A stretch of 64,000 bases of DNA. Source: Flavobacteriales bacterium. GTDB lineage: Bacteria; Bacteroidota; Bacteroidia; Flavobacteriales; Flavobacteriaceae. Made by a program: the position numbers and the translations under genes. Shown here piece by piece: positions 1-64,000 of this stretch. Below the pieces are notes generated by a model. The model made no database searches and was not told the DNA's origin. It saw only the letters and a list, made by a program, of their open reading frames with translations. The stretch spans positions 186,001 to 250,000 of the forward strand of contig JAMOUV010000010.1 in NCBI GenBank assembly GCA_027067965.1, written 5' to 3'. Each line of letters starts with the position of its first letter. Position 1 is the stretch's first letter.

Positions 1-1
1 A

Positions 2-922
2 AATTTACATAAAAAATATGGTGAAAAAACCGTTCTCGAAAACCTAAATTTCATTATAGCCCGGGGAGAAAGAATTGCTTTTGTGGGAAAAAACGGTATG
101 GGCAAAACCACTTTGGCTTCTATTTTGGCGGGAAAAAATGATTATACAGGATTGCTGAAAACCGGCTATCATGTACAAATCGGTTATTTTGCACAAGATC
201 AAAGCGGCTTGTTAAATCCCGAACAAACTATTTTACAAACCCTTGAAGATGCCGCTACCGAAGAAACGCGATCCAAGGTGCGTGATACGGCCGGGGCTTT
301 TTTATTTTCCGGCGACGATATCTATAAAAAAGTCAAAGTGCTTTCCGGCGGAGAAAAAAACCGGCTTGCATTAGCCGCATTGCTCCTTAAGCCGTTTAAC
401 GTCCTGATTCTGGACGAGCCCACCAATCATTTGGATATTCCTTCGAAAAAAAGATTAAAACAAGCCCTGCAATCCTTTGACGGCACTTTAATTGTGGTTT
501 CGCATGACCGCGAATTTCTTTCGGAATTGACTCACAAAACATGGGAATTTCAACCCGGAGGATTTAAAGAACATTTGGGAGACGTAAATGAATTCTTACG
601 CCAAAGAAATCTGCAAACACTCAGGGACCTCGAAACAAGCGAAAGAAAAAATAACACGCTGAAAAAATCGAAAAAATCCGATTATGAAAAACGCAAAACA
701 TTGCGCAAAACCTATAACCGGTTAAAAAATAAATTACAAAAAATAGAGGCGGAAATCGAATATACGGAAAATAAAATCAAAGAAATGGAAAACACGCTTC
801 AAAATAATCCGGCCCAAAAAACCGAATTTTTCGAAGAATATAACCATACCAAAAAACAATTGGAAAATCTGTATAACGAATGGGAAAAATTATCCTTGGA
901 AATGGAAAACATTAAACTTTAA
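2..922 (+). CDS. ABC-F family ATPase, C-terminal part (5' end outside window)
   Basis: The reading frame is already open at base 2, so only the second half of a two-domain ABC-F protein is present. Visible are a Walker A (GKNGMGKT), an ABC signature ([12 protein letters not shown]), a Walker B running into the family hallmark LDEPTNHLD, and the switch histidine in VVSHDREF. A highly charged Lys/Glu coiled coil of about 90 residues closes the protein, as in Uup-type members. ABC-F proteins act on ribosomes (EttA, Uup and antibiotic-protection types) and have no membrane domain. The subtype cannot be set from this half. Its stop overlaps the convergent obg stop by 4 bp. Confidence 0.93.
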
Positions 923-1923
923 CCGGCCGGACGGTTTAATACCTGCCAAAGTAAATCTTTCAATTCATTCAATCCTTCGCCCGTAAAAGAAGAGACGAAT
1001 ACATAAGGAACGCCTTCGGGTAATTCTTTTTGTATTTCGCGCTTTAATTCATCGTCCAATAAGTCGGATTTGGTGATGGCTAAAATGCGTGGTTTGTGCA
1101 GAAGTTCGGGGCTGTATTTTTTTAATTCATTGAGCAAAACTTCATACTCCTTTTTAATGTCTTTACTATCGGCCGGAATGGTAAATAACAAAACGGCATT
1201 TCTTTCGATATGGCGCAAAAACCGATGACCGATGCCCTTACCTTCCGCCGCTCCTTCAATAATACCCGGGATATCGGCCATGACAAAGGATTTAAAATCA
1301 CGATAAGGCACAATCCCTAAATTCGGCTTAAGCGTAGTAAAAGGATAATCCCCGATTTTCGGTTTGGCCGCCGTAAGTTTGGACAATAAAGTGGATTTTC
1401 CGGCATTGGGGAACCCGACCAAGCCCACATCGGCCAATACTTTAAGTTCCAAAATCAAATCTTTTTCCTCGCCGGGCAAGCCGGGTTGTGCATAGCGAGG
1501 TGTTTGCCTCGTCGCGGATTTAAAATGCCAATTGCCCAAGCCGCCTTTGCCGCCTTTGGCTACAATAATTTCTTCGCCATCGCGGGTCACTTCGCCTATT
1601 ATTTCGCCGGTTTGCGCATCTTTGATAACGGTTCCCAAAGGCACTTCAATAACAATATCGTCCCCCGCTTTTCCGCTTTTACGGTTTCTTCCACCGGGTT
1701 CTCCTGCAGGGGCATTAAAATGCTTTTGAAATTTCAAATGAAAGAGTGTCCAAAAATTTTTATTTCCACGAACAATTACATGCCCGCCCCGGCCTCCGTC
1801 TCCTCCGTCGGGACCACCGCGGGGCACATATTTTTCTCTCCGTAAATGGGCCGAGCCGGCACCACCCTTTCCGGATTTTACATAAATCTTGGCATAATCG
1901 GTAAAATTACCTTCGGTTGCCAT
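919..1923 (-). CDS. obg: GTPase Obg/CgtA, ribosome assembly
   Basis: The 334-aa protein has the glycine-rich Obg fold (about residues 1-160, with GGDGGRGG) followed by a GTPase domain. G1 is GFPNAGKST (170-178), G3 is DIPG (217-220) and G4 is TKSD (about 284-287). It ends just after the G domain and lacks the extra C-terminal domains of some orthologues. Obg binds the 50S subunit and couples ribosome maturation to growth and (p)ppGpp levels. Its start overlaps the end of adk by 17 bp, so it is the last gene of an hpt-adk-obg operon. Confidence 0.97.
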
Positions 1924-2497
1924 GTTGAATTTTCTCTATAATGGAACTAATAATGCGATGAATTTCTTCGATGGTTTGCAAGCCGTCTATTTGATGTAAG
2001 ACTTCCTTTTTTTGATAATAATTTTTTAATGGTTCCGTTGCCGTGCGATATTTTTCCAAACGCCTTTTTATGGTCTGGGTATCGGCATCATCTTTCCGGC
2101 CGCTGGTTTTCCCACGATTTAAAATTCGTTCAATCAATACGGGTTCCGGAACTTCCAATGCAAAAACGGCATCCACTTTTTGATTATTATTTTTTAAAAA
2201 TTCGTCTAATACTTCGGCTTGAACAATGGTTCGGGGAAACCCGTCAAAAATAAATCCCTCGGCCTTCGGGTTTTTATCAATTTCTTCTTTAATCATGTGA
2301 ATGGTTACTTCGTCGGGAACCAAATCACCCTGATCGATATAAAATTGAGCCAATTTACCCAAAGGCGTTTTATTTTTTATATGGTTTCTGAACATATCTC
2401 CGGTGGCGATATAAACAAAACCGAATTTATCGCTTAATAATTTGGCCTGCGTGCCCTTGCCCGCACCGGGTGGGCCGAACATAATAATATTCATCAT
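1907..2497 (-). CDS. adk: Adenylate kinase
   Basis: The 196-aa protein begins with the P-loop GPPGAGKGT (about residues 8-16). It has the DGFPRT motif of the AMP site, and a short LID around [12 protein letters not shown] without zinc cysteines, so it is a short-type bacterial Adk. It interconverts ATP + AMP and 2 ADP in the cytoplasm. Two adjacent ATGs begin the frame and the second would be equally good. It sits 6 bp after hpt and overlaps obg, so the three genes are very likely co-transcribed. Confidence 0.97.
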
Positions 2498-2503
2498 AAA
2501 ATA

Positions 2504-3037
2504 TTAGATTTTTAATTGATAAACTTCTTTCAAATTTCTTCCTAATTCGTTGTAATCCAACCCGTAACCTACAATAAATTTTTTAGGAATTTCAAAACCC
2601 ACGAAATCAACGGGAATATTTTTTTTGTAAGCTTCGGGTTTATAAAACAAAGTAACGATTTTAATAAATTTCGGTTGATGTGACTGTAACAATGCCATGA
2701 TTTTTTCCAAAGTATTTCCAGTATCCACAATGTCTTCCAAAATATAAACTTCTTTATCTTTAATGTTTTCCGTTACATTTAGAATAACTTCCACATCCCC
2801 GGTACTTTCCGTATTTATATAAGATTTCACACGAATAAAATCAAACAAAGCCGGTTTTTTAAATGCTTTAGCAAAATCCGAACCAAACATAAAACCTCCT
2901 TTAAGCGTAATTACAAATACGGGTATGTCCGATACATCTTTTTCCACTTCTTCTGCCAAACGCTTAACTTCCTTTTTAATTTGTTCGGAGGAGATATATT
3001 TAACAAAGGTCTTATCGTGTAAAACCACTTCTTTCAT
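2504..3037 (-). CDS. hpt: Hypoxanthine phosphoribosyltransferase
   Basis: The 177-aa protein belongs to the type I phosphoribosyltransferase fold. The PRPP-binding loop EDIVDTGNTL lies near residue 100, and LKGGFMFGSDF matches the pyrophosphate-loop region. It salvages hypoxanthine or guanine with PRPP to the nucleotide. It is the first gene of hpt-adk-obg, a grouping common in Flavobacteriia. A perfect TAAATTTG box at 3060-3067 lies about 22 bp upstream of the ATG. Confidence 0.95.
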   Translation of the reverse strand: MKEVVLHDKTFVKYISSEQIKKEVKRLAEEVEKDVSDIPVFVITLKGGFMFGSDFAKAFKKPALFDFIRVKSYINTESTGDVEVILNVTENIKDKEVYILEDIVDTGNTLEKIMALLQSHQPKFIKIVTLFYKPEAYKKNIPVDFVGFEIPKKFIVGYGLDYNELGRNLKEVYQLKI

Positions 3038-3059
3038 GATAATAAAATAAAAATATTTG

Positions 3060-3067
3060 CAAATTTA
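3060..3067 (-). promoter_or_regulatory. -7 promoter element (TAAATTTG) of hpt-adk-obg
   Basis: This is an exact TAnnTTTG match, the Bacteroidota primary-sigma -7 element, 22 bp upstream of the hpt ATG. No clear -33 TTG at ideal spacing was found, so the call rests on the box and its position. Confidence 0.6.
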
Positions 3068-3093
3068 CAATTTTACAGCGATTTAATAACAAA

Positions 3094-3119
3094 AAAACCG
3101 CCCCGGATGAGGCGGTTTT
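3094..3119 (-). terminator. Intrinsic terminator of the T9SS adhesin-like gene
   Basis: A 9-bp GC-rich stem (AAAACCGCC / GGCGGTTTT) with an 8-nt loop is followed on the minus strand by a run of T. It lies 25 bp past the stop of the minus-strand gene ending at 3144 and isolates it from hpt. Confidence 0.85.
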
Positions 3120-3143
3120 AGAATATTTAGTTTTTTAAACCTC

Positions 3144-5462
3144 TTAATGTTTAAGAAGACGATATGTACCTTCTTTGCCGTCTATACGGACTTTGAGCAA
3201 ATAAACGCCTTTACTCAATGAAGAAATATCGATATTTCCGTTTAATCCGTTTTCGGTTTCTTCAATTAATATTTGTCCGCTTATGCTCATAATTTGAATC
3301 CTTTCCACGGATTGATCCGCTTTGAAGGAAATTCTGTTGGAAGCGGGATTAGGATAGAAACTAAATCCGTATGCTTCGACGTCCGAAATACTTAAACTGG
3401 AATTATAAGCACAAATACCGAATTCTCCGTACCTGTTGTTTCCATATTCCCAAACTCGAATATAAAGGGTTGCTCCGGGAGTCAAACCGGTTAATTCCAC
3501 ACGTGAAAAGGCATTAGGGTAAGCTATATCATCATTACATCCCACGGATATTAAGTTAGAACAATCCCCTTCAAATACTTCCATGGTGGTATCAGTCACA
3601 TCGGATCCGCTTACAGCAGTGGTTTCTATAGTAACGTTTCCATCAGCAGGCACAGTTGTTTTAAACCATACATCTCCTCCTTCGTAACCCGATGCTCCGC
3701 AAGAAGGATCTCCTATTCCCGAATCGGTTGCGCCTATATTATTTGCAATTACCGGTGAAGAACAATCCGAAGTGACGGGAATATCTATGGCCGCGCTACA
3801 ATCATCATTAGGAGGTCCGGTAGGTCCTTCTTCCAACACAATGGTAAAGTCTCCGGCATTAAAATCATCATGCCATATTTGCAGCACGTATGTTTGTCCA
3901 CCTGTTAAGCCGCTAACTAATTTATAAGTACCTGTGCCGAAACATGCTAATTCATTTCCACCACAACTATCATAAACAGCCGCTTCGATATCATCTCCGG
4001 TATCTCCTCCCGTAATAATAGCGACAGTACCACTTGCAGGAGCCACAAAAGTATAAAACAAATCAAGGTTAGTTCCCACATCATCACAAGATGTATGAGC
4101 ATATTGACTGGCCGTAGCGTCGACTGTGGAAGCTGAAATTTCATTGCCGGCTCCGCCTCCTTCAGGATAAACTGTCAATGATATTGCTCCCGAACAATCG
4201 TCATTAGCAGGTGGCGGCGATGCTTCGGTTACACAAACACCAAAATCTCCTTGTTTATCATTTCCATATTCCCAAACTCGAATATATATTACATCTCCTG
4301 CTGTTAAACCAGTTAATCGGATTCGTGAAAAATAACCGTCTCCTCCATCATCATTACATTCAATCAAACTTAAATTATCACAATCTCCACTATAAACAGC
4401 CATTCCCGTATCACTAACATCCGAACCGTCAACCGATAATGTTTCTACTATAATATTCCCACTAGCAGGAACTGTGGTCTTATACCACAAATCACCACCA
4501 TCATATCCGGCACATCCCGGATCAGGCACGCCGGAATCAAAAGCAACGGTATTATTGGCAATTACCGGTGAAGAACAATCCTGTGTTACCGGAATTTCAA
4601 TCGCGCCGTCACAATTGTCATTGGGTTCGGGAGAAGTTCGTACACGCTTGGGTCCGGACCAACTGCTGTAATTGTATGGACTACAAATCGTTCTGACATA
4701 AACATCATACCATGTGTGCGGATCAAGCCCTTGAATAGTAAGAGAATAACCGTTTACATGGTAGGGCGTAGCCGTATCGGGATCAAAACCGGGAGGTCCC
4801 CAAACCACTTCATAGTCTTCTACTTCCGGAACCGGTTCCCATGAAATACTTACCGAATTATCCGTAGTGGCATTAAAATAGATATCAGTGGTTGGGTTAC
4901 AATAAGGAATGGTCCCTACGCTAAAATCATCGACATAAAAATCATGTGAAAAATCACCCGTATATTTAAAGGCAATATAAACGGTTTGCCCGGCATAACT
5001 TCGTAAATCGAACATGGCTTTGTTCCACTCGTTCCAAGTCGGATAATCATCGGGGTCAAACTCGGCCAATTCGGTAAAATCACCCGGATTGGCTAGGGGG
5101 TCATTGGAGCCGGTTGAAATATAAACACCTGAATAATTATAGGCAAATGACCACTTAATCCGCCAGTAAAATACTAATTCTTGGTTGTTATTTAAACTAA
5201 TGGCGGGGGAAACTATCCATGAATCGGATGTTTGACTAATATCATCACCCAAATGTCCCATAAATTGATAAGGACTCTTGGCCATACCCGTATCCCGAAT
5301 TACTTTAAAGCCGGGATCATCCGATTGGGTGGTATAAGATGTCCAACCGGCCGGCGCACTTCCGGGGGTATCGCTGTCAAAATTAGTCGAGTATGTTTGC
5401 GCAGTCACAAGCGACAACCCCATCGACATTGACATAATTAATAAAAGAATAATTTTTCTCAT
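3144..5462 (-). CDS. Secreted T9SS-dependent adhesin-like protein with three repeats
   Basis: This 772-aa protein starts with a Sec signal peptide (about residues 1-21, ending VTAQ). A jelly-roll domain follows (about 22-185), resembling the cleaved-adhesin/MAM-like domains of Bacteroidota, then one fibronectin type III domain (about 188-280). Next come three similar blocks of roughly 130 residues, each opening with NDxCxxAI and carrying a Gly/Asp-rich DxWYKT or FYTF core and a YIRVWEYGN-type strand, resembling PPC-type beta domains. The last ~70 residues (FYPNPASNRI ... GVYLLKV) are a type A T9SS sorting domain, so the protein is expected to be exported and anchored on the cell surface or released. 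Blocks 1 and 3 are nearly identical in places, suggesting internal duplication. Ligand unknown. Confidence 0.88.
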   Translation of the reverse strand: MRKIILLLIMSMSMGLSLVTAQTYSTNFDSDTPGSAPAGWTSYTTQSDDPGFKVIRDTGMAKSPYQFMGHLGDDISQTSDSWIVSPAISLNNNQELVFYWRIKWSFAYNYSGVYISTGSNDPLANPGDFTELAEFDPDDYPTWNEWNKAMFDLRSYAGQTVYIAFKYTGDFSHDFYVDDFSVGTIPYCNPTTDIYFNATTDNSVSISWEPVPEVEDYEVVWGPPGFDPDTATPYHVNGYSLTIQGLDPHTWYDVYVRTICSPYNYSSWSGPKRVRTSPEPNDNCDGAIEIPVTQDCSSPVIANNTVAFDSGVPDPGCAGYDGGDLWYKTTVPASGNIIVETLSVDGSDVSDTGMAVYSGDCDNLSLIECNDDGGDGYFSRIRLTGLTAGDVIYIRVWEYGNDKQGDFGVCVTEASPPPANDDCSGAISLTVYPEGGGAGNEISASTVDATASQYAHTSCDDVGTNLDLFYTFVAPASGTVAIITGGDTGDDIEAAVYDSCGGNELACFGTGTYKLVSGLTGGQTYVLQIWHDDFNAGDFTIVLEEGPTGPPNDDCSAAIDIPVTSDCSSPVIANNIGATDSGIGDPSCGASGYEGGDVWFKTTVPADGNVTIETTAVSGSDVTDTTMEVFEGDCSNLISVGCNDDIAYPNAFSRVELTGLTPGATLYIRVWEYGNNRYGEFGICAYNSSLSISDVEAYGFSFYPNPASNRISFKADQSVERIQIMSISGQILIEETENGLNGNIDISSLSKGVYLLKVRIDGKEGTYRLLKH

Positions 5463-5481
5463 ATTTAAAAAGTTTTAACTA

Positions 5482-5489
5482 CAAATCTA
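5482..5489 (-). promoter_or_regulatory. -7 promoter element (TAGATTTG) of the T9SS adhesin-like gene
   Basis: Exact TAnnTTTG box 19 bp upstream of the ATG at 5462 on the minus strand. Confidence 0.55.
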
Positions 5490-5507
5490 TTAAAAGTTTA
5501 TAATATA

Positions 5508-5539
5508 AAAAAACCACCGAAGAATTTCGATGGTTTTTT
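5508..5539 (-). terminator. Intrinsic terminator downstream of the TonB-like gene
   Basis: A stem AAAAAACCA / TGGTTTTTT, with an inner CGAA/TTCG stem after one mismatch, runs into T residues on the minus strand. It lies 22 bp past the stop of the gene ending at 5562. Confidence 0.8.
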
Positions 5540-5561
5540 AAAAATAATTATTTTTTAAAAA

Positions 5562-6284
5562 TTATTGAATCCTAAATCTGATAGGTAAATTATACCGTAC
5601 ACGGGTGGGGCGTCCACGTTGTTCTCCCGGAATCATTTTGGGCAATTGAGAGATTACTCTCTTGGCCTCCAATTCTAATTCTTTGTATCTGGATCGAGCC
5701 ATAATGTTGGTCACCTTTCCGTTTTTATCCACCACAAATTGAACGTTAATGACTACTTCTCCGGTTACCCCCAAATCCTCGGCCAAACTTTTATCGAATT
5801 TGCGATCGATAAATTTGGCTATTTTCTTACTCATACAGGATTTTAATTTTTCTTTTTCGTTTTTATATCGCTCACAACCCGGGTAAATCGGCGGCTGTTC
5901 TATAAATCTGAAAGGTACTTCTTCTTCTTCTTCTTCTTCAACGGTTTCAATCTCTTCTTCCACTATGGCTTCTTCCTCGTTTGTTTCGGTTGTTTCCAAT
6001 ACGGTTTCTTCCACTTCTTCTTCATCTTCCACTTTTTCGATAATTTCAGGCGGTGCTTGTTTTTGTTGCGGTTGTTCTATTTTGGGCTGTTCTTGCTGAA
6101 CTTCCAAGGTTTCTTCCAAATCCTCGGCAGCTACATCCCACTTGGAATCTTTGAAATCGTCTCTTTCGTATTTTTTATATTCAATGATCCGCCAAGTGGT
6201 AAATAATACAATAACCAAACCCAACCATAAGAATAGTGCCGAAAATCTATTCAAATCGAACCGTGGTGATTTTTTTTCTTCCAT
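5562..6284 (-). CDS. TonB-family energy transducer
   Basis: This 240-aa protein has a short cytoplasmic N-terminus and one membrane helix (about residues 14-32). A long acidic, Glu/Pro/Gln-rich periplasmic linker follows (about 45-125), with uninterrupted runs of Glu. The C-terminal domain (about 160-240, GEVVINVQFVVDKNGKV ... RFRIQ) is a TonB fold. Such proteins pass proton-motive energy from ExbBD to outer-membrane transporters. No exbB or exbD is adjacent. The linker is acidic rather than the usual Lys/Pro-rich type, which is common in Flavobacteriia. It is a single-gene unit with its own promoter and terminator. Confidence 0.88.
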   Translation of the reverse strand: MEEKKSPRFDLNRFSALFLWLGLVIVLFTTWRIIEYKKYERDDFKDSKWDVAAEDLEETLEVQQEQPKIEQPQQKQAPPEIIEKVEDEEEVEETVLETTETNEEEAIVEEEIETVEEEEEEEVPFRFIEQPPIYPGCERYKNEKEKLKSCMSKKIAKFIDRKFDKSLAEDLGVTGEVVINVQFVVDKNGKVTNIMARSRYKELELEAKRVISQLPKMIPGEQRGRPTRVRYNLPIRFRIQ

Positions 6285-6326
6285 GATATAGCGTTTTTAT
6301 TTTCTTTATTATGCTTATTGTCGAAA

Positions 6327-6334
6327 CAAAAATA
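6327..6334 (-). promoter_or_regulatory. -7 promoter element (TATTTTTG) of the TonB-like gene
   Basis: Exact TAnnTTTG box 42 bp upstream of the tonB-like ATG at 6284. No -33 TTG at standard spacing was found. Confidence 0.5.
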
Positions 6335-6694
6335 ACGAAGTTTTTTTAATTATTATAATTTCAATGAAATTTTAAAGCATTTTAAAGCCGCTTTTTGTTT
6401 AAACCGATTTATTTTGGAAGTTCCTTTTTAAGGATATTTATCTCTTCATTCCTAAAATAAATCTTGCTGGCGAGTTACTTTTTTCATACATCGAATCACA
6501 CAAATCCTTCTTGTTTTTTTGAGGGAATCGTTCTTCTGCGAACAATCAATTTAAATTTTCCCAAAAACCATACCAAATTATTATATTTTCATTACTACGG
6601 AACATATTATTATGTAATTTTATTTATTTTTATCTTAAAAATTTTTGTTTTATTCATTAAACCGGTGTGTATTTTATTATAAAAAAACTGTTTT
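6335..6694. other. AT-rich intergenic stretch without a recognised gene
   Basis: About 360 bases between the TonB-like promoter and the end of the VWA gene. A hydrophobic 72-codon plus-strand frame (6464-6682) has no promoter, start context or family resemblance and probably reflects AT-rich sequence. No convincing terminator for the VWA gene was seen. Confidence 0.5.
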
Positions 6695-8665
6695 TTACAA
6701 CATGCCTTTATACTTTCTGATAATCCATTCTAATGAAAGCAATAGTAATAAAAATAATATGAAATAATAATTATTTAGAACATTAATTTTTCTTCTTTCA
6801 GTTTTAATGATTGTTTTCATAGCCGGATGAGTAAGTAAGCTTTGTTTAAGCGAGTCCAAATTATTTTCAAAAAATATTTTTCCTCCCGACATTTCGGCTA
6901 ATATTTGAAGTTTATCCGTTTGTGCGGTTTGCGGAACTTCGGGTGGTAGTTTTATGATATCGAAAAATACTTGCTTGGTCAATTGGTATCGGGGATAATA
7001 TACCTTCAGTCGATAGGTGCCGGGATTCAATACCCCGAGATTGGCGGCAAAAAAGGGTTCCTCATAATAAACCGGAATTTTCTTTTTGCTTCCGTCGGGC
7101 GAATACAACCAAAGCGACAAGTTTGCCTTGGGATCCGGTTCCAACAAGGTATTGAAAGCCGATATGCGTACAATTACCGGTTGCCCTTCGGTGTATTGTT
7201 TTTCGTAATGAACTTGTAATTGTTGTGTCTTGGTTTCGGAAACCAAAAAATCTACCGTTTTCTTTACTAAATCTTCTATATGATCGGCTTTGTTTTCCTT
7301 TTTTTCATATATATACCATTTCCATAGTCCCTGACCGAAAATGGCGGCTTGCTTTTTTTCTTTGAATATCACAAATAAAGGTTGCTTGGTGGCATAAGAC
7401 TTTACTTTGGCATAATATACCGCTTCACCGGGTTGTTTTAATACAATATTTCCGAATAAATCCGTAAGCGGTGGGAGTATATGCGCAGGTAATTTCTTTA
7501 ATTGAAACAAAGAAAAATCCGGATTTTCATAAGCAAAATATTCTTCTTTCAAATTTCCTTTTACGTTTCTTTTAAATAAGTCGTTAAATCTATTCAACGC
7601 CTCCCAATCGGTAAATTTTCCCGTGATCCACAACTTCGGCGTGTTTATTTTCTGTAAACTTTCCAATTGAGCCGGTTGCGGTTGAATGACGATAATCAAA
7701 TCATATGCTTTTCGGGGCGGGATAGTATTTTTCACTTCTATTTCATAAGACTTATTTGTCGATAAGATTCGCTTAAAAACTCCTGCATCGGGATGAATTT
7801 TTGAGGTTAATAGTAAAATACGGGCCTTTTTTTCGGTGACTTGGATACGGATGATTTTTTTGTTATCGGAAAGATTTTTTTCGCCGGGAATGTTTTTTAT
7901 AATCAATTCATAGGTATGATAGCCGGGCGAATAAGCGGATAACTTGGCATCCAGTTGAACAAAATTTTTATTAGGTGTAAATGTTATTTTCTTTCTGAAT
8001 TTTACCCTTCCCTTTTCCTTAATAAGAAATTCCGAAGGAATTTTTCTATCAATATTTTCCGCCGTTAACTGGGTTTTTATATAAAAATAATTGTCTTTGG
8101 CTACCACATCGTTATAAATAACCCGTTCTATTTTTAAATTGGGATGTTTGACCGTATCACCTATAACTACAGGAAAAATCACCGTATTGTTATCCACCGG
8201 AAACAGGGTATAATCCTTACCTTTTGTCTGGATGCCGTCGGTAAAAATAACTATGGCATTATTTCTTCCGGATAAAAAAGAATGCGTTACATCCCACAAT
8301 GTTTGATAAATATCCGTATGTTCACCCGGTTTTTCGGAAAAATCATTTAATATCTTGTCGGAAAAAGTAAAAAAACTTACCGAAAATTTTTCATTTAGTT
8401 CCTTATCGGTCCATAATTTTTCCGATAAAACGGAAATTTTTTCTTTGTAAGGTTCAACGGATGCGGAAAGATCTTCCAAAATAATTAAGCCGGGCTTTAT
8501 TTCAATTTCGGATTCTTTGTAAACAAACGGATAGAATAGAAGTGTTAATAAAAAATAAATAACTATAGCACGTAAAATTTTTAATAATTCATTATCGGTT
8601 CTATATAAGTAAAAGCTTATTGAATATGATATAATTAGTAAAAAAAATTTTAAAATAAAATCCAT
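6695..8665 (-). CDS. Membrane-anchored VWA-domain protein
   Basis: The 656-aa protein has two N-terminal membrane helices (about residues 3-21 and 30-47). A VWA-like domain follows with a metal-site signature DLSAS (DxSxS, about residue 66) and a TDG motif (about 148). A long periplasmic beta-rich region comes next, then a last membrane helix near the C-terminus (about 636-650). The architecture resembles BatA/glutamine-amidotransferase-like membrane proteins of Bacteroidota, and the exact role is unknown. It lies 33 bp downstream of fabG on the same strand and is probably co-transcribed. The DUF58 protein at 28866 is a related VWA-type protein but is not linked here. Confidence 0.75.
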   Translation of the reverse strand: MDFILKFFLLIISYSISFYLYRTDNELLKILRAIVIYFLLTLLFYPFVYKESEIEIKPGLIILEDLSASVEPYKEKISVLSEKLWTDKELNEKFSVSFFTFSDKILNDFSEKPGEHTDIYQTLWDVTHSFLSGRNNAIVIFTDGIQTKGKDYTLFPVDNNTVIFPVVIGDTVKHPNLKIERVIYNDVVAKDNYFYIKTQLTAENIDRKIPSEFLIKEKGRVKFRKKITFTPNKNFVQLDAKLSAYSPGYHTYELIIKNIPGEKNLSDNKKIIRIQVTEKKARILLLTSKIHPDAGVFKRILSTNKSYEIEVKNTIPPRKAYDLIIVIQPQPAQLESLQKINTPKLWITGKFTDWEALNRFNDLFKRNVKGNLKEEYFAYENPDFSLFQLKKLPAHILPPLTDLFGNIVLKQPGEAVYYAKVKSYATKQPLFVIFKEKKQAAIFGQGLWKWYIYEKKENKADHIEDLVKKTVDFLVSETKTQQLQVHYEKQYTEGQPVIVRISAFNTLLEPDPKANLSLWLYSPDGSKKKIPVYYEEPFFAANLGVLNPGTYRLKVYYPRYQLTKQVFFDIIKLPPEVPQTAQTDKLQILAEMSGGKIFFENNLDSLKQSLLTHPAMKTIIKTERRKINVLNNYYFILFLLLLLSLEWIIRKYKGML

Positions 8666-8698
8666 ACAAAACCTTCCGAAAGTATTTTTATTAAACTT

Positions 8699-9445
8699 TT
8701 ACATCACCATGCCGCCATCCACCAATAAGACCTGACCGGTTACATAATCACTCAAATCGGATGCAAGAAAAATACAAGCATTAGCCACGTCTTCCGGTGT
8801 TCCGGTTCGGCGAAGCGGAATTTGTTTTTTCCATTCTTCAAGAATTTTTTCGTCCAAAGCGGAAGTCATTTCCGTTTCAATAAATCCGGGAGCCACCACA
8901 TTGCATCGTATATTTCTGCTGCCCAATTCCTGAGCAACCGATTTGGAAAATCCAATGATTCCGGCTTTTGAAGCGGCATAATTGGCCTGCCCCGCATTTC
9001 CTCGCACGCCTACTACGCTACTGATATTGATAATGGACCCTTTTCGCTGTTTCATCATGGGACGCAAAACGGCTTTGGTCATATTAAAAACGGATTTTAA
9101 ATTTACACGAATCACTTCATCAAAATCTTCTTCCCGCATTCGCATTAATAAATTATCTTTGGTGATTCCCGCATTGTTAATCAAGATATCCACCTGACCG
9201 AAATCTTCCAATACCTGCTTAACCAGTTCTTGTGCTTGTTCGAAATCGGCCGCATCCGATTGATAGGCCTTGGCTTTAACGCCTTTTTCCTTTAATGCCT
9301 TTTCCAAAACAAGGGCTTTATCGGATGAAGATCGGTAAGTAAACGCTACATGTGCTCCGGCTTCCGCCATTTTTTCGGCAATTCCTTTACCAATGCCTCG
9401 CGAAGCACCGGTAACAATAACGGTTTTTCCTTCTAAGAGTTTCAT
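8699..9445 (-). CDS. fabG: 3-oxoacyl-[acyl-carrier-protein] reductase
   Basis: The 248-aa protein is a classical short-chain dehydrogenase. It has the TGASRGIG cofactor loop (about residues 13-20), the NNAG motif, and the Ser-Tyr-Lys active site (ISSV, then YAASK near 155-159). Its length and the PGFIETEM and DGGMVM endings match FabG, which reduces 3-oxoacyl-ACP with NADPH in fatty-acid synthesis. Other SDRs cannot be fully excluded. It has the best-formed promoter in the first 10 kb and is the last minus-strand gene before polarity flips at 9.45 kb. Confidence 0.93.
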   Translation of the reverse strand: MKLLEGKTVIVTGASRGIGKGIAEKMAEAGAHVAFTYRSSSDKALVLEKALKEKGVKAKAYQSDAADFEQAQELVKQVLEDFGQVDILINNAGITKDNLLMRMREEDFDEVIRVNLKSVFNMTKAVLRPMMKQRKGSIINISSVVGVRGNAGQANYAASKAGIIGFSKSVAQELGSRNIRCNVVAPGFIETEMTSALDEKILEEWKKQIPLRRTGTPEDVANACIFLASDLSDYVTGQVLLVDGGMVM

Positions 9446-9465
9446 AATCTCATTTTTTTGTTTAT

Positions 9466-9495
9466 CAAATATAAAGCAATTTTACATTTGACAAA
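9466..9495 (-). promoter_or_regulatory. Promoter of fabG (TTTG - 18 bp - TATATTTG)
   Basis: On the minus strand a TTTG -33 box (9492-9495) and an exact -7 box TATATTTG (9466-9473) are 18 bp apart. The -7 box is 20 bp upstream of the fabG ATG. Confidence 0.75.
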
Positions 9496-9827
9496 TCGGA
9501 ATCATCTTCTTTAAAAACTCTTTTTAAATTTGAAAAAAACAAGGGAAGATGAATAAGCATGTCGGAATGTTAATAATGATTATTTTTTGTAGCAAAATTT
9601 ATAGAGGAGAAAAATTAGGAGTGGGTTAAAAATCTGTTGAAAACCAAATAAAAATTTGACTTGATTTTATGCAATTAATTTTTAAATATGAAATGTGTGT
9701 TTATTTGTCAAGTCATTTTATTGTTTTGATTTCAATATTTTTTCAACATTTCAACCGGTATTGATTTTTAATTCGTTACATTAATTATTAAAAGTTTTAA
9801 ACAGTTTTCAACTTCGGTAAAAAAGCA
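9496..9827. other. AT-rich divergent intergenic region; candidate replication origin
   Basis: A gene-free stretch lies between divergent fabG and rpiB. It contains three DnaA-box-like 9-mers: TGTTGAAAA (9635-9643), TTTTCAACA (9740-9748) and TTTTCAACT (9805-9813). The first two are inverse complements of each other. An inverted repeat TGACTTGA/TCAAGTCA lies at 9657-9664 and 9708-9715, inside a very AT-rich core. Genes to the left run leftward and most genes to the right run rightward. parS-like sites lie 5 and 7 kb away. The boxes differ from TTATCCACA at two positions and no dnaA is present, so this remains a candidate. Confidence 0.35.
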
Positions 9828-9835
9828 TATTTTTG
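9828..9835 (+). promoter_or_regulatory. -7 promoter element (TATTTTTG) of rpiB
   Basis: Exact TAnnTTTG box 30 bp upstream of the rpiB ATG. The -33 position is occupied only by a T-rich stretch. Confidence 0.5.
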
Positions 9836-9865
9836 AAAATAATATGAAGTATAAAAAATCAAACA

Positions 9866-10315
9866 ATGAAAGTAAAAACAATTGCTTTGGCCAATGATCA
9901 TGCCGGTACGGAATATAAATTTATAATCAAAGAAATGTTGGAGAAAATGGGTTATACGGTCCTCAATTTCGGAACGGATTCAACCGAGAGCGTAGATTAC
10001 CCGGATTATATTCATCCCGCTATGCAAGCCGTAGAACAAGGAAAAGCCGATATGGGAATTATTTTGTGCGGAAGTGGTAACGGGGCGGCCATGACGGCCA
10101 ATAAACATCAAGGAATAAGGGCGGCTTTATGTTGGTCCAAGGAATTGGTGGAATTGGCCCGGCAGCATAACAACGCCAATGTGTTGAGTTTACCGGCACG
10201 TTTTATTTCAAAATACCAAGCGGAAGAGTATGTAAAAGTATTTCTACAAACCGAATTTGAAGGCGGAAGACATGCACGTCGCATCAAAAAAATTCCTTTG
10301 AATTCCGTTTCCTGA
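9866..10315 (+). CDS. rpiB: Ribose-5-phosphate isomerase B
   Basis: The 149-aa protein opens with ALANDHAG and has SVDYPDY and the active-site loop LCGSGNGAAM, which carries the catalytic-type cysteine. The NANVLSLPARF segment is also typical of RpiB/LacAB. It interconverts ribose 5-phosphate and ribulose 5-phosphate in the pentose phosphate pathway. Length matches the family. It is the first plus-strand gene right of the divergent gap. Confidence 0.94.
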   Translation: MKVKTIALANDHAGTEYKFIIKEMLEKMGYTVLNFGTDSTESVDYPDYIHPAMQAVEQGKADMGIILCGSGNGAAMTANKHQGIRAALCWSKELVELARQHNNANVLSLPARFISKYQAEEYVKVFLQTEFEGGRHARRIKKIPLNSVS

Positions 10316-10378
10316 AAAATCCTACGGACCGTAATAATGGGTCGAATATATTATTAGCCAAGGGATAAATCTTTAAGA

Positions 10379-13300
10379 TTGGATAAACAAAACTTACATA
10401 GTAAAATTTCATCTTATTTGCGCACCTATTATGCGCGCGAATGGATGAAATATGTCATTGTTTTTCTATTCATTGCCACGCTTGTCTTTTTGTTGCTTGT
10501 TTTTTTGGAATGGATTTTATGGATTCCCTCTTCCTATAAAAAATTGATGATTTGGTTTTATGTGGTATTAATCGTTTATTTATCCGTAAAATTTATTTTT
10601 CTGCCCGGCTTGAGGTATTTCGGTTATTTCCGGGACGTGACGGAAATGGATGTGGCCGAGGAATTGGGCAAGAAAATACCCGGCTTACAGGATAAGTTAT
10701 TGAATTATTTACAATTGGAAAAACTTACCGATTATCCTCAATCATTGGTTGAAAGGGAATTGAAGAGACGCGAGCAACAACTTTCGGTATATGACTTCAA
10801 ACAAATTATTAAATTCAAGCATTATATACCTTTCTTTTATTTGTTATTAATCCCGCTTTTTATTTTGAATATCATTAAAATCTCCGGCAAAACCAACGAA
10901 TTCGATTACTCCTATTCGCGTGTGATGGCCTACAATAAAGATTTTCCCAAACCTGCGCCTTTTAAACTCAAAATCCTAAATGATTTGCAAGTAAGAGCCG
11001 ATACGTCTTTTTCCATGCGAGTGGCGGTCGAAGGCGAAAAAGTGCCGTCCGAATTGGTGTTATTAATTAATGATAAGAAATATAAATTCACCCGCATTAA
11101 CGATACCTTATTTGCTTGGTTTTTTGACCGGGTGCATCAATCGTTTGATTTTCAAATAAAAGCCGGAAGATATATTTTCGGACCTTACCGAATGACATTA
11201 CTAAAAATTCCCGTTTTGGAGTCTTATGAATTTGAAATGAAATATCCTTCTTATGTAAAATTTGAAGGAGACAAAATTTATCACGGGACGTATGCCAAAG
11301 TGCCTTATGGAACCCGCGTCGATTTGAAAGTAAAAATGAAATACGCCGATAAGGTTGAATCTCTCGCCCGTAAGATGTCTATTCAAAAAACAAAAGATAC
11401 TTTTCACATTAAATTTACAGCCAAACAATCAAGCGAGAATTTATTGCTTTTTTCAAATTCCAAAGAAGGGTTGAATTATTTATTCGGTTTTACCATCGAA
11501 GTCATTCCCGACCGCAAACCTTTTATTCATGTAAGAAAACACACGGACTCTTCGGCTTTCGGTAAGCGCGATGTATTATTGGTTTCCGCCGAAGATGATT
11601 ACGGTTTAACGGGGTTATATTTGTATTACAAAACACCTGATGCGTCGTCTTTTAATCGGAAAAAAATTGCTTCGGCCCGGTTTAAACAAATTTTTAATTC
11701 CGCTTACATTTTTCCTTATGATTTTCAATTACCGGACAGCGTATCTTACCGGTATTTTTTCCGTATTTATGATAATAATGCGGTGGACGGTTATCAATTT
11801 AGCGACTCGCCCGTATTTGTATTCAATCCGATGGAAACCCAAAAAGATGCATTGAAAATTTATGAAAAATCCCTTGAAGTTTTGGACGCTTCTTATAAAA
11901 ATTCTTCCGAGTATGATAAAAATCTCGAAAAGACATTACAAAAATTAAAAACGGGAAAGGAAACCGGATGGGAAGAGTCCAATAAAATCAAAGAACTTTT
12001 AAAAAGCCACCGCGAAGAAAACGAACGGATGAAAGAAATGCTGAAGGAAATGGAACGGCTTAATAAACAATTTCAACAACAAATACAGAATAAAGAAACA
12101 GCCGAACAAATCAAAAAACGTTTGGAAGAATTAAAAAAACTCTACGAAAAACAAGAATTGGAAAAGGAAATACGCCGATTGCTCGAAAAAATGCAAAAGG
12201 AAAATTTGCTTGATAAATTGGAAGAATTAAAATCACGGAATAAATTCAAAAAACGCTCTTTGGAGCGCACCCTCGAATTGATGAAAAGATTTTATGTAGA
12301 AAGTAAATTAAATAAAATGGCGGATAAATTATCCCGGCTTGCTCGCCAACAAAAACGTTTGGCCGAAAAAACGGATCCCGGCGAAACCACCCCCCAAAAA
12401 CAACTTCAAGCCAAAACCGATTCCCTGTTTAATGAATATAAAAAACTGGACTCGCTGAATAAATCGCTCAAAAATCCGGTAAAAACTCCCGATATGAAAC
12501 CCCATTTCAAGGCCGCATCTCTTTTTCAAAAACAAGCACAAGAAAAATTATCAACCGATCCGGCCAAAGCCAATCAATCGCAACAAAAAGCCGCTAATAA
12601 ATTATCCGAAATGGCCAAATCCTTGGCTGCCGGCTTGGCACAATCTATGGAAATGCAGGAACAAGAAGATTTACAACAAATCAAGTCGTTGATAAACAAT
12701 CTGTTACAGGTTTCGTTTTCCGAAGAACAGATCCTTCAAATAAATCCGGATAATCCGCATAATTTTACCGACATATTGCTTTTGCAAAACCGTTTGAATA
12801 CGGTAATGGAAAAAACATCCGACACTTTGTTTGCCATCGCGTCCCGCCAACCGGCCATCGGATCCGATATTTTCGATGCGTTGGACGAAGCCATGCGCTC
12901 GGGCAAAAAGTCTTTAAAACACTTGCAGGAAAAAGAATTTTCAATGTCCAAAATGCGCCAACATATCATGTTTCAGAAAGTAAATGAACTGATATATTTA
13001 TTAAACTTGTTCTTAGATGCAAAACAAAAGGCCTCGTTTTCCATTGGTAAAGGCAAGGGCAAGCAACAATCCGACATGCAACTACCTGATATGATAAAAA
13101 AACGGTCCGATCAAATTAAACAAAGTATGAAAAAGATGATGGAACGAAAAGACGGGAAAAATAAACGTCCCGGGGGCAATAAACAAGAAGGTTCCGTTTA
13201 TCAATTATATAAAGAACAACAACAATTGAAAGACTTATTGCGTGAATTCGGAGAAAAATATTCCGGCGAAAAAGTGAATGAATTGAATAAAAAACTCGAC

Positions 13301-13588
13301 GAACTGTCGCGTAAATTATTAAAACAAGGTTTGACTCCCGAATTATATAAACGCTTTTTGGAATTGCATTACGAATTATTAAAATTGACAACGGCCGCAT
13401 ACCGGCAACAAACCGAAGAAAAAAGACAATCCCGTTCACCGGAAAAACAATTTGCCATACCCGATTCCATTCGCTTACAGTTAATCAGAAAATTCTTTCC
13501 TCAAACCGAACGTTTGCAATATTTCAATCTGCCTCTGCGAAAAGATTATGAAGAATTATACAAACGCTACAAAACCCAAGTCAAATAA
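10379..13588 (+). CDS. DUF4175-type large membrane protein
   Basis: The 1069-aa protein begins at a TTG; the next in-frame Met, residue 23, would cut into the first helix. It has membrane helices at about 25-47, 53-75 and 148-167. Beta-rich extracytoplasmic segments follow to about residue 490. A long Lys/Glu/Gln-rich coiled-coil half then runs to the C-terminus. It resembles the DUF4175 family common in Flavobacteriia, where it is often near ybeY and mnmG, as here. The function is not established. The coiled-coil half has many KELLK/EELKK-like heptads and could form a long rod or scaffold, which is inference. Confidence 0.8.
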   Translation: MDKQNLHSKISSYLRTYYAREWMKYVIVFLFIATLVFLLLVFLEWILWIPSSYKKLMIWFYVVLIVYLSVKFIFLPGLRYFGYFRDVTEMDVAEELGKKIPGLQDKLLNYLQLEKLTDYPQSLVERELKRREQQLSVYDFKQIIKFKHYIPFFYLLLIPLFILNIIKISGKTNEFDYSYSRVMAYNKDFPKPAPFKLKILNDLQVRADTSFSMRVAVEGEKVPSELVLLINDKKYKFTRINDTLFAWFFDRVHQSFDFQIKAGRYIFGPYRMTLLKIPVLESYEFEMKYPSYVKFEGDKIYHGTYAKVPYGTRVDLKVKMKYADKVESLARKMSIQKTKDTFHIKFTAKQSSENLLLFSNSKEGLNYLFGFTIEVIPDRKPFIHVRKHTDSSAFGKRDVLLVSAEDDYGLTGLYLYYKTPDASSFNRKKIASARFKQIFNSAYIFPYDFQLPDSVSYRYFFRIYDNNAVDGYQFSDSPVFVFNPMETQKDALKIYEKSLEVLDASYKNSSEYDKNLEKTLQKLKTGKETGWEESNKIKELLKSHREENERMKEMLKEMERLNKQFQQQIQNKETAEQIKKRLEELKKLYEKQELEKEIRRLLEKMQKENLLDKLEELKSRNKFKKRSLERTLELMKRFYVESKLNKMADKLSRLARQQKRLAEKTDPGETTPQKQLQAKTDSLFNEYKKLDSLNKSLKNPVKTPDMKPHFKAASLFQKQAQEKLSTDPAKANQSQQKAANKLSEMAKSLAAGLAQSMEMQEQEDLQQIKSLINNLLQVSFSEEQILQINPDNPHNFTDILLLQNRLNTVMEKTSDTLFAIASRQPAIGSDIFDALDEAMRSGKKSLKHLQEKEFSMSKMRQHIMFQKVNELIYLLNLFLDAKQKASFSIGKGKGKQQSDMQLPDMIKKRSDQIKQSMKKMMERKDGKNKRPGGNKQEGSVYQLYKEQQQLKDLLREFGEKYSGEKVNELNKKLDELSRKLLKQGLTPELYKRFLELHYELLKLTTAAYRQQTEEKRQSRSPEKQFAIPDSIRLQLIRKFFPQTERLQYFNLPLRKDYEELYKRYKTQVK

Positions 13589-13596
13589 CGGGACGT

Positions 13597-14490
13597 TTAT
13601 CCGGTCAAGCCGTGCATGTATGCCGTCAAGTAACCTAATTTATACATATCGAATCGAAGCAAGTTAGGATCGTGAATGAGCTTGCTTTTTAATTTCTTTT
13701 GCCGCTTCAAAAAATATTTCCCCACCCTTTTGGATAATTTTAATTTTTCTAGTTTTTCGGCTGCTTTATATACTTTGAATTCCGGCTCCAACTTCCCCAA
13801 TCGAATAAGTTGAAATAAATTTCTTAAAGCACTTTCCGTTTTGTGTAGATATTCTTCGTTTGTCTCTAAACCTATGTGTGTCAATGGGTTATCTATATGA
13901 AATATGGGGATGTGATTTTTTTTCAATTCCATGGCAAAAAGCGTATCATCGTGACCGTAACCTCTGAGTATGTTTTCAGGAAATTGTACGGCATGCATGA
14001 CCTCTTTCGGAATCAAAAAATTATTGCTCATGAATGTTGTGTAAGGGCTTTTGTTTCGAATTTTTGCCGGTATGGTTTCGCGCCGGGTACCATGCAACCA
14101 TCTCAAATAGCGGGATTTTTCGGGTGGATTTTTATGATAATTCCTGCCGCCGAAAACAACTTGTCGGGTATTCAAATAGTTCAAATAATTTTTGATAAAA
14201 AAATCGTCATTTACTTCGGAGTCGCAATCTGCAAACAAAAGATTTTCATATTTCGCTTTTTCGGCCAGTAAATTTCTGATAGCCGACCAACCCACATTGG
14301 CGGGTAGTTCTTCGTACACCACATGCGAAAGCCGGTTTAAATGTTTATTTTTGGTTTTATATATTGTTTCCGACCCGTCATCAAGCAGAATTATTTCAAA
14401 AGGAATGTTTTCGCGGACCAATTGCTTATGAATATCCGTAACAAACCGGTTGATGTCAAAATTATAGACAGGTATAAGCACAGAAATCAT
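13597..14490 (-). CDS. Family 2 glycosyltransferase
   Basis: The 297-aa GT-A enzyme begins ISVLIPVYN with LLDDGS at about residues 35-40. Its metal-binding DCD lies in LFADCDSEV (about residue 93). A GYGHDD motif (about 191) is typical of the C-terminal part of GT2 enzymes that have a galactosyltransferase-like ending. It probably transfers a sugar to a surface glycan; the substrate is unknown. It is one of only two minus-strand genes between 9.9 and 33.1 kb, inserted between DUF4175 and ybeY, which are usually closer together. Confidence 0.88.
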   Translation of the reverse strand: MISVLIPVYNFDINRFVTDIHKQLVRENIPFEIILLDDGSETIYKTKNKHLNRLSHVVYEELPANVGWSAIRNLLAEKAKYENLLFADCDSEVNDDFFIKNYLNYLNTRQVVFGGRNYHKNPPEKSRYLRWLHGTRRETIPAKIRNKSPYTTFMSNNFLIPKEVMHAVQFPENILRGYGHDDTLFAMELKKNHIPIFHIDNPLTHIGLETNEEYLHKTESALRNLFQLIRLGKLEPEFKVYKAAEKLEKLKLSKRVGKYFLKRQKKLKSKLIHDPNLLRFDMYKLGYLTAYMHGLTG

Positions 14491-14548
14491 AAAAAATAAC
14501 TATCTTGATTAATGCAAATGTAATACAAGTTTTAAACAAGATCGATAT

Positions 14549-14971
14549 ATGATAATTATTGAAAAAGATACCGAGTTTGGTTTACCGGAAAATTACAATC
14601 GGGAAAAACTTATTTCTTGGTTACATTCATGTGCAAAGAAATTTCAAATTAAGATTAACCAATTGAGTATAAGTTTTTTAGATGACAACGGCTTGCAACA
14701 GATTAATAATGAGGTTTTTAACCGTAACTATTTGACCGACACCATCACGTTGTCTTATCGGGAATCCGAAGGAATTTTTTCGGGCGAAATTTATATTTCG
14801 TTGCAACGGGTCGAATCCAATGCCCGGAAGTATCATACCACTTATTTAAAGGAATTGCTTCGGGTGGTAATCCATTCATTTTTGCATGTAATTGGTTATG
14901 AGGATAAAACCGAAGAACAAAAGCGCCGAATGAAATGTTTGGAAGATTGGTGTCTTGAATATTATTCGTAA
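14549..14971 (+). CDS. ybeY: Endoribonuclease YbeY, rRNA maturation
   Basis: The 140-aa protein carries the UPF0054 core. The zinc motif region reads VIHSFLHVIGYEDKTEEQ near residues 108-125. The first two histidines match HGxLHxxGYDH, but the third ligand position is Asp/Lys rather than His, a variation I recall in Bacteroidota orthologues. YbeY processes rRNA 3' ends and takes part in ribosome quality control. The mnmG promoter overlaps its stop codon. Confidence 0.9.
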   Translation: MIIIEKDTEFGLPENYNREKLISWLHSCAKKFQIKINQLSISFLDDNGLQQINNEVFNRNYLTDTITLSYRESEGIFSGEIYISLQRVESNARKYHTTYLKELLRVVIHSFLHVIGYEDKTEEQKRRMKCLEDWCLEYYS

Positions 14972-14976
14972 ATTTG
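14947..14976 (+). promoter_or_regulatory. Promoter of mnmG (TTG - 19 bp - TAAATTTG)
   Basis: TTG at 14947-14949 and an exact -7 box at 14969-14976 are 19 bp apart; the -7 box contains the ybeY stop. The first parS-like site then falls in the predicted 5' untranslated region of mnmG. Confidence 0.65.
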
Positions 14977-14994
14977 CAATTCCGAAAACACGAA

Positions 14995-15010
14995 TGTTCC
15001 ACGTGGAACA
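14995..15010. promoter_or_regulatory. parS-like ParB-binding site 1
   Basis: TGTTCCACGTGGAACA is a perfect 16-bp palindrome. It fits the ParB/Spo0J consensus TGTTNCACGTGNAACA, and I recall the same form among Pseudomonas parS sites. It lies between the mnmG promoter and its ATG. Confidence 0.8.
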
Positions 15011-15040
15011 ATTATTAAGCAATTCGAATTTTTTTAATTC

Positions 15041-16918
15041 ATGTTTATTTATCCTGAGACATATGATGTGATTGTGGTAGGTGCCGGTCATGCCGGGTCC
15101 GAAGCGGCTTCTGCGGCAGCCAATATGGGTATGAAAACTTTGTTGATTACCATGGATTTGACCAAAGTGGCCCAAATGAGTTGTAACCCGGCCATGGGTG
15201 GAATTGCCAAAGGCCAAATAGTTCGAGAAATAGATGCTTTGGGTGGTTATTCTGGCATCGTGGCGGATAAATCGGCCGTGCAATTTCGTATGCTAAATCG
15301 CTCAAAAGGACCGGCAATGTGGAGTCCTCGAACCCAAAACGACCGTACTTTATTTACGATTTATTGGCGAGAAGAATTGGAAAAAATTCCCACTTTGGAT
15401 TTGATGTCCGATATGGTTTTGCGGCTGCATTTCGAAAATAGTAAATTGGCGGGCGTAGAAACCAAATACGGATTGATCGTGCGTTCCAAAGTCGTCATTT
15501 TAACGGCCGGCACATTTTTAAACGGAAAAATTTTTATCGGTCCCACCCAAGTAAAGGGTGGACGGATAGGTGAACCGAGCGCTTACGGCATCACCGAGAA
15601 TTTGGTTGAATTGGGATTCGAATCGGGACGAATGAAAACCGGGACGCCTCCCCGGGTGGATGCCCGAAGTTTGGATTTTTCAAAAATGGAAGAACAAAAA
15701 GGCGACGAAAATCCCTCAAAATTTTCTTTTCTGCCGCTTACCCGGCCTTTACAAAAACAATTGTCTTGTTGGATTACTTATACCAATCCCGTTGTCCATG
15801 ACACGCTTCGAATCGGTTTTAGGGAATCGCCTTTATTTTCGGGAGAAATTCAAGGAACCGGCCCGCGATATTGCCCTTCCATCGAAGACAAGATTGTTCG
15901 TTTTTCCTCCAAAGAACGGCATCAATTGTTTGTTGAACCGGAAGGATGGAATACTTATGAAATGTATGTAAACGGCTTTTCCACTTCGTTGCCCATCGAA
16001 GTGCAAACCGACTCATTGCGCCGAGTTCCCGGATTTGAAAATGCCAAAATTATCCGTTACGGCTATGCAATTGAATATGATTACTTCCCTCCCACCCAAC
16101 TAAAGCATACGCTTGAAACAAAATTGATTGAAAATTTATATTTAGCAGGACAAATTAACGGTACGACCGGGTATGAGGAAGCTGCCGCGCAGGGCATCAT
16201 GGCCGGTATTAATGCCGCATTGAAATTAAAAGAAAAAGAGCCGTTTATTCTTCAACGCGATCAGGCCTATATCGGGGTATTGATTGACGATTTGGTAACC
16301 AAAGGAACCGACGAACCGTACCGGATGTTTACTTCCCGGGCCGAGTTTCGCACCCTCCTGCGTCAAGATAATGCCGACTTACGGCTCACTCCCCTATCCT
16401 ATCAAATCGGCTTGGCTTCGGAAGAAAGAATGCGTTTGGTGGAACAAAAATTAAATAAAATCCGTTCCACTCTTCATTTTATAGAAAATTTAAGCATCAA
16501 ACCCGAAGAAGTGAATCCGGTTTTGACGGCCAAAAACACCCCGCCGGTTAAGCAAGGTATGAAATTGAAAAAAGTTTTGTCCCGCCCTCAATTAACCGCG
16601 GAAGATTATTTGAAAATAAAACCTTTTGAAAAATATGTGCAGTCGCATCAAATTCCTGCGGATGCTTTGCGTCAAGTTGAAATCGAATTGAAATACGCCA
16701 AATATATTGAGAAAGAAAAATCCAATGCTTTGCGGATGAAATCGTTGGAAAATATTGTGATTCCCGAAAATTTCGATTATGATAAAATTCCTTCCCTCTC
16801 CTACGAAGGCAGAGAAAAACTCAAAAAAATTCGTCCGCGCACTTTAGGCCAAGCATCCCGGATAAGCGGTGTGTCGGCAAGTGATATCCAAGTTTTATTG
16901 GTCTATATGGGTAGATAA
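15041..16918 (+). CDS. mnmG: tRNA uridine-34 carboxymethylaminomethyl modification enzyme MnmG (GidA)
   Basis: The 625-aa protein has the FAD-binding GAGHAGSEAA (about residues 13-22), the CNPAMGG(I)AKG motif, GTPPRVD, and the GAC domain with GYEEAAAQG and a helical C-terminus. Length is normal for the family. With MnmE it installs the cmnm5/nm5 group on wobble uridine. It is flanked on both sides by parS-like palindromes, and mnmG is a frequent origin-proximal gene in bacteria. Confidence 0.97.
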   Translation: MFIYPETYDVIVVGAGHAGSEAASAAANMGMKTLLITMDLTKVAQMSCNPAMGGIAKGQIVREIDALGGYSGIVADKSAVQFRMLNRSKGPAMWSPRTQNDRTLFTIYWREELEKIPTLDLMSDMVLRLHFENSKLAGVETKYGLIVRSKVVILTAGTFLNGKIFIGPTQVKGGRIGEPSAYGITENLVELGFESGRMKTGTPPRVDARSLDFSKMEEQKGDENPSKFSFLPLTRPLQKQLSCWITYTNPVVHDTLRIGFRESPLFSGEIQGTGPRYCPSIEDKIVRFSSKERHQLFVEPEGWNTYEMYVNGFSTSLPIEVQTDSLRRVPGFENAKIIRYGYAIEYDYFPPTQLKHTLETKLIENLYLAGQINGTTGYEEAAAQGIMAGINAALKLKEKEPFILQRDQAYIGVLIDDLVTKGTDEPYRMFTSRAEFRTLLRQDNADLRLTPLSYQIGLASEERMRLVEQKLNKIRSTLHFIENLSIKPEEVNPVLTAKNTPPVKQGMKLKKVLSRPQLTAEDYLKIKPFEKYVQSHQIPADALRQVEIELKYAKYIEKEKSNALRMKSLENIVIPENFDYDKIPSLSYEGREKLKKIRPRTLGQASRISGVSASDIQVLLVYMGR

Positions 16919-16934
16919 GGTTCCACGTGGAACA
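16919..16934. promoter_or_regulatory. parS-like ParB-binding site 2
   Basis: GGTTCCACGTGGAACA begins at the base after the mnmG stop codon (TAA, 16916-16918). It keeps the 14-bp palindrome GTTCCACGTGGAAC of site 1, with one change at the outer T. It lies 1.9 kb from site 1. Confidence 0.75.
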
Positions 16935-17005
16935 TCTGAGATATAAATTTTATACCTGCTCAAAAAAAATCTTTATTTATTCGCTGAAAAAAAATAAAAA
17001 GTGAA

Positions 17006-17551
17006 TTATTGTTTTTCCTCCAAAGGAATTTCATAAGTGCCGTTAATTTCATCGGCATATTTATGTTTTACATCCACTTCGATTTTTATTACTTTCTTTT
17101 TAGCATCTGGAATCAGGGTGATTTTTCCCTTCTTGAGCGGATAATATCCCGATTCGGGATGAAAAGCATGAAATCCGAATACGGCATGTATTTCTTGTAG
17201 TTCTTCGTCTTCCCAAGTACTTTTTTTAAGCGGATTGCCCGTTTCAAATGTGAGTGTGTATTCCAGATGACCGTCAGGCATGGGCGGATCGATAGATTGA
17301 CTTTTTTTGATGATAAATACCACTTTATCGCCTTTCGAAAAAACCGTGTATATTTTTCCCGTACCGTCTTTTTTTAACTCGATTTTTTTGTTTGGAAAAA
17401 TTTCTATCTTCTTGGTAATCAAAAAGTTATCTTCCTTTTTCTCTTCAAGCGTCATCTTTTTTTCCGAAGTATCTTCCAATTGAATTTCTTTTGAACTCTT
17501 GCAAGCTGAAAATAAAACCGATAGGCCTAGTAAATACATAAATAATTTCAT
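17006..17551 (-). CDS. Putative lipoprotein, unknown function
   Basis: The frame is open further upstream, but the ATG at 17551 begins a clear lipoprotein signal peptide (MKLFMYLLGLSVLFSAC, Cys17), so I chose it; the product is 181 aa. The mature part is polar and beta-rich with no recognised motif. The stop lies 70 bp beyond the second parS-like site. A good promoter sits just upstream of this start and would be internal to the longer frame, which supports the choice. Confidence 0.75.
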   Translation of the reverse strand: MKLFMYLLGLSVLFSACKSSKEIQLEDTSEKKMTLEEKKEDNFLITKKIEIFPNKKIELKKDGTGKIYTVFSKGDKVVFIIKKSQSIDPPMPDGHLEYTLTFETGNPLKKSTWEDEELQEIHAVFGFHAFHPESGYYPLKKGKITLIPDAKKKVIKIEVDVKHKYADEINGTYEIPLEEKQ

Positions 17552-17574
17552 ATTTATCCTTTTTTTGATCGAAA

Positions 17575-17605
17575 CAAAATTAATACCAAAAATGATATTG
17601 CCCAA
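17575..17605 (-). promoter_or_regulatory. Promoter of the 17.0-kb lipoprotein gene (TTG - 20 bp - TAATTTTG)
   Basis: On the minus strand TTG (17603-17605) and the exact -7 box TAATTTTG (17575-17582) are 20 bp apart, with the ATG 23 bp downstream. Confidence 0.65.
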
Positions 17606-17644
17606 GTTAGAAAATTTTTTTATATTTAAAGTAAAATTCCTGCT

Positions 17645-18490
17645 ATGAAACGAATTCTGGTCCCTATCGACTTTTCCGATTGCTCCATCGGCGCTCTTAA
17701 AATAGCCGTCCAAATTGCCAAAAAAACCGATGCGGAAATTATTTTATTGCATCTCATCGATCTGCCGTCCGACGAAGTCGGTATGTTCGATGAAGGAGTT
17801 CCTACGGGACCCGCCGCTTTGGTATTGATGAAAAATGCCCGGAATAAATTTCTCGAACTGTTCGAACAGGATTTTATGAAGGGCGTCAAGGTAGATGATT
17901 ATATCGATTTTAATAAACCTTTTGAAGGAATTGCCGAATATGCCAAAGAAAAAAACGTCGATTTAATCGTAATGGGATCCCACGGTGTGTCCGGATTGGA
18001 CAGTTTCTTTGTGGGTTCCAATACCGAAAAGGTGGTCAGAACTTCCGAAATTCCCGTATTGGTGGTTAAAAAATATGTCGAAAATTTCGATTTGAAAAAT
18101 GTGGTTTATGCTTCTAATTTTAAAGGCGAATTCCACAAAGCATTCGAAAAAATTCTGAATTTCATCAAATTGTTTAATCCCACACTTCATTTATTGCGTG
18201 TAAATACCGTAACGAATTTCTTGGCCACACACGAAAGCAAGGAATTAATCGAAAATTTTATTAAAGAACATCAACATCAATTGAACGAAATCGATTATCA
18301 AAGCGCTATTTATGACGATTATTCGGTGCAAGAAGGAATTTTTCATTATGCCGATACGGTGGATGCGGATTTGATTGCATTGGGCACGCATGGCCGTCAA
18401 GGTCTGTTGCATTTCTTGCAAGACAGTATCGCCGAAGATGTGGTCAATAAAGCACAACGCAACATTCTCACCGTAAAAATGGAGAGTTAG
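17645..18490 (+). CDS. Tandem universal stress protein (UspA family)
   Basis: The 281-aa protein has two Usp domains (about 1-140 and 150-281). The first has the full ATP-binding pattern G-2x-G-9x-G-S in GSHGVSGLDSFFVGS. In the second, the last glycine of the pattern is Asp (GTHGRQGLLHFLQDS), so it probably binds nucleotide poorly. Usp proteins are cytoplasmic stress proteins of varied role. It is divergent from the lipoprotein gene with about 93 bp between. Confidence 0.9.
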   Translation: MKRILVPIDFSDCSIGALKIAVQIAKKTDAEIILLHLIDLPSDEVGMFDEGVPTGPAALVLMKNARNKFLELFEQDFMKGVKVDDYIDFNKPFEGIAEYAKEKNVDLIVMGSHGVSGLDSFFVGSNTEKVVRTSEIPVLVVKKYVENFDLKNVVYASNFKGEFHKAFEKILNFIKLFNPTLHLLRVNTVTNFLATHESKELIENFIKEHQHQLNEIDYQSAIYDDYSVQEGIFHYADTVDADLIALGTHGRQGLLHFLQDSIAEDVVNKAQRNILTVKMES

Positions 18491-18513
18491 CGAATTTTTT
18501 CCCTGCGAAAGTT

Positions 18514-18521
18514 TATATTTG
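18514..18521 (+). promoter_or_regulatory. -7 promoter element (TATATTTG) of the nucleotidyltransferase gene
   Basis: Exact TAnnTTTG box ending 13 bp before the ATG at 18535, implying a very short leader. Confidence 0.5.
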
Positions 18522-18534
18522 CCCAAAAAAGCAT

Positions 18535-19551
18535 ATGAATATCATTATCCCGATGGCCGGGTGGGGGACACGTTTGCGGCCGCATACTTTAACCGTACCG
18601 AAACCTTTGATTAAAGTGGCCGGAAAATCGGTAGTAGAGCGATTAATTGAAGAAATTAACGGCTCCTTGTCCGAACCGGTAACCAATTTGGTTTTTATCA
18701 TCAAACCGGAATTCGGCAAACAAGTGGAAGAAATGCTTTATCATTCCGCAAAAAAATTAGGTATTCCCGCACATATCGTTTATCAAAAGGAAGCCCTCGG
18801 AACCGCCCATGCCATCTTTCAAGCGGAAAAATTCCTGGACGGAAAGGTCTTTGTGGCCTATGCCGATACCCTTTTTAAAGGCAAAATTCATATAGACCGC
18901 GAATCCGACTCCATTATTTTGGTCAAAAAGGTTGATAATCCGGAACAATTCGGCGTGGTCCAACTCGACGAAAAAGGCCGGATTAAGCATTTCGTGGAAA
19001 AACCCGCTCGTTTTGTGTCCGATTTGGCCATTGTGGGTATCTATTATTTTAAGCAAGGAGAAATACTGCGAAATGAGATTAAATACCTCTTAGACAATAA
19101 TATCACGAAATCCGGAGAGTATCAATTGACCGATGCTTTATCGGCCATGCTCGAAAAAGGCCTGATATTTAAACCCGCGACCATAGACAAATGGATGGAT
19201 TTCGGAAATAAGAAAGCCGCCGTGCAGACCAATAAGGAAATTTTGGAGTGGGAATATCAACACCAAGGCAATCTCCGGGGCGAAAACATATCGCTTATGG
19301 ATACACAAATTATTCCACCTTGTTATATCGGGAATAATGTAAAAATCTCGGGCGGACAAATAGGGCCGTATGTAAGCATAGAAGACGGCACAACTATTGA
19401 AAACAGCCGTATTCAAAACAGTTTAATTGGAATGAATACCGAAATAGCAAATGCCGTCTTTACGGACAGCATGATTGGTAACTATGTGAAAATCAACATG
19501 AAAGACAGAAATCCGAGTTTGAATTTAGGCGATTATTCCAAAATAGGATAG
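18535..19551 (+). CDS. Sugar-phosphate nucleotidyltransferase with left-handed beta-helix tail
   Basis: The 338-aa protein starts with MAGWGTRLRPHTLTVPKP, the GxGTRLxP...PKP signature of NTP-sugar pyrophosphorylases. A Rossmann-like domain spans about 1-240. The C-terminus (about 260-338) shows hexapeptide repeats such as IGNNVKISGGQIGPYVSI, as in GlmU/RmlA-long types. It makes an NDP-sugar; sugar and nucleotide are not determinable here. Next in line, 5 bp away, is a TPR protein, an order I recall in Flavobacteriia together with DUF4292. Confidence 0.88.
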   Translation: MNIIIPMAGWGTRLRPHTLTVPKPLIKVAGKSVVERLIEEINGSLSEPVTNLVFIIKPEFGKQVEEMLYHSAKKLGIPAHIVYQKEALGTAHAIFQAEKFLDGKVFVAYADTLFKGKIHIDRESDSIILVKKVDNPEQFGVVQLDEKGRIKHFVEKPARFVSDLAIVGIYYFKQGEILRNEIKYLLDNNITKSGEYQLTDALSAMLEKGLIFKPATIDKWMDFGNKKAAVQTNKEILEWEYQHQGNLRGENISLMDTQIIPPCYIGNNVKISGGQIGPYVSIEDGTTIENSRIQNSLIGMNTEIANAVFTDSMIGNYVKINMKDRNPSLNLGDYSKIG

Positions 19552-19556
19552 GAATA

Positions 19557-20252
19557 ATGAAACATTTTTTTTCTTTATTATTCGCTTTATTTTTTCTCAT
19601 CGTTTCGGCCCAAAAAAACGATAAAGACGATTATGCCAAATTCAATGAATTTTATTTTAAAGGATTGCAGGAATGGATCAAAGACAATCCCGAGCAGGCA
19701 ATAAAGTATTTTAACCGTTGTTTGGAATTGAATGATACGGTGGCGGCCGTGCATTATTATTTGGCTGCGGCTTATCAAAAAACCGGTAATCCCGGACAAG
19801 CGGTTTACCATATTGAACGGGCCTTGGCAACCAATCCTCAAAACAAATGGTTCCGCAGATTAAAAAATCAATTACAATCTTCACCGGTCGAAAAAAAGGA
19901 AAAACCTCCGGTTACTCGATCCGAAAATGCCATTAAATCCGAATCGGATGTCTTGCGCGATATCAAACAGAAAAAATTTAACTTGAGCGCCGGGGAATAC
20001 TATAATTATTTGGTGAAATCGGCTGAAAAATTCCCTTTTTATGCCCGGGTTCAATATGAAACCGCCCGTGCCGCTTTGGCTTTAAACAAACCGGACGAAG
20101 CGGAAAACTATTTGATAAACGGCATGGATTTTGCCTTAACCGATAAGAATCTCCTCAAAAAGTATTATCAACTTTTAATCGAGATTTATCAAAGGAAAAA
20201 TGAAAAGGAAAAGGTCCGTAAATATCAAAATTTATTGAAGACTTTAAAATAA
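19557..20252 (+). CDS. TPR-repeat protein with signal peptide
   Basis: The 231-aa protein has an N-terminal signal peptide (about 1-18, ending VSAQ). At least two tetratricopeptide repeats (about 36-110) show the W-LG-Y-A-P pattern, for example AIKYFNRCLELNDTVAAVHY. Further helical repeats lie in the C-terminal half. It is probably a periplasmic scaffold. It starts 5 bp after the nucleotidyltransferase stop and is almost certainly co-transcribed with it. Confidence 0.82.
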   Translation: MKHFFSLLFALFFLIVSAQKNDKDDYAKFNEFYFKGLQEWIKDNPEQAIKYFNRCLELNDTVAAVHYYLAAAYQKTGNPGQAVYHIERALATNPQNKWFRRLKNQLQSSPVEKKEKPPVTRSENAIKSESDVLRDIKQKKFNLSAGEYYNYLVKSAEKFPFYARVQYETARAALALNKPDEAENYLINGMDFALTDKNLLKKYYQLLIEIYQRKNEKEKVRKYQNLLKTLK

Positions 20253-20325
20253 TGTTTTTTTGGTTTTACGGATAAAAAATAGGCATTTCAAAAGCGATTG
20301 AGCGTATCAACGACAAGATTTTTTT

Positions 20326-21090
20326 ATGATAAACGGATACTTAAACAAGATTTTGGTTATTATATTTTTGGCAAGTTTATTGCAGGGATGTGGTGTATTT
20401 AAAAAACGGCCCGTGAAAAACGAATCTACCGGAGTTTTTGAAAACTTTTTGGATAATTTGCCTTCTTCATCGTTCCGGGCGAATTATTTAAACCAAAAAT
20501 GGGCTGTGGATTATCGTTCACCTCAATATTCCGTTTCCTTTCAGGTTCGAATGTCATTAATAAAAGACAGTGTGATCTATTTTTCGGTTTCCAAATTCGG
20601 ATTTCCCGTAGCCAAGGCATTGATCACGCCCGAAGAAGCCGCTTATTACGAAAGCATTGGAAAAACATATTACCGGGGCGAATTAAAGGATATTAGCAAA
20701 ATGATTGGTATGGATTTGAATTTCAACCAATTACAAGCATTAATCACCGGTGATTCGCCCGTGGACATAACACGGGACTGGAAATTTGAACTTACCGGAA
20801 ACGAATCACGGCCTTTCAAACTGATTCCGCCTGCCTATTCGGTAGTAAAACAATTGTATTTTACGCCTTTTTTCAAAGTTTATTCCGGAAAATTCGAGCA
20901 TGACAAGCAACAGGCAAGCATTCTTTATGAAAAATACACTTCGGGTCCCGAAAAACTTCCCGAAAGTATCCGTATAGATTCACCGCAAATAAATGTGGAT
21001 ATAAAAGTTAAGAAGTCGGATACGCAAAAAAAGCCCGAAATCAGGTTTCAAATCCCGAAAAATTATCGTCGAATCGAATTAAAAAAATAA
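20326..21090 (+). CDS. DUF4292 lipoprotein
   Basis: The 254-aa protein has a lipoprotein signal (LASLLQGC, Cys22). The body matches the DUF4292 pattern (FRANYLNQKW, then VSFQVRMSLIKDSVIYFSV), a LolB/LolA-like beta half-barrel common in Bacteroidota. A role in lipoprotein or lipid handling is plausible by fold but unproven. In relatives it usually precedes an M23 murein-hydrolase activator; here that gene is absent and the ThrRS editing-domain gene follows. Confidence 0.8.
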   Translation: MINGYLNKILVIIFLASLLQGCGVFKKRPVKNESTGVFENFLDNLPSSSFRANYLNQKWAVDYRSPQYSVSFQVRMSLIKDSVIYFSVSKFGFPVAKALITPEEAAYYESIGKTYYRGELKDISKMIGMDLNFNQLQALITGDSPVDITRDWKFELTGNESRPFKLIPPAYSVVKQLYFTPFFKVYSGKFEHDKQQASILYEKYTSGPEKLPESIRIDSPQINVDIKVKKSDTQKKPEIRFQIPKNYRRIELKK

Positions 21091-21138
21091 TCATCTGCAA
21101 CTTGTATCGGCGAGGCAACTTCTTCGGCCGATAATCCG

Positions 21139-21146
21139 TATATTTG
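21139..21146 (+). promoter_or_regulatory. -7 promoter element (TATATTTG) before the editing-domain gene
   Basis: Exact TAnnTTTG box 16 bp upstream of the ATG at 21163. It suggests the editing-domain/ftsE pair has its own promoter. Confidence 0.5.
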
Positions 21147-21162
21147 TGAAAAACACGGAAGG

Positions 21163-21573
21163 ATGAAAGTATTGATGATATATGCCCGTGAGTTTTCTTA
21201 TGAGCCGCGCATAAAGACTTTAACGGATTTTCCCGATATAACGGAAGGAAAAACATTCCGTGACGTGCAAGTGGTTTGTATTCAAGTGGAGGCCGAAGAC
21301 GAAGAAAAACTCAAGAGCAAAGAAACCAAACTGGTCAAACTTATCAAATGGGCGGCAAAGAAAAACGATACCCGTAAAATTTTACTGCACTCTTTCGCGC
21401 ATTTATCCGAAAGCAAAGCCCCGCCGGAAATATCAAAATTTATTTTCGATAAAACCGAAGAACGCTTAAAAAATTCCGGCTACGAAGTGGAACAAACCCC
21501 TTACGGTTATTTTTTGGATTTGAAATTGGACGCGCCGGGAAAAAGCAGCGCCAGAATATTTAAAAATCTTTAA
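21163..21573 (+). CDS. Stand-alone archaeal-type threonyl-tRNA synthetase editing domain protein
   Basis: The 136-aa protein resembles the N-terminal editing domain of archaeal ThrRS (tRNA-Thr_ED, a D-aminoacyl-tRNA deacylase fold) over its whole length. Matches are the opening MKVLMIYAREFSYE, the core LLHSFAHLSESKAPP (archaeal FAHLS), and PYGYFLDLKLDAPGK near the end (archaeal PFGYYKAFK). In archaea the domain removes Ser from tRNA-Thr. The residue aligned to the archaeal GYYK lysine is Leu here (GYFL), so editing may be altered or lost. It is followed 3 bp later by ftsE, implying translational coupling. Family assignment is from remembered sequences, not a search. Confidence 0.75.
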   Translation: MKVLMIYAREFSYEPRIKTLTDFPDITEGKTFRDVQVVCIQVEAEDEEKLKSKETKLVKLIKWAAKKNDTRKILLHSFAHLSESKAPPEISKFIFDKTEERLKNSGYEVEQTPYGYFLDLKLDAPGKSSARIFKNL

Positions 21574-21576
21574 ATC

Positions 21577-22266
21577 ATGATGATTAATCGTCCCATAGTA
21601 AAATTGGTTAATGCTACCATTCAACAACGCGGTTTTCCCGTATTAAAAAATGTAAATCTCGAAGTACAAAAAGGCGAAATGGTGTATTTAATCGGAAAAA
21701 CCGGTTCGGGAAAAACCAGTTTGCTTAAAACGCTTTACGGTGAAATTCCATTAATGGATGGCGAAGCGTTTGTCGTTGATTTTCAACTACATCATTTAAA
21801 ACGCAAACAAATTCCAGAATTGAGAAAACAATTGGGAATTATTTTTCAGGACTTCCGCTTGTTGTTGGACAGAAGTGTGTATGATAACTTGGATTTCGTA
21901 TTGCGTGCAACGGGTTGGGACGATAAAATCAAACGAAAAAAACGAATCGAAGAAGTTTTGGAAAAAACCGGCACACTTCCCTTGATTTACAAGCCCGCCC
22001 ATGCTTTATCGGGCGGTGAACAACAGAAAGTGGCTATTGCAAGAGCACTGTTGAACAATCCGAAATTAATCCTGGCCGACGAGCCCACCGGAAATTTGGA
22101 CCCGGACACACGCATGGAAATTATGGATTTATTTATGGAAATTAACCGGTGGAATAATACGATTTTAATGGCCACGCACGACTATTCGGCCATATTGAAA
22201 TACCCGGGCATCACGTACATGTGTCAGGACGGCAAACTCTTTGAAGTGGAGCCCGAAACCAAATAA
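21577..22266 (+). CDS. ftsE: FtsE-like ABC ATPase
   Basis: The 229-aa ATPase has Walker A GKTGSGKTS, a Q-loop in IIFQDFRLL, the signature LSGGEQQKVAIARAL, Walker B LILADEPTGNLD and the ATHDY switch. The FQDFRLL motif and overall length are characteristic of FtsE, which with FtsX regulates cell-wall hydrolases at division. No ftsX neighbour is present, so FtsX would have to be elsewhere. It starts directly after the editing-domain gene. Confidence 0.85.
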   Translation: MMINRPIVKLVNATIQQRGFPVLKNVNLEVQKGEMVYLIGKTGSGKTSLLKTLYGEIPLMDGEAFVVDFQLHHLKRKQIPELRKQLGIIFQDFRLLLDRSVYDNLDFVLRATGWDDKIKRKKRIEEVLEKTGTLPLIYKPAHALSGGEQQKVAIARALLNNPKLILADEPTGNLDPDTRMEIMDLFMEINRWNNTILMATHDYSAILKYPGITYMCQDGKLFEVEPETK

Positions 22267-22289
22267 GTTTTTTATTAAAATCATACAAT

Positions 22290-23201
22290 ATGTCATTGAA
22301 TTTATCGGTGGTTATTCCTTATCACGGCCGGTTAAAATGGCTGCAAGATGCCTTGAACTCCGTATTAAATCAAGAGAAATTGCCCGCCGAACTGATTATT
22401 GTCGATGACTTTTCTTCCGAAAATCCGCTATCGGAAATCGAAAAAATAAAAAAACAAACCGATGTTCCCGTCACTTACTTAAGATTCGATGCCCATAAAG
22501 GAGTTTCGTATGCCAGAAATGCGGGAATCCGTCTCGCTAAGGCGGATTATATTGCCTTTTTGGATGCCGATGATTGTTGGTCCTCAGGGCATTTGAAAGA
22601 TTTTTCCACGGCTTTAAAACAAATCCCGGAAATAAAATTTTATTCCGCCGCTTATCGTGGTTTTTCCGGACAATGTCCTAAAGAATTAAGCCGGTTCGTA
22701 CCCGAATTCCAAATAATCGATTATTTTAAGTTGGCTTTGAAGAATTCTTTTCTTGTCAATTCCTCTTCGGTGATTTTATCGAAAGATCTCATCGAAAAAA
22801 TCGGGCTTTTTGATACGGCATTAAATGTGATGGAGGATATGGATTATTGGATAAGGGCCGGAAAAATGGCGCCGGTAGTGTTGAATAAAAATCCCCGTGT
22901 GTTTATTCGACATTCAAACCGGACAAGTTTGAGTAAAAGACTGGAATTTTATGCAAGTGAAGATTTGAAAAAATGGTTTGAAAAAACTTTACAAACCGTT
23001 GAAAATGAAGAAATAAAGAAATTCATCCATTTGAATCTTTACGGCACGATTATGCGGTTTAAAAAACAAGGAGAAGCCCCGCCCGCATGGTTAAACGATT
23101 TATTAAATGAAAAATACCTTTCCGTTTTTCAAAAACTCATGCTTCGACAGCCACCTTTTTTTACGGAAGTGTTAGCAAGGATATTAAATAAAAAAAGATG
23201 A
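22290..23201 (+). CDS. Family 2 glycosyltransferase
   Basis: The 303-aa GT-A enzyme has LSVVIPYHGR at the start, IVDDFS (about 35-40), YARNAGIRLA, and a DADD metal site (FLDADDCW, about 92-99). The C-terminal part carries EDMDYW, typical of GT2 enzymes making surface glycans. Acceptor and donor are unknown. Its TGA stop is embedded in a hairpin (23195-23218). It lies 23 bp after ftsE and is probably in the same transcript. Confidence 0.88.
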   Translation: MSLNLSVVIPYHGRLKWLQDALNSVLNQEKLPAELIIVDDFSSENPLSEIEKIKKQTDVPVTYLRFDAHKGVSYARNAGIRLAKADYIAFLDADDCWSSGHLKDFSTALKQIPEIKFYSAAYRGFSGQCPKELSRFVPEFQIIDYFKLALKNSFLVNSSSVILSKDLIEKIGLFDTALNVMEDMDYWIRAGKMAPVVLNKNPRVFIRHSNRTSLSKRLEFYASEDLKKWFEKTLQTVENEEIKKFIHLNLYGTIMRFKKQGEAPPAWLNDLLNEKYLSVFQKLMLRQPPFFTEVLARILNKKR

Positions 23202-23218
23202 CCCCGGAAGGTCATCTT
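23195..23218. terminator. Hairpin across the glycosyltransferase stop codon
   Basis: The 9-bp stem AAGATGACC/GGTCATCTT has a 6-nt loop, and the gene's TGA lies inside the left arm. Its T-run is on the minus strand, so it would terminate leftward transcription, although no minus gene is nearby. On the plus strand it may act as a weak stop or 3' stabiliser. Confidence 0.5.
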
Positions 23219-23297
23219 AAGTAAATTTATATGCTACGTTTTATTGTTTGGTGTGATGGTTTCAGTCTAATTTAGTATTTTTACCTAAAATCGAATA

Positions 23298-26200
23298 ATG
23301 AGCTTTCATGTAGTTTCCGCTTCTGCAGGTGCAGGAAAAACATATAAATTGACATTGGAAGTTCTTTCGTCCGTTTTGTCGCCGGAAGATCAGCGGCCCT
23401 TGCGTAGAATACTGGCCGTAACATTTACCAATAAGGCAGCCAATGAAATGAAGATTAGATTATTGGAAATGCTAAAAATGGTTGCGCGAGGAGAATCAGA
23501 AGATTTAATGGACGAATTAAGTGAAAAATTAGGTTTATCTACCGGTCAACTGCAGAAAATCGCAGCTCGGAGAATCGATGAAATTCTCTTCAATTTTGAC
23601 GATCTCTCCTATTCTACAATCGATTCCTTTACCTTTCGTTTGATCAGACATTTTGCACGAGAACTCGGGTTAACTCCGGGTGTAAATGTTGAAATTAATG
23701 AAGAAGAAGCAGTGGATCTAATCGTGGAACATTATTTACGAAATCTTTCTCAAGAAGATAAATCCTTGCCCGAATTGAAATTTTTAAGTTCAAGAAAAAT
23801 CGAAGACGATAAGAATTGGGATGTATTTGAAGATTTAGCCGGGCTGAAAAGGTATATTTTACCGGATAAATATATCGAACAAATTCAAACCATTAAAAAA
23901 TTCGACACCCAAGAAATTAATGAACAAAAACACCGGATTTTCGTCCGGATTCGAAGTTTGGAAAATGAAATTAAAAAAAATGCAAGTAAATTATTGGAAA
24001 TACTTTCTGGGGAGGAAATAAAAACCAAAATTTCGAATTTTAATCATATCAACGGGCTTTTGAATTACCTAAAGGAAAATTACGTTCCTCTCAAGGAAAA
24101 TAAAACATTTCCCAAGTGGTTCAATAATGAGCAAATAGATGATAATTTATTGAAGAAAAATCAGTTTTGGACCCAAGAAGAGCGCACCCTGATTTCAGCA
24201 TACTTAAGACCGTTATATCGGGATGTCGGTTTATTAAAAAAACTTTATACTTTTCGACAGGCTATAACGCCTTTAAGTTTGATACATGTAATTGTGGAAG
24301 CCATTGAAAATTATAAGAACGAAAATGACCAAATTTTTATTTCCGATTTCAATAAAATCATTCATCGCGTATTAAAAGATAATCCGGTTCCCTTTATTTA
24401 TTATCGAACCGGAGAAAAATATTTCCATTATTTTATCGATGAGTTTCAGGATACTTCCGTTCTCCAATGGAAAAATATTTTACCGCTTATTGATGAAGCC
24501 CTATCAAAAGAGTACCAAAATAACCGTTCCGGCAATGCCTATGTATTCGGCGATGCGAAACAAGCCATATACCGTTTTAGGGGAAGCGAACCCGAACAAT
24601 TTATTAAATTGAGTTCTCCGAAAATTTCTTCTAAAGATTACCATCCCTTTCCGTCAGCCCGAAAGCACATCATCCGTTTGGATGCCAATTGGCGAAGTGC
24701 GAAAGATATTGTAAAATTTAATAATGTTTTTTTTGAAGAAATAACGCGGCATTTCGGGGTAAATTCCGAATTATACAATTTTGTGTATCAAAAAGAAAAT
24801 GTGCATCAGAAAATGAAGAAACATTTTCCGGGATATGTCGAAATGAAATTAAATAAAATAAACGATGATGAAGAATATCTAAATCAAATTGTAGATACGG
24901 TTCGGCGTGTTAGAAATTTGAACTATGATTCGGGGGATATAGCCATTTTGTATAATCGAAATGAAGAAGGAGCAAAAATCGCTAAAATATTGATAGAAAA
25001 CGGCTTTCATATCATAAGTGATAATAGTTTGCAGTTAAAAAATTCCAGAAAACTCAATTTGTTAATCAACTTTTATCGCTATTTTGATACGGAAAATCCG
25101 GAAGATTTGCTATATGCGTTGCTTGATCTGCAAGCCGTAAAGGGTACTGCGTTTGAGACTGGTTTTTATGATAAATTAAAAGAAAGACCATTTCATGAAG
25201 TGATAAAAATTTTAAGCGGCAAAACCGAACTTCCCTCATGGGATCATTTGGGCGCTTATGAATTCTTTTCTTCTCTGATTTTCGCATTGGATTTAAACGA
25301 TGAAAATGAAGCGGCTTATGTAAAAACTTTTTTAACTAAGCTTAATCGTTTTGAAAACAATCGGTTGACACCTTCGGATTTTTTTGAATATTGGGATAAA
25401 GTACTCAGCAGTATTCCCGTGGAAAACGAATCCCATCAGGGGGCTATCCGTTTAATGACCGTGCATAAAGCGAAAGGATTGGAATTTCCGGTGGTGATTT
25501 ATGCTTATGCCAATCAAAAAACCGAGCCGAGATACGATTCCTTGATATGGCTTCCTACCGGTGATTCTATTGAAATTCCTTTCCTCCCCGTTCGTTATAC
25601 CGATTTGGAACATATCTTTCTATTATCGAGCGAGTATGCCGAGGAATTATTTGCCTTCCGGGAGGCCCATTTGTTTGATTTGATTAATAAAATATATGTG
25701 GCTTTTACCAGGCCCGTAGAAAAATTATATATATTGGCCAATAATAAAACGGGACAAACCCATCATATTTTCAGGAATATAGCCGGCTCTCTTACGGCAC
25801 GCTTGCTCGAAGCGGATTTCAATGAAACCCAAGGAATCCTTAAGTTCGGCGAAGAAAAACCGGCTTTAATGACCGGTAAAAAGAGCGAGAAACAGTATGT
25901 TTCAAGCGGATTTTATGCCAAACCTCCTTCCTTCGAAAGTCCGGTTATTAAAATCAATACCCGCAGAGTGGAATTATGGAGTGAGCAAAAGCGTAAACCG
26001 GTGGAAACCGGCTTGTTAATTCATCATTATCTTTCTCAAGTGGAATGCAAGGAAGACTGGAAACGCATCGAAAAAAAAATACGAACTTCACACCCTGCCG
26101 GTTTGGCCGGTCTTATTATCGAACGCATAGAAAACATTCTTCAAATGGCCGAAGCGTCATTTATATTCGATTGCCGAAACCGCATATTAACTGAACGCAG

Positions 26201-26414
26201 CATTCTTCATAAGCAAACTTATCGCCCCGACCGGCTTGTAATCGATGATGAAAATAACGTTTCCGTTATTGATTTTAAAACGGGAAAACGGGAAAATAGC
26301 CATGTTCGTCAAATCCAAAATTATGCGAAATTACTCGCTGATGCGGGATTTAAAAACATAAAAAAATATTTGATATATATCAACGAAAAAGTGGAAATTG
26401 TTCAGGTTCCTTAA
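23298..26414 (+). CDS. AddA-like UvrD/RecB helicase-nuclease
   Basis: The 1038-aa protein has Walker A ASAGAGKT (about 8-15), UvrD motif II FIDEFQDTS (about 380), later motifs (LDANWRS; TVHKAKGLEFPVV near 725), and a C-terminal RecB-type nuclease with VIDFKTGK (about 990). This matches AddA of AddAB, which processes double-strand breaks for recombination. The usual Bacteroidota partner, a PD-(D/E)XK AddB-like gene, is not adjacent on either side. Its codon and base composition are like its neighbours. Confidence 0.88.
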   Translation: MSFHVVSASAGAGKTYKLTLEVLSSVLSPEDQRPLRRILAVTFTNKAANEMKIRLLEMLKMVARGESEDLMDELSEKLGLSTGQLQKIAARRIDEILFNFDDLSYSTIDSFTFRLIRHFARELGLTPGVNVEINEEEAVDLIVEHYLRNLSQEDKSLPELKFLSSRKIEDDKNWDVFEDLAGLKRYILPDKYIEQIQTIKKFDTQEINEQKHRIFVRIRSLENEIKKNASKLLEILSGEEIKTKISNFNHINGLLNYLKENYVPLKENKTFPKWFNNEQIDDNLLKKNQFWTQEERTLISAYLRPLYRDVGLLKKLYTFRQAITPLSLIHVIVEAIENYKNENDQIFISDFNKIIHRVLKDNPVPFIYYRTGEKYFHYFIDEFQDTSVLQWKNILPLIDEALSKEYQNNRSGNAYVFGDAKQAIYRFRGSEPEQFIKLSSPKISSKDYHPFPSARKHIIRLDANWRSAKDIVKFNNVFFEEITRHFGVNSELYNFVYQKENVHQKMKKHFPGYVEMKLNKINDDEEYLNQIVDTVRRVRNLNYDSGDIAILYNRNEEGAKIAKILIENGFHIISDNSLQLKNSRKLNLLINFYRYFDTENPEDLLYALLDLQAVKGTAFETGFYDKLKERPFHEVIKILSGKTELPSWDHLGAYEFFSSLIFALDLNDENEAAYVKTFLTKLNRFENNRLTPSDFFEYWDKVLSSIPVENESHQGAIRLMTVHKAKGLEFPVVIYAYANQKTEPRYDSLIWLPTGDSIEIPFLPVRYTDLEHIFLLSSEYAEELFAFREAHLFDLINKIYVAFTRPVEKLYILANNKTGQTHHIFRNIAGSLTARLLEADFNETQGILKFGEEKPALMTGKKSEKQYVSSGFYAKPPSFESPVIKINTRRVELWSEQKRKPVETGLLIHHYLSQVECKEDWKRIEKKIRTSHPAGLAGLIIERIENILQMAEASFIFDCRNRILTERSILHKQTYRPDRLVIDDENNVSVIDFKTGKRENSHVRQIQNYAKLLADAGFKNIKKYLIYINEKVEIVQVP

Positions 26415-26462
26415 TTTAATCAATTAACCGCCAAATTCTACGGAAAATATGTAACTTTCATT

Positions 26463-26470
26463 TAAATTTG
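26463..26470 (+). promoter_or_regulatory. -7 promoter element (TAAATTTG) of the M1 peptidase gene
   Basis: Exact TAnnTTTG box with the ATG only 4 bp further on. If used, transcription would start at or near the ATG, giving a leaderless message. Confidence 0.4.
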
Positions 26471-26474
26471 AGCC

Positions 26475-28406
26475 ATGAAATACTTATTGGGCATATTTTT
26501 TTTCTTTCTTCTAATTTGTCCTTTCCGGGCTCAATATACGGATATGCCCGAATACGTCAAGCATGAACGGCTTCAGGCAGCCAAGAAATTACGAGGAACG
26601 CCTTCGGGACAAACCGGAAATTACGATTGGATTTATCAGCGTTTGGTGCTGACTTTGGATCCGCGAAACTATTATGTGACCGGACAAACGGATGTTTATT
26701 TTAAATTTTATGAAGATAGCGACCGGTTCATATTGGATTTGTCTCATGAACTTCAAGTAAGTGAAGTACTTTATCACGGCCAACCAGTAAATTTCAGCCA
26801 AAATGATTCGGATGAATTAATCATCGATTTACCTTCGGTAATTTCTGCGGGAATTCTGGATTCCGTTCATATTGCTTATGCTGGCAGGCCGCCTTATTCC
26901 GGAATGGGATCTTTTGAGGTAAGCGAACATAATAGGATACCGGTATTATGGACCTTAAGCGAACCTTACGGGGCCAAAGATTGGTGGCCTTGCAAACAGA
27001 ATTTGACCGATAAACTGGATTCGATTGATATGATATTGCGCTATCCGGTGAAAATAAACGGGAAAATCATGCAAGGCGTTTCAAACGGTTTACTTATGGG
27101 CGAACATATCGATCATGATACTAAAATTTCTCATTGGCGTCACCGTCATTCCATACCTGCCTATTTAGTGGCCGTGGCCATTACGAACTACAGCCGGTAT
27201 TCACATCAAGCCGGTATATATCGTTCGTTCCCCATTGATAATTATGTATATCCCGAAGACTCCGCTTGGGCGGTAAATTATACACCGGTAGTGGTGGATG
27301 TGATGAATTTTTATGAAGAAAAATTCGGCGAATATCCGTTTTCGGACGAAAAATACGGTCATGCACAATTCGGTTGGAACGGTGGAATGGAGCACACTAC
27401 CGTTTCGTTTGTGGGCGGATTTTCAAGGGGATTATTGGCCCATGAATTGGCTCATCAATGGTTTGGTGATGATGTGACCTGTGCAAGTTGGTCGGATATT
27501 TGGATCAACGAAGGATTTGCCACTTATTCCGAAGCGCTCATTCAGCAACATATGGACGGACAGGAAGCATTTCGTTTATGGAAACAATATGCCGTACGAT
27601 TAATAGATGACAGACCTTCGGGTTCGGTTTATGTATTTGGTAACGATACATTGAATATTTCGCGTGTTTTTTCTTGGCCCTTATCTTACCTGAAAGGGGC
27701 GATGGTATTGCACATGTTGAGATTTATAAACGGAGACGAGATTTTTTTCCACATACTTAAACAATTTCGCGAGCGTTTCGCGGCCGATTTTGCAGCCACC
27801 GAGGATTTTAAATCCATAGTCGAAGAAATTACCGGTGAGGATTACGGCGAATTTTTTAATGATTGGGTTTACGGTAAGGGCTATCCTTCTTTTGAAACTT
27901 CATGGATGTCATTTTCTGATAATACCTATAGAGTTGTAATTCAACAAACACCATCCGACCCCGATGTGGATTTTTTCGAAACCCCGGTTAAACTCCGTTT
28001 AAGTTCAACGACCCATGACAAGGTTTTTGATACCATCGTTTCGCTTAACCGGAATAATCAAATATTTTTTATTTCAACCGACGCTGTATATGATAAATTG
28101 GAATTGGATCCCGATTATGATATTATTCGCGGCACTTCCCAAGTACATTTCGGGGGAAATATGGAATGGAATGATTCGGAAATATTTCTTTTTCCCAATC
28201 CGGCTTCGGACGAGATTCGTTTTTTTGTGAAAGACCGGAAGAATGTTCGCAATACATTTATTTTTGATTCGGGTGGAAAAATGGTCTATTATAATTTGAA
28301 TCAAAACGGAATTGTTGATATTCAACATCTTAGCTCCGGTATATATTTTCTTGGAATTATTTATGATAATGGAAAAATACTTACAGCACCATTTATTAAA
28401 TATTGA
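26475..28406 (+). CDS. Secreted M1-family metallopeptidase with T9SS sorting domain
   Basis: The 643-aa protein has a signal peptide (about 1-19) and an aminopeptidase-N type fold. The zinc site is HELAHQW (His323, His327) with the third ligand in WINEGFATY 18 residues on. The substrate loop GGMEHT resembles the canonical GxMEN motif. The C-terminus (about 575-643, FPNPASDEIRF ... SSGIYFLGI) is a type A T9SS sorting domain, so the enzyme is exported to the surface. Peptide substrates are unknown. The recX start overlaps its stop. Confidence 0.92.
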   Translation: MKYLLGIFFFFLLICPFRAQYTDMPEYVKHERLQAAKKLRGTPSGQTGNYDWIYQRLVLTLDPRNYYVTGQTDVYFKFYEDSDRFILDLSHELQVSEVLYHGQPVNFSQNDSDELIIDLPSVISAGILDSVHIAYAGRPPYSGMGSFEVSEHNRIPVLWTLSEPYGAKDWWPCKQNLTDKLDSIDMILRYPVKINGKIMQGVSNGLLMGEHIDHDTKISHWRHRHSIPAYLVAVAITNYSRYSHQAGIYRSFPIDNYVYPEDSAWAVNYTPVVVDVMNFYEEKFGEYPFSDEKYGHAQFGWNGGMEHTTVSFVGGFSRGLLAHELAHQWFGDDVTCASWSDIWINEGFATYSEALIQQHMDGQEAFRLWKQYAVRLIDDRPSGSVYVFGNDTLNISRVFSWPLSYLKGAMVLHMLRFINGDEIFFHILKQFRERFAADFAATEDFKSIVEEITGEDYGEFFNDWVYGKGYPSFETSWMSFSDNTYRVVIQQTPSDPDVDFFETPVKLRLSSTTHDKVFDTIVSLNRNNQIFFISTDAVYDKLELDPDYDIIRGTSQVHFGGNMEWNDSEIFLFPNPASDEIRFFVKDRKNVRNTFIFDSGGKMVYYNLNQNGIVDIQHLSSGIYFLGIIYDNGKILTAPFIKY

Positions 28407-28897
28407 AAAGAAAAAATACATATTATTCTCCCGATGAAGTAAAGAAAAAAATGGCCCGGTATTGTGCCTACCGGGATAGATCTACATTTGAGGTGGAAAA
28501 TAAATTAAAAGAATACCGCTTAATACCGCAAGTGCACGATGAGATTCTGGCATTTCTTATGGAAGAAAATTTCCTTGACGACGAACGTTTTGCCAGGAGT
28601 TTGGCTCGTGGAAAATTCCGTATGAAAGGGTGGGGGAGACGAAAAATCATGGAAGCGCTAAGAAATCATCGCTTGAGCGAATATTATATAAGAAAAGGAC
28701 TGGAAGAACTCGATGACGAAGAATATCAAGAAATGATTACTCGATTGATAAAGAAGAAATTAATAAATATTCAAAAAAATAGACATCCTTATCATATCAA
28801 ACAAAAGATTTACCGATATTTGTTACAAAAAGGATATTTTCCGGAAGAATTCAGGGATATTTTAGATGAAGAAATCAAACGGCATTTCGGTTCATAA
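28403..28897 (+). CDS. recX: RecX-family regulator of RecA
   Basis: The 164-aa basic, helical protein has three-helix repeats typical of RecX (YCAYRDRSTFEVENKL, then NFLDDERFARSLARGK, then GWGRRKIMEAL). It modulates RecA filaments. The start is a TTG overlapping the M1 peptidase stop in TTGA, a translational-coupling arrangement; no ATG fits better. recA is not in the window. Confidence 0.88.
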   Translation: MKRKNTYYSPDEVKKKMARYCAYRDRSTFEVENKLKEYRLIPQVHDEILAFLMEENFLDDERFARSLARGKFRMKGWGRRKIMEALRNHRLSEYYIRKGLEELDDEEYQEMITRLIKKKLINIQKNRHPYHIKQKIYRYLLQKGYFPEEFRDILDEEIKRHFGS

Positions 28898-29798
28898 TTT
28901 GGAAATTCCGAATTTGGAATTTCTTGCCAGGCAAATTGTGGAAGGGTCATTAACCGGACTCCACCGCAGCCCTTTTCACGGCTATTCGGCCGAGTTTAGG
29001 GAACATAAAATGTATGCCCCGGGCGAATCCATTAAATTTATCGATTGGAAAGTATATGCCAAAACCGAGAAACTTTATATCAAAAAATTTGATGAAGAAA
29101 CCAATATGCGTGTGCGCCTGATAGTGGATGCTTCTTCCTCGATGTATTATCCCGGCATGAATGAATTCGATTTGAATAATTTGAATAAACTGGGATTTTC
29201 GGTAGTGGCATCGGCCGTGTTAAACGAAATTCTTCGCAGACAAAGAGATGCCGTGGGATTAAGCGTATTTCATGAAGAAATCAGTGTTTCTTTACCCGAA
29301 AAAACCAATGTGCTCCATCGCAAGTTGATTGTCGGCGAATTGGAAAAACTGCTACGGGCTCCTCGAACCGGAAAAAAAACCAAACCGGTGGAAAACTTAC
29401 ATTTGATTGCCGAAAATTTGAAACGCCGGTCTTTGTCCGTACTTTTTTCCGATTTATGGACGGACAATCCCGACCCGGAACCGCTTATCGATGCCCTGAA
29501 ACACCTCCGCTATAAAAGTTCGGAATTAATTATTTTTCATGTGTTGAATTGGCACAAAGAAGTACATTTTGATTTTCCAGAACAACCGGTTCGTTTTACC
29601 GATGTGGAAACCGGCGAGCAGTTGAATATTTATCCTCAGGAAATAAAGAAAACTTATAGAACGTATTTACAAAAATACTTTCAACGTATGCGCGAAGCTT
29701 TTTATAATTACAATATAGATTATTATCCGGTTACTACCGAAACGCCCTATCACGATATTATTTCTTCTTACTTACAAAAAAGATTGCGAATGAAATAA
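28866..29798 (+). CDS. DUF58/VWA-like protein
   Basis: The 310-aa cytoplasmic protein has the DUF58 core GESIKFIDWKVYAKTEKLY (about 52-70) followed by a VWA-like metal site DASSSM (about 91-96). Later SVLFSDLW matches the second VWA strand. Proteins of this family usually act with MoxR ATPases and BatA/BatB-like membrane proteins in stress or maturation systems, but none is adjacent here. It overlaps recX by 32 bp. Confidence 0.87.
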   Translation: MKKSNGISVHNLEIPNLEFLARQIVEGSLTGLHRSPFHGYSAEFREHKMYAPGESIKFIDWKVYAKTEKLYIKKFDEETNMRVRLIVDASSSMYYPGMNEFDLNNLNKLGFSVVASAVLNEILRRQRDAVGLSVFHEEISVSLPEKTNVLHRKLIVGELEKLLRAPRTGKKTKPVENLHLIAENLKRRSLSVLFSDLWTDNPDPEPLIDALKHLRYKSSELIIFHVLNWHKEVHFDFPEQPVRFTDVETGEQLNIYPQEIKKTYRTYLQKYFQRMREAFYNYNIDYYPVTTETPYHDIISSYLQKRLRMK

Positions 29799-29881
29799 AT
29801 CCGGTTAGGAGCGCAAATCGAAATTATTATTAATGATTAAGATGTTGATTGACAATAATTCAAATAAAAAATCTTTTATAT

Positions 29882-30676
29882 ATGCTTTTACACGATGAAT
29901 TGAAAAGGGAATTTAAAAATGTGGTCGGACGTGCAGGACAAATGGTAAGACAATACCATGGAAAAGTCCGCAAAAGCGACATCCAACATAAAGCCACCCA
30001 TGATTTTGTGACGGAAATTGACAAGCAAGTGGAAAAATTTTTGGTGGAAGAATTTACACGGCTTTTGCCCGGTAGCGGATTTTTGACCGAAGAAGAAACC
30101 GTTCGTAAAACCCGGGGGGAATTTAAGTGGATTATTGACCCCATTGACGGCACGACAAATTTTATTCACGGTCTATTCCCCGTTACGGTGAGTGTGGCCC
30201 TGCGGTACCGGGAAGAAACAATAATGGGAATTGTGTATGAAATCGGTCTGAATGAATTATATTATGCCGACGAAACGGGTGCCTATTTGAATGAAAAACC
30301 CATTAAGGTTTCCGCAGAAAATAATTTGGAAAATGCCTTGATTGCCACGGGGTTCCCTTTTAAAAATTACGACCGTTTGGAAGATTATATGAAGAGTTTC
30401 GAATATTTGATGTTTCATACGTCGGGAATTCGCCGTTTGGGTTCGGCTGCGGCGGATTTGGTATATGTGGCGGCGGGACGTATGGACGGATTCTATGAGT
30501 ACGGTTTAAATCCTTGGGATGTCGCCGCCGGGGCTTTCATTGTGATGAAAGCCGGCGGAAAAATCTCCGATTTTTCCGGAAAAGCCCGGTGGCTTTACGG
30601 CGGCGAAATATTAGCCACCAATGCGCTAATTCATGACGAGTTTTTACAAGTTCTTCGCCGTTTTTTCGATAAATAG
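29882..30676 (+). CDS. Inositol monophosphatase family protein
   Basis: I chose the ATG at 29882 (264 aa) over an upstream TTG at 29849. The metal-binding motifs are intact: EEE in LTEEETV, WIIDPIDGTTNF, and the second signature NPWDVAAGAFIV. Family members hydrolyse inositol phosphates or related phosphomonoesters such as 3'-phosphoadenosine 5'-phosphate; which substrate applies is not visible. It lies 83 bp after the DUF58 gene. Confidence 0.92.
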   Translation: MLLHDELKREFKNVVGRAGQMVRQYHGKVRKSDIQHKATHDFVTEIDKQVEKFLVEEFTRLLPGSGFLTEEETVRKTRGEFKWIIDPIDGTTNFIHGLFPVTVSVALRYREETIMGIVYEIGLNELYYADETGAYLNEKPIKVSAENNLENALIATGFPFKNYDRLEDYMKSFEYLMFHTSGIRRLGSAAADLVYVAAGRMDGFYEYGLNPWDVAAGAFIVMKAGGKISDFSGKARWLYGGEILATNALIHDEFLQVLRRFFDK

Positions 30677-30812
30677 TTCAACAAAGCGAGTTTTGTTGCC
30701 TGAGCCGAAACGACAATTCAATGATTAAACCCTTTATTATCCATAACCCACTGTGATTTCCTGCCGGGCTCTTTCCGTATTTTTATGTAATTTTACTTTA
30801 ATTTATTTAAGG

Positions 30813-31745
30813 ATGCCGGCAAGTTTTTTTATTTATCGTTACGCAGCCGATTTATACGACCGGATTGATAGATTTTGGCATCATCCGTCCACGCGTCAGG
30901 CTATCAGCCGGTTATTGGCTTTGGTTTTTGTATTTTCTTTATTTCTAGGATTTTTGGTTCATCAAAAAATTCTTCCGCACTCGGGAATTTTGTCTTATTT
31001 TAAAAATCCCTTTGTTTCCATTGAGATTACTTTTACCGTACTCTTGATTATCGAACTATTCGATTTGATTTTTTCCATACCGGTTTCCGTCTCCCAATCC
31101 GTGATCAAACAATTCGAATTATTGTCCCTTATTTTTATCCGGATGGGTTTGAAAGAATTTTCTCATTTACATAAATTATTCGATTGGAATGAGATGCAAC
31201 AAATTGTAATTTCCATGTTTTTATACGGCATCGGCGCCCTGTTTATTTTCATGCTTATCGGGTTGAATCTTTATATCAAACGCCGGCTCCAAATTCGCGA
31301 GTATTTTAGAGAATATCCCTACTACAAAAAGGTCAAGAAAACAATCGCCCTGCTATTGATTATCATTTTCATAAGTATTTTATTGGGAAATATATGGAAA
31401 ATATGGCAGGGTTTGCATCCCGACTTTTCCTTTAAACAATTTTATACAGCGTTGATATTCAGCGATATATTAATTTTAATAATTTCCATGCGCTATATTT
31501 TGGATTATCATTCCATGTTTAGATATTCGGGTTATATTCTCACGACCATTTTTATTAGAATTGCCCTGACGGCCGAACCGTATTTTAATATTCTCATCGG
31601 AATAGGTGCCGTAATATACCTTATTTTGCTTACCGGCACATATAATTATTTCATGAATCGGAAAATCACAAAAAAACCACGATATTTGCACTATCATGCC
31701 GACGAAAAAAAATTTAAAGTAACGCAGAAAAATTATGGAACTTAA
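30813..31745 (+). CDS. Polytopic membrane protein, unknown function
   Basis: The ATG at 30813 gives 310 aa and has an AAGG just before it; a GTG at 30753 would add 20 residues with no signal-like character. Six or seven hydrophobic segments are seen (about 28-48, 69-92, 129-154, 177-198, 211-231, 238-258 and 260-280). The second and third have a spacing loosely like voltage-sensor/ion-channel segments, but no selectivity filter is seen. It overlaps the DUF3127 gene by 11 bp. Confidence 0.75.
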   Translation: MPASFFIYRYAADLYDRIDRFWHHPSTRQAISRLLALVFVFSLFLGFLVHQKILPHSGILSYFKNPFVSIEITFTVLLIIELFDLIFSIPVSVSQSVIKQFELLSLIFIRMGLKEFSHLHKLFDWNEMQQIVISMFLYGIGALFIFMLIGLNLYIKRRLQIREYFREYPYYKKVKKTIALLLIIIFISILLGNIWKIWQGLHPDFSFKQFYTALIFSDILILIISMRYILDYHSMFRYSGYILTTIFIRIALTAEPYFNILIGIGAVIYLILLTGTYNYFMNRKITKKPRYLHYHADEKKFKVTQKNYGT

Positions 31746-32106
31746 AGGAACGATTAAACATATTTTCGACACCCAAACCGTCGGAAATAATAATTTTAAA
31801 AAACGGGAAATGATTTTGGTAACGGATGAGCGCTATCCGCAAACCGTTAAAATCGAATTTATACAAGAAAAAACGGCCATGTTGGACGATTTTAATCCCG
31901 GCGACGATGTGACGGTTTCCATCAATATCCGCGGGCGCGAATGGGTAAATCCCGAAGGCAAAACCGTATATTTTACGAGTATTCAGGGATGGAAAATTGT
32001 CAAATCGGAAACCGGAATGCCCGGCGAGGAATTACCTCCGCCGTTTCCTCCCGAAAATGAAAATCCCTTTTTACCGGAAGAAGAAAACGACGACCTGCCA
32101 TTTTAA
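31735..32106 (+). CDS. DUF3127 OB-fold-like protein
   Basis: The 123-aa protein opens MELKGTIKHIFDTQTVG and has FKKREMILVTDE and VNIEF-like strands (VKIEFIQEKTAML), the DUF3127 pattern of Bacteroidota. The C-terminal 30 residues are Pro/Glu-rich and end DDLPF, like the acidic tip of SSB-type proteins. A single-strand-binding-like OB fold is likely by family; the role is not established. It is translationally coupled to the membrane protein before it and lies 9 bp before galE. Confidence 0.85.
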   Translation: MELKGTIKHIFDTQTVGNNNFKKREMILVTDERYPQTVKIEFIQEKTAMLDDFNPGDDVTVSINIRGREWVNPEGKTVYFTSIQGWKIVKSETGMPGEELPPPFPPENENPFLPEEENDDLPF

Positions 32107-32115
32107 TTGAAACCT

Positions 32116-33141
32116 ATGAATAAAAAAATTTTAGTTACGGGCGGTTTGGGTTATATCGGATCTCACACCGTCGTGGAACTTATTGAATCCGGATACGACC
32201 CGGTTATTGTGGATAATTTGTCCAATACACGTCCCGAAGTGCTGGACGGTATAGAAAAAATTACCGGAAAACGTCCGGTTTTTTATGATTTCGATTTGTT
32301 GAATAAAAATCACGTAAAACAAATTTTCGACGAGCATCCGACCCTCGAAGGAATCATTCATTTTGCCGCCCATAAATACGTGGGCGAAAGTGTGGAAAAA
32401 CCTTTGATGTACTACGAAAATAATTTGATGTCGTTGATCAATTTGCTTAATGAAATGCTCAATCGCGATATCCGGAGATTTATTTTTAGCTCGTCATGTA
32501 CCGTTTACGGACTTCCCGACGAACTGCCGGTAACCGAACAAACACCGGTGAAGCCGGCGATGTCGCCCTACGGGAACACCAAGCAAATAGGCGAAGAGAT
32601 TTTAACCGATACGGCCAAAGTTAGTGATTTGGAAGTCATTTTACTTCGATATTTTAATCCTATAGGCGCACACCCCTCGGCCGAGATCGGTGAACTTCCT
32701 GTGGGTGTCCCTCAAAACCTGGTTCCGTTTATTACGCAAACGGCCGCGGGACTTCATCCCGAACTCCGAATTTTCGGGGATGATTACGACACTCCCGACG
32801 GTACGGCCATACGGGATTATATTCATGTGGTTGATTTGGCCAATGCACATGTGAGAGCCCTCGAATTTTTGGAAACCGAAAAGAATAAGAACCAAGTGGA
32901 AATCTTTAATGTCGGTACGGGAAAAGGGAACTCCGTCATGGAAATTGTCAATACTTTTATGGAAGTAACAGGCGTAAAATTGCCTTATCGAATAGTGGGG
33001 CGCCGTGCGGGTGACGTGCCTGCGATTTGGGCCGATACGACCCGGGCCGAAACGGTGATGGGATGGAAAGCCAAACGCAATATTGCCGACGCCTTACGCG
33101 ATGCCTGGCGTTGGGAGAAAAAAATTCGACACATCCAATAA
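32116..33141 (+). CDS. galE: UDP-glucose 4-epimerase
   Basis: The ATG at 32116 (341 aa) is preferred over an in-frame TTG 9 bp earlier. The protein has the NAD-binding GGLGYIGSHT (about 8-17), the SSSCTVYG serine region, and the catalytic Tyr/Lys of SPYGNTKQ. The PDGTAIRDYIHV motif and overall length match GalE, which interconverts UDP-glucose and UDP-galactose. It ends the plus-strand run; a structured terminator separates it from the convergent efflux operon. Confidence 0.94.
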   Translation: MNKKILVTGGLGYIGSHTVVELIESGYDPVIVDNLSNTRPEVLDGIEKITGKRPVFYDFDLLNKNHVKQIFDEHPTLEGIIHFAAHKYVGESVEKPLMYYENNLMSLINLLNEMLNRDIRRFIFSSSCTVYGLPDELPVTEQTPVKPAMSPYGNTKQIGEEILTDTAKVSDLEVILLRYFNPIGAHPSAEIGELPVGVPQNLVPFITQTAAGLHPELRIFGDDYDTPDGTAIRDYIHVVDLANAHVRALEFLETEKNKNQVEIFNVGTGKGNSVMEIVNTFMEVTGVKLPYRIVGRRAGDVPAIWADTTRAETVMGWKAKRNIADALRDAWRWEKKIRHIQ

Positions 33142-33147
33142 AGAAAA

Positions 33148-33233
33148 ATGGAGAAGAATTAAGATCGTGTACTGAAACAACAAGCCGGTATTCAGATAAG
33201 AACAATCAACCTTAATCTTCTCCATGTTTTTTT
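33148..33233. terminator. Long hairpin terminator between galE and the RND pump
   Basis: The arms ATGGAGAAGAATTAAG (33148-33163) and CTTAATCTTCTCCAT (33211-33224) pair with a one-base bulge across a 47-nt loop. The loop contains a nested CTGAA/TTCAG pair. The right arm is followed by seven T on the plus strand, and the left arm is preceded by A residues, so it could work in both directions. Confidence 0.65.
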
Positions 33234-33240
33234 GAACCGT

Positions 33241-36200
33241 TTATTCGGCTTTTATTTCTTTTTTTCTACCGAACATAATAAAATACATACTCGGCACGAC
33301 GACCAAGGTTAAAAATGTGGCAAAGGTTAATCCATTGATCACTGCCGTAGCCAACGGCCCCCAATAAGCCGTATTTTCACCACCAATATAAATTTCAGGT
33401 TTAAACTTAGTAAACAAACCGATGAAATCTATATTCAATCCGATAGCCAACGGAACCAATCCGAAAATAGTGGTAATAGCGGTAAGTAAAACCGGACGCA
33501 AACGGGTTTTTCCGGCATGTATCAATGATTCTCTCACCAATTCTTTATCGGGCTCTTCTTCTTCGTCCATACCTAATTCGGCTTTCTTTCTTGCAATGGT
33601 TAAATTGGTATAATCAATCAATACAATGGCGTTATTTACTACAATTCCCGCCAAGGAAATAATGCCGATCATGGTCATAATCACAATAAAATCCTGCCGG
33701 GTAATAATCAATCCGAGCAATACGCCAATCATACTAAGTATAATGGTTACCAATATAATTACCGGGGTTTTAAGGGAGTTAAACTGCGTAACCAAAATCA
33801 GAAAAATTATAAATACGGCAATCATTAACGCCTTCGAAAGAAATGCCATATTTTTCTTCATTTCTTTTTGTTCTCCTTCAAAACTGTAATACATATTTTT
33901 GGATAAAGGATATGCTTCCATTAATTTTTTTATTTCACCTACTATTTCATTGGCATTATATCCTTCTAATACATTGGAAGAAAAGGTAATCGCCCTTTTT
34001 AAATTTTGTCGTTTAATAGCACTGAAACTCGAAACGGATTTTATATTTGTAATAGCCGATATGGGAATACTAACCAATTTTCCGGATTGTTGGTCACGAT
34101 ACACAACTCTTTGCTCCAATAAACTGGCCCGGTCGTTTCTGTATTTTTCGTCCAAGCGAATATTAATGGGATAGTCGTCATCGCCGTCCTTATAGGTATC
34201 GGCTTCTTTCCCATAAACGGCCGTTCGCAACTGCATACCGACTTGGGCTACCGAAACGCCATAGCGTCCGGCCTTTTCTTTGTCCACTTTCACTTCCAAT
34301 TCCGGTAAATTTTTATCCACGTCGAATACCAAATTTTCAATACCCGGAATGGCTGCATCATCTATATATTTTTTGATTTTTTCGGCTTCGATCAGGAGTT
34401 TATCATAATCATCACCTAAGAGTTTCATTTCTATGGGTGCACCCATGGGCGGTTTATGTTGATCTTTATCCACACTGATTTTAATGCCGGCATAACCCTT
34501 TATCATTTCTTGCAAATCCCGCATAATTGTTCGGGTATTGACCCCTCCTCGTTCTTCATAGGGGACAAAGTCAATCATAATTTTGGCTTTGTTAGGTGTT
34601 TTGGCCGTGATGAATCCCCGTCTAGGGTCGGCCGTGCCTTCTCCCACTTGTTCCACAATGGATCGAACGATTTTTTTGTAATTGTTTTGTTGAAGATAAG
34701 CGGTAATTTTCTTTGTGATTTTCTTAGTGAAATTATTTACTACTTCAATATCGGTGGCTTCGGGAAATTCAATATATACATAAACTTGTTTGGGATCCGG
34801 GTCGGGAAAGAAACTTGTTTTCGGAGGAAAAAGTTTTATCAATAAAAAAGAGAGAAATAATAAACCAACCGTGGCAAAGAAAACCAAATAAGCATGCCAA
34901 CCGGTTAAAGTCCATCGAACGGTTTTTACATACCAATTTTCAATCAAAGGAAGAAAAACGTTTTGAAACCAACGAATGGCTTTTTGTAATACATAATGAT
35001 ATAGAATTTGCCAAATTGCCACCAAAGCAAACCACAATCCCAAAGTATTAAATAAACCGTTCCACTTGGACCATGAAGGTAAAATGCCATAACGAATCAC
35101 GAAAAATAAAACCGACAAACCGGCATAAAACAGGGCTTTTTTCCAAATTCTATCGGTGGTTTTTTCCGAATAATCCAAAGACATATATAATCTTGCCAAT
35201 ACGGGATTTACAATTAAAGCCACAAATAATGAAGAACTTAATACGATAATTAAAGTAACCGGTAAGTATTTCATAAAACCGCCGATGATGCCGGGCCAAA
35301 ATGCCAATGGTAAAAAAGCCGCAAGGGTAGTCATCGTGGAAGTGATAATGGGCCACGCTACTTCACCAACGGCATATTTGGCCGCTTCATAAGCATTGTA
35401 TCCTTCTTCACGGTACCTGTATATATTTTCTACTATTACAATACCGTTGTCCACCAACATTCCTAGGGCCAAAACCAAGGCAAATAAAACCATTGTATTG
35501 AGTGTAATACCAAAAAAGGAAAGAATCAGAAAAGACATTAACATGGACAACGGAATGGCCACACCCACAAATAAAGAATTACGGAATCCCATAAAAAACA
35601 TTAAAATCAAAACCACGAGAATCATTCCGAAAATGATGCTGTTTTCCAAATTCGCCACTTGACTTTTGGTCCTGTCCGATAAATCGTTGGTGATATTGAG
35701 ATGAATATCTTTGGGGAAAATTTTTCGGGTTTCTTTGAGTATTTTCCGGATTTTTTCCGCCGCAATAATTTGATTGGCACCGCTTCGTTTTTTAATATCT
35801 AACATGACTACGGGTGCCCCGAACTCTCTCGCGTAACTGGTGGCCTTTTGTTCTTTAAAATGTATGGAGGCAATATCTCGTAGATAAACGGTTTTATCCT
35901 TTGCTTTACGGACAATAATGTTTGCCAATTCCGAAGGGTCTTTTATTTCGCCCGAAACTCTCAAGTTTCGTCGAATCCCGTCTTCTATCAAATCTCCCGC
36001 CGAGACATTTAAATTATTATTCTTTATTGCGGTTTCAATATTGCGAAAATTAATATTCCGGGCAATCATTTCATTCAAATCGACCGCAATTTCCACTTCT
36101 TTGTCTTGTACGCCCCGTATGTCGGCCGAAGAAATTTCGGGCAATTGTTCAATTCTGTCCTGTAATAATTCGGCTCGTTTTTTTAATTCGGAAGGTTTGT

Positions 36201-36678
36201 AATTTCCCGAAATATTAATGTTCATAATCGGCATCATTTCCGAAAAATTCAGCTTAATGGCTTTCGGTTTGGAAGGCACGTCCGAAGGCCAATCCTTATC
36301 CGCCGTAACATCATCTATCTTGTCTTTTACATCGGATAATGCCTTATCGGGGTCCACTTCGTAGGCGAATTTTATATCGATGCTCGAAAATCCGTTTTTA
36401 GATGTGGATTTTATTTCGTCCACCCCGCTTATTTTCTTTAATTCCAACTCTAAAGGACGCGTGATTAGTGCTTCGATGTCTTCGGCCGAATTTCCAGGAT
36501 ACGGCGTGCTGACAAAAACTTGGGGTGCCGCCACATTAGGCAATGATTCGCGCGGCATGTTAATATATGCCACTAAACCACCGATGGTCAATATGGCAAT
36601 TAATACCTTTACCGTGTTATAAGAACGGAGGGCAAAATTGGTTAGGGGAAATTCTTTGAATATTTTTTTATTATTCAT
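33241..36678 (-). CDS. RND-family efflux transporter (AcrB-like)
   Basis: The 1145-aa protein has the RND layout of about 12 membrane helices with two large periplasmic loops. Typical stretches are LVDNGIVIVENIYRY in the first helix group and LAGIVVNNAIVLIDYTN in the second, followed by TRLRPVLLTAITT. It forms the inner-membrane pump of a TolC/MFP system. An insert near residues 510-560 with extra hydrophobic segments makes it longer than the usual ~1040 aa. Substrate class (drug, metal or lipid) cannot be told. It overlaps the adaptor gene by 8 bp. Confidence 0.93.
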   Translation of the reverse strand: MNNKKIFKEFPLTNFALRSYNTVKVLIAILTIGGLVAYINMPRESLPNVAAPQVFVSTPYPGNSAEDIEALITRPLELELKKISGVDEIKSTSKNGFSSIDIKFAYEVDPDKALSDVKDKIDDVTADKDWPSDVPSKPKAIKLNFSEMMPIMNINISGNYKPSELKKRAELLQDRIEQLPEISSADIRGVQDKEVEIAVDLNEMIARNINFRNIETAIKNNNLNVSAGDLIEDGIRRNLRVSGEIKDPSELANIIVRKAKDKTVYLRDIASIHFKEQKATSYAREFGAPVVMLDIKKRSGANQIIAAEKIRKILKETRKIFPKDIHLNITNDLSDRTKSQVANLENSIIFGMILVVLILMFFMGFRNSLFVGVAIPLSMLMSFLILSFFGITLNTMVLFALVLALGMLVDNGIVIVENIYRYREEGYNAYEAAKYAVGEVAWPIITSTMTTLAAFLPLAFWPGIIGGFMKYLPVTLIIVLSSSLFVALIVNPVLARLYMSLDYSEKTTDRIWKKALFYAGLSVLFFVIRYGILPSWSKWNGLFNTLGLWFALVAIWQILYHYVLQKAIRWFQNVFLPLIENWYVKTVRWTLTGWHAYLVFFATVGLLFLSFLLIKLFPPKTSFFPDPDPKQVYVYIEFPEATDIEVVNNFTKKITKKITAYLQQNNYKKIVRSIVEQVGEGTADPRRGFITAKTPNKAKIMIDFVPYEERGGVNTRTIMRDLQEMIKGYAGIKISVDKDQHKPPMGAPIEMKLLGDDYDKLLIEAEKIKKYIDDAAIPGIENLVFDVDKNLPELEVKVDKEKAGRYGVSVAQVGMQLRTAVYGKEADTYKDGDDDYPINIRLDEKYRNDRASLLEQRVVYRDQQSGKLVSIPISAITNIKSVSSFSAIKRQNLKRAITFSSNVLEGYNANEIVGEIKKLMEAYPLSKNMYYSFEGEQKEMKKNMAFLSKALMIAVFIIFLILVTQFNSLKTPVIILVTIILSMIGVLLGLIITRQDFIVIMTMIGIISLAGIVVNNAIVLIDYTNLTIARKKAELGMDEEEEPDKELVRESLIHAGKTRLRPVLLTAITTIFGLVPLAIGLNIDFIGLFTKFKPEIYIGGENTAYWGPLATAVINGLTFATFLTLVVVPSMYFIMFGRKKEIKAE

Positions 36679-37861
36679 GTGATTTCTGTTTTATGTAAAC
36701 TTTGTCTCCTTCAGTTAATCCGAATGAACCCGTTAATGCCAATAAATCGCCGGGTTTTAGCCCTTTGCTTATCCAAACTTGTTTATTATAAACCAATTCC
36801 TTTTGAACCGGACGTTTTTTTACCTTATAAATCACTTTTCCGTTTTTGTCTGTGCTCAAACTATCCAATACATATACAAATGCTTGTCCGTGCGCGTCTT
36901 CCTGAACCAATGAGACGGGTATTACTATGGCATGATCTATATTTTTGGCCAATACACGGATTTTAGCCGTTAAATTCGGTTTGAGCAAACCGGTTTTATT
37001 GTCCACATTTATTCTTATTTTAAAAGTTCTATTGTTTGGATGAATAAAATTTCCGGTATAATCGATTTTTTTATGAACAGTGATTCCCGCTTCCGGAAAT
37101 TCTATAAGGGCGGGTTTTCCGGCGGTTATATCTTTTAAATATTTTTCAGACACATCGGCTTCCGTATATACGTTTCGCAAATTTACTACCCGGGCTACGG
37201 GACGTCCCGGCATAGCGGTTTCGCCTTCTTTGATCATCAATTCATCCAAAGTGCCCGAAATAGGTGCGGTAATTTTGGCACGTTTGAGTTGTTCGTAAAG
37301 CGTGCCGAGTTTCTTTTGTAAACCTAGGTATTTGGTACGTGCTTGCAAATAAGCCATTTCCGACCCGATTTTTTGTTCCCATAAGCGTTTTTGTCGTTCA
37401 AAAGCGGTTTTTGCCAATTGAAATTGTGTTCGCACTTCGCCGATTTGGTTGCGTAAAATTTTATCATCCAATCGCATGATTAATTCTCCTTTACGAACCT
37501 TGTCCCCGACCTTCATGTAAATTTTAACTACTTCTCCTTGAAATAAAGGAACAACATTCACATCTCCGTCCGATTTGACTACACCTTGCAAATCAATATA
37601 ATAACGAAATACGCTTTCTTGAACCGTATCTACGGCGATAGAAGGAATATCTTCATTTACCGAATCGCGAAGTTGTCGCTCTATTTTAATCAATTCTTTT
37701 TTAAGACTGTCAATTTTCTTTTTGAGTATCTTTCGCTTGGCATGTAAATCTTGAGTGTGTGGCGATTTGTTTTTAGCACAAGAACCTGTTGCGATGGCTA
37801 AAAAGAAGAAAATCCATAAAGTATGTATGCCGAATTTTTTCATAAGAATTTTATTTTTCAT
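36671..37861 (-). CDS. RND efflux periplasmic adaptor (MFP), lipoprotein
   Basis: The 396-aa protein has a lipoprotein signal peptide ending TGSC (Cys28 from the first Met). If translation starts at Met7 (37843), 7 bp after the TolC stop, the signal is more compact, so that start is an alternative. A coiled-coil hairpin (about 30-65 and 140-190), the lipoyl half-motif VKIYMKVGDKVRKGELIM and beta-barrel parts follow. It bridges the pump and the TolC-like channel. Confidence 0.92.
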   Translation of the reverse strand: MKNKILMKKFGIHTLWIFFFLAIATGSCAKNKSPHTQDLHAKRKILKKKIDSLKKELIKIERQLRDSVNEDIPSIAVDTVQESVFRYYIDLQGVVKSDGDVNVVPLFQGEVVKIYMKVGDKVRKGELIMRLDDKILRNQIGEVRTQFQLAKTAFERQKRLWEQKIGSEMAYLQARTKYLGLQKKLGTLYEQLKRAKITAPISGTLDELMIKEGETAMPGRPVARVVNLRNVYTEADVSEKYLKDITAGKPALIEFPEAGITVHKKIDYTGNFIHPNNRTFKIRINVDNKTGLLKPNLTAKIRVLAKNIDHAIVIPVSLVQEDAHGQAFVYVLDSLSTDKNGKVIYKVKKRPVQKELVYNKQVWISKGLKPGDLLALTGSFGLTEGDKVYIKQKSHE

Positions 37862-39188
37862 TGTTAAGGAAATTTTGCAATTTTATTTTTTGTAAAATAG
37901 CGTCGTTTAATGCGTTTAAATATTGTTGTTGGGCTTGATATAACTGCATGCGGGCCATATTTAATTGAAAACTGTTGCCCACTCCTTCGTTATATTTTAT
38001 TCTTTCGCGCGATTCAATTTGCGAAGCCAGTTTCATATTTTTTCTTTTGGTTTCCAGTTTATCCAGCGCATTTATATATTGATTGACTAATTTCTTATGC
38101 GTGATTTTTAATTGTCGTTGAAGATTGTCAAATTCCATTTTGGTATTTTCATAGTCAATTCTGGCTTGTCCGATTCGTTTATGATTAACAAAAGATGAAA
38201 ATAAGGGAATATTAATGCTGATGCCAATAAAAGATTGCTTATACCATGATTGATCACTATTAAAAAAATTAAACTCATTGTGATATGCATTTTTTCCGTA
38301 TGAATAGAAGGCCGCAACGGTCGGTAGCATTTGCGATTGTTCGTAGCGTAATTTTAGTTTACCGGATTTTACTTTGTTCTCCATTATTTTATAGTCTATA
38401 TTATTACTCGGATTAAAATCCGATTGAAGAAGCCGCAAATCCGACGCTTTATTAGCCAAGGTTTCGGCATTATCGGTTAAAACCAATGTTTCATCGGGAT
38501 TCCGCCCCATGACATAATTAAGCATTTCGTATGCAGTGGTTTTCATATTCTCCAAAAACTTTTTTTGATTCACCAATTCCGAAAGTGTAATTTCCAGTTG
38601 AGTGACATCGGTTTCTTCCACAAATCCGTTTTGATACATTTGACGGGTATCGGAAAGATTTTTTTCTAAAACGGCAATGTTATTTTGAACAATTTCCAAA
38701 CTTTTATCCGCCAAGGCGGCATTGACATATGCCCGGGCGGTAATTTCTTTTATTTTTTGTTTGGTTTTAACCGAAGCCAGTTCAGAAATTTGTTGATAAA
38801 CTCGTGAAGAATATAGTCCCGTAATATATGAACCGCTGAATATCAGTTGATTAATTGTAGCACTCCATTTCATATTTTGATCCGTTCCGAATGATACGGG
38901 AATATATTGATCTTCGGGGGCCTGCGGATTAAAAATTCGGGCGGGCATCAAATTAACCGGTTTGTCGATGAATCTTTGGTAAGAAATATTGCCCGATGCC
39001 TGCGGAAGTCCCATAGCAGTGGTTTCCCATACCTTTTTCTTGGCTTTTATTATTTCGTTGTCGGCTTTAATAACCTGAATGTTATGTTCCACTGCATAAT
39101 CTATGGCTTCTTCAAGTGAAAAAGCGGTTTGTTGTGCAAGAATCCTTAAGGAACCGAAAATCAGAATTAGTATCAAGATTTTTTTCAT
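37851..39188 (-). CDS. TolC-family outer-membrane efflux protein
   Basis: The 445-aa protein has a signal peptide (about 1-18, ending LAQQ). Two long helical TolC repeats follow, with the typical SLEEAIDYAVEHN opening and an IPLFSSFVNHKRI-type motif (PLFxxF) in the second half. It forms the outer-membrane duct. Its start overlaps the tetR stop by 4 bp, giving a tetR-tolC-mfp-rnd operon in that order. Confidence 0.93.
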   Translation of the reverse strand: MKKILILILIFGSLRILAQQTAFSLEEAIDYAVEHNIQVIKADNEIIKAKKKVWETTAMGLPQASGNISYQRFIDKPVNLMPARIFNPQAPEDQYIPVSFGTDQNMKWSATINQLIFSGSYITGLYSSRVYQQISELASVKTKQKIKEITARAYVNAALADKSLEIVQNNIAVLEKNLSDTRQMYQNGFVEETDVTQLEITLSELVNQKKFLENMKTTAYEMLNYVMGRNPDETLVLTDNAETLANKASDLRLLQSDFNPSNNIDYKIMENKVKSGKLKLRYEQSQMLPTVAAFYSYGKNAYHNEFNFFNSDQSWYKQSFIGISINIPLFSSFVNHKRIGQARIDYENTKMEFDNLQRQLKITHKKLVNQYINALDKLETKRKNMKLASQIESRERIKYNEGVGNSFQLNMARMQLYQAQQQYLNALNDAILQKIKLQNFLNNEK

Positions 39189-39799
39189 ATTTCATATTTT
39201 TTCAGCACGTTTTTTAATTCTTTTTTCCCTTTTTTGGTAGAAATGGATTGTAAATAAAGTTTGATGAACAAAGAATTAAATATGTATTTCTGAACGAGGT
39301 CTTGAGGAAAAATGTCTTCGTTTTGTAATACGTATTTGCAACCGAAAAACATTCGCTTGAAAAACTCACGATTAAGATTTTTTTTATAATACCCGGCCTG
39401 GATTCCCTTATTGAAATTATTCTCCAAAAAATCAAATATGCGTTTTCTTTTAATCTGTTCCATTTCCTTGACCAGGGCGGGATAATATTTTTTCATTTGA
39501 CGATAGGGTTCCATTGTTAATTCTTTGACAATGGAATTAATCATCTTTCTGACGGCAAAGAAATCTTCGTATGGATTTAAATTTTGCGCTTCGAGTTCGT
39601 CGATTTTTTTACAAATCCGGTCGGAAAGATAAAGTACGGTTTCGCGTACCAAATCATCTTTATTGGCAAAGTATTTATAAAGCGTTTTTTTTGACATGCC
39701 TAATTCCGATGCCAAATTATCCATTGTAGTTTCTTTAATACCGCGTGAAAAAAATAATTCTACGGATTTTGATAAAATTTTTTCTTTGGTATTTTCCAT
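39185..39799 (-). CDS. TetR-family regulator of the efflux operon
   Basis: The 204-aa protein has an N-terminal HTH (about residues 7-52, with GIKETTMDNLASELGMSKK then TLYKYFANKDDLV) and a helical ligand domain without recognised specificity. As first gene of the operon it likely represses its own promoter and is released by a pump substrate, which is the usual logic of this arrangement and not shown directly. Confidence 0.93.
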   Translation of the reverse strand: MENTKEKILSKSVELFFSRGIKETTMDNLASELGMSKKTLYKYFANKDDLVRETVLYLSDRICKKIDELEAQNLNPYEDFFAVRKMINSIVKELTMEPYRQMKKYYPALVKEMEQIKRKRIFDFLENNFNKGIQAGYYKKNLNREFFKRMFFGCKYVLQNEDIFPQDLVQKYIFNSLFIKLYLQSISTKKGKKELKNVLKKYEI

Positions 39800-39819
39800 G
39801 ATTAATGTGATTTGCAGGA

Positions 39820-39851
39820 CAAATATAATAAAAAAGAAACTAATAAAACAA
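39820..39851 (-). promoter_or_regulatory. Promoter of the tetR-tolC-mfp-rnd operon (TTG - 21 bp - TATATTTG)
   Basis: On the minus strand TTG (39849-39851) and an exact -7 box TATATTTG (39820-39827) are 21 bp apart, with the tetR ATG 20 bp downstream. A further TATATTTG-like site lies about 70 bp upstream. A TetR operator is expected here but none was identified with confidence. Confidence 0.6.
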
Positions 39852-40020
39852 AAATAGTTTCCGTGGTGTAATTCACAATTTGGACAAATATATAACCGCC
39901 AGTGTATAAATGACTTACAATACTCGTAAAAAAGGAACTTTAATAAAAAAATAAAAATATAAAAGATAATTTTACAGAAATAGCACGAAAAAGAAGCAAA
40001 TATTTATACAGTTATAATGA

Positions 40021-40245
40021 AATGAATATATTAATCGAATATATTTCGACTTCAGAATAAGGGAAATTGCATCTGTTTATACAAATGTGCAATACAATGG
40101 CATTTTACATTTATTTGAATTGTTTATGGAAAATAATATCATCGATCTGCATACGGCTATTTCTACATTAAACCGGCTTATGAAAATCAATAAACGATTG
40201 CCTTTTGATATTTTTCAACAGCATATTAATGAATGGAGAAAGTAG
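40021..40245 (+). pseudogene. Remnant of a second PIN-toxin gene (3' part)
   Basis: The frame is open from 40021 to the TAG at 40245 with no start codon suited to a full protein. From about 40063 its translation (EIASVYTNVQYNGILHLFE, then LFMENNIIDLHTAISTL) parallels residues 105-164 of the intact PIN protein at 41885. It ends two residues early (stop after EWRK instead of RR). Nucleotide identity is high from about 40090, and continues past the stop through the terminator. The N-terminal two thirds are missing. Confidence 0.75.
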
Positions 40246-40329
40246 CGGTAAAAAATGAGAATTTTTGACAGGACCGGTGCTTTTTCCGGAAAACGGAAAA
40301 CATTTTTTTAGTGAAAGAATGAAGGAGTT
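40090..40329 (+). repeat. Direct repeat, copy 1 (toxin 3' end plus terminator)
   Basis: This region repeats 42221-42466. Shared are the last ~50 codons of the PIN toxin, the ACCGGT-rich spacer, a TTTTCCG/CGGAAAA hairpin with T-run (40282-40309) and the sequence GTGAAAGAATGAAGGA. Differences are scattered substitutions and a few short indels. The two copies are about 2.1 kb apart and bracket the intact antitoxin/toxin pair. Confidence 0.85.
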
Positions 40330-40373
40330 GGTTTAATGAATAATGAAAAATTAAGAACTAAAAATGAAAATCA

Positions 40374-40401
40374 CCAAATCCCAAATCCCAAGTCCCAAAT
40401 C
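40374..40401. repeat. Four tandem CCAAATC heptamers
   Basis: CCAAATC is repeated four times (third unit CCAAGTC) without spacing, in the gap between two pseudogene remnants. Confidence 0.85.
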
Positions 40402-40456
40402 CGGTTTTTATAATGCGTTGATTTAGTTAAAGTTAAGATCAAGGTTAAAGTCCCTG

Positions 40457-40677
40457 TCAATACCAAAACCCGAACAACCACAAAGGAATAACATTCCCGT
40501 ATCCGGTTTCCAAGTCATCCTTGACAATAAAAGCATTTTCCAATCCTTGGATTTGCTTGGCTTTCTTGCTTTTGCCGCCTATTTCAAATACGTAATTTTT
40601 GATTTGGTAATCACCCGTTTCACTGTAATAAAGGGGAAAAACACGGGAGGTTTGGTTGACAAATGTTTCACGCATGA
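40457..40677 (-). pseudogene. C-terminal remnant of an AAA/DUF4143-type ATPase
   Basis: The minus-strand frame reads MRETFVNQTSR, GDYQIKNYVFEIGGKSKK, QIQGLENAFIVKDD and GYGNVIPLWLFGFWY before its stop. These are the conserved last ~70 residues of the ATP-binding (DUF4143) proteins common in Bacteroidota, as I recall them (IRETFF..NQL, FEIGGK.KK, F..KDD.E.G..N.IPLWLFG). The ATPase domain is absent, and the frame upstream of MRETF does not resemble the family. It is therefore a 3' fragment. Confidence 0.7.
40651..40666. repeat. 16-bp direct repeat, copy 1 (in ATPase remnant)
   Basis: TTTGGTTGACAAATGT here is identical to 40746-40761. In this copy it encodes, on the minus strand, the TFVNQ part of the ATPase remnant. 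Confidence 0.9.
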
Positions 40678-40714
40678 AACGATTTATAGCAAAAAGTATA
40701 TCATACGTGAAACA
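40664..40714. promoter_or_regulatory. Candidate operator upstream of the XRE-ImmA/PIN operon
   Basis: The half-sites TGTTTCACG (40664-40672) and CGTGAAACA (40706-40714) form a perfect 9-bp inverted repeat with a 33-bp gap. A third half-site CATGAAAC (40673-40680) abuts the first. It lies 37-87 bp upstream of the promoter's -33 box, as expected for autoregulation by the XRE protein. Part of it overlaps the ATPase remnant, so chance is possible. Confidence 0.35.
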
Positions 40715-40745
40715 ATATTTTTTAAAACAACGGCTTGGCACAAAA

Positions 40746-40761
40746 TTTGGTTGACAAATGT
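40746..40761. repeat. 16-bp direct repeat, copy 2 (in TA promoter)
   Basis: A second exact copy of TTTGGTTGACAAATGT lies 95 bp after the first. Its TTG supplies the -33 element of the antitoxin promoter. Confidence 0.9.
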
Positions 40762-40781
40762 ATTAGTTTTTGTTATATTTG
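40751..40781 (+). promoter_or_regulatory. Promoter of the XRE-ImmA/PIN operon (TTG - 20 bp - TATATTTG)
   Basis: TTG at 40751-40753 and an exact -7 box TATATTTG at 40774-40781 are 20 bp apart; the antitoxin ATG is 21 bp downstream. Confidence 0.75.
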
Positions 40782-40802
40782 TAAACCGATAGCCAACTAA
40801 CC

Positions 40803-41885
40803 ATGATAAAAGATATTCTTTCATACCGTCTTAAAGCCGCCCGTAAAGCCATGGGTTATTCCATGGAAAAACTTGCCCGGGAAGTAGGCATCAGTAAGCA
40901 AATGATTTCCAAATATGAGAAAGGAAAATCCCTTCCCGGCAGTGGATTATTGATTAAATTATCCGAAGTGTTGGGCGTATCGCCCGGTTATTTTTTCGAG
41001 GAACCTATGGTTTTGGAAAACGAAATCAAATTCCGCAAAAAAGCCAAACTTCCCAAGCGGGAACAGGAAAAAATTTTGTACTTCATGTCGCAACGCCTGG
41101 AAAAATACCTTCTGGTGGAAAATATTTTGGGAATGGACAGCCGGTTTATTAGCCCGTTAAAAGAGGATGAGGCGAATTTATTGAAACGGTTCAACCCAGC
41201 CAATGCCGAACGCTTAGCTGAAACCGTGCGTAAAAATTGGGAAATAGGCAAGGATCCTATTGCGAATGTGATTTATCTATTGGAGGAATTTCGTATAAAA
41301 GTGATTGAAATCGAAAATAAAGACAAAGAGGACAACCGCTTTGACGGATTGGCGGGCATAATGGATAATGAGATTGCGGTTATTGTAACCAAAAAACATG
41401 ATTACATCGAGCGAAAGCGCTTTACTTTATTACACGAATTGGGACATTTGTTAATTAACCGTTATGCGGAAAAATTGCCTGACGAAAAAACCGAAGAAGC
41501 TTTTTGTAACCGGTTTGCGGGCGCCATGCTGCTTCCACGGGAAGTCGTTATTGAATATTTTGGGAGAAAACCGCGTGCACTTTACTTGAGTGAATTGGCA
41601 TTCGTTCAGGAAAAATACGGTATCAGCATTCGGGCGATAATGTACAGGTTAAAAGATTTGGGCATTATTTCCGAAAGGAAATTTCAAAGTTTTTTCAAGC
41701 ATTTAAATGGAAACAAAAATTACAAAAAACTGATTGATAAAGAACGTTTTCCGGGCAACGAAATTTCCGGAAGGTTTGAAGCCTTGGTTTTTAAAGCCCT
41801 GTCGGAAGATTTAATTACCACCGGCAAAGCGGCCGAATTATTGGGAACCGGCTTGGAAGAAGTTCGTAATAAAATACTTATGTAA
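40803..41885 (+). CDS. XRE HTH - ImmA/IrrE metallopeptidase-like antitoxin
   Basis: The 360-aa protein has an N-terminal XRE HTH (about 7-62, with MEKLAREVGISKQMISKYEK). A linker and an ImmA/IrrE-type domain follow, with the zinc motif HELGH (211-215) and a downstream Glu (TEEAFCNRFAGAMLLP). The C-terminal ~70 residues are helical. COG2856-type proteins of this kind are known partners of PIN or other toxins, acting as DNA-binding autorepressors and antitoxins. The stop and the toxin ATG overlap (TAATG), so the pair is translationally coupled. Confidence 0.9.
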   Translation: MIKDILSYRLKAARKAMGYSMEKLAREVGISKQMISKYEKGKSLPGSGLLIKLSEVLGVSPGYFFEEPMVLENEIKFRKKAKLPKREQEKILYFMSQRLEKYLLVENILGMDSRFISPLKEDEANLLKRFNPANAERLAETVRKNWEIGKDPIANVIYLLEEFRIKVIEIENKDKEDNRFDGLAGIMDNEIAVIVTKKHDYIERKRFTLLHELGHLLINRYAEKLPDEKTEEAFCNRFAGAMLLPREVVIEYFGRKPRALYLSELAFVQEKYGISIRAIMYRLKDLGIISERKFQSFFKHLNGNKNYKKLIDKERFPGNEISGRFEALVFKALSEDLITTGKAAELLGTGLEEVRNKILM

Positions 41886-42382
41886 TGGAAACGGTATTGA
41901 TTAGCGATGCCAATATTTTTATTGATTTGCATAAATCGGACCTGTTACCTTTTTTATTCCGGCTTCCTTACGAAATTTATACTACGGACTTGGTATTAAA
42001 TGAAGTAAAATCAGGACAAGCCACCTTACAACTTTTCCTGCAAAGCGATGATTTGAAAGTATTGAGCGCTACAGGTGAAGAATTGGCGGAAATGGCATTG
42101 TTGAAAAGGAAAAATTTGTCGCTTGCGGATTGTTCGGTACTTTATTTTGCTAAGAAAAACGGATATTTATTACTTACCAATGAGAAAAACCTTCGAAAAG
42201 TAGCGAAAATGGAAAGGGTTAAATATCATGGAATTTTGTATGTATTTGAATTGTTTATGGAAAATAATATTATCGATTTGCCTACGGCTATTTCTACCTT
42301 AAATAAACTTCTGGAAATCAATAAACGATTGCCTTTTGATATTTTTCAACAGCGGATTGATGAATGGAGAAAGCGGCGGTAA
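41885..42382 (+). CDS. PIN-domain-like toxin
   Basis: The 165-aa protein starts LISDANIFIDL (Asp8), has LNEV (Glu40), SLADCSVLYFAKK (Asp82) and LLTNEKNLRKVA, the acidic-residue layout of a PIN ribonuclease, with the fourth position Asn/Glu instead of Asp. PIN toxins cleave tRNA, rRNA or mRNA. It shares a one-base start/stop overlap with its upstream antitoxin. A 3' fragment of a close homologue lies at 40021-40245. Confidence 0.83.
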   Translation: METVLISDANIFIDLHKSDLLPFLFRLPYEIYTTDLVLNEVKSGQATLQLFLQSDDLKVLSATGEELAEMALLKRKNLSLADCSVLYFAKKNGYLLLTNEKNLRKVAKMERVKYHGILYVFELFMENNIIDLPTAISTLNKLLEINKRLPFDIFQQRIDEWRKRR

Positions 42383-42466
42383 AAAATGATAATTTTTGAC
42401 CGGTAACCGGTGCTTTTTCCGGAAAACGGAAAACATTTTTTTTAGTGAAAGAATGAAGGAATGAAA
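42221..42466 (+). repeat. Direct repeat, copy 2 (toxin 3' end plus terminator)
   Basis: This is the intact-gene counterpart of 40090-40329. It covers the last ~54 codons of the PIN toxin and about 85 bp beyond its stop. Confidence 0.85.
42415..42443 (+). terminator. Intrinsic terminator of the PIN toxin operon
   Basis: The stem TTTTCCG/CGGAAAA with a 5-nt loop is followed by eight T, 33 bp past the toxin stop. The same hairpin is preserved behind the toxin remnant at 40282-40309. Confidence 0.7.
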
Positions 42467-42597
42467 GAGTTGACTGCTTCGCCGCAAATCGATTAAACGA
42501 TTCCGGGCTTCAATGATGTAACGGAAAAATCCTAAATCCGTAAAACATTTGTGATAATTAGTATAATTCGTGGAAAAACTCTTTAATTCTTTCATTC
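42451..42597. repeat. 21-bp imperfect inverted repeat pair
   Basis: GAATGAAGGAATGAAAGAGTT (42451-42471) pairs with the inverse complement of 42577-42597, with 19 of 21 positions matching. The 105 bp between contain no gene. The rest of the 42383-42687 gap holds the toxin terminator and AT-rich filler. It could be a small MITE-like relic or a structured 3' element. Confidence 0.55.
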
Positions 42598-42687
42598 AAA
42601 AAAACTATTCACTAAATCCTGTCACACCAATACACTGAAAAAAAATTGTTCATTAAAAAACTCTTTCACCGGATTTTTCCCCCGACA

Positions 42688-43677
42688 TTACTTTATATTC
42701 ATCCGAATAATCTCATCAAAAACTTGCGCCAAGGTTTTGCCGGCTGCGCGGATTTGTTGAGGCAGGATGCTGGCTTCGGTAAGTCCGGGTACCATATTGA
42801 TTTCCAAGAAGTAAGGCACACCGTCCCGTACGATGTATTCGGCACGGGAAACACCGTCCAAATCCAAGACTTCGTACACGCGCCGGGCGGTGGCTTCTAT
42901 GCGATGGCGCAAATTGTCCGGAATACGGGCGGGGGTGATTTCCTGTGCCTTGCCCAAATATTTGGCTTCGTAGTCGAAAAATTCGTTTTCGGGGATGATT
43001 TCCGTAATGGGAAAAACTTCCGGCTTGCCGTTGAGCTTAATCACCCCTACCGAAAATTCGCGGCCTTCCAAAAATTCTTCGATAAGGATTTCATCGTCTT
43101 CGGTAAAGGCATATTCAATGGCCGGCATAAGTTCTTCCGGCTTTTTTACTTTGCTGATGCCATAACTTGACCCAGCTTTATTGGGTTTGACAAACATGGG
43201 CAAACCGATTTCCTTAATAATATTTTCCGTATCCACCGGGTCGTTTTTGTGCAGGAAAACCGATTTGGCCGTGGGAATACCGTAAGCCCGAACCACCGAA
43301 ATGGAATACATCTTATTGAAAGTCAACGCCATTTTGTCAAAATCCGCCGAACTGTGCGGAATGCCCAACATTTCCCAATAAGCCGGCAAGGGGCCGTCTT
43401 CGCCCGGATGGCCGTGAATGGCATTAAACACAAAATCAAAAGTCAATTTTCCTTCGGGCAGCATGACGCTAAAATCGTTTTTATCCACCGGGAATTTTTG
43501 ATTGTCACGTTGTAAATACCATCCGTCCCGGGCGATAATTACCGGATAGACATCGTATTTATCCTTCGGCAAATGTTTTAAAACCGTTTGTCCGCTTTTA
43601 AGCGAAATTTCATGTTCGGACGAGTAACCGCCCATGGCGACGGCGATTTTTTTCTTGGCATTTCGTATTGATGACAT
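42688..43677 (-). CDS. ddl: D-alanine--D-alanine ligase
   Basis: The 329-aa ATP-grasp enzyme has GGYSSEHEISLKSG at the N-terminus, FNAIHGHPGEDG (about 88-99), the ATP-grasp lid region KPNKAGSSYGISK and the metal site FLEINMVPGLT. It makes D-Ala-D-Ala for peptidoglycan. The gene is noticeably richer in G and C than the neighbouring TA island. It is transcribed alone, with a TACTTTTG -7 box 20 bp before the ATG. Confidence 0.95.
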   Translation of the reverse strand: MSSIRNAKKKIAVAMGGYSSEHEISLKSGQTVLKHLPKDKYDVYPVIIARDGWYLQRDNQKFPVDKNDFSVMLPEGKLTFDFVFNAIHGHPGEDGPLPAYWEMLGIPHSSADFDKMALTFNKMYSISVVRAYGIPTAKSVFLHKNDPVDTENIIKEIGLPMFVKPNKAGSSYGISKVKKPEELMPAIEYAFTEDDEILIEEFLEGREFSVGVIKLNGKPEVFPITEIIPENEFFDYEAKYLGKAQEITPARIPDNLRHRIEATARRVYEVLDLDGVSRAEYIVRDGVPYFLEINMVPGLTEASILPQQIRAAGKTLAQVFDEIIRMNIK

Positions 43678-43697
43678 AAATATTTTCGATTGCTCAA

Positions 43698-43705
43698 CAA
43701 AAGTA
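43698..43705 (-). promoter_or_regulatory. -7 promoter element (TACTTTTG) of ddl
   Basis: Exact TAnnTTTG box 20 bp upstream of the ddl ATG on the minus strand. Confidence 0.5.
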
Positions 43706-43848
43706 GGAAAAATGCATGAACCGGGACGGCGGCTTCATTAATAGCATCTTTTGATTGTATCCAACATCTAAATTTTAAGGCGAATAGACCTTTTTAAAGA
43801 GTTATTTTAACTGCCACGAATTGTCCATTAATATATCTTGATAATTTT

Positions 43849-46569
43849 TTACCCTTGTAAAGGTATTTCTTTAATTTTTCTGACATATTTTGACTGATAT
43901 ATTTCGGGAGGCATAATCCTGTCGGGTATAGATTTTTTGAATTTGAAACGGAATGTTTTGGCATCGTTTCTTTCTTCGTCGTAGATGATAAATAATTTAA
44001 TTTTTTCCTTTAAATCATTTATTTCTTCATCTGCATTGATAATAAATTTCCCTTCTACTTTATTGCTGTTTAACCGGTAAGTTTTCCATAACCATTTCGA
44101 TTTTTGTTTATATTCATTTTCAAAAAGAATATGATCATTTTTCTCGAGTTGAATAGCGGGAATTTTATCTTGTTTTTGGTTTTTGAATAGAATGGCCAAT
44201 TGAATATTTTCGGTTTCCGCCGGCATCCGGATGCTAAATTCTATAATACTATCTTTCAGGCGGGAAGCGATTTCTATTCCACTAACGGGATATTGAACAC
44301 CATAATAAAGATTTTCCGAAATATCTTTGACTTTTGAACCTTTATAATAGGTTTTTCTTATCATTTCCGGGTTTAATATGGTAATGGAATCATAATCGTA
44401 AAAGGTATATTCCATATTTTTGGTATCTAATTTTCGGTAGCGAAATTTTGTTCCTGCAGGTAATAGCCAACGGGCTGTATTTTTGGGATAAATTTCATAT
44501 ACGGCTGTTTCATAACCGTTGAGTGTCAATGAAATGGAATCTCCCGTTTGAAAAGTCCGGTTAAAAATATAATGATAAGGATATACTTGTTCGACAACTA
44601 AATCTTTTGCATCATGATTTAAACCCAAAGCCAGGTCCAACTTGATTTTAAGGATTTGGCTGTCGATATACGGATTTCTGGCGGCGATGATACCTTTATT
44701 TCCTTTGAAATGCACATAACCGTAAGCTTCCTGTTCTGCGGGATTGCCACCTTCATAAAAAGTGTTTTTTAAGATATCAAACCGGTCTTTCGCCCATTTG
44801 AGAGATTGCGAAATGGACTTCCATTCGTCGTCGGTTAATATATCCGGGGAAATATACAATTCATACATAGATACACCGCGGGCAAAATAAAGGAGGGCAT
44901 TATTGGTAAATTTATCCAAAGGTTCTTTTTCGCCACCGAGCTTTTGCAAATTACCTTTGATAATGCCGTGGGTCATTAGATTGGCAATGGGAAACCAGTT
45001 GTCATGATGTTTAAAATCATCCCATAATACATAATCGCGATAGGTCATGGCGGCATCACGCTTGCTAATGGAAGGGGTATTGGCAAATCCGTAATCATAG
45101 CCCTGCATCCAAATTTGATTGGCATACAAAAGCCACCATGGACTTAACCACGTACCCGAAGTGATATTAAGATACACATCCGGATTTATTGCCCGGACGG
45201 CATCGCATTTGTCCACAACGGATTGCATCACCGCACGCCGGGAGTAAATACCTACCGGATGACCGTGATCCGGTTCGCTGCATGAAAATTGAATGCCGTC
45301 CCATTTGAAAAATGAAACACCATGATCTTTGACGAAATCCGTCACTCTTTTACGAAATAAACGGCTATAATTTTTGCCCGCTAAACAGAGCATGGCGTCA
45401 TGGCGTTTGGAAGTATCGCCCACCACTTCATAACCGTGTTCCATCATCCATTTTATCCGCTTGTTGCGGAAGGAATAGCCGCCGGTAGGCCCGAACCATA
45501 TACCCAAACCGGTATTCATTTCTTTGAGTTTGTCGGAAATGGGTTTCATGCCGCGCGGAAAAGTTTCTTTGCGTATTTGCCAATCGCTTTCATAGACATC
45601 CCAACCGTCGTCCAATACAAAAGCATCCAAGTGTATTCCATATTTATCGGTCATGTTTTTCTTAATCAAATCGATAATGCGCATTATATTCTCTTCATTC
45701 ATCACATTTTCCGGCGGAATGTTTTTAAAAGCAGGCGACCGCAAATCATACCAACTGTTATACAAGGTATAGGGTTTATCTATCTTAAACCTAATATCAT
45801 CCATATATTGATAAAACCACCATCGCAAGCGTTCGTCGGGGGTAATACCTATAACCGCCCAATGAGATGCAATGCCCTTGTTGTCGATTTTTTGACCGAT
45901 TTCTTGGGTGCATTCAATTTGATATGCATCATGTTGATTATAAATAAATTGATCGGCAGCCGGATATTCCAATCCCACAAAAACGCCATGATTTCCAGCG
46001 ATGAATCCGACAGGTTGGCCGAATCCGCCGTTTTTTATCCATTTATCGATTTGAGAAGAGGAAACGGAAAAATTAACCGGTGATATCTTTTGCAAAAAAT
46101 GTTTATTGGCTTTGGGATCCTGAATAATTATTTTTTTTCTGATGTAAAAGGCATGCCCGGGTAATTGATATTCAATACGCACCTTTAAGTGATGTTTGAC
46201 CGGCTTTAAATAAACCGTCATGAGCCGGTCGCCGTTTAAATTTTGTGTACTTATACTATCGATACGAAAATTTTTTTGTGTAAAAACTACCGGATTTTCG
46301 GCATTGTGTAATTTGCCGGGTGCCCGCCAATAGGTCCACATGACTTCAAAACTAAAACCGCCGTCGGTATGTAATTCGAAAGTTTTATCATCGGAACCGG
46401 AAGATTTCGACCGGAATATTTCCCGATCTATTTGCCCGTTTTTTGCAACAAGGGTATAAGAAAGTTTTTCATTAGAAATCGTGTAATGTGCCGTATTTTC
46501 TTGAGTAAAAGCATACCTGGCTAGAATGACGGTAAATAAAATGCTTGCAAAAAATTTGGAAAATTTCAT
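43849..46569 (-). CDS. Secreted clan GH-D glycoside hydrolase (alpha-galactosidase-like)
   Basis: The 906-aa protein has a signal peptide (about 1-22), an N-terminal beta-sandwich (about 25-270), a (beta/alpha)8 domain (about 280-640) and C-terminal beta domains. In the barrel, FVLDDGWDVYE (about 318-328) and FFKWDGIQ (about 420-427, with the likely nucleophile Asp) match clan GH-D (GH27/GH31/GH36). Its action is probably exo-cleavage of an alpha-linked sugar; linkage is unknown. It is divergent from a beta-helix protein likely acting on the same glycan. No SusC/SusD pair is nearby. Confidence 0.8.
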   Translation of the reverse strand: MKFSKFFASILFTVILARYAFTQENTAHYTISNEKLSYTLVAKNGQIDREIFRSKSSGSDDKTFELHTDGGFSFEVMWTYWRAPGKLHNAENPVVFTQKNFRIDSISTQNLNGDRLMTVYLKPVKHHLKVRIEYQLPGHAFYIRKKIIIQDPKANKHFLQKISPVNFSVSSSQIDKWIKNGGFGQPVGFIAGNHGVFVGLEYPAADQFIYNQHDAYQIECTQEIGQKIDNKGIASHWAVIGITPDERLRWWFYQYMDDIRFKIDKPYTLYNSWYDLRSPAFKNIPPENVMNEENIMRIIDLIKKNMTDKYGIHLDAFVLDDGWDVYESDWQIRKETFPRGMKPISDKLKEMNTGLGIWFGPTGGYSFRNKRIKWMMEHGYEVVGDTSKRHDAMLCLAGKNYSRLFRKRVTDFVKDHGVSFFKWDGIQFSCSEPDHGHPVGIYSRRAVMQSVVDKCDAVRAINPDVYLNITSGTWLSPWWLLYANQIWMQGYDYGFANTPSISKRDAAMTYRDYVLWDDFKHHDNWFPIANLMTHGIIKGNLQKLGGEKEPLDKFTNNALLYFARGVSMYELYISPDILTDDEWKSISQSLKWAKDRFDILKNTFYEGGNPAEQEAYGYVHFKGNKGIIAARNPYIDSQILKIKLDLALGLNHDAKDLVVEQVYPYHYIFNRTFQTGDSISLTLNGYETAVYEIYPKNTARWLLPAGTKFRYRKLDTKNMEYTFYDYDSITILNPEMIRKTYYKGSKVKDISENLYYGVQYPVSGIEIASRLKDSIIEFSIRMPAETENIQLAILFKNQKQDKIPAIQLEKNDHILFENEYKQKSKWLWKTYRLNSNKVEGKFIINADEEINDLKEKIKLFIIYDEERNDAKTFRFKFKKSIPDRIMPPEIYQSKYVRKIKEIPLQG

Positions 46570-46598
46570 AAGATTCGATTTTAAATCTGAGCGTATCT

Positions 46599-46606
46599 CA
46601 AATATA
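46599..46606 (-). promoter_or_regulatory. -7 promoter element (TATATTTG) of the GH-D gene
   Basis: Exact TAnnTTTG box 29 bp upstream of the ATG at 46569 on the minus strand. Confidence 0.5.
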
Positions 46607-46904
46607 CATTATTTCTTATTAAACAGGGGAAACAAATTCTTTTTATATCCTGATACGAGGAAATTCGCTTTTATTTATCATCATATTTTATTTTCTTCCT
46701 TGATTGATATGGTAAATATACAACATGTTAATTTACAACGCTTTATCCGGTTATTTTATTTTAAATCCAAATGGAATTTTTGAATATATAAAAGATTTCT
46801 TCCCGTAAATTTCGAGCAAATAATTTCTTATTGAAAGATTTTCTTTATCTTCATATCCGGACCCGAATAAAATCTATTCAATCTAAACACAGCTTAAATT
46901 ACGG
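46607..46904. other. AT-rich divergent intergenic region between two glycan genes
   Basis: About 300 bases hold the upstream regions of the GH-D gene (minus) and the beta-helix gene (plus). No exact -7 box was found for the plus gene; TAAATTAC near 46891 is the closest. No RNA gene or repeat was seen. Confidence 0.5.
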
Positions 46905-48941
46905 ATGATGAGATTTTTTTCCATAATCGCCCTCATGCTTATTTTCATCTTATCTTGTTCGGATAAAAATGAAATTTTCGTAGCGCCTGATGGTAGCGAT
47001 ATGAATCCGGGCACAAAATCACGTTCCTTGTCGTCCGTATATAAAGCACTGGAATTGGTAGCAAAAGACAATCGGGACAAAATAATCTATCTGCGTGAAG
47101 GAACGTATTATTTGGATTCCACCCTCCCGATTAATCGTATATCGAATTTAGTTATAAGGCCGTATAAAAACGAAAAAGTCATATTTACCGGAGCCAAAAA
47201 AATTCGCGGATTTAAACGGCTACATAAAAAAGTGCCGGGTTTCAATCGAATTCAAGACAGTGTGCGTGCACATATCTATTACGTCGATTTACGTTCTTTG
47301 GGTATCCACAGCTACGGTCAAATCAAACCGCGAGGTTTTAGACGAAAAATAATGCCTTCCGGTTTAATGCTGTATTTTAACGGCCATCAAATGACCATTG
47401 CGCGATGGCCTAACCGGGGATGGCTTCATATACATCATGTGCCCGAGTCATTAAACGGCAAAGGATTTGCTTTTGCAGAAAACAGACCTTCCAAATGGCA
47501 TCAGCCGGATCGAATTTGGATGCACGGATATTGGAAGTGGAATTGGGCGGATGCTTATGTAAAAATTCAACGAATAGATACGGTCCGTAAGCATATCCAT
47601 ATCGCCGAACCGCAAAGCCCCTATCCTTATACCGCCGGAGGACGATTTTATTTTTTTAATATTTTGGAAGAATTGGATACCCCCGGCGAATGGTATTTAG
47701 ACCGAAATCGCGGCATATTGTATTTTTATCCGCCCTCGGACTTGAAAGAAACGGATGAAATTTATGTTTCTATTTTGGATTCATTTATGATAGTAATGAA
47801 AGATGCCCGCCATGTCCGGATTGAAAACATCGGTTTTATGTATGCCAATCATGGAGGGGTTGAAATTTTACGAGGGAAAAATAACTTAATAAAAAATTGC
47901 CGGTTTCGACATCTAAATACACTGGCAGTGCGTATCGGTAAAGAAAAAAAGAATAACAAAAACGATCGAATTAACGGGAATTTCGGTGATGCCGGAAATT
48001 ATAACGGCATCACGGGATGCGAAATTTCGGATTGCGGTGAAGGAGGAATCATGGTAGGCGGTGGCCACAGAGCAACTTTGCAAGCGGGCAATAATTATGT
48101 AGAGAATTGTAAAATTTACAAAACGGCCACATGGGTAAAAACCTATCGCCCGGGTATTTATGTGTTAGGGGTAGGTAACCGGATTGCCCGAAACGAAATA
48201 TATGATTTGCCCCATTCGGCCGTTTTATTTAAGGGGAATGAACACTTGATAGAATATAACAATATCTACCGGGTCTGTACCGAAACGGCCGATGCCGGTG
48301 CCATTTATACCGGCAGGGATTGGACCGGTTGCGGACACGTAATACGCTATAATTATATTCATGACTTACGAGTGAATATTAAAAAAAGTGATGAAAATTT
48401 TACGGATGTTATCGGTGTTTATCTTGATGATTTTACTTCGGGAATAGAAGTTTTCGGAAATATATTTTACAAAGCGGGACGTAGTTTGCTGATAGGCGGA
48501 GGTAGAAACAATCATGTAAGGAATAATATATTTATTGAAGGGAATCCGGCATTGCATATCGATGCCCGGGGCACCGGTTGGGGAAAAAGATATTTCCCGG
48601 TTCTAATAGAGCGTTACCATTTGGTTGATGCAAACCGCCCGCGTTACAGTGAACGTTATCCTTTTTTGAAAAATTTACTCGAAGACCAGCCGGAAATTCC
48701 CAAATATAATTGCGTGGAAACCAATGTTTTTTGTAAAGGCAATTGGCTTGAATTGTTAGACGGATTGCAAGACAGTATCGTGTGTTTTCGTAATAATGTG
48801 GTAAAGAAAGATTCATGCGATTTTTTCCGAATAAACCGTAATCGTATAAAAATCGATTTTAATTCCAAAATATTTCCTCCCGGGTTCGAAAGAATTCCGG
48901 TGGAAAGGATCGGTGTAAACGTCAAACAAAAAACATATTAA
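46905..48941 (+). CDS. Right-handed beta-helix lipoprotein, probable glycan-active enzyme
   Basis: The 678-aa protein has a lipoprotein signal (LIFILSC, Cys18), then FVAPDGSDMNPGT, the usual entry to right-handed parallel beta-helix proteins. Many short Asn/Gly-rich turns follow (about 290-560, for example NYNGITGCEISDCGEGG and YNNIYRV). The overall plan resembles GH110-type alpha-galactosidases and polysaccharide lyases; which applies cannot be told without a search. Its place beside a GH-D enzyme suggests joint action on one glycan. Confidence 0.8.
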   Translation: MMRFFSIIALMLIFILSCSDKNEIFVAPDGSDMNPGTKSRSLSSVYKALELVAKDNRDKIIYLREGTYYLDSTLPINRISNLVIRPYKNEKVIFTGAKKIRGFKRLHKKVPGFNRIQDSVRAHIYYVDLRSLGIHSYGQIKPRGFRRKIMPSGLMLYFNGHQMTIARWPNRGWLHIHHVPESLNGKGFAFAENRPSKWHQPDRIWMHGYWKWNWADAYVKIQRIDTVRKHIHIAEPQSPYPYTAGGRFYFFNILEELDTPGEWYLDRNRGILYFYPPSDLKETDEIYVSILDSFMIVMKDARHVRIENIGFMYANHGGVEILRGKNNLIKNCRFRHLNTLAVRIGKEKKNNKNDRINGNFGDAGNYNGITGCEISDCGEGGIMVGGGHRATLQAGNNYVENCKIYKTATWVKTYRPGIYVLGVGNRIARNEIYDLPHSAVLFKGNEHLIEYNNIYRVCTETADAGAIYTGRDWTGCGHVIRYNYIHDLRVNIKKSDENFTDVIGVYLDDFTSGIEVFGNIFYKAGRSLLIGGGRNNHVRNNIFIEGNPALHIDARGTGWGKRYFPVLIERYHLVDANRPRYSERYPFLKNLLEDQPEIPKYNCVETNVFCKGNWLELLDGLQDSIVCFRNNVVKKDSCDFFRINRNRIKIDFNSKIFPPGFERIPVERIGVNVKQKTY

Positions 48942-48951
48942 AAAAACAGGA

Positions 48952-49851
48952 CTATTTTATCTTATTATATTTATGTCCGGTTGATAAAGATTTTTTCCAA
49001 AACGGTTTTACTACATGGCCTTTTTTATGACTTAAAATAATGAGAATGATTGCCACAATAAAGCAAAATAGAGTTGCTTGAACGGATCCTTCCGGGCCGA
49101 ATTGCCCGCCGGTTAGCCATTCCGGGCCCTCAATCCGGGAATTGATTAAAGTTTTTGAAAGCGCATTTCCTGACACATTTGCCCCGAAAATGGCCGATTG
49201 TGTAAAATTCCATGCAAAATGTAAGGCGATAGGCATCCATAAATTTCTTGCATACATATAAGCCGCACCGAGTAATAAACCCGCTTGAATGGCAATGCCT
49301 ATTCCCGTTAATAACGAACTGTTCGGATTGCCGAGATGCATGGCCCCGAAAATAGCCGAGGAGATGATCAATGCCATATAACTTCCTAATTTTTCTTCCG
49401 TAATGCGGAAGATGATTCCTCTAAATAGCGTTTCTTCGAAAATAGCAGAGCCGAAAGCCATTGCAATCGGCGGAATCACATAATGAAAAGGATTAACTGA
49501 AACGACGGAATAGCCACCTTTCAAATAAATCACTAAAATGGTCAAAGATTGGAGAAGTGCTCCCAAAAGGAATCCCAAGGTTAAATTTTTGGCGAGCCCC
49601 TTAGTTGAAAATTCCAAGATTTTTCTTTTTTCATAAAACCTAAAAAGAAGAATATAGACCGAGACCACCAAAACGGAGGAAACAATGACAAGGACAAGTA
49701 TGCGGACTTCGGTGGACAAAGGAGAATGCATTAAAATTTTGTCGAGATAATATTGAGAAAATCCGTAGGTGCTAATTATCACGATAATTCCGATAATGAT
49801 TCTTGTGAGAGGAAAATAAAGAATTTTTTTACCGAGGGATGGAAGATTCAT
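48952..49851 (-). CDS. CPBP-family intramembrane metalloprotease
   Basis: The 299-aa protein has about eight membrane helices. The CPBP motif 1 EETLFRG (EExxxR) lies near residue 140, motif 2 FGAMHLGN near 170 and motif 3 HFAWNFTQ near 213. These are the Abi/CAAX-like catalytic residues. The role could be peptide or bacteriocin processing or prenyl-protein-like cleavage; nothing nearby indicates which. It is convergent with the beta-helix gene, 10 bp between stops. Confidence 0.9.
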   Translation of the reverse strand: MNLPSLGKKILYFPLTRIIIGIIVIISTYGFSQYYLDKILMHSPLSTEVRILVLVIVSSVLVVSVYILLFRFYEKRKILEFSTKGLAKNLTLGFLLGALLQSLTILVIYLKGGYSVVSVNPFHYVIPPIAMAFGSAIFEETLFRGIIFRITEEKLGSYMALIISSAIFGAMHLGNPNSSLLTGIGIAIQAGLLLGAAYMYARNLWMPIALHFAWNFTQSAIFGANVSGNALSKTLINSRIEGPEWLTGGQFGPEGSVQATLFCFIVAIILIILSHKKGHVVKPFWKKSLSTGHKYNKIK

Positions 49852-49989
49852 AATGCTTGGTTTTTTATTTAAATTTCAAATGATATGAAAAAGATATATC
49901 TACATGCGCTTCTTTGTGTTTGAAAAAAGAATAATGTCGATAGGAGTTGATATTCAACGTTTTATCAATATACTTTGATTCATCATTAT

Positions 49990-50994
49990 TTAATTCAATT
50001 CCGTGATACCGAATTCCAAAATAGCAATAGGTTTGTTCGAAAGACGGATTAGTTCGGGATAAACATCCTTTAAAATATCCGAAAATTCTTGATATTCTTC
50101 TTCTTTTTCTTGCGGGCCGTACACACTGACACCCAACCAGTCGATATAGTGGTCTCCCGGAAAATAGAGCGCAATTTCATTCCAACTGACATCCGGTTCG
50201 CTATAAGCATTCACATGAAAAAACCATGTGATATTACGGGCGCCGTTGTTTCGGCAAATATCGATGATGTGCCGGTAAGCGTCTCTAAACCTTTCGGCGC
50301 CGTCTGGCCATAAGGGGTCACCGTAGCCGGTACTTGCACCGGCTCCGTTATATTGACCGTTCCAAGGAAACCAATTCCCGTTTACTTCCGCCCCGAATTC
50401 GACCAACAAATGCATATGGCTTCGGGCCGCGTCGATAGCCCATTGCGTGATTTCCGCATCAAAATCTCCGTCAATTATCCTTTGCATGGTATAAACCGGA
50501 TCGGGGCCTCCTTCATTGAAACCGGATCTGGGCATGATTCTGATGAACGGAATTTTTCCTGTCGAATGAATGGTTTGGACTTCCGTCCAAGGAAAGTGTA
50601 TATGATCGTACCAGTTATTTGAAAAATATGCCCAAACTATATTTTTTTCGACAAGCGCTTCGAATTCATAAATTCTTTCTTCGGTAACAAAGTCTTCCGT
50701 TTCGCCGAAATCCGGATAGGCCGAATGATAAATACCGGACGACGGCTCGATTAGTTTATTCGAATCGAAATGGGCCGTTGTGATAAAAAACGGTGATTTT
50801 ACTCCGGTTTTATAAGCGTGCAAACTTTCAGGTGAAGAATCAACCCTTAATAAACTTCGATCAAAATTTTCATGCCACCAAGAAACGGCCTTTACCTTAG
50901 GAAAGTCATGATTTTCCAAGCAAATAAAAGCATTTTCAATCCATTTGGCTTTTTTGTTTACTTCCGTTTTTTTTCGGCATGAAATTAAAACCAA
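49990..50994 (-). pseudogene. Decayed GH26-like (beta-mannanase-type) lipoprotein gene
   Basis: The translation has GH26-type motifs: VEFGAEVNGNWFPW (acid/base Glu region), DWLGVSVYG, and ILEFG (nucleophile Glu). It stops six residues after ILEFG, so the last beta-strand/helix unit of the barrel is missing. At the 5' end, the frame continues to 51078 and encodes a convincing lipoprotein signal (TRFILFFSIILVLISC), but contains no ATG, GTG or TTG before that signal. The only standard start, the TTG at 50994, lies inside it. Loss of both ends suggests a pseudogene, although an ATT/ATA start cannot be ruled out. Confidence 0.6.
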
Positions 50995-51184
50995 GATAAT
51001 TGAAAAAAATAATATGAACCTCGTCCGTATAATAAATCTACCTCGATAATTGATATAATTTAATTGCTTAATCGAAATTCAATATACATATTTTATTTGT
51101 ATGGCATTTATATAGAGGACGTATTTCATTTCCATACATTTTAAGACAAAATAATTTGTATGGGATTAGCCGAAAAAAAAATAA

Positions 51185-51192
51185 TATATTTG
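51185..51192 (+). promoter_or_regulatory. -7 promoter element (TATATTTG) of the 51.2-kb surface-protein gene
   Basis: Exact TAnnTTTG box 29 bp upstream of the ATG at 51222. It lies inside the longer frame, supporting the later start. Confidence 0.55.
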
Positions 51193-51221
51193 TTAGAATT
51201 TGTTTTAAAAATTTTTTAGCT

Positions 51222-51770
51222 ATGAAAAAGTTATTTTTACTTCTTATTATTTTTTACGGAATAGATTTTTATGCGCAAGTAGGCATTGGGATTAATGCGC
51301 CGGACCCTTCCGCTATGTTGGATGTTCGAAGCAAAACTTCGGGTTTTGCCATGCCCCGGATGACATCGGCCGAGAGAACAAGCATCACCAACCCGGTTGC
51401 CGGACTCCAAGTATATGACACGGATTATCAGGCCATTTGGTTCTATGACGGTACCGAGTGGCGAAGTGTAACGCCATTGGCTTACGGAAGAGTACAACCG
51501 GACGGCAATCCGCGTCGAATTGTTGGAGCCACCGTCCAACGTATAGAAACGGGGCATTACAAAATAACATTTAATACGCCCCTGCCCGGTGAAAATTATA
51601 TGGTATCATTAAGTTTACGCAAGGAAGACAATCACGAGCGGGACGACATCACTATTTTCTGGCGTTATATGAATGAACAAAGTTTTGAAGTATTTATTCA
51701 AGACAACGACAATGGATTTAGCGTCGGCATTCCAACCGATAATATGTTTTTATTCTCGGTAATGTATTGA
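51222..51770 (+). CDS. Secreted protein with Bacteroidota tail-fibre/collagen-like N-terminal domain
   Basis: The ATG at 51222 (182 aa) starts a signal peptide (about 1-19, ending FYAQ); the upstream part of the frame is not signal-like. After it, VGIGINAPDPSAMLDVRS, FAMPRMTSAER and WFYDGTEW form the common N-terminal module found in many secreted Bacteroidota surface proteins, usually before repeats. Here a compact ~85-residue beta domain follows instead and the protein ends. It has no T9SS tail. Function unknown. Confidence 0.8.
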   Translation: MKKLFLLLIIFYGIDFYAQVGIGINAPDPSAMLDVRSKTSGFAMPRMTSAERTSITNPVAGLQVYDTDYQAIWFYDGTEWRSVTPLAYGRVQPDGNPRRIVGATVQRIETGHYKITFNTPLPGENYMVSLSLRKEDNHERDDITIFWRYMNEQSFEVFIQDNDNGFSVGIPTDNMFLFSVMY

Positions 51771-51807
51771 TTATTTTTTCGGGGATATAGGGGTTTATTC
51801 TTTTAGA

Positions 51808-51922
51808 AATAGTATCATTTGATAGTATCAAAGGTAGGATTTTCAGGTAAATTCCGGAAAATCGATTTTATATTTTCATTTAGTCGGGATTTTGAAAATA
51901 TGGAATTTTATATTTTCATTTA
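51808..51922. repeat. ~115-bp dispersed repeat, copy 1 (3' of fic)
   Basis: This unit has two GATAGTATC near-palindromes 4 bp apart (first base changed here), then CAAAGGTAGGATTTT, then two TATATTTTCATTT boxes around a TGAAAATAT. It lies 85 bp past the fic stop, in the 237-bp gap before the plus-strand gene end. No minus-strand gene follows it. Confidence 0.85.
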
Positions 51923-52007
51923 CCGTCGATTTTAAAACATGGCGAACATATTTTCCTGTTATTGTGGACAAAATTTTATGGCAATCTGTTTTTTAAATTT
52001 CAAGCAT

Positions 52008-52973
52008 TTATTTGTTTTTCGAAGTCAAAAAATACACCGTCTTGTTCTTATCCCCCGTTTTTTTCAACCATCCTTCCCGTATGGCTTGTTGCAAATCCCG
52101 GCTGGCAGTGGCGGGGGAAATGTTTTTGAACAATTGCATATAATCTTTCCGGGTAAAGGATTTTAGCCCGCTTTGGCGTAAATATGCCAAACGTTCATCC
52201 CGGGTCAGGCGGCGGGCGGGCTGCTTGAGCAATTCCCGTAGGGCTTCTTTCAAGATGGCTAATTGGTAGGTAATAAAAGGCGTAGATTGTCCGGCTTTGT
52301 CCGAAAGGGCAAGGGCGCGGTAATAAGCATCTTGCGATGCGGCAATTATGCTTTCCAAAGGCAGAAACTTAAATACCGGGTTCACTTCCATAAGCAAACG
52401 GGTTTGCCACAGCCGTCCCAAGCGTCCGTTTCCGTCGGCGAAGGGGTGGATGAATTCCAATTCGTAATGAAAAACGCAACTTTTGATAAGAAGCGGATCC
52501 GGGTCGTTTTTCATATACAACATTAAATCTTTCATTAATCCGGGAACGCGACCGGCGGGCGGGGCTATATGCGTAATTTCGTCACCATGGGCAATACCAG
52601 CGCTCCGTGTACGAAACCGGCCGGGATTTTCCATTAATCCTTCCATTAAAACTTTATGGGCTTTTTGTAGCGAAGCCAAAGAATACGGATTGAATTCCGC
52701 CAATTTTTCATAGGCGCGAACGGTATTCAAGACTTCCAAAATATCTTTTTTGGGGCCTATTACGGGGCGTCCGTCCAACAGCGCCGTAATTTGTTCTTCG
52801 TTCAGCGTATTGCCTTCTATTTTCAAGGTGCCGTGTATGGTCTTGACGGCATTTCGCTTGCGCAATTGCGGGGAAGGTTTATCCAAATGCAGTCCCTCTA
52901 CTTGTCCTAACAAACGGGAAAGCTCCGTCAATAAGTGCAAAATTTCCGGCGTAATCTCATAAGGAGGTTTCAT
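52008..52973 (-). CDS. Fic-family AMPylase-like protein (class II, N-terminal inhibitory motif)
   Basis: I prefer the second ATG (52973, 321 aa); the first (52985) lies inside the repeat. The Fic motif HPFADGNGRLGR is complete (about residue 176). A class II inhibitory helix motif TLKIEG, matching [ST]xxxE[GN], lies near residue 49, so activity is probably self-restrained. A winged-helix C-terminus (about 255-315) suggests DNA or partner binding. Fic enzymes transfer AMP to proteins. Its promoter region is repeat copy 2. Confidence 0.9.
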   Translation of the reverse strand: MKPPYEITPEILHLLTELSRLLGQVEGLHLDKPSPQLRKRNAVKTIHGTLKIEGNTLNEEQITALLDGRPVIGPKKDILEVLNTVRAYEKLAEFNPYSLASLQKAHKVLMEGLMENPGRFRTRSAGIAHGDEITHIAPPAGRVPGLMKDLMLYMKNDPDPLLIKSCVFHYELEFIHPFADGNGRLGRLWQTRLLMEVNPVFKFLPLESIIAASQDAYYRALALSDKAGQSTPFITYQLAILKEALRELLKQPARRLTRDERLAYLRQSGLKSFTRKDYMQLFKNISPATASRDLQQAIREGWLKKTGDKNKTVYFLTSKNK

Positions 52974-53088
52974 TGATAGTATCATTTGATAGTATCAAAG
53001 GTAGTGTTTTTCGGGAAAATTGGGGGAAATCGATTTTATATTTTCATTTAGGCGGGATTTTGAAAATATGGAAATTTATATTTTCATA
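52974..53088. repeat. ~115-bp dispersed repeat, copy 2 (5' of fic, 3' of thioredoxin-like gene)
   Basis: Same unit and orientation as copy 1, with both GATAGTATC sites intact (52975-52983 and 52988-52996). The paired sites directly abut the preferred fic ATG. It lies 32 bp beyond the stop of the thioredoxin-like gene. Confidence 0.88.
52996..53003 (-). promoter_or_regulatory. -7 promoter element (TACCTTTG) of fic, within the repeat
   Basis: Exact TAnnTTTG box; the two GATAGTATC palindromes sit between it and the fic ATG, the position expected for an operator. The same box is present in copies 1 and 3. Confidence 0.5.
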
Positions 53089-53120
53089 TTTTAATAAAGA
53101 ATGACATCACCATAGCCATC

Positions 53121-54203
53121 TTATTTGTTTTCTAAAATTTCCATTACCTCTTTTAAAGAAACCTTTCTTTTCATAATCTTTCCGTTTTCGTCAATTAAAA
53201 TATGATCCGGAACGCCGGAAATGTAAAATTTTTGTTTCAGGTCTTCATTTTGTAAATAATGAACATGAATCCATGGTAAACCGGATGCTTTAACCTTTTT
53301 CTTCCATCTTTCTTTATCCTTATCAATAGAAATGGATATAACCACGATTTTATCTTTATGGGCCGCTATCTTTTTCAATACCGGCCACTCTGCCATGCAA
53401 GGTCCGCACCATGTTGCCCAAAAATCCAATAAGACCATCTTCCCCCGGAAATCTTGGAGTTGATATTTCTTTCCGTTAATATCTTCAAATTCAAAGTTCA
53501 CCAATTTATTTTCAGAAATTTTCGAAATGCGATCCAAATAGGTTTTTATCTGTTGTCCGTAAAAGCCGTTCTTTTCATTATCCGGCAAAAGCAAATAAAG
53601 TTTTTTCATCAAATCCGGTTGATCCTTTGTCCCTATTAAGCGTATCAAATCCCGCACAATTATAGAAAGGCCGGTCCTATTGTGGCGGGGTTTCCATGCA
53701 TGATAAACACTATCGGCGAATGCGCGGGCCAAACTGTCTTCCAATCGCATAACACGCGATTTAATATTTTCATCTTTACTTTGCACTTCCGTGGCTATTA
53801 GTTTTTTATATTTTTCGATATATTGTTCCGTCTTATTGAAATAATCTTTTACAGGTTCATTTACATCATACGTTTTATATTTAAACTCCGGTTTTCCGTC
53901 ATGCCATTTCATACGAATGTAATCGTTTACCAAAACGAATTCCACGGGTTGATTTTCAATTAAAATAACGGCACGGACAGGATAATCCACTTTTCCGGTA
54001 AAACGAAATTTCCTTTTTTCCACTTCCGCGGTATCCTTTAAGGCGCGATCTTCGGTAATTAAAACTACCTTTTTTACATGTTTATTTACCGGTAATGTTC
54101 CTTTAACTATTAAACCGCTAGAAGCTTGATAACTTCGGCATGCGGAAATAAATAATAAAAGTCCTGTGATAAATAAATACTTGTATTTTATATACTTGTT
54201 CAT
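53121..54203 (-). CDS. Thioredoxin-like (TlpA/ResA-type) lipoprotein
   Basis: The 360-aa protein has a lipoprotein signal (LLLFISAC, Cys22). A DUF4369-like N-terminal beta domain (about 30-130) and a helical linker follow, then a thioredoxin fold with the redox motif WATWCGPC (about 260-267). It probably reduces or exchanges thiols in the periplasm. The domain order is common in Bacteroidota. It lies in a gap between the fic and higBA genes, on the same strand, and is followed by repeat copy 2. Confidence 0.88.
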   Translation of the reverse strand: MNKYIKYKYLFITGLLLFISACRSYQASSGLIVKGTLPVNKHVKKVVLITEDRALKDTAEVEKRKFRFTGKVDYPVRAVILIENQPVEFVLVNDYIRMKWHDGKPEFKYKTYDVNEPVKDYFNKTEQYIEKYKKLIATEVQSKDENIKSRVMRLEDSLARAFADSVYHAWKPRHNRTGLSIIVRDLIRLIGTKDQPDLMKKLYLLLPDNEKNGFYGQQIKTYLDRISKISENKLVNFEFEDINGKKYQLQDFRGKMVLLDFWATWCGPCMAEWPVLKKIAAHKDKIVVISISIDKDKERWKKKVKASGLPWIHVHYLQNEDLKQKFYISGVPDHILIDENGKIMKRKVSLKEVMEILENK

Positions 54204-54395
54204 ATGCAGCCGAAAACTCGATTTATGGATAGAAAAAATATTTTAGCTATAGACATTTCAAATTTAATCAAAATATAAAATCCAAGTTTTGTTTTGGGTT
54301 ATTAAAGTTTGTTTTAAGGGAGTTCGTCCGTTCTGTAATTATTCCTCTATAGATTTTAGAAAATGAGTAATCCCTTTATTGTAAGAAGTTTCGTC

Positions 54396-54510
54396 GATAG
54401 TATTATTTGATAGTATCAAAGGTAGGATTTTTCGGGAAAACTGGGGGAATTTGGATTTATATTTTCATTTAGGCGGAATTTTGAAAATAAGGATTTCTAT
54501 ATTTTCATTT
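54396..54510. repeat. ~115-bp dispersed repeat, copy 3 (3' of higA)
   Basis: Same unit and orientation as copies 1 and 2 (GATAGTATT / GATAGTATC pair at 54396-54417, TACCTTTG on the minus strand, TATATTTTCATTT boxes). It begins 43 bp beyond the higA stop. The remaining gap 54204-54395 to the thioredoxin-like ATG shows no other feature. Confidence 0.88.
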
Positions 54511-54553
54511 TGGAAAATACCAAACTTTAAAAATACCGGATATACTCAACCTG

Positions 54554-54910
54554 TCAATATTCGCGGATAAGCACTTCCGGCGGAATATGCAATTCCCGGC
54601 TGATTTTGCGGATCATATCCAAGGTGAGTTTGCGTTTTTTGTTTAAAATTTCGCTTGCCCGGCTACGGTATCCCAGAATACGCGCCAAATCTTTTTGGGT
54701 CATACCCAATTGCTCCATACGGAATTTAATGGCTTCCACCGGATCCGGTGCTTCAATGGGAAAATGTTTTTCTTCATAATCTTCAATCAATAACGACAAT
54801 ACTTCCAATTCATCCCCTTCGGGCGTTCCGGGAACGGCATCGAATATTTCTTCCAAACGTGCCAGGGCTTGTTGATAATCGGCTTCGGTTTTGATGGGTT
54901 TTATATTCAT
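54554..54910 (-). CDS. higA: HigA-type antitoxin
   Basis: The 118-aa protein has an acidic N-terminal segment and a C-terminal XRE HTH (about 68-118, with GMTQKDLARILGYRSRASEILNKKRKLTL, shortened here as the core LARILGYRSRASEILN). This is the HigA arrangement in which toxin precedes antitoxin. It binds the toxin and represses the operon. The start is 15 bp after the higB stop. Confidence 0.93.
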   Translation of the reverse strand: MNIKPIKTEADYQQALARLEEIFDAVPGTPEGDELEVLSLLIEDYEEKHFPIEAPDPVEAIKFRMEQLGMTQKDLARILGYRSRASEILNKKRKLTLDMIRKISRELHIPPEVLIREY

Positions 54911-54925
54911 TGTCTTTGTTTTTTC

Positions 54926-55219
54926 TCAAATTTTGTTCGCATCGATTTTATCATATTCGGCATGGGTGCCAATGAAACGTATCCACATGATTTTGTAATG
55001 AAAATTTATTCTTGCTATTAATCGATATTTATTCCCTTTTATATCGAATATCACACGGTTGTTTTTTAGTATGCTTGCCGATGGAAAATCATGTTTTAAT
55101 TCATTGAAATTTTCCCATTTAGCTCTCGAAACTTCTTTAAACCAACCTCTTAATGCTTCTTCCGCATCTCTGTGCTTTTCCCAAAATTCTCTCAATGTTC
55201 GTCGCGCGATTATTCGCAT
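54926..55219 (-). CDS. higB: HigB-type mRNA-interferase toxin
   Basis: I chose the ATG at 55219 (97 aa, MRIIARRTLREFWEKH) over one at 55240, which would fall inside the promoter's -7 box. Family features are SRAKWENFNELK, NNRVIFDIKGNKYRL, and IRFIGTHAEYDKID at the end, as in RelE/HigB ribosome-dependent RNases. It is followed by its antitoxin. Confidence 0.93.
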   Translation of the reverse strand: MRIIARRTLREFWEKHRDAEEALRGWFKEVSRAKWENFNELKHDFPSASILKNNRVIFDIKGNKYRLIARINFHYKIMWIRFIGTHAEYDKIDANKI

Positions 55220-55237
55220 ATCTTCGGTTTCACGATA

Positions 55238-55245
55238 CAAATATA
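55238..55245 (-). promoter_or_regulatory. -7 promoter element (TATATTTG) of higBA
   Basis: Exact TAnnTTTG box 18 bp upstream of the chosen higB ATG on the minus strand. Confidence 0.6.
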
Positions 55246-55276
55246 CAAAAATGTTACCAAATTGGGAATAGTTTTT

Positions 55277-56716
55277 TTACTTCCTCACCACCTCCTGCAA
55301 ACTCCTCCACTCCATCCCCACAACCATCAAGCCGTAAAGTATCAAAATCAATACCTTAATGCCCGTTTGGTCCGGCCATTTCTCATACATCCAAAAAGAC
55401 AAGGCGGTAGAGGTGAGCAGGTAAAACAAAATCTTGCCGGTGGGATAGGGAATGCGGTAATGCTTGCGGCCGTAGAAATAGGAAAGCAAGGCCATGACGG
55501 AATAGGCGGCCAACGTGGCCCACGCCGAGGCCATAAAGCTGATACGCGGGATCATGTAAATATTGAATAATATGGTAATCAAGGCGCCGACGGCCGAAAA
55601 AATCATGCCGTAGCGGGTGCGGTCGGTGAGTTTGTACCAAACGGAAAGGTTGAAGTAAATCCCCAAAAACAAATAAGCCGCCAAAATCACCGGTACGATG
55701 TCCAAAGCCACGAGATATTCCGGCCGGTTGATAAAAATTTCCACTATCCACTCCAAAAAAGCAATCACGCCCAGCATCAATATCGAGCCCGCCACCACAA
55801 ACAAGAGCATCACGTTGGCGTATTGGGTTTTGGCATCTTTTTCTTTGTGTTGGTTGAAATAAAACGGTTCGGCGCCCAAGCGAAAGGCGGTGATATACAA
55901 CACCATAAACACCCCGATTTTGTAAATGGCGGCATAAGCGCCCATGATGTTGCTTCCGGCCAGGTAGTCGAGGGCCAATTTGTCGAAGTTTTCATTGATA
56001 ATATAAAACATACCGGCCAGCATTACCGGCGTGCCGTAGCGCAACATTTTTTTCCACAACTGCTTGTCTATGCCCAATTTAAAGCGCACAATCATGGGCA
56101 GGAAAAGTAAAAAGGTGGACAGCGAAGCAATCAAATTGGCGATAAAAATGTAATAGACCTTCGGGCGTTCCGCATACCATTGGATAAGTTTTTCGCTACC
56201 GGAAAACCAAAAGGGTAGCCATAATAGGAAAATAAGGTTAAACAAGGCATAAACCGTTACATGAAACGTCCGGTAAAAGGCAAAACGCAGCGGCCGGTGC
56301 ATTACACGCAAGTAGGCATAAGGAATCACCATCAAGGTATCGAGCAGGAGGATGGAAATAAAAATCAAATAAATCCGTTCGTCCACGTCCATCAGTTCGA
56401 TAAGTGGCCGGCGAAACAGAAATAATAAAACCGTAAAAAATATACTTGTCAGCAGCAGGGACGTAAAGGCCGTGCGCAACACGCGTTTGTCCCGTTCCAA
56501 CAGCGTAAAGAAGCGGAAAAACGCCGTTTCCATACCGTAGGTAAACAGCACGTTGAAAAAAGCGATAAGTACGTAAAATTTGGTATTGATCGAATAGGCC
56601 TGGGGCGGTAATACCTTTGTATGCAAGCCCATGAGAAGCACGTTTATTAAGCGTGGCAACACCGAAGCAATGCCGTAAATGGCCGTATCGCGGGCAAAAC
56701 GTTTGTAAATATTCAC
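55277..56716 (-). CDS. Polysaccharide flippase-like membrane protein (MOP superfamily)
   Basis: Starting at the GTG at 56716 gives 479 aa (VNIYKRFARDTAIYG...), which resembles Wzx/oligosaccharide-flippase N-termini better than the TTG at 56737. About 12-14 membrane helices are visible, with the MOP-type opening DTAIYGIASVLPRLIN. It probably flips lipid-linked sugars. The gene is clearly richer in G+C than its neighbours, and it lies alone on its strand beside the HigBA island. Confidence 0.85.
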   Translation of the reverse strand: MNIYKRFARDTAIYGIASVLPRLINVLLMGLHTKVLPPQAYSINTKFYVLIAFFNVLFTYGMETAFFRFFTLLERDKRVLRTAFTSLLLTSIFFTVLLFLFRRPLIELMDVDERIYLIFISILLLDTLMVIPYAYLRVMHRPLRFAFYRTFHVTVYALFNLIFLLWLPFWFSGSEKLIQWYAERPKVYYIFIANLIASLSTFLLFLPMIVRFKLGIDKQLWKKMLRYGTPVMLAGMFYIINENFDKLALDYLAGSNIMGAYAAIYKIGVFMVLYITAFRLGAEPFYFNQHKEKDAKTQYANVMLLFVVAGSILMLGVIAFLEWIVEIFINRPEYLVALDIVPVILAAYLFLGIYFNLSVWYKLTDRTRYGMIFSAVGALITILFNIYMIPRISFMASAWATLAAYSVMALLSYFYGRKHYRIPYPTGKILFYLLTSTALSFWMYEKWPDQTGIKVLILILYGLMVVGMEWRSLQEVVRK

Positions 56717-56744
56717 AGCAGGAATAATGTTGGTCAATACCGGA

Positions 56745-56752
56745 CAAATTTA
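56745..56752 (-). promoter_or_regulatory. -7 promoter element (TAAATTTG) of the flippase gene
   Basis: Exact TAnnTTTG box 28 bp upstream of the GTG at 56716; it is only 7 bp from the alternative TTG, which favours the GTG. Confidence 0.55.
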
Positions 56753-56974
56753 AGCAATAAAAGTGAACGTCGTCTTTTCCGATAGACCCGAAAATAAATT
56801 GATAATAAATTTTGGTTTGGAATTTTTATCAAAGCGGCGGATTAGTTCAATCTTCAAACTCTTTCTATAATGCTGATAATGAACATTTTGTTTGAAACAA
56901 AATATAAAATACAATCCATTTGACGATCGACGGACAAAATGTATTTTTATTCAAAATGGATAATAAAGAAAAAT

Positions 56975-57169
56975 TTATCTCTTGGATTTTTTATCTATAA
57001 AATACCGCGTTATACTCATAATTGAACCGAAAAGTATGAAATTGAATAAATAACTGTTCAAATCAAAACTCTTTTTTAGATACAATCCTTTAATTAATGC
57101 CATGATAGTAGCATAAAGGAAACCGGAGATAAAAAACCATTTGATAAATGACTTGGAAAAAGACGACAT
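56975..57169 (-). CDS. Small membrane protein, hypothetical
   Basis: The 64-aa frame starts MSSFSKSFIKWFF and has two hydrophobic segments (about 9-28 and 40-56) with Lys/Arg at the ends (DKKSKR), a plausible two-helix small membrane protein. The flanking bases, 56753-56974 and 57170-57277, are AT-rich and hold nothing else recognised. Confidence 0.5.
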   Translation of the reverse strand: MSSFSKSFIKWFFISGFLYATIMALIKGLYLKKSFDLNSYLFNFILFGSIMSITRYFIDKKSKR

Positions 57170-57277
57170 GGGAAATTTATTTTAAATATTTTAAATGATT
57201 CGATAAGGTAAAAATACAAAAAGTTCATGATACGAATGGAGAGCGGAGAATAAGTATTATCCGATAATTATTTTTTT

Positions 57278-57285
57278 TACATTTG
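57278..57285 (+). promoter_or_regulatory. -7 promoter element (TACATTTG) of tRNA-Val
   Basis: Exact TAnnTTTG box 33 bp upstream of the mature tRNA 5' end. Confidence 0.55.
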
Positions 57286-57318
57286 CAAGCGAAACAGCCG
57301 ATCATTCTTCGCTTAATA

Positions 57319-57393
57319 GGGTCCTTAGCTCAGTTGGTTCAGAGCGCTGCCTTGACAGGGCAGAGGCCGGCGGTTCGAGTCCGCCAGGACCCA
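57319..57393 (+). tRNA. tRNA-Val (anticodon GAC)
   Basis: A full cloverleaf: acceptor arms GGGTCCT and AGGACCC, D arm with CTCAGTTGGTTCAGAGC, anticodon stem CTGCC/GGCAG enclosing TTGACAG (anticodon GAC), and T arm GGCGG-TTCGAGT-CCGCC. Discriminator A; 75 nt; no encoded CCA. It lies 38 bp upstream of comM and may share its transcript. Confidence 0.97.
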
Positions 57394-57431
57394 CTTTTTA
57401 ACTTTTTTTGTAATTTGGCTAAAAAAATTAC

Positions 57432-58970
57432 ATGCTTGTTAAAGTTTATAGTGCAGCCATCTACGGCATTGAAGCATTTCCCGTTACCATAGAAGTAAAT
57501 GTGGACAAAGGCGTCGGTTATCATTTGGTAGGATTGCCCGATAAGGCGGTAAGCGAAAGCAGTTTCCGGATTTCGGCCGCATTGGAAAATACCGGACATA
57601 AAATGCCCGGAAAAAAAATGATTATCAATATGGCCCCCGCCGATTTGCGCAAAGAGGGCTCCGCTTATGATTTACCGATAGCGCTCGGTATATTGGCTGC
57701 ATCCGGACAAATCGATACGCAAGATTTGGATAAATACTGGATTTTAGGAGAATTGTCTTTGGATGGAAGTATTAAACCTATTAAAGGTGCTCTTCCGATT
57801 ACACTCAAAGCCAAGGAAGAAGGTTATAAAGCCGTTATTTTACCGGAAGAAAACAGAAACGAAGCCGCCATTGTGGACGGTATTGATGTATATGGAGCAA
57901 ATAATATTCGACAGGTCATTGAATTGTTGGAACACGGGACCGGATTGGAACCTTATCGTTTGGATATGGAGCGGCTTTTTAATGAAAACCTCAACCGGTT
58001 TGAACATGATTTTTCGGAAGTGCGTGGGCAGGAGACGGTTAAACGTGCGTTGGAAATTGCTGCTGCAGGCGGGCATAATGTGTTGATGATTGGCCCGCCC
58101 GGAAGCGGTAAAACCATGTTGGCCAAACGCCTACCGGGGATTCTTCCGCCTATGACTTTGGAAGAAGCATTGGAAACAACCAAAATTCATTCCGTGGCGG
58201 GTACATTGAAAAGTGAACACGGTATTGTAACTTCGCGTCCTTTTCGAAGTCCGCATCACACCATATCCGATGTGGCCTTAGTCGGGGGCGGAAGTTATCC
58301 GCAACCCGGAGAAATTTCCCTGGCACACAACGGTGTATTGTTTTTGGACGAACTGCCCGAATTTAAGCGCAGCGTATTGGAAGTAATGCGTCAACCCCTG
58401 GAAGACCGGGAAGTTACGATTTCACGAGCCAGATTTACGGTAAGTTATCCCGCCAGTTTTATGCTGGTAGCCAGCATGAACCCAAGCCCTTCGGGTTACT
58501 TTAATGACCCCAATTCTCCCTTGCGCTCATCCCCTGCCGAAATGCAACGCTATATGAGTAAAATTTCGGGGCCTTTATTGGATAGAATCGATTTGCATAT
58601 TGAAGTGGAACCCGTCCCGTTCGAAAAATTGAGCGATTCCAGGCCGGCCGAATCCAGTGCCAACATACGGAAAAGAGTCATTGAAGCAAGAAAAATTCAA
58701 CACGAACGGTTTAAAGATTATCCTAAAATTCATTACAATGCGCAAATGTCATCCAAATTGATTAGAAAATATTGTCAAATCGATGATGCGTCCGTTCAAT
58801 TGCTCAAAAATGCCATGGAAAAATTGAATTTATCTGCCCGCGCTTATGACAGGATTTTAAAAGTTGCGCGCACTATCGCCGATTTGGAAGCGGCCGACCG
58901 GATTCAACCGCATCATATTGCCGAAGCCATTCAATACCGCAGTTTGGATAGGGAAAGTTGGTTTGCTTAA
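57432..58970 (+). CDS. comM: ComM/YifB-family Mg-chelatase-like AAA+ ATPase
   Basis: The 512-aa protein has an N-terminal Lon-like (S5-fold) domain (about 1-170, [16 protein letters not shown]) and the AAA+ core with Walker [10 protein letters not shown] (about 220-228) and Walker [11 protein letters not shown] (about 300-309). The C-terminal part has [15 protein letters not shown] and the YRSLDR end. In other bacteria this protein is a branch-migration helicase promoting recombination during natural transformation. The window shows no competence genes to support that role here. Confidence 0.93.
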
Positions 58971-59235
58971 CACGCGATGGAATTTGAATATTTTATCTTT
59001 ATAATTTCTTCATATAGACTTTCTAAAAAACGGTTTTTTTTGATTTGAAAAGTATTCTTAATTCATATTAAGTAGTTTTGTGGCACGATGAACGTTGAAT
59101 ATCAATATTTTATTTATTTTTTCGATAGAATAAAAAATAGAAAACAATACGTTTTTAGAACTTCCCCAAAGAAGGGTTTTGCTCAATTAGACGAGATAAG
59201 TCGAACCGAATAAAAAAAATTGCATTTTTGCAGTT

Positions 59236-60063
59236 ATGAAAAAAATTGCTATTCAAGGAATTGCAGGTTCGTTTCACGATTTGGCTGCGCGTAAATATTT
59301 CGGCGGAGAAGTTGAACTTTGTCCTTGTTCGTATTTTCGTGAATTACCCGAAGTGCTATTGAATGGCAAAAGCGATTATGCCGTGATGGCAATTGAAAAT
59401 ACCTTGGCCGGTGCTATTTTGCCCAATTATATGTTGATAGATGACAATCATTTACACATTACCGGTGAGGTTTATATTCCGGTCAGGCATTCGATTATGG
59501 CTTGGCCCGGCCAATCGATCGAGGAGATTACCGAAGTGTATTCCCATCCCATGGCCTTGCTCCAATGCAAAGGATTTTTCAGGACGCATAGCCATTTGAA
59601 AAGGGTCGAATTCGAAGACACGGCGCAGGCGGCACAAATGATTGCATCCAGCGGAAGAAAAGGAATAGCCGCCATTGCTCCCGCAATTGCCGCCGATTTG
59701 TACGGATTGGAAATACTGCAAAATAATATACAGGATCACCATACCAATACCACCCGTTTTGTCGTTCTTGAGCGAAGTAACGGCACCCAAGCCCCCGAAC
59801 AAGGTAAAATTTCATTTAAAGTGATTTTAAAACACAAGCCCGGCGCTCTGGTGGATTTGCTTCAAATCATAAAAGAAGCCGGTATGAATATGACCAAAAT
59901 TCAATCGGTACCTATTTATGACCGGCCGTGGGAATATGCTTTTTTTATCGATGCCTTGTATGAAAATAAACCCTTATTGGATCAAACAATGCGGGCAATA
60001 GATCGGGAGAGCGAGAATTTACATATTTTTGGAATTTATCCTGCTGGAAATAAAGATGTATAA
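59236..60063 (+). CDS. pheA: Prephenate dehydratase
   Basis: The 275-aa protein has GIAGSFHDLAA at the start, MAIENTLAGAI (about 51-61), and the catalytic TRF motif in NTTRFVVLE (about 169). A C-terminal ACT domain (about 190-265) contains KHKPGALVDLL and a KIQSVP stretch, so feedback by Phe is likely. It converts prephenate to phenylpyruvate. The 265 bp upstream (58971-59235) hold no clear leader peptide or attenuator. It is the first gene of the aromatic block. Confidence 0.94.
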   Translation: MKKIAIQGIAGSFHDLAARKYFGGEVELCPCSYFRELPEVLLNGKSDYAVMAIENTLAGAILPNYMLIDDNHLHITGEVYIPVRHSIMAWPGQSIEEITEVYSHPMALLQCKGFFRTHSHLKRVEFEDTAQAAQMIASSGRKGIAAIAPAIAADLYGLEILQNNIQDHHTNTTRFVVLERSNGTQAPEQGKISFKVILKHKPGALVDLLQIIKEAGMNMTKIQSVPIYDRPWEYAFFIDALYENKPLLDQTMRAIDRESENLHIFGIYPAGNKDV

Positions 60064-60065
60064 AA

Positions 60066-61208
60066 ATGAAACCGTCAAAAAAATTAAGTGGCATTCAAGA
60101 TTATTACTTTGCCCGTAAACGCCAGGAGATTGCCCGTTTGGAATCGGAAGGAGCCCGTTTTCTCACGTTGGCCATAGGTAATCCGGATTTGGATCCGCCG
60201 GAAGAAGTGATAGAAAGTTTGAAAACTCATTTAAAAGATCCGGGCGCTCATAAATATCAGATGTACAGCGGTTTACCTTCATTTAAGCAAGCCATTGCCG
60301 ATTTTTATTCTCGTCATTTCGGCGTGCATGTCGATTCCGCCACTCAAATATTACCCTTAATGGGTTCTAAATCGGGAATTATGTGGCTTTCGCTTGCTTA
60401 TCTGGATCCGGGCGACAAAGCACTCATCCCCGAACCGGGATATATGGCTTATGCATCGGTAACCAAATTGGCGGGAGGTCTTCCCGATTATTTCGATTTG
60501 TTACCCGAAAAAAAATGGCAACCCGATTTGGATGATTTGAAAAACAAAGCGAAACAGGCCAAAATCATGTGGTTGAATTATACCAATATGCCTACGGGAA
60601 CCGTTGCCGATCGCGACTTTCTAAAAAAAATTGTCGATTTGGCTATTGAAAATGATATTATCATCGCATTTGATAATCCTTACTCCTTAATTAGCGATCA
60701 AAAAACCAGTATTTTGGAATTTTCGGATCATGCACCGGTAGTGGAATTTCAATCGATGAGCAAAAATTTTAATATGGCCGGATGGCGAATGGGTTGGGTA
60801 GCCGGAAACAAAGAAATTGTAGCCAATATTGCCAAAGTCCAAAACAATGCGGAAACGGGGATGTTTTATCCGATGCAAAAAGCAGGTGAAACGGCTTTGA
60901 AAATCTCGGATAGATGGTTTGAATACATCAATGATATTTATAACCGCCGGAAGAAGAAAGTCCGGGAATTGGCTTCATTATTTGGTGGAACCGTACCCGA
61001 AAAAAGCGGCGGTATGTTTGTATGGGTAAAATTGCCCGAAGGCGTTTCGGGCGAAAAATTATCCGACGAATTGTTTTATAAGCATCATATTTTTATTGCT
61101 CCGGGAACTATTTTCGGAAAGAAACTGGATGGCTATGTGCGTATTTCACTGACCGTTCCGGAAGAAATATATGAAGAGGCCATTCAACGAATAAAAACCG
61201 AACAATAA
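60066..61208 (+). CDS. PLP aminotransferase (aromatic pathway)
   Basis: The 380-aa fold-type I aminotransferase has FLTLAIGNPDLDPPEE near the N-terminus. The Schiff-base Lys lies in SMSKNFNMAGWRMG, with the cofactor Asn/Asp/Tyr residues around MPTGT and DNPYSL. It lies between pheA and tyrA with a 2-bp gap, so phenylpyruvate/4-hydroxyphenylpyruvate transamination is the likely job, by context. Confidence 0.9.
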   Translation: MKPSKKLSGIQDYYFARKRQEIARLESEGARFLTLAIGNPDLDPPEEVIESLKTHLKDPGAHKYQMYSGLPSFKQAIADFYSRHFGVHVDSATQILPLMGSKSGIMWLSLAYLDPGDKALIPEPGYMAYASVTKLAGGLPDYFDLLPEKKWQPDLDDLKNKAKQAKIMWLNYTNMPTGTVADRDFLKKIVDLAIENDIIIAFDNPYSLISDQKTSILEFSDHAPVVEFQSMSKNFNMAGWRMGWVAGNKEIVANIAKVQNNAETGMFYPMQKAGETALKISDRWFEYINDIYNRRKKKVRELASLFGGTVPEKSGGMFVWVKLPEGVSGEKLSDELFYKHHIFIAPGTIFGKKLDGYVRISLTVPEEIYEEAIQRIKTEQ

Positions 61209-61270
61209 AAGTTTCTCGCTTGATTTTGTATACTTGACAAAATGAACAAAGCTTCAAATTTTTAAGTACA

Positions 61271-62119
61271 TTGAAAAAAATAGGTATCATAGGAACCGGC
61301 TTGATCGGCGGAAGTTACGGATTGGCATTAAAGCAATTAGGCGGATATCGTATTTATGCCGCCGATGCTTCGCGAAAGCACTTAAATCTCGCGTTGAATG
61401 CGGGTTTGGCTGATGAAGAATTAACGCCGGACCTTTATGCGGAAATGGACGGAATTATATTATCCGTTCCCGTAGATGTTTTACCCCGCTTGGCCGTGGA
61501 AGTATTGGAACGTACCTCCCGAAACACTTGGATTTTCGATACGGGTTCCATTAAATCGAATTTGGCTTCGTTTTTAAGTAAACATGCTGAACGTAAACGT
61601 TTTGTGCTTTCTCATCCTATTGCCGGAACGGAATATTCGGGCCCCGGCGCGGCAAAAACCGGATTGTTCGAAGGAAAAATAAATATTATTTGTAATCCCG
61701 GCGAAAGCGATAAGAATATTTTAAAAGAAGTCATCGATTTACATGAAAAATTGGGCATGACCAATCATTTTTTGGATGCACAAGAACATGATGAACATAT
61801 TGCCTACGTGTCGCATTTATCGCATATAAGTTCTTTCTTATTGGGAAAAACGGTAATGGACGTGGAATCCGACGAAAAAAACATTTTCTTAATGGCCGGT
61901 AGCGGATTTGCTTCGACGGTGAGGTTGGCCAAAAGTTCGCCGGATACATGGACTCCTATTTTTCTTGAAAATAAAACCGCTTTGCTCAAAGTAATGCGCC
62001 AATATTTGCAAAACCTGAATTATTTTGCATCTTTGTTAGAAGAAAAAAAAAATGAAGAAATTCATACTTTACTAAAAGAAATAAATAAAATAGGAAAAAT
62101 TATTGACGGAATCAGATAG
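61271..62119 (+). CDS. tyrA: Prephenate dehydrogenase
   Basis: The 282-aa protein starts at a TTG with the Rossmann motif IGIIGTGLIGGSYG, and has DTGSIKSNL and the catalytic-His region LSHPIAGTEYSG. It oxidises prephenate to 4-hydroxyphenylpyruvate in Tyr synthesis. No ACT domain is attached. It is in line with pheA and the aminotransferase and 3 bp before the DAHP synthase gene. Confidence 0.93.
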   Translation: MKKIGIIGTGLIGGSYGLALKQLGGYRIYAADASRKHLNLALNAGLADEELTPDLYAEMDGIILSVPVDVLPRLAVEVLERTSRNTWIFDTGSIKSNLASFLSKHAERKRFVLSHPIAGTEYSGPGAAKTGLFEGKINIICNPGESDKNILKEVIDLHEKLGMTNHFLDAQEHDEHIAYVSHLSHISSFLLGKTVMDVESDEKNIFLMAGSGFASTVRLAKSSPDTWTPIFLENKTALLKVMRQYLQNLNYFASLLEEKKNEEIHTLLKEINKIGKIIDGIR

Positions 62120-62122
62120 AAT

Positions 62123-63217
62123 ATGAAAAACTCAAAGGAATTCAGAAGTTGGTTGGACGGGATGAATTTGGGACATCCTCTAACAATTGCGGGACCGTGC
62201 AGTGCCGAAAGCAGGGAGCAGGTTTTGGAAACCGCCAGGCGATTAACAGGAGGACGTGTTACCGTATTCAGAGCAGGCGTATGGAAACCGAGAACCAAGC
62301 CGGGAAATTTCGAAGGCGTGGGGGAGATTGCTCTACCATGGTTGATGGAAGTGAAAAAGGAAACCGGTTTGGAACCCTTTATCGAAGTGGCTACTCCTTA
62401 TCATGTGGAAACCGCATTGAAACACGGTATTAATATGATGTGGATTGGTGCTCGCACCTCGGCTAATCCGTTTGCCGTTCAGGAAATTGCCGAGGCATTG
62501 AAGGGAAATAAGGAAGTAATCATGTTGATAAAAAATCCGGTTAACCCGGATTTGAGTTTATGGATAGGTGCGGTGGAGCGAATTTTCCGGGCCGGGATTA
62601 CAAATTTAGGTGTCATTCACAGGGGCTTTTCGGTATATCAACAAACACCATATCGAAATAAACCCAAATGGCAAATTCCTTTGAATTTTAAACGCACCTA
62701 TCCGGATATTCCCATGATAATAGATCCGTCGCATATTTGTGGTAGAAGAGACTGTATTTTCGAAATAGCCCAAATGGCATTGGATTTACAATATGACGGC
62801 GTTATGATCGAAAGCCATTATAATCCCGACGAAGCATGGAGTGATGCCAATCAACAAATTACACCCGAAGCTTTGCATGATATTATCAAACGCTTGATTG
62901 TCAGAAAACCGGAAGCGGAGGAAGACATTTATCGCAATAAAATCAATGAATTCCGTCGCCATATCGATATTATTGACGACCAATTGTTGGAACTTCTGTC
63001 CGAGCGAATGCGGGTAGTGAGAAATATAGGTAAACTGAAAAGAATGCAAAATATTTCTCTTCTTCAACCGGGAAGATGGAATGATATTTTGGAGAAAGTG
63101 GTGGAATTTGCCGAAAAAAATCAAATGAGCGAAGAATTTATCCGGGCTGTTTATACCGCCATTCACGAAGAAAGTTTGTGGCAACAGAAAAACGGAAAAA
63201 AAATCGAAGAAGATTAA
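62123..63217 (+). CDS. Bifunctional DAHP synthase / chorismate mutase
   Basis: The 364-aa fusion has a KdsA-like DAHP synthase domain (about 15-260, with AGPCSAESREQ, FRAGVWKPRTKPG and DPSHICGRRD) and a C-terminal AroQ chorismate mutase (about 275-355, INEFRRHIDIIDDQLLELL). It catalyses the first shikimate step and chorismate to prephenate. This domain order is typical of Bacteroidota. It closes the block pheA-aminotransferase-tyrA. Confidence 0.94.
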   Translation: MKNSKEFRSWLDGMNLGHPLTIAGPCSAESREQVLETARRLTGGRVTVFRAGVWKPRTKPGNFEGVGEIALPWLMEVKKETGLEPFIEVATPYHVETALKHGINMMWIGARTSANPFAVQEIAEALKGNKEVIMLIKNPVNPDLSLWIGAVERIFRAGITNLGVIHRGFSVYQQTPYRNKPKWQIPLNFKRTYPDIPMIIDPSHICGRRDCIFEIAQMALDLQYDGVMIESHYNPDEAWSDANQQITPEALHDIIKRLIVRKPEAEEDIYRNKINEFRRHIDIIDDQLLELLSERMRVVRNIGKLKRMQNISLLQPGRWNDILEKVVEFAEKNQMSEEFIRAVYTAIHEESLWQQKNGKKIEED

Positions 63218-63330
63218 TATTCATTATCCCTTTTTTTGTGTAAATGATTGATTATTAACGTTTTTGTTTCAAAGCAGTTCAATTGAATTTTAAATTGACA
63301 AAGGGTTCGATAAAACCGGTGTATTTTTCC

Positions 63331-63338
63331 TAAATTTG
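63331..63338 (+). promoter_or_regulatory. -7 promoter element (TAAATTTG) of the Xaa-Pro aminopeptidase
   Basis: Exact TAnnTTTG box 18 bp upstream of the ATG at 63357. Confidence 0.55.
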
Positions 63339-63356
63339 AAAAAAAACATTACGACC

Positions 63357-64000
63357 ATGCGATACAAACCCTTACCGGCATCCTTATACAAACGAAACCG
63401 CCAAAAATTCATGAACAAAATGAAACCCCAATCCTTGGCGGTATTCAATTCCAACGATATCTATCCCGTCAGTGCCGACAGCACCTTGCCCTTCCAACAA
63501 CACCGCGATATTTTCTACCTCACCGGCGTGGACCAGGAAGAGAGCATTTTGGTTTTATTTCCCGATGCACCCGACCCCAAGCACAAGGAAATTTTATTCC
63601 TCAGGGAAACCAACGACCACATCAAGATTTGGGAAGGCGAAAAACTCACCAAAGAAAAAGCCCGCGAACTCACCGGAATTGAAACCGTATATTGGACCCA
63701 TGAATTTGAAAAAATTTTCCGCGATTTGATGCGCCATGCCGACCGGATTTATTTCAACACCAACGAACATTACCGCGCCTCCCACGAAGTGGAAACCCGC
63801 GAAGACCGCTTCATCAAATGGGCCAAAAAGGAATTTCCCGCCCACAAGACCGAACGAAGCCAACCCATTTTGCAACGGCTCCGCTCGGTGAAAGAACCCG
63901 AAGAAATCGAACAAATCCAACGCGCTTGCGACATCACCGAAAAGGGTTTCCGCCGCGTGTTGGACAAAATGCGTCCCGGACTCTACGAATATGAAATCGA
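63357..64000 (+). CDS. Xaa-Pro aminopeptidase (aminopeptidase P), N-terminal part
   Basis: The gene begins MRYKPLPASLYKRNRQ and runs off the window. The 214 visible codons cover the creatinase/aminopeptidase-P N-terminal domain (QHRDIFYLTGVDQEES) and the start of the pita-bread fold (RLRSVKEPEEIEQIQRACDITEKGF). The metal ligands lie beyond the window. It would release an N-terminal residue next to Pro. The gene is C-rich on the plus strand compared with upstream genes. Confidence 0.93.
   Translation, partial: MRYKPLPASLYKRNRQKFMNKMKPQSLAVFNSNDIYPVSADSTLPFQQHRDIFYLTGVDQEESILVLFPDAPDPKHKEILFLRETNDHIKIWEGEKLTKEKARELTGIETVYWTHEFEKIFRDLMRHADRIYFNTNEHYRASHEVETREDRFIKWAKKEFPAHKTERSQPILQRLRSVKEPEEIEQIQRACDITEKGFRRVLDKMRPGLYEYEI

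Follow-up and report, generated by a model that had tools for sequence, protein, structure and literature searches.

What does an archaeal-type editing domain of threonyl-tRNA synthetase (ThrRS) do as a free-standing protein in a bacterium, with leucine at the place of a lysine on which the archaeal enzymes depend? The question is raised by one short gene in the window, that is, the whole stretch of 64,000 nucleotides of Flavobacteriales DNA that was analysed:

21163..21573, + strand: stand-alone tRNA-Thr_ED protein (ED) of 136 amino acids, with an ATG start, a PF08915 match and an AlphaFold2 model

The Pfam profile PF08915 (tRNA-Thr_ED) covers this protein practically from end to end (profile positions 1-136 of 137), and a score of 122.2 bits against a cut-off of 30.2 (E 2.1e-35) excludes a chance match. 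The same profile matches 82/82 sequences of our alignment A2, in which the protein itself is included. The best sequence matches are the solved archaeal ThrRS editing domains (E 3.4e-13), to which identity is 21-28%. NCBIfam models of ThrRS and of Ser-tRNA(Thr) hydrolases are matched over their first part only and far under their cut-offs, because they are longer than the 136-residue protein; NF011500 gives it 37.2 bits against a cut-off of 362, a shortfall of little weight for a model of 387 positions that is wider than the editing domain. The profiles of bacterial DTD, PF02580 and TIGR00256, are absent among its Pfam and NCBIfam matches at E<=1. The AlphaFold2 monomer, predicted from 82 sequences, has a mean pLDDT of 94.9 (an earlier model from 8 sequences, with a pLDDT of 58, was set aside). 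In Foldseek the 23 highest-ranking hits all belong to archaeal ThrRS editing domains (TM 0.87-0.93 by query length); DTDs come next and, among the matches listed, reach 0.61-0.73 on the same scale. VIA-align 2 gives Z 20.0-22.3 against the archaeal domains (rmsd 1.3-2.0 over 132-136 residues) and Z 11.3-14.9 against DTD and its kin (119-125 residues). The predicted fold is thus DTD-like and closest to the archaeal ThrRS editing domains, with DTD second. The initial annotation had described a stand-alone protein that resembles the archaeal domain over its whole length and carries FAHLS and PYGYF motifs; profile and model both bear this out, and the motifs lie at residues 78-82 and 113-117 of the open reading frame.

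Published descriptions of this family cover archaea and a small number of bacterial SepRS fusions (PMC8762117; PMC5424206), and our search of the open-access PMC literature found no study of a stand-alone bacterial tRNA-Thr_ED with the pocket described below. With the archaeal ThrRS domains of Pyrococcus abyssi, M. jannaschii and A. pernix, the protein shares its whole length, the fold, His83, Phe81 and the GY segment (P. abyssi numbering), but it stands alone, without an anticodon-binding domain. The archaeal ThrRS-ED or ThrRS-2, and stand-alone tRNA-Thr-ED proteins encoded beside SepCysS genes, are reported to lack the synthetase catalytic domain likewise (PMC4491819; PMC5424206; PMC8762117); unlike the protein studied here, however, the archaeal trans-editing ThrRS-ED is reported to carry an anticodon-binding domain. 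In the SepRS fusions of bacteria the editing domain reportedly retains the complete serine-recognition motif (PMC8762117), in contrast to this subfamily. Bacterial DTD resembles the protein in its fold (Z about 14), in being small and stand-alone, and in having a residue that is mostly hydrophobic at the site of Lys121, but it is recognised by other profiles and is encoded separately in the same genome. The N2 editing domain of bacterial ThrRS, of which this genome has one, is a different domain that may share the substrate Ser-tRNA(Thr).

The difference from the archaeal enzymes is concentrated in the amino-acid pocket. Seven side chains are reported within 6 Å of the scissile bond; in P. abyssi numbering they are Pro80, Phe81, Ala82, His83, Tyr120 and Lys121, together with Glu134 from the partner monomer (PMC4491819). 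For the alignment we used a Pyrococcus chain that carries the K121M mutation, and the identity of the wild-type residue, Lys121, was taken from the same report. The corresponding codons are:

21400..21402, + strand: codon of His80 (equivalent to His83 of the P. abyssi N-terminal domain); His in 104/104 sequences
21511..21516, + strand: codons of Phe117-Leu118 (equivalent to Tyr120-Lys121 by sequence alignment)
21553..21555, + strand: codon of Arg131 (equivalent to the cross-subunit Glu134); Arg in 104/104 sequences

The comparison rests on 104 distinct full-length bacterial sequences, obtained from 113 rows that reduced to 105 distinct ones, from which a single truncated row was dropped. Eighty loci were the best 80 of 200 by likeness to the group of this protein, and lean towards that group because they were chosen by similarity; the peptide patterns used exclude the pocket positions. 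A further 32 loci, partly the same genes, were added through the Pfam profile (the HMM found 32/32). Throughout this set, which includes the best 80 of 200, position 80 is Ser (104) instead of the archaeal Pro, position 81 is Phe (104), position 82 is Ala (96), Thr (6) or Gly (2), and position 83 is His (104/104). The GY segment is kept, with Gly118 in 104/104 and Tyr119 in 101/104 sequences, and is followed by Phe in place of the archaeal Tyr120 (104/104). At position 121 the residues are Leu (92), Met (8), His (2), Asn (1) and Ile (1), and Lys is found in 0/104. The leucine first noticed at the archaeal lysine site (Leu118, aligned with Lys121) is therefore no peculiarity of one protein. In all, four of the seven near-scissile side chains have given way to a new set that is invariant or almost so, namely Ser, Phe, mostly Leu or Met, and Arg. 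Judged by the aligned residues, this is a bacterial branch without the needed lysine and without the amine-holding glutamate, with an invariant Arg at the cross-subunit place. Among the features of a Ser-tRNA(Thr) hydrolase visible in sequence, His83 and the GY segment are present while Lys121 and Glu134 are missing. Within the genus, dN/dS could be calculated for 5 of the 21 pairs and was 0.05-0.18; the other 16 failed or were saturated.

For the archaeal domain, direct catalysis by side chains is reported to be ruled out in favour of the tRNA, while Lys121 places the catalytic water, and DTD has Met at that position (PMC4491819). The rebuilt pocket is a real puzzle because Lys-to-Met mutants were severely compromised in all three archaeal domains tested (PMC4491819). 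Tyr120 and Glu134 are reported as dispensable in the P. abyssi and A. pernix domains, and Glu135Ala inactivates that of M. jannaschii, where the Glu is needed (PMC4491819). Given the effects of the Lys-to-Met and Glu135Ala mutations, the protein could have lost its activity on Ser-tRNA(Thr), or all activity.

The gene is patchily distributed. It was found in 7/9 genomes of its own genus (this one included), in 0/16 from other genera of the family and in 1/15 from other families of the order; an even draw across the phylum added one carrier among 394 other genomes. The draw around an ED-bearing Bacteroidales genome gave carriers in 32/198 of its order, that around a Zixibacteria genome in 17/132 of its phylum and that around an Atribacteria genome in 4/50 of its phylum (the central genome counted each time). 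A scan of GTDB genomes returned 200 encoding stretches, and the best 80 kept are all titled bacterial and are all metagenome-assembled genomes; the titles of these best 80 name Bacteroidales, Flavobacteriales, Saprospiraceae, Chlorobiota, Zixibacteria, Melioribacteraceae, KSB1, Cloacimonadota and Atribacteria. Across several phyla the protein is conserved as a stand-alone form of 134-145 amino acids. No tblastn match to it was found in the plasmid and phage collections. The tree (82 rows, 136 columns), whose only archaeal outgroup sits at the end of a very long branch, leaves 34 of 79 forks open and is compatible both with a transfer from archaea and with old inheritance. The genome studied here measures 2.0 Mb and those of its genus mates 1.6-2.3 Mb; the other genera listed for the family have mostly about 3-5 Mb.

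Carriers of the gene mostly possess the usual proofreading enzymes as well. The genome encodes one ThrRS above the cut-off (E 4.9e-218), carrying HSSAH and CRGGH, the bacterial N2 editing motifs, and separately a DTD (E 6.1e-57). ED is therefore unlikely to be the sole editor of Ser-tRNA(Thr), or the only DTD-type enzyme of the cell; since N2-type ThrRS and DTD are both present, it would be an additional layer that replaces neither. TIGR00418 was matched in 27/30 genomes at E<=1e-60 (24 above the cut-off and 3 partial; 3/30 without a match), and the partial matches begin at positions 371, 394 and 407, run to 564 and lie each at a contig start. Among the 25 ThrRS sequences read, the CxxxH motif is present in 25/25 and HxxxH in 24/25, the missing one being lost at a contig end. 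These 25 comprise that of this genome, 23 from other ED-bearing genomes and one from a genome without ED (G008). The editing cysteine of the E. coli enzyme is reported to be C182 (PMC4041444). Compensation for a ThrRS without editing was rejected in view of the N2 motifs in the ThrRS read from ED genomes. Replacement of DTD was rejected as well, as DTD is encoded in 47/53 ED genomes searched (53 of 83 ED genomes, this one included), the six without a match being of unknown completeness.

A second line of evidence concerns the discriminator base of the tRNA. In this genome tRNA-Thr has U73 in 3/3 copies read, and among the 33 distinct tRNA genes read (39 tRNA matches) U73 occurs only in tRNA-Thr, -Gly and -Cys. 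Bacterial tRNA-Thr is reported with A73 in 131288 and U73 in 28854 of 160271 cases (PMC6097841). A reliance, or possible reliance, of the archaeal domain on U73 is described (PMC8762117; PMC11295145); on that account ED could read this tRNA-Thr. As a marker of ED genomes, U73 of tRNA-Thr was rejected, since it is found in 16/16 ED-positive and 14/14 ED-negative genomes, in a survey that obtained the locus from 30 of 38 genomes searched and read none from Zixibacteria or Atribacteria. The discriminator base of E. coli tRNA-Thr is A73. U73 is thus no firm requirement, because E. coli Ser-tRNA(Thr) is an in vitro substrate of three archaeal domains (PMC4491819). E. coli DTD is reported to act nearly 100-fold less on Gly-tRNA(Gly) with U73 than with a purine at position 73 (PMC6097841), and for this reason a U73-reading partner of DTD stays a live rival.

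The surroundings of the gene were compared over the 82 loci. Its two neighbours in the window are:

20326..21090, + strand: LolB1-type outer-membrane lipoprotein (DUF4292), upstream neighbour (NF053559, 116.8 bits, cut-off 50)
21577..22266, + strand: ftsE-like ABC ATPase (best NCBIfam match TIGR02673 FtsE, E 4.1e-63, 212.9 bits, under the cut-off of 264.85)

Three bases separate the ED stop from the ftsE ATG at 21577, and ftsE lies directly 3' of ED in 7/7 loci of the genus. The distance between the two genes runs from -1 to 3 bases, with a TGATG overlap in two loci, which suggests translational coupling within the genus. The tight linkage to ftsE pointed out in the initial annotation therefore stands for the genus but fails as a general rule: in the other 75 of the 82 loci ftsE was found within four genes of ED in none (0/75), short flanks of <1500 bases on one side affecting 25 of the 81 loci checked. 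The idea of an ftsE-linked division gene is accordingly not supported, the adjacency having been seen in 7/82 loci, all of one genus. Same-strand neighbours within 100 bases are present upstream in 29/74 and downstream in 31/81 loci, and most loci have none on a given side. Directly upstream of ED lies arfB, a translation-rescue gene, in 8/82 loci and an HD-domain gene in 7, and dtd follows directly downstream on the same strand, 2-3 bases past the ED stop, in 2/82 (L077:5001-5873 and L101:5001-5872). Of 57 neighbours lying close by on the same strand, 51 were searched with Pfam, which returned RF-1-domain proteins (6), SIR2 (4), thioredoxin-like (4), HD (4) and Tyr_Deacylase (2). The presence of arfB and dtd next to ED is a weak hint at translation quality control. 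The two dtd loci, in related Bacteroidales bins, place two DTD-fold proofreading proteins side by side; they may represent one event, because they are sister rows in the tree. In seven Bacteroidetes/Bacteroidales loci (L055, L057, L061, L062, L084, L086, L094) arfB lies 41-156 bp upstream of ED, with rarA beyond it on the opposite strand; both names were assigned from the sequences, and the RF-1 domain was confirmed by Pfam in 6 proteins. A SIR2-type gene is next downstream on the same strand in six loci (L073, L074, L075, L088, L091, L093).

With a probability of about 0.55, we regard the protein as a free-standing, trans-acting aminoacyl-tRNA deacylase of the DTD/ThrRS-editing fold, from a bacterial tRNA-Thr_ED subfamily with a rebuilt amino-acid pocket. 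Action in trans on mischarged tRNA, raised as a possibility in the initial annotation, is plausible. As in the archaeal domain, the 2'-OH of A76 of the tRNA would drive hydrolysis on a protein scaffold, of which the GY segment and His83 persist here. With the water-placing Lys121 lost, positive charge in the pocket may come from the invariant Arg at position 134, a place that in the archaeal dimer is filled by a residue of the other subunit. That this arginine does the work of the lost lysine is a guess based on residue identity. The enzyme would prefer U73 tRNAs, which among the tRNAs read in this genome are tRNA-Thr, -Gly and -Cys. It would add a layer of proofreading to N2-ThrRS and DTD, and its acyl substrate need not be L-serine. 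We hold only tentatively a narrower version of this proposal, a widespread bacterial family of free-standing proofreaders in which an Arg of the partner subunit replaces the lysine and the target has shifted from L-Ser-tRNA(Thr) to a different misacylated tRNA with U73 (Thr, Cys or Gly), to which bacterial DTD has poor access.

Other readings have to be set against the trans-acting deacylase with an altered pocket. A plain back-up Ser-tRNA(Thr) hydrolase, doing the job of the archaeal domain in trans, would agree with the common family and fold, the retained His83, the U73 of tRNA-Thr in this genome and the dispensability of Tyr120 and Glu134 in P. abyssi and A. pernix (PMC4491819). However, Lys121 is missing and Glu134 is Arg in 104/104 sequences, the Lys-to-Met change cripples the archaeal enzymes (PMC4491819), and N2 motifs are found in the ThrRS of this genome and of 23 other ED-bearing genomes (one of which lost its first motif at a contig end), which makes this reading rather unlikely. 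A complement to DTD, clearing D-amino acids or odd acyl groups from the U73 tRNAs that bacterial DTD handles poorly (PMC6097841), appears similarly doubtful. The Leu or Met prevailing at position 121 recalls the Met of DTD (PMC4491819), an Arg in place of the amine-holding Glu suggests that the substrate amine may not be held in the archaeal way, and DTD co-occurs with ED in most genomes searched and follows it closely in two loci; yet those two are related loci among 82, the 136-residue protein lacks the SQFTL and NxGP stretches of DTD, and an hhalign probability of 2.6 gives no sequence link to DTD beyond the fold.

That the protein simply is a DTD is highly improbable: the common fold (Z 11.3-14.9) speaks for it, but the unmatched PF02580 and TIGR00256 profiles already contradict it, a separate DTD is encoded in the genome and the archaeal ThrRS domains fit far better. 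A catalytically dead protein that binds tRNA or nucleotides and has a regulatory role, for example near envelope or division genes, would fit the absence of a residue on which three archaeal enzymes depend (PMC4491819) and the nearly overlapping ftsE within the genus. Against this stand the almost invariant pocket, which includes His83 and Gly118 and gives no sign of drift, and the 75/82 loci in which no adjacent ftsE was found, so that we judge it less probable than either proofreading alternative. Few editing enzymes work, as the archaeal domain does, with hardly any help from side chains other than a water-placing lysine, and a conserved bacterial branch with never a Lys and always an Arg for the archaeal Glu amounts to a natural experiment on that mechanism. 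If active, the protein would show that bacteria equipped with N2-ThrRS and, in most cases, DTD have yet another level of proofreading; without activity, it would be a conserved pseudo-enzyme of the ThrRS-editing/DTD fold. Were the narrower version with the partner-subunit arginine correct, Bacteroidota and several uncultured phyla would possess an unrecognised extra layer of translation quality control.

Two members of the genus are without ED. In one of them (G004, locus L209) the gene before ftsE is RloB-like (PF13707, E 3.6e-28) and a glycosyltransferase gene follows ftsE. An ATPase-like open reading frame precedes and overlaps the RloB-like gene, at the site that ED occupies in other members, and the two are presumably an RloA/RloB-type pair. 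In the other (G008) no close copy of this ftsE was found, the best having 37% identity. In the window, a sigma-70-type scan of the plus strand between 20200 and 22400 gave no promoter-like site. The -7 promoter element of Bacteroidota is TAnnTTTG, and a stretch resembling it, TATATTTG, lies at 21139-21146, 16 bases before the ED start codon.
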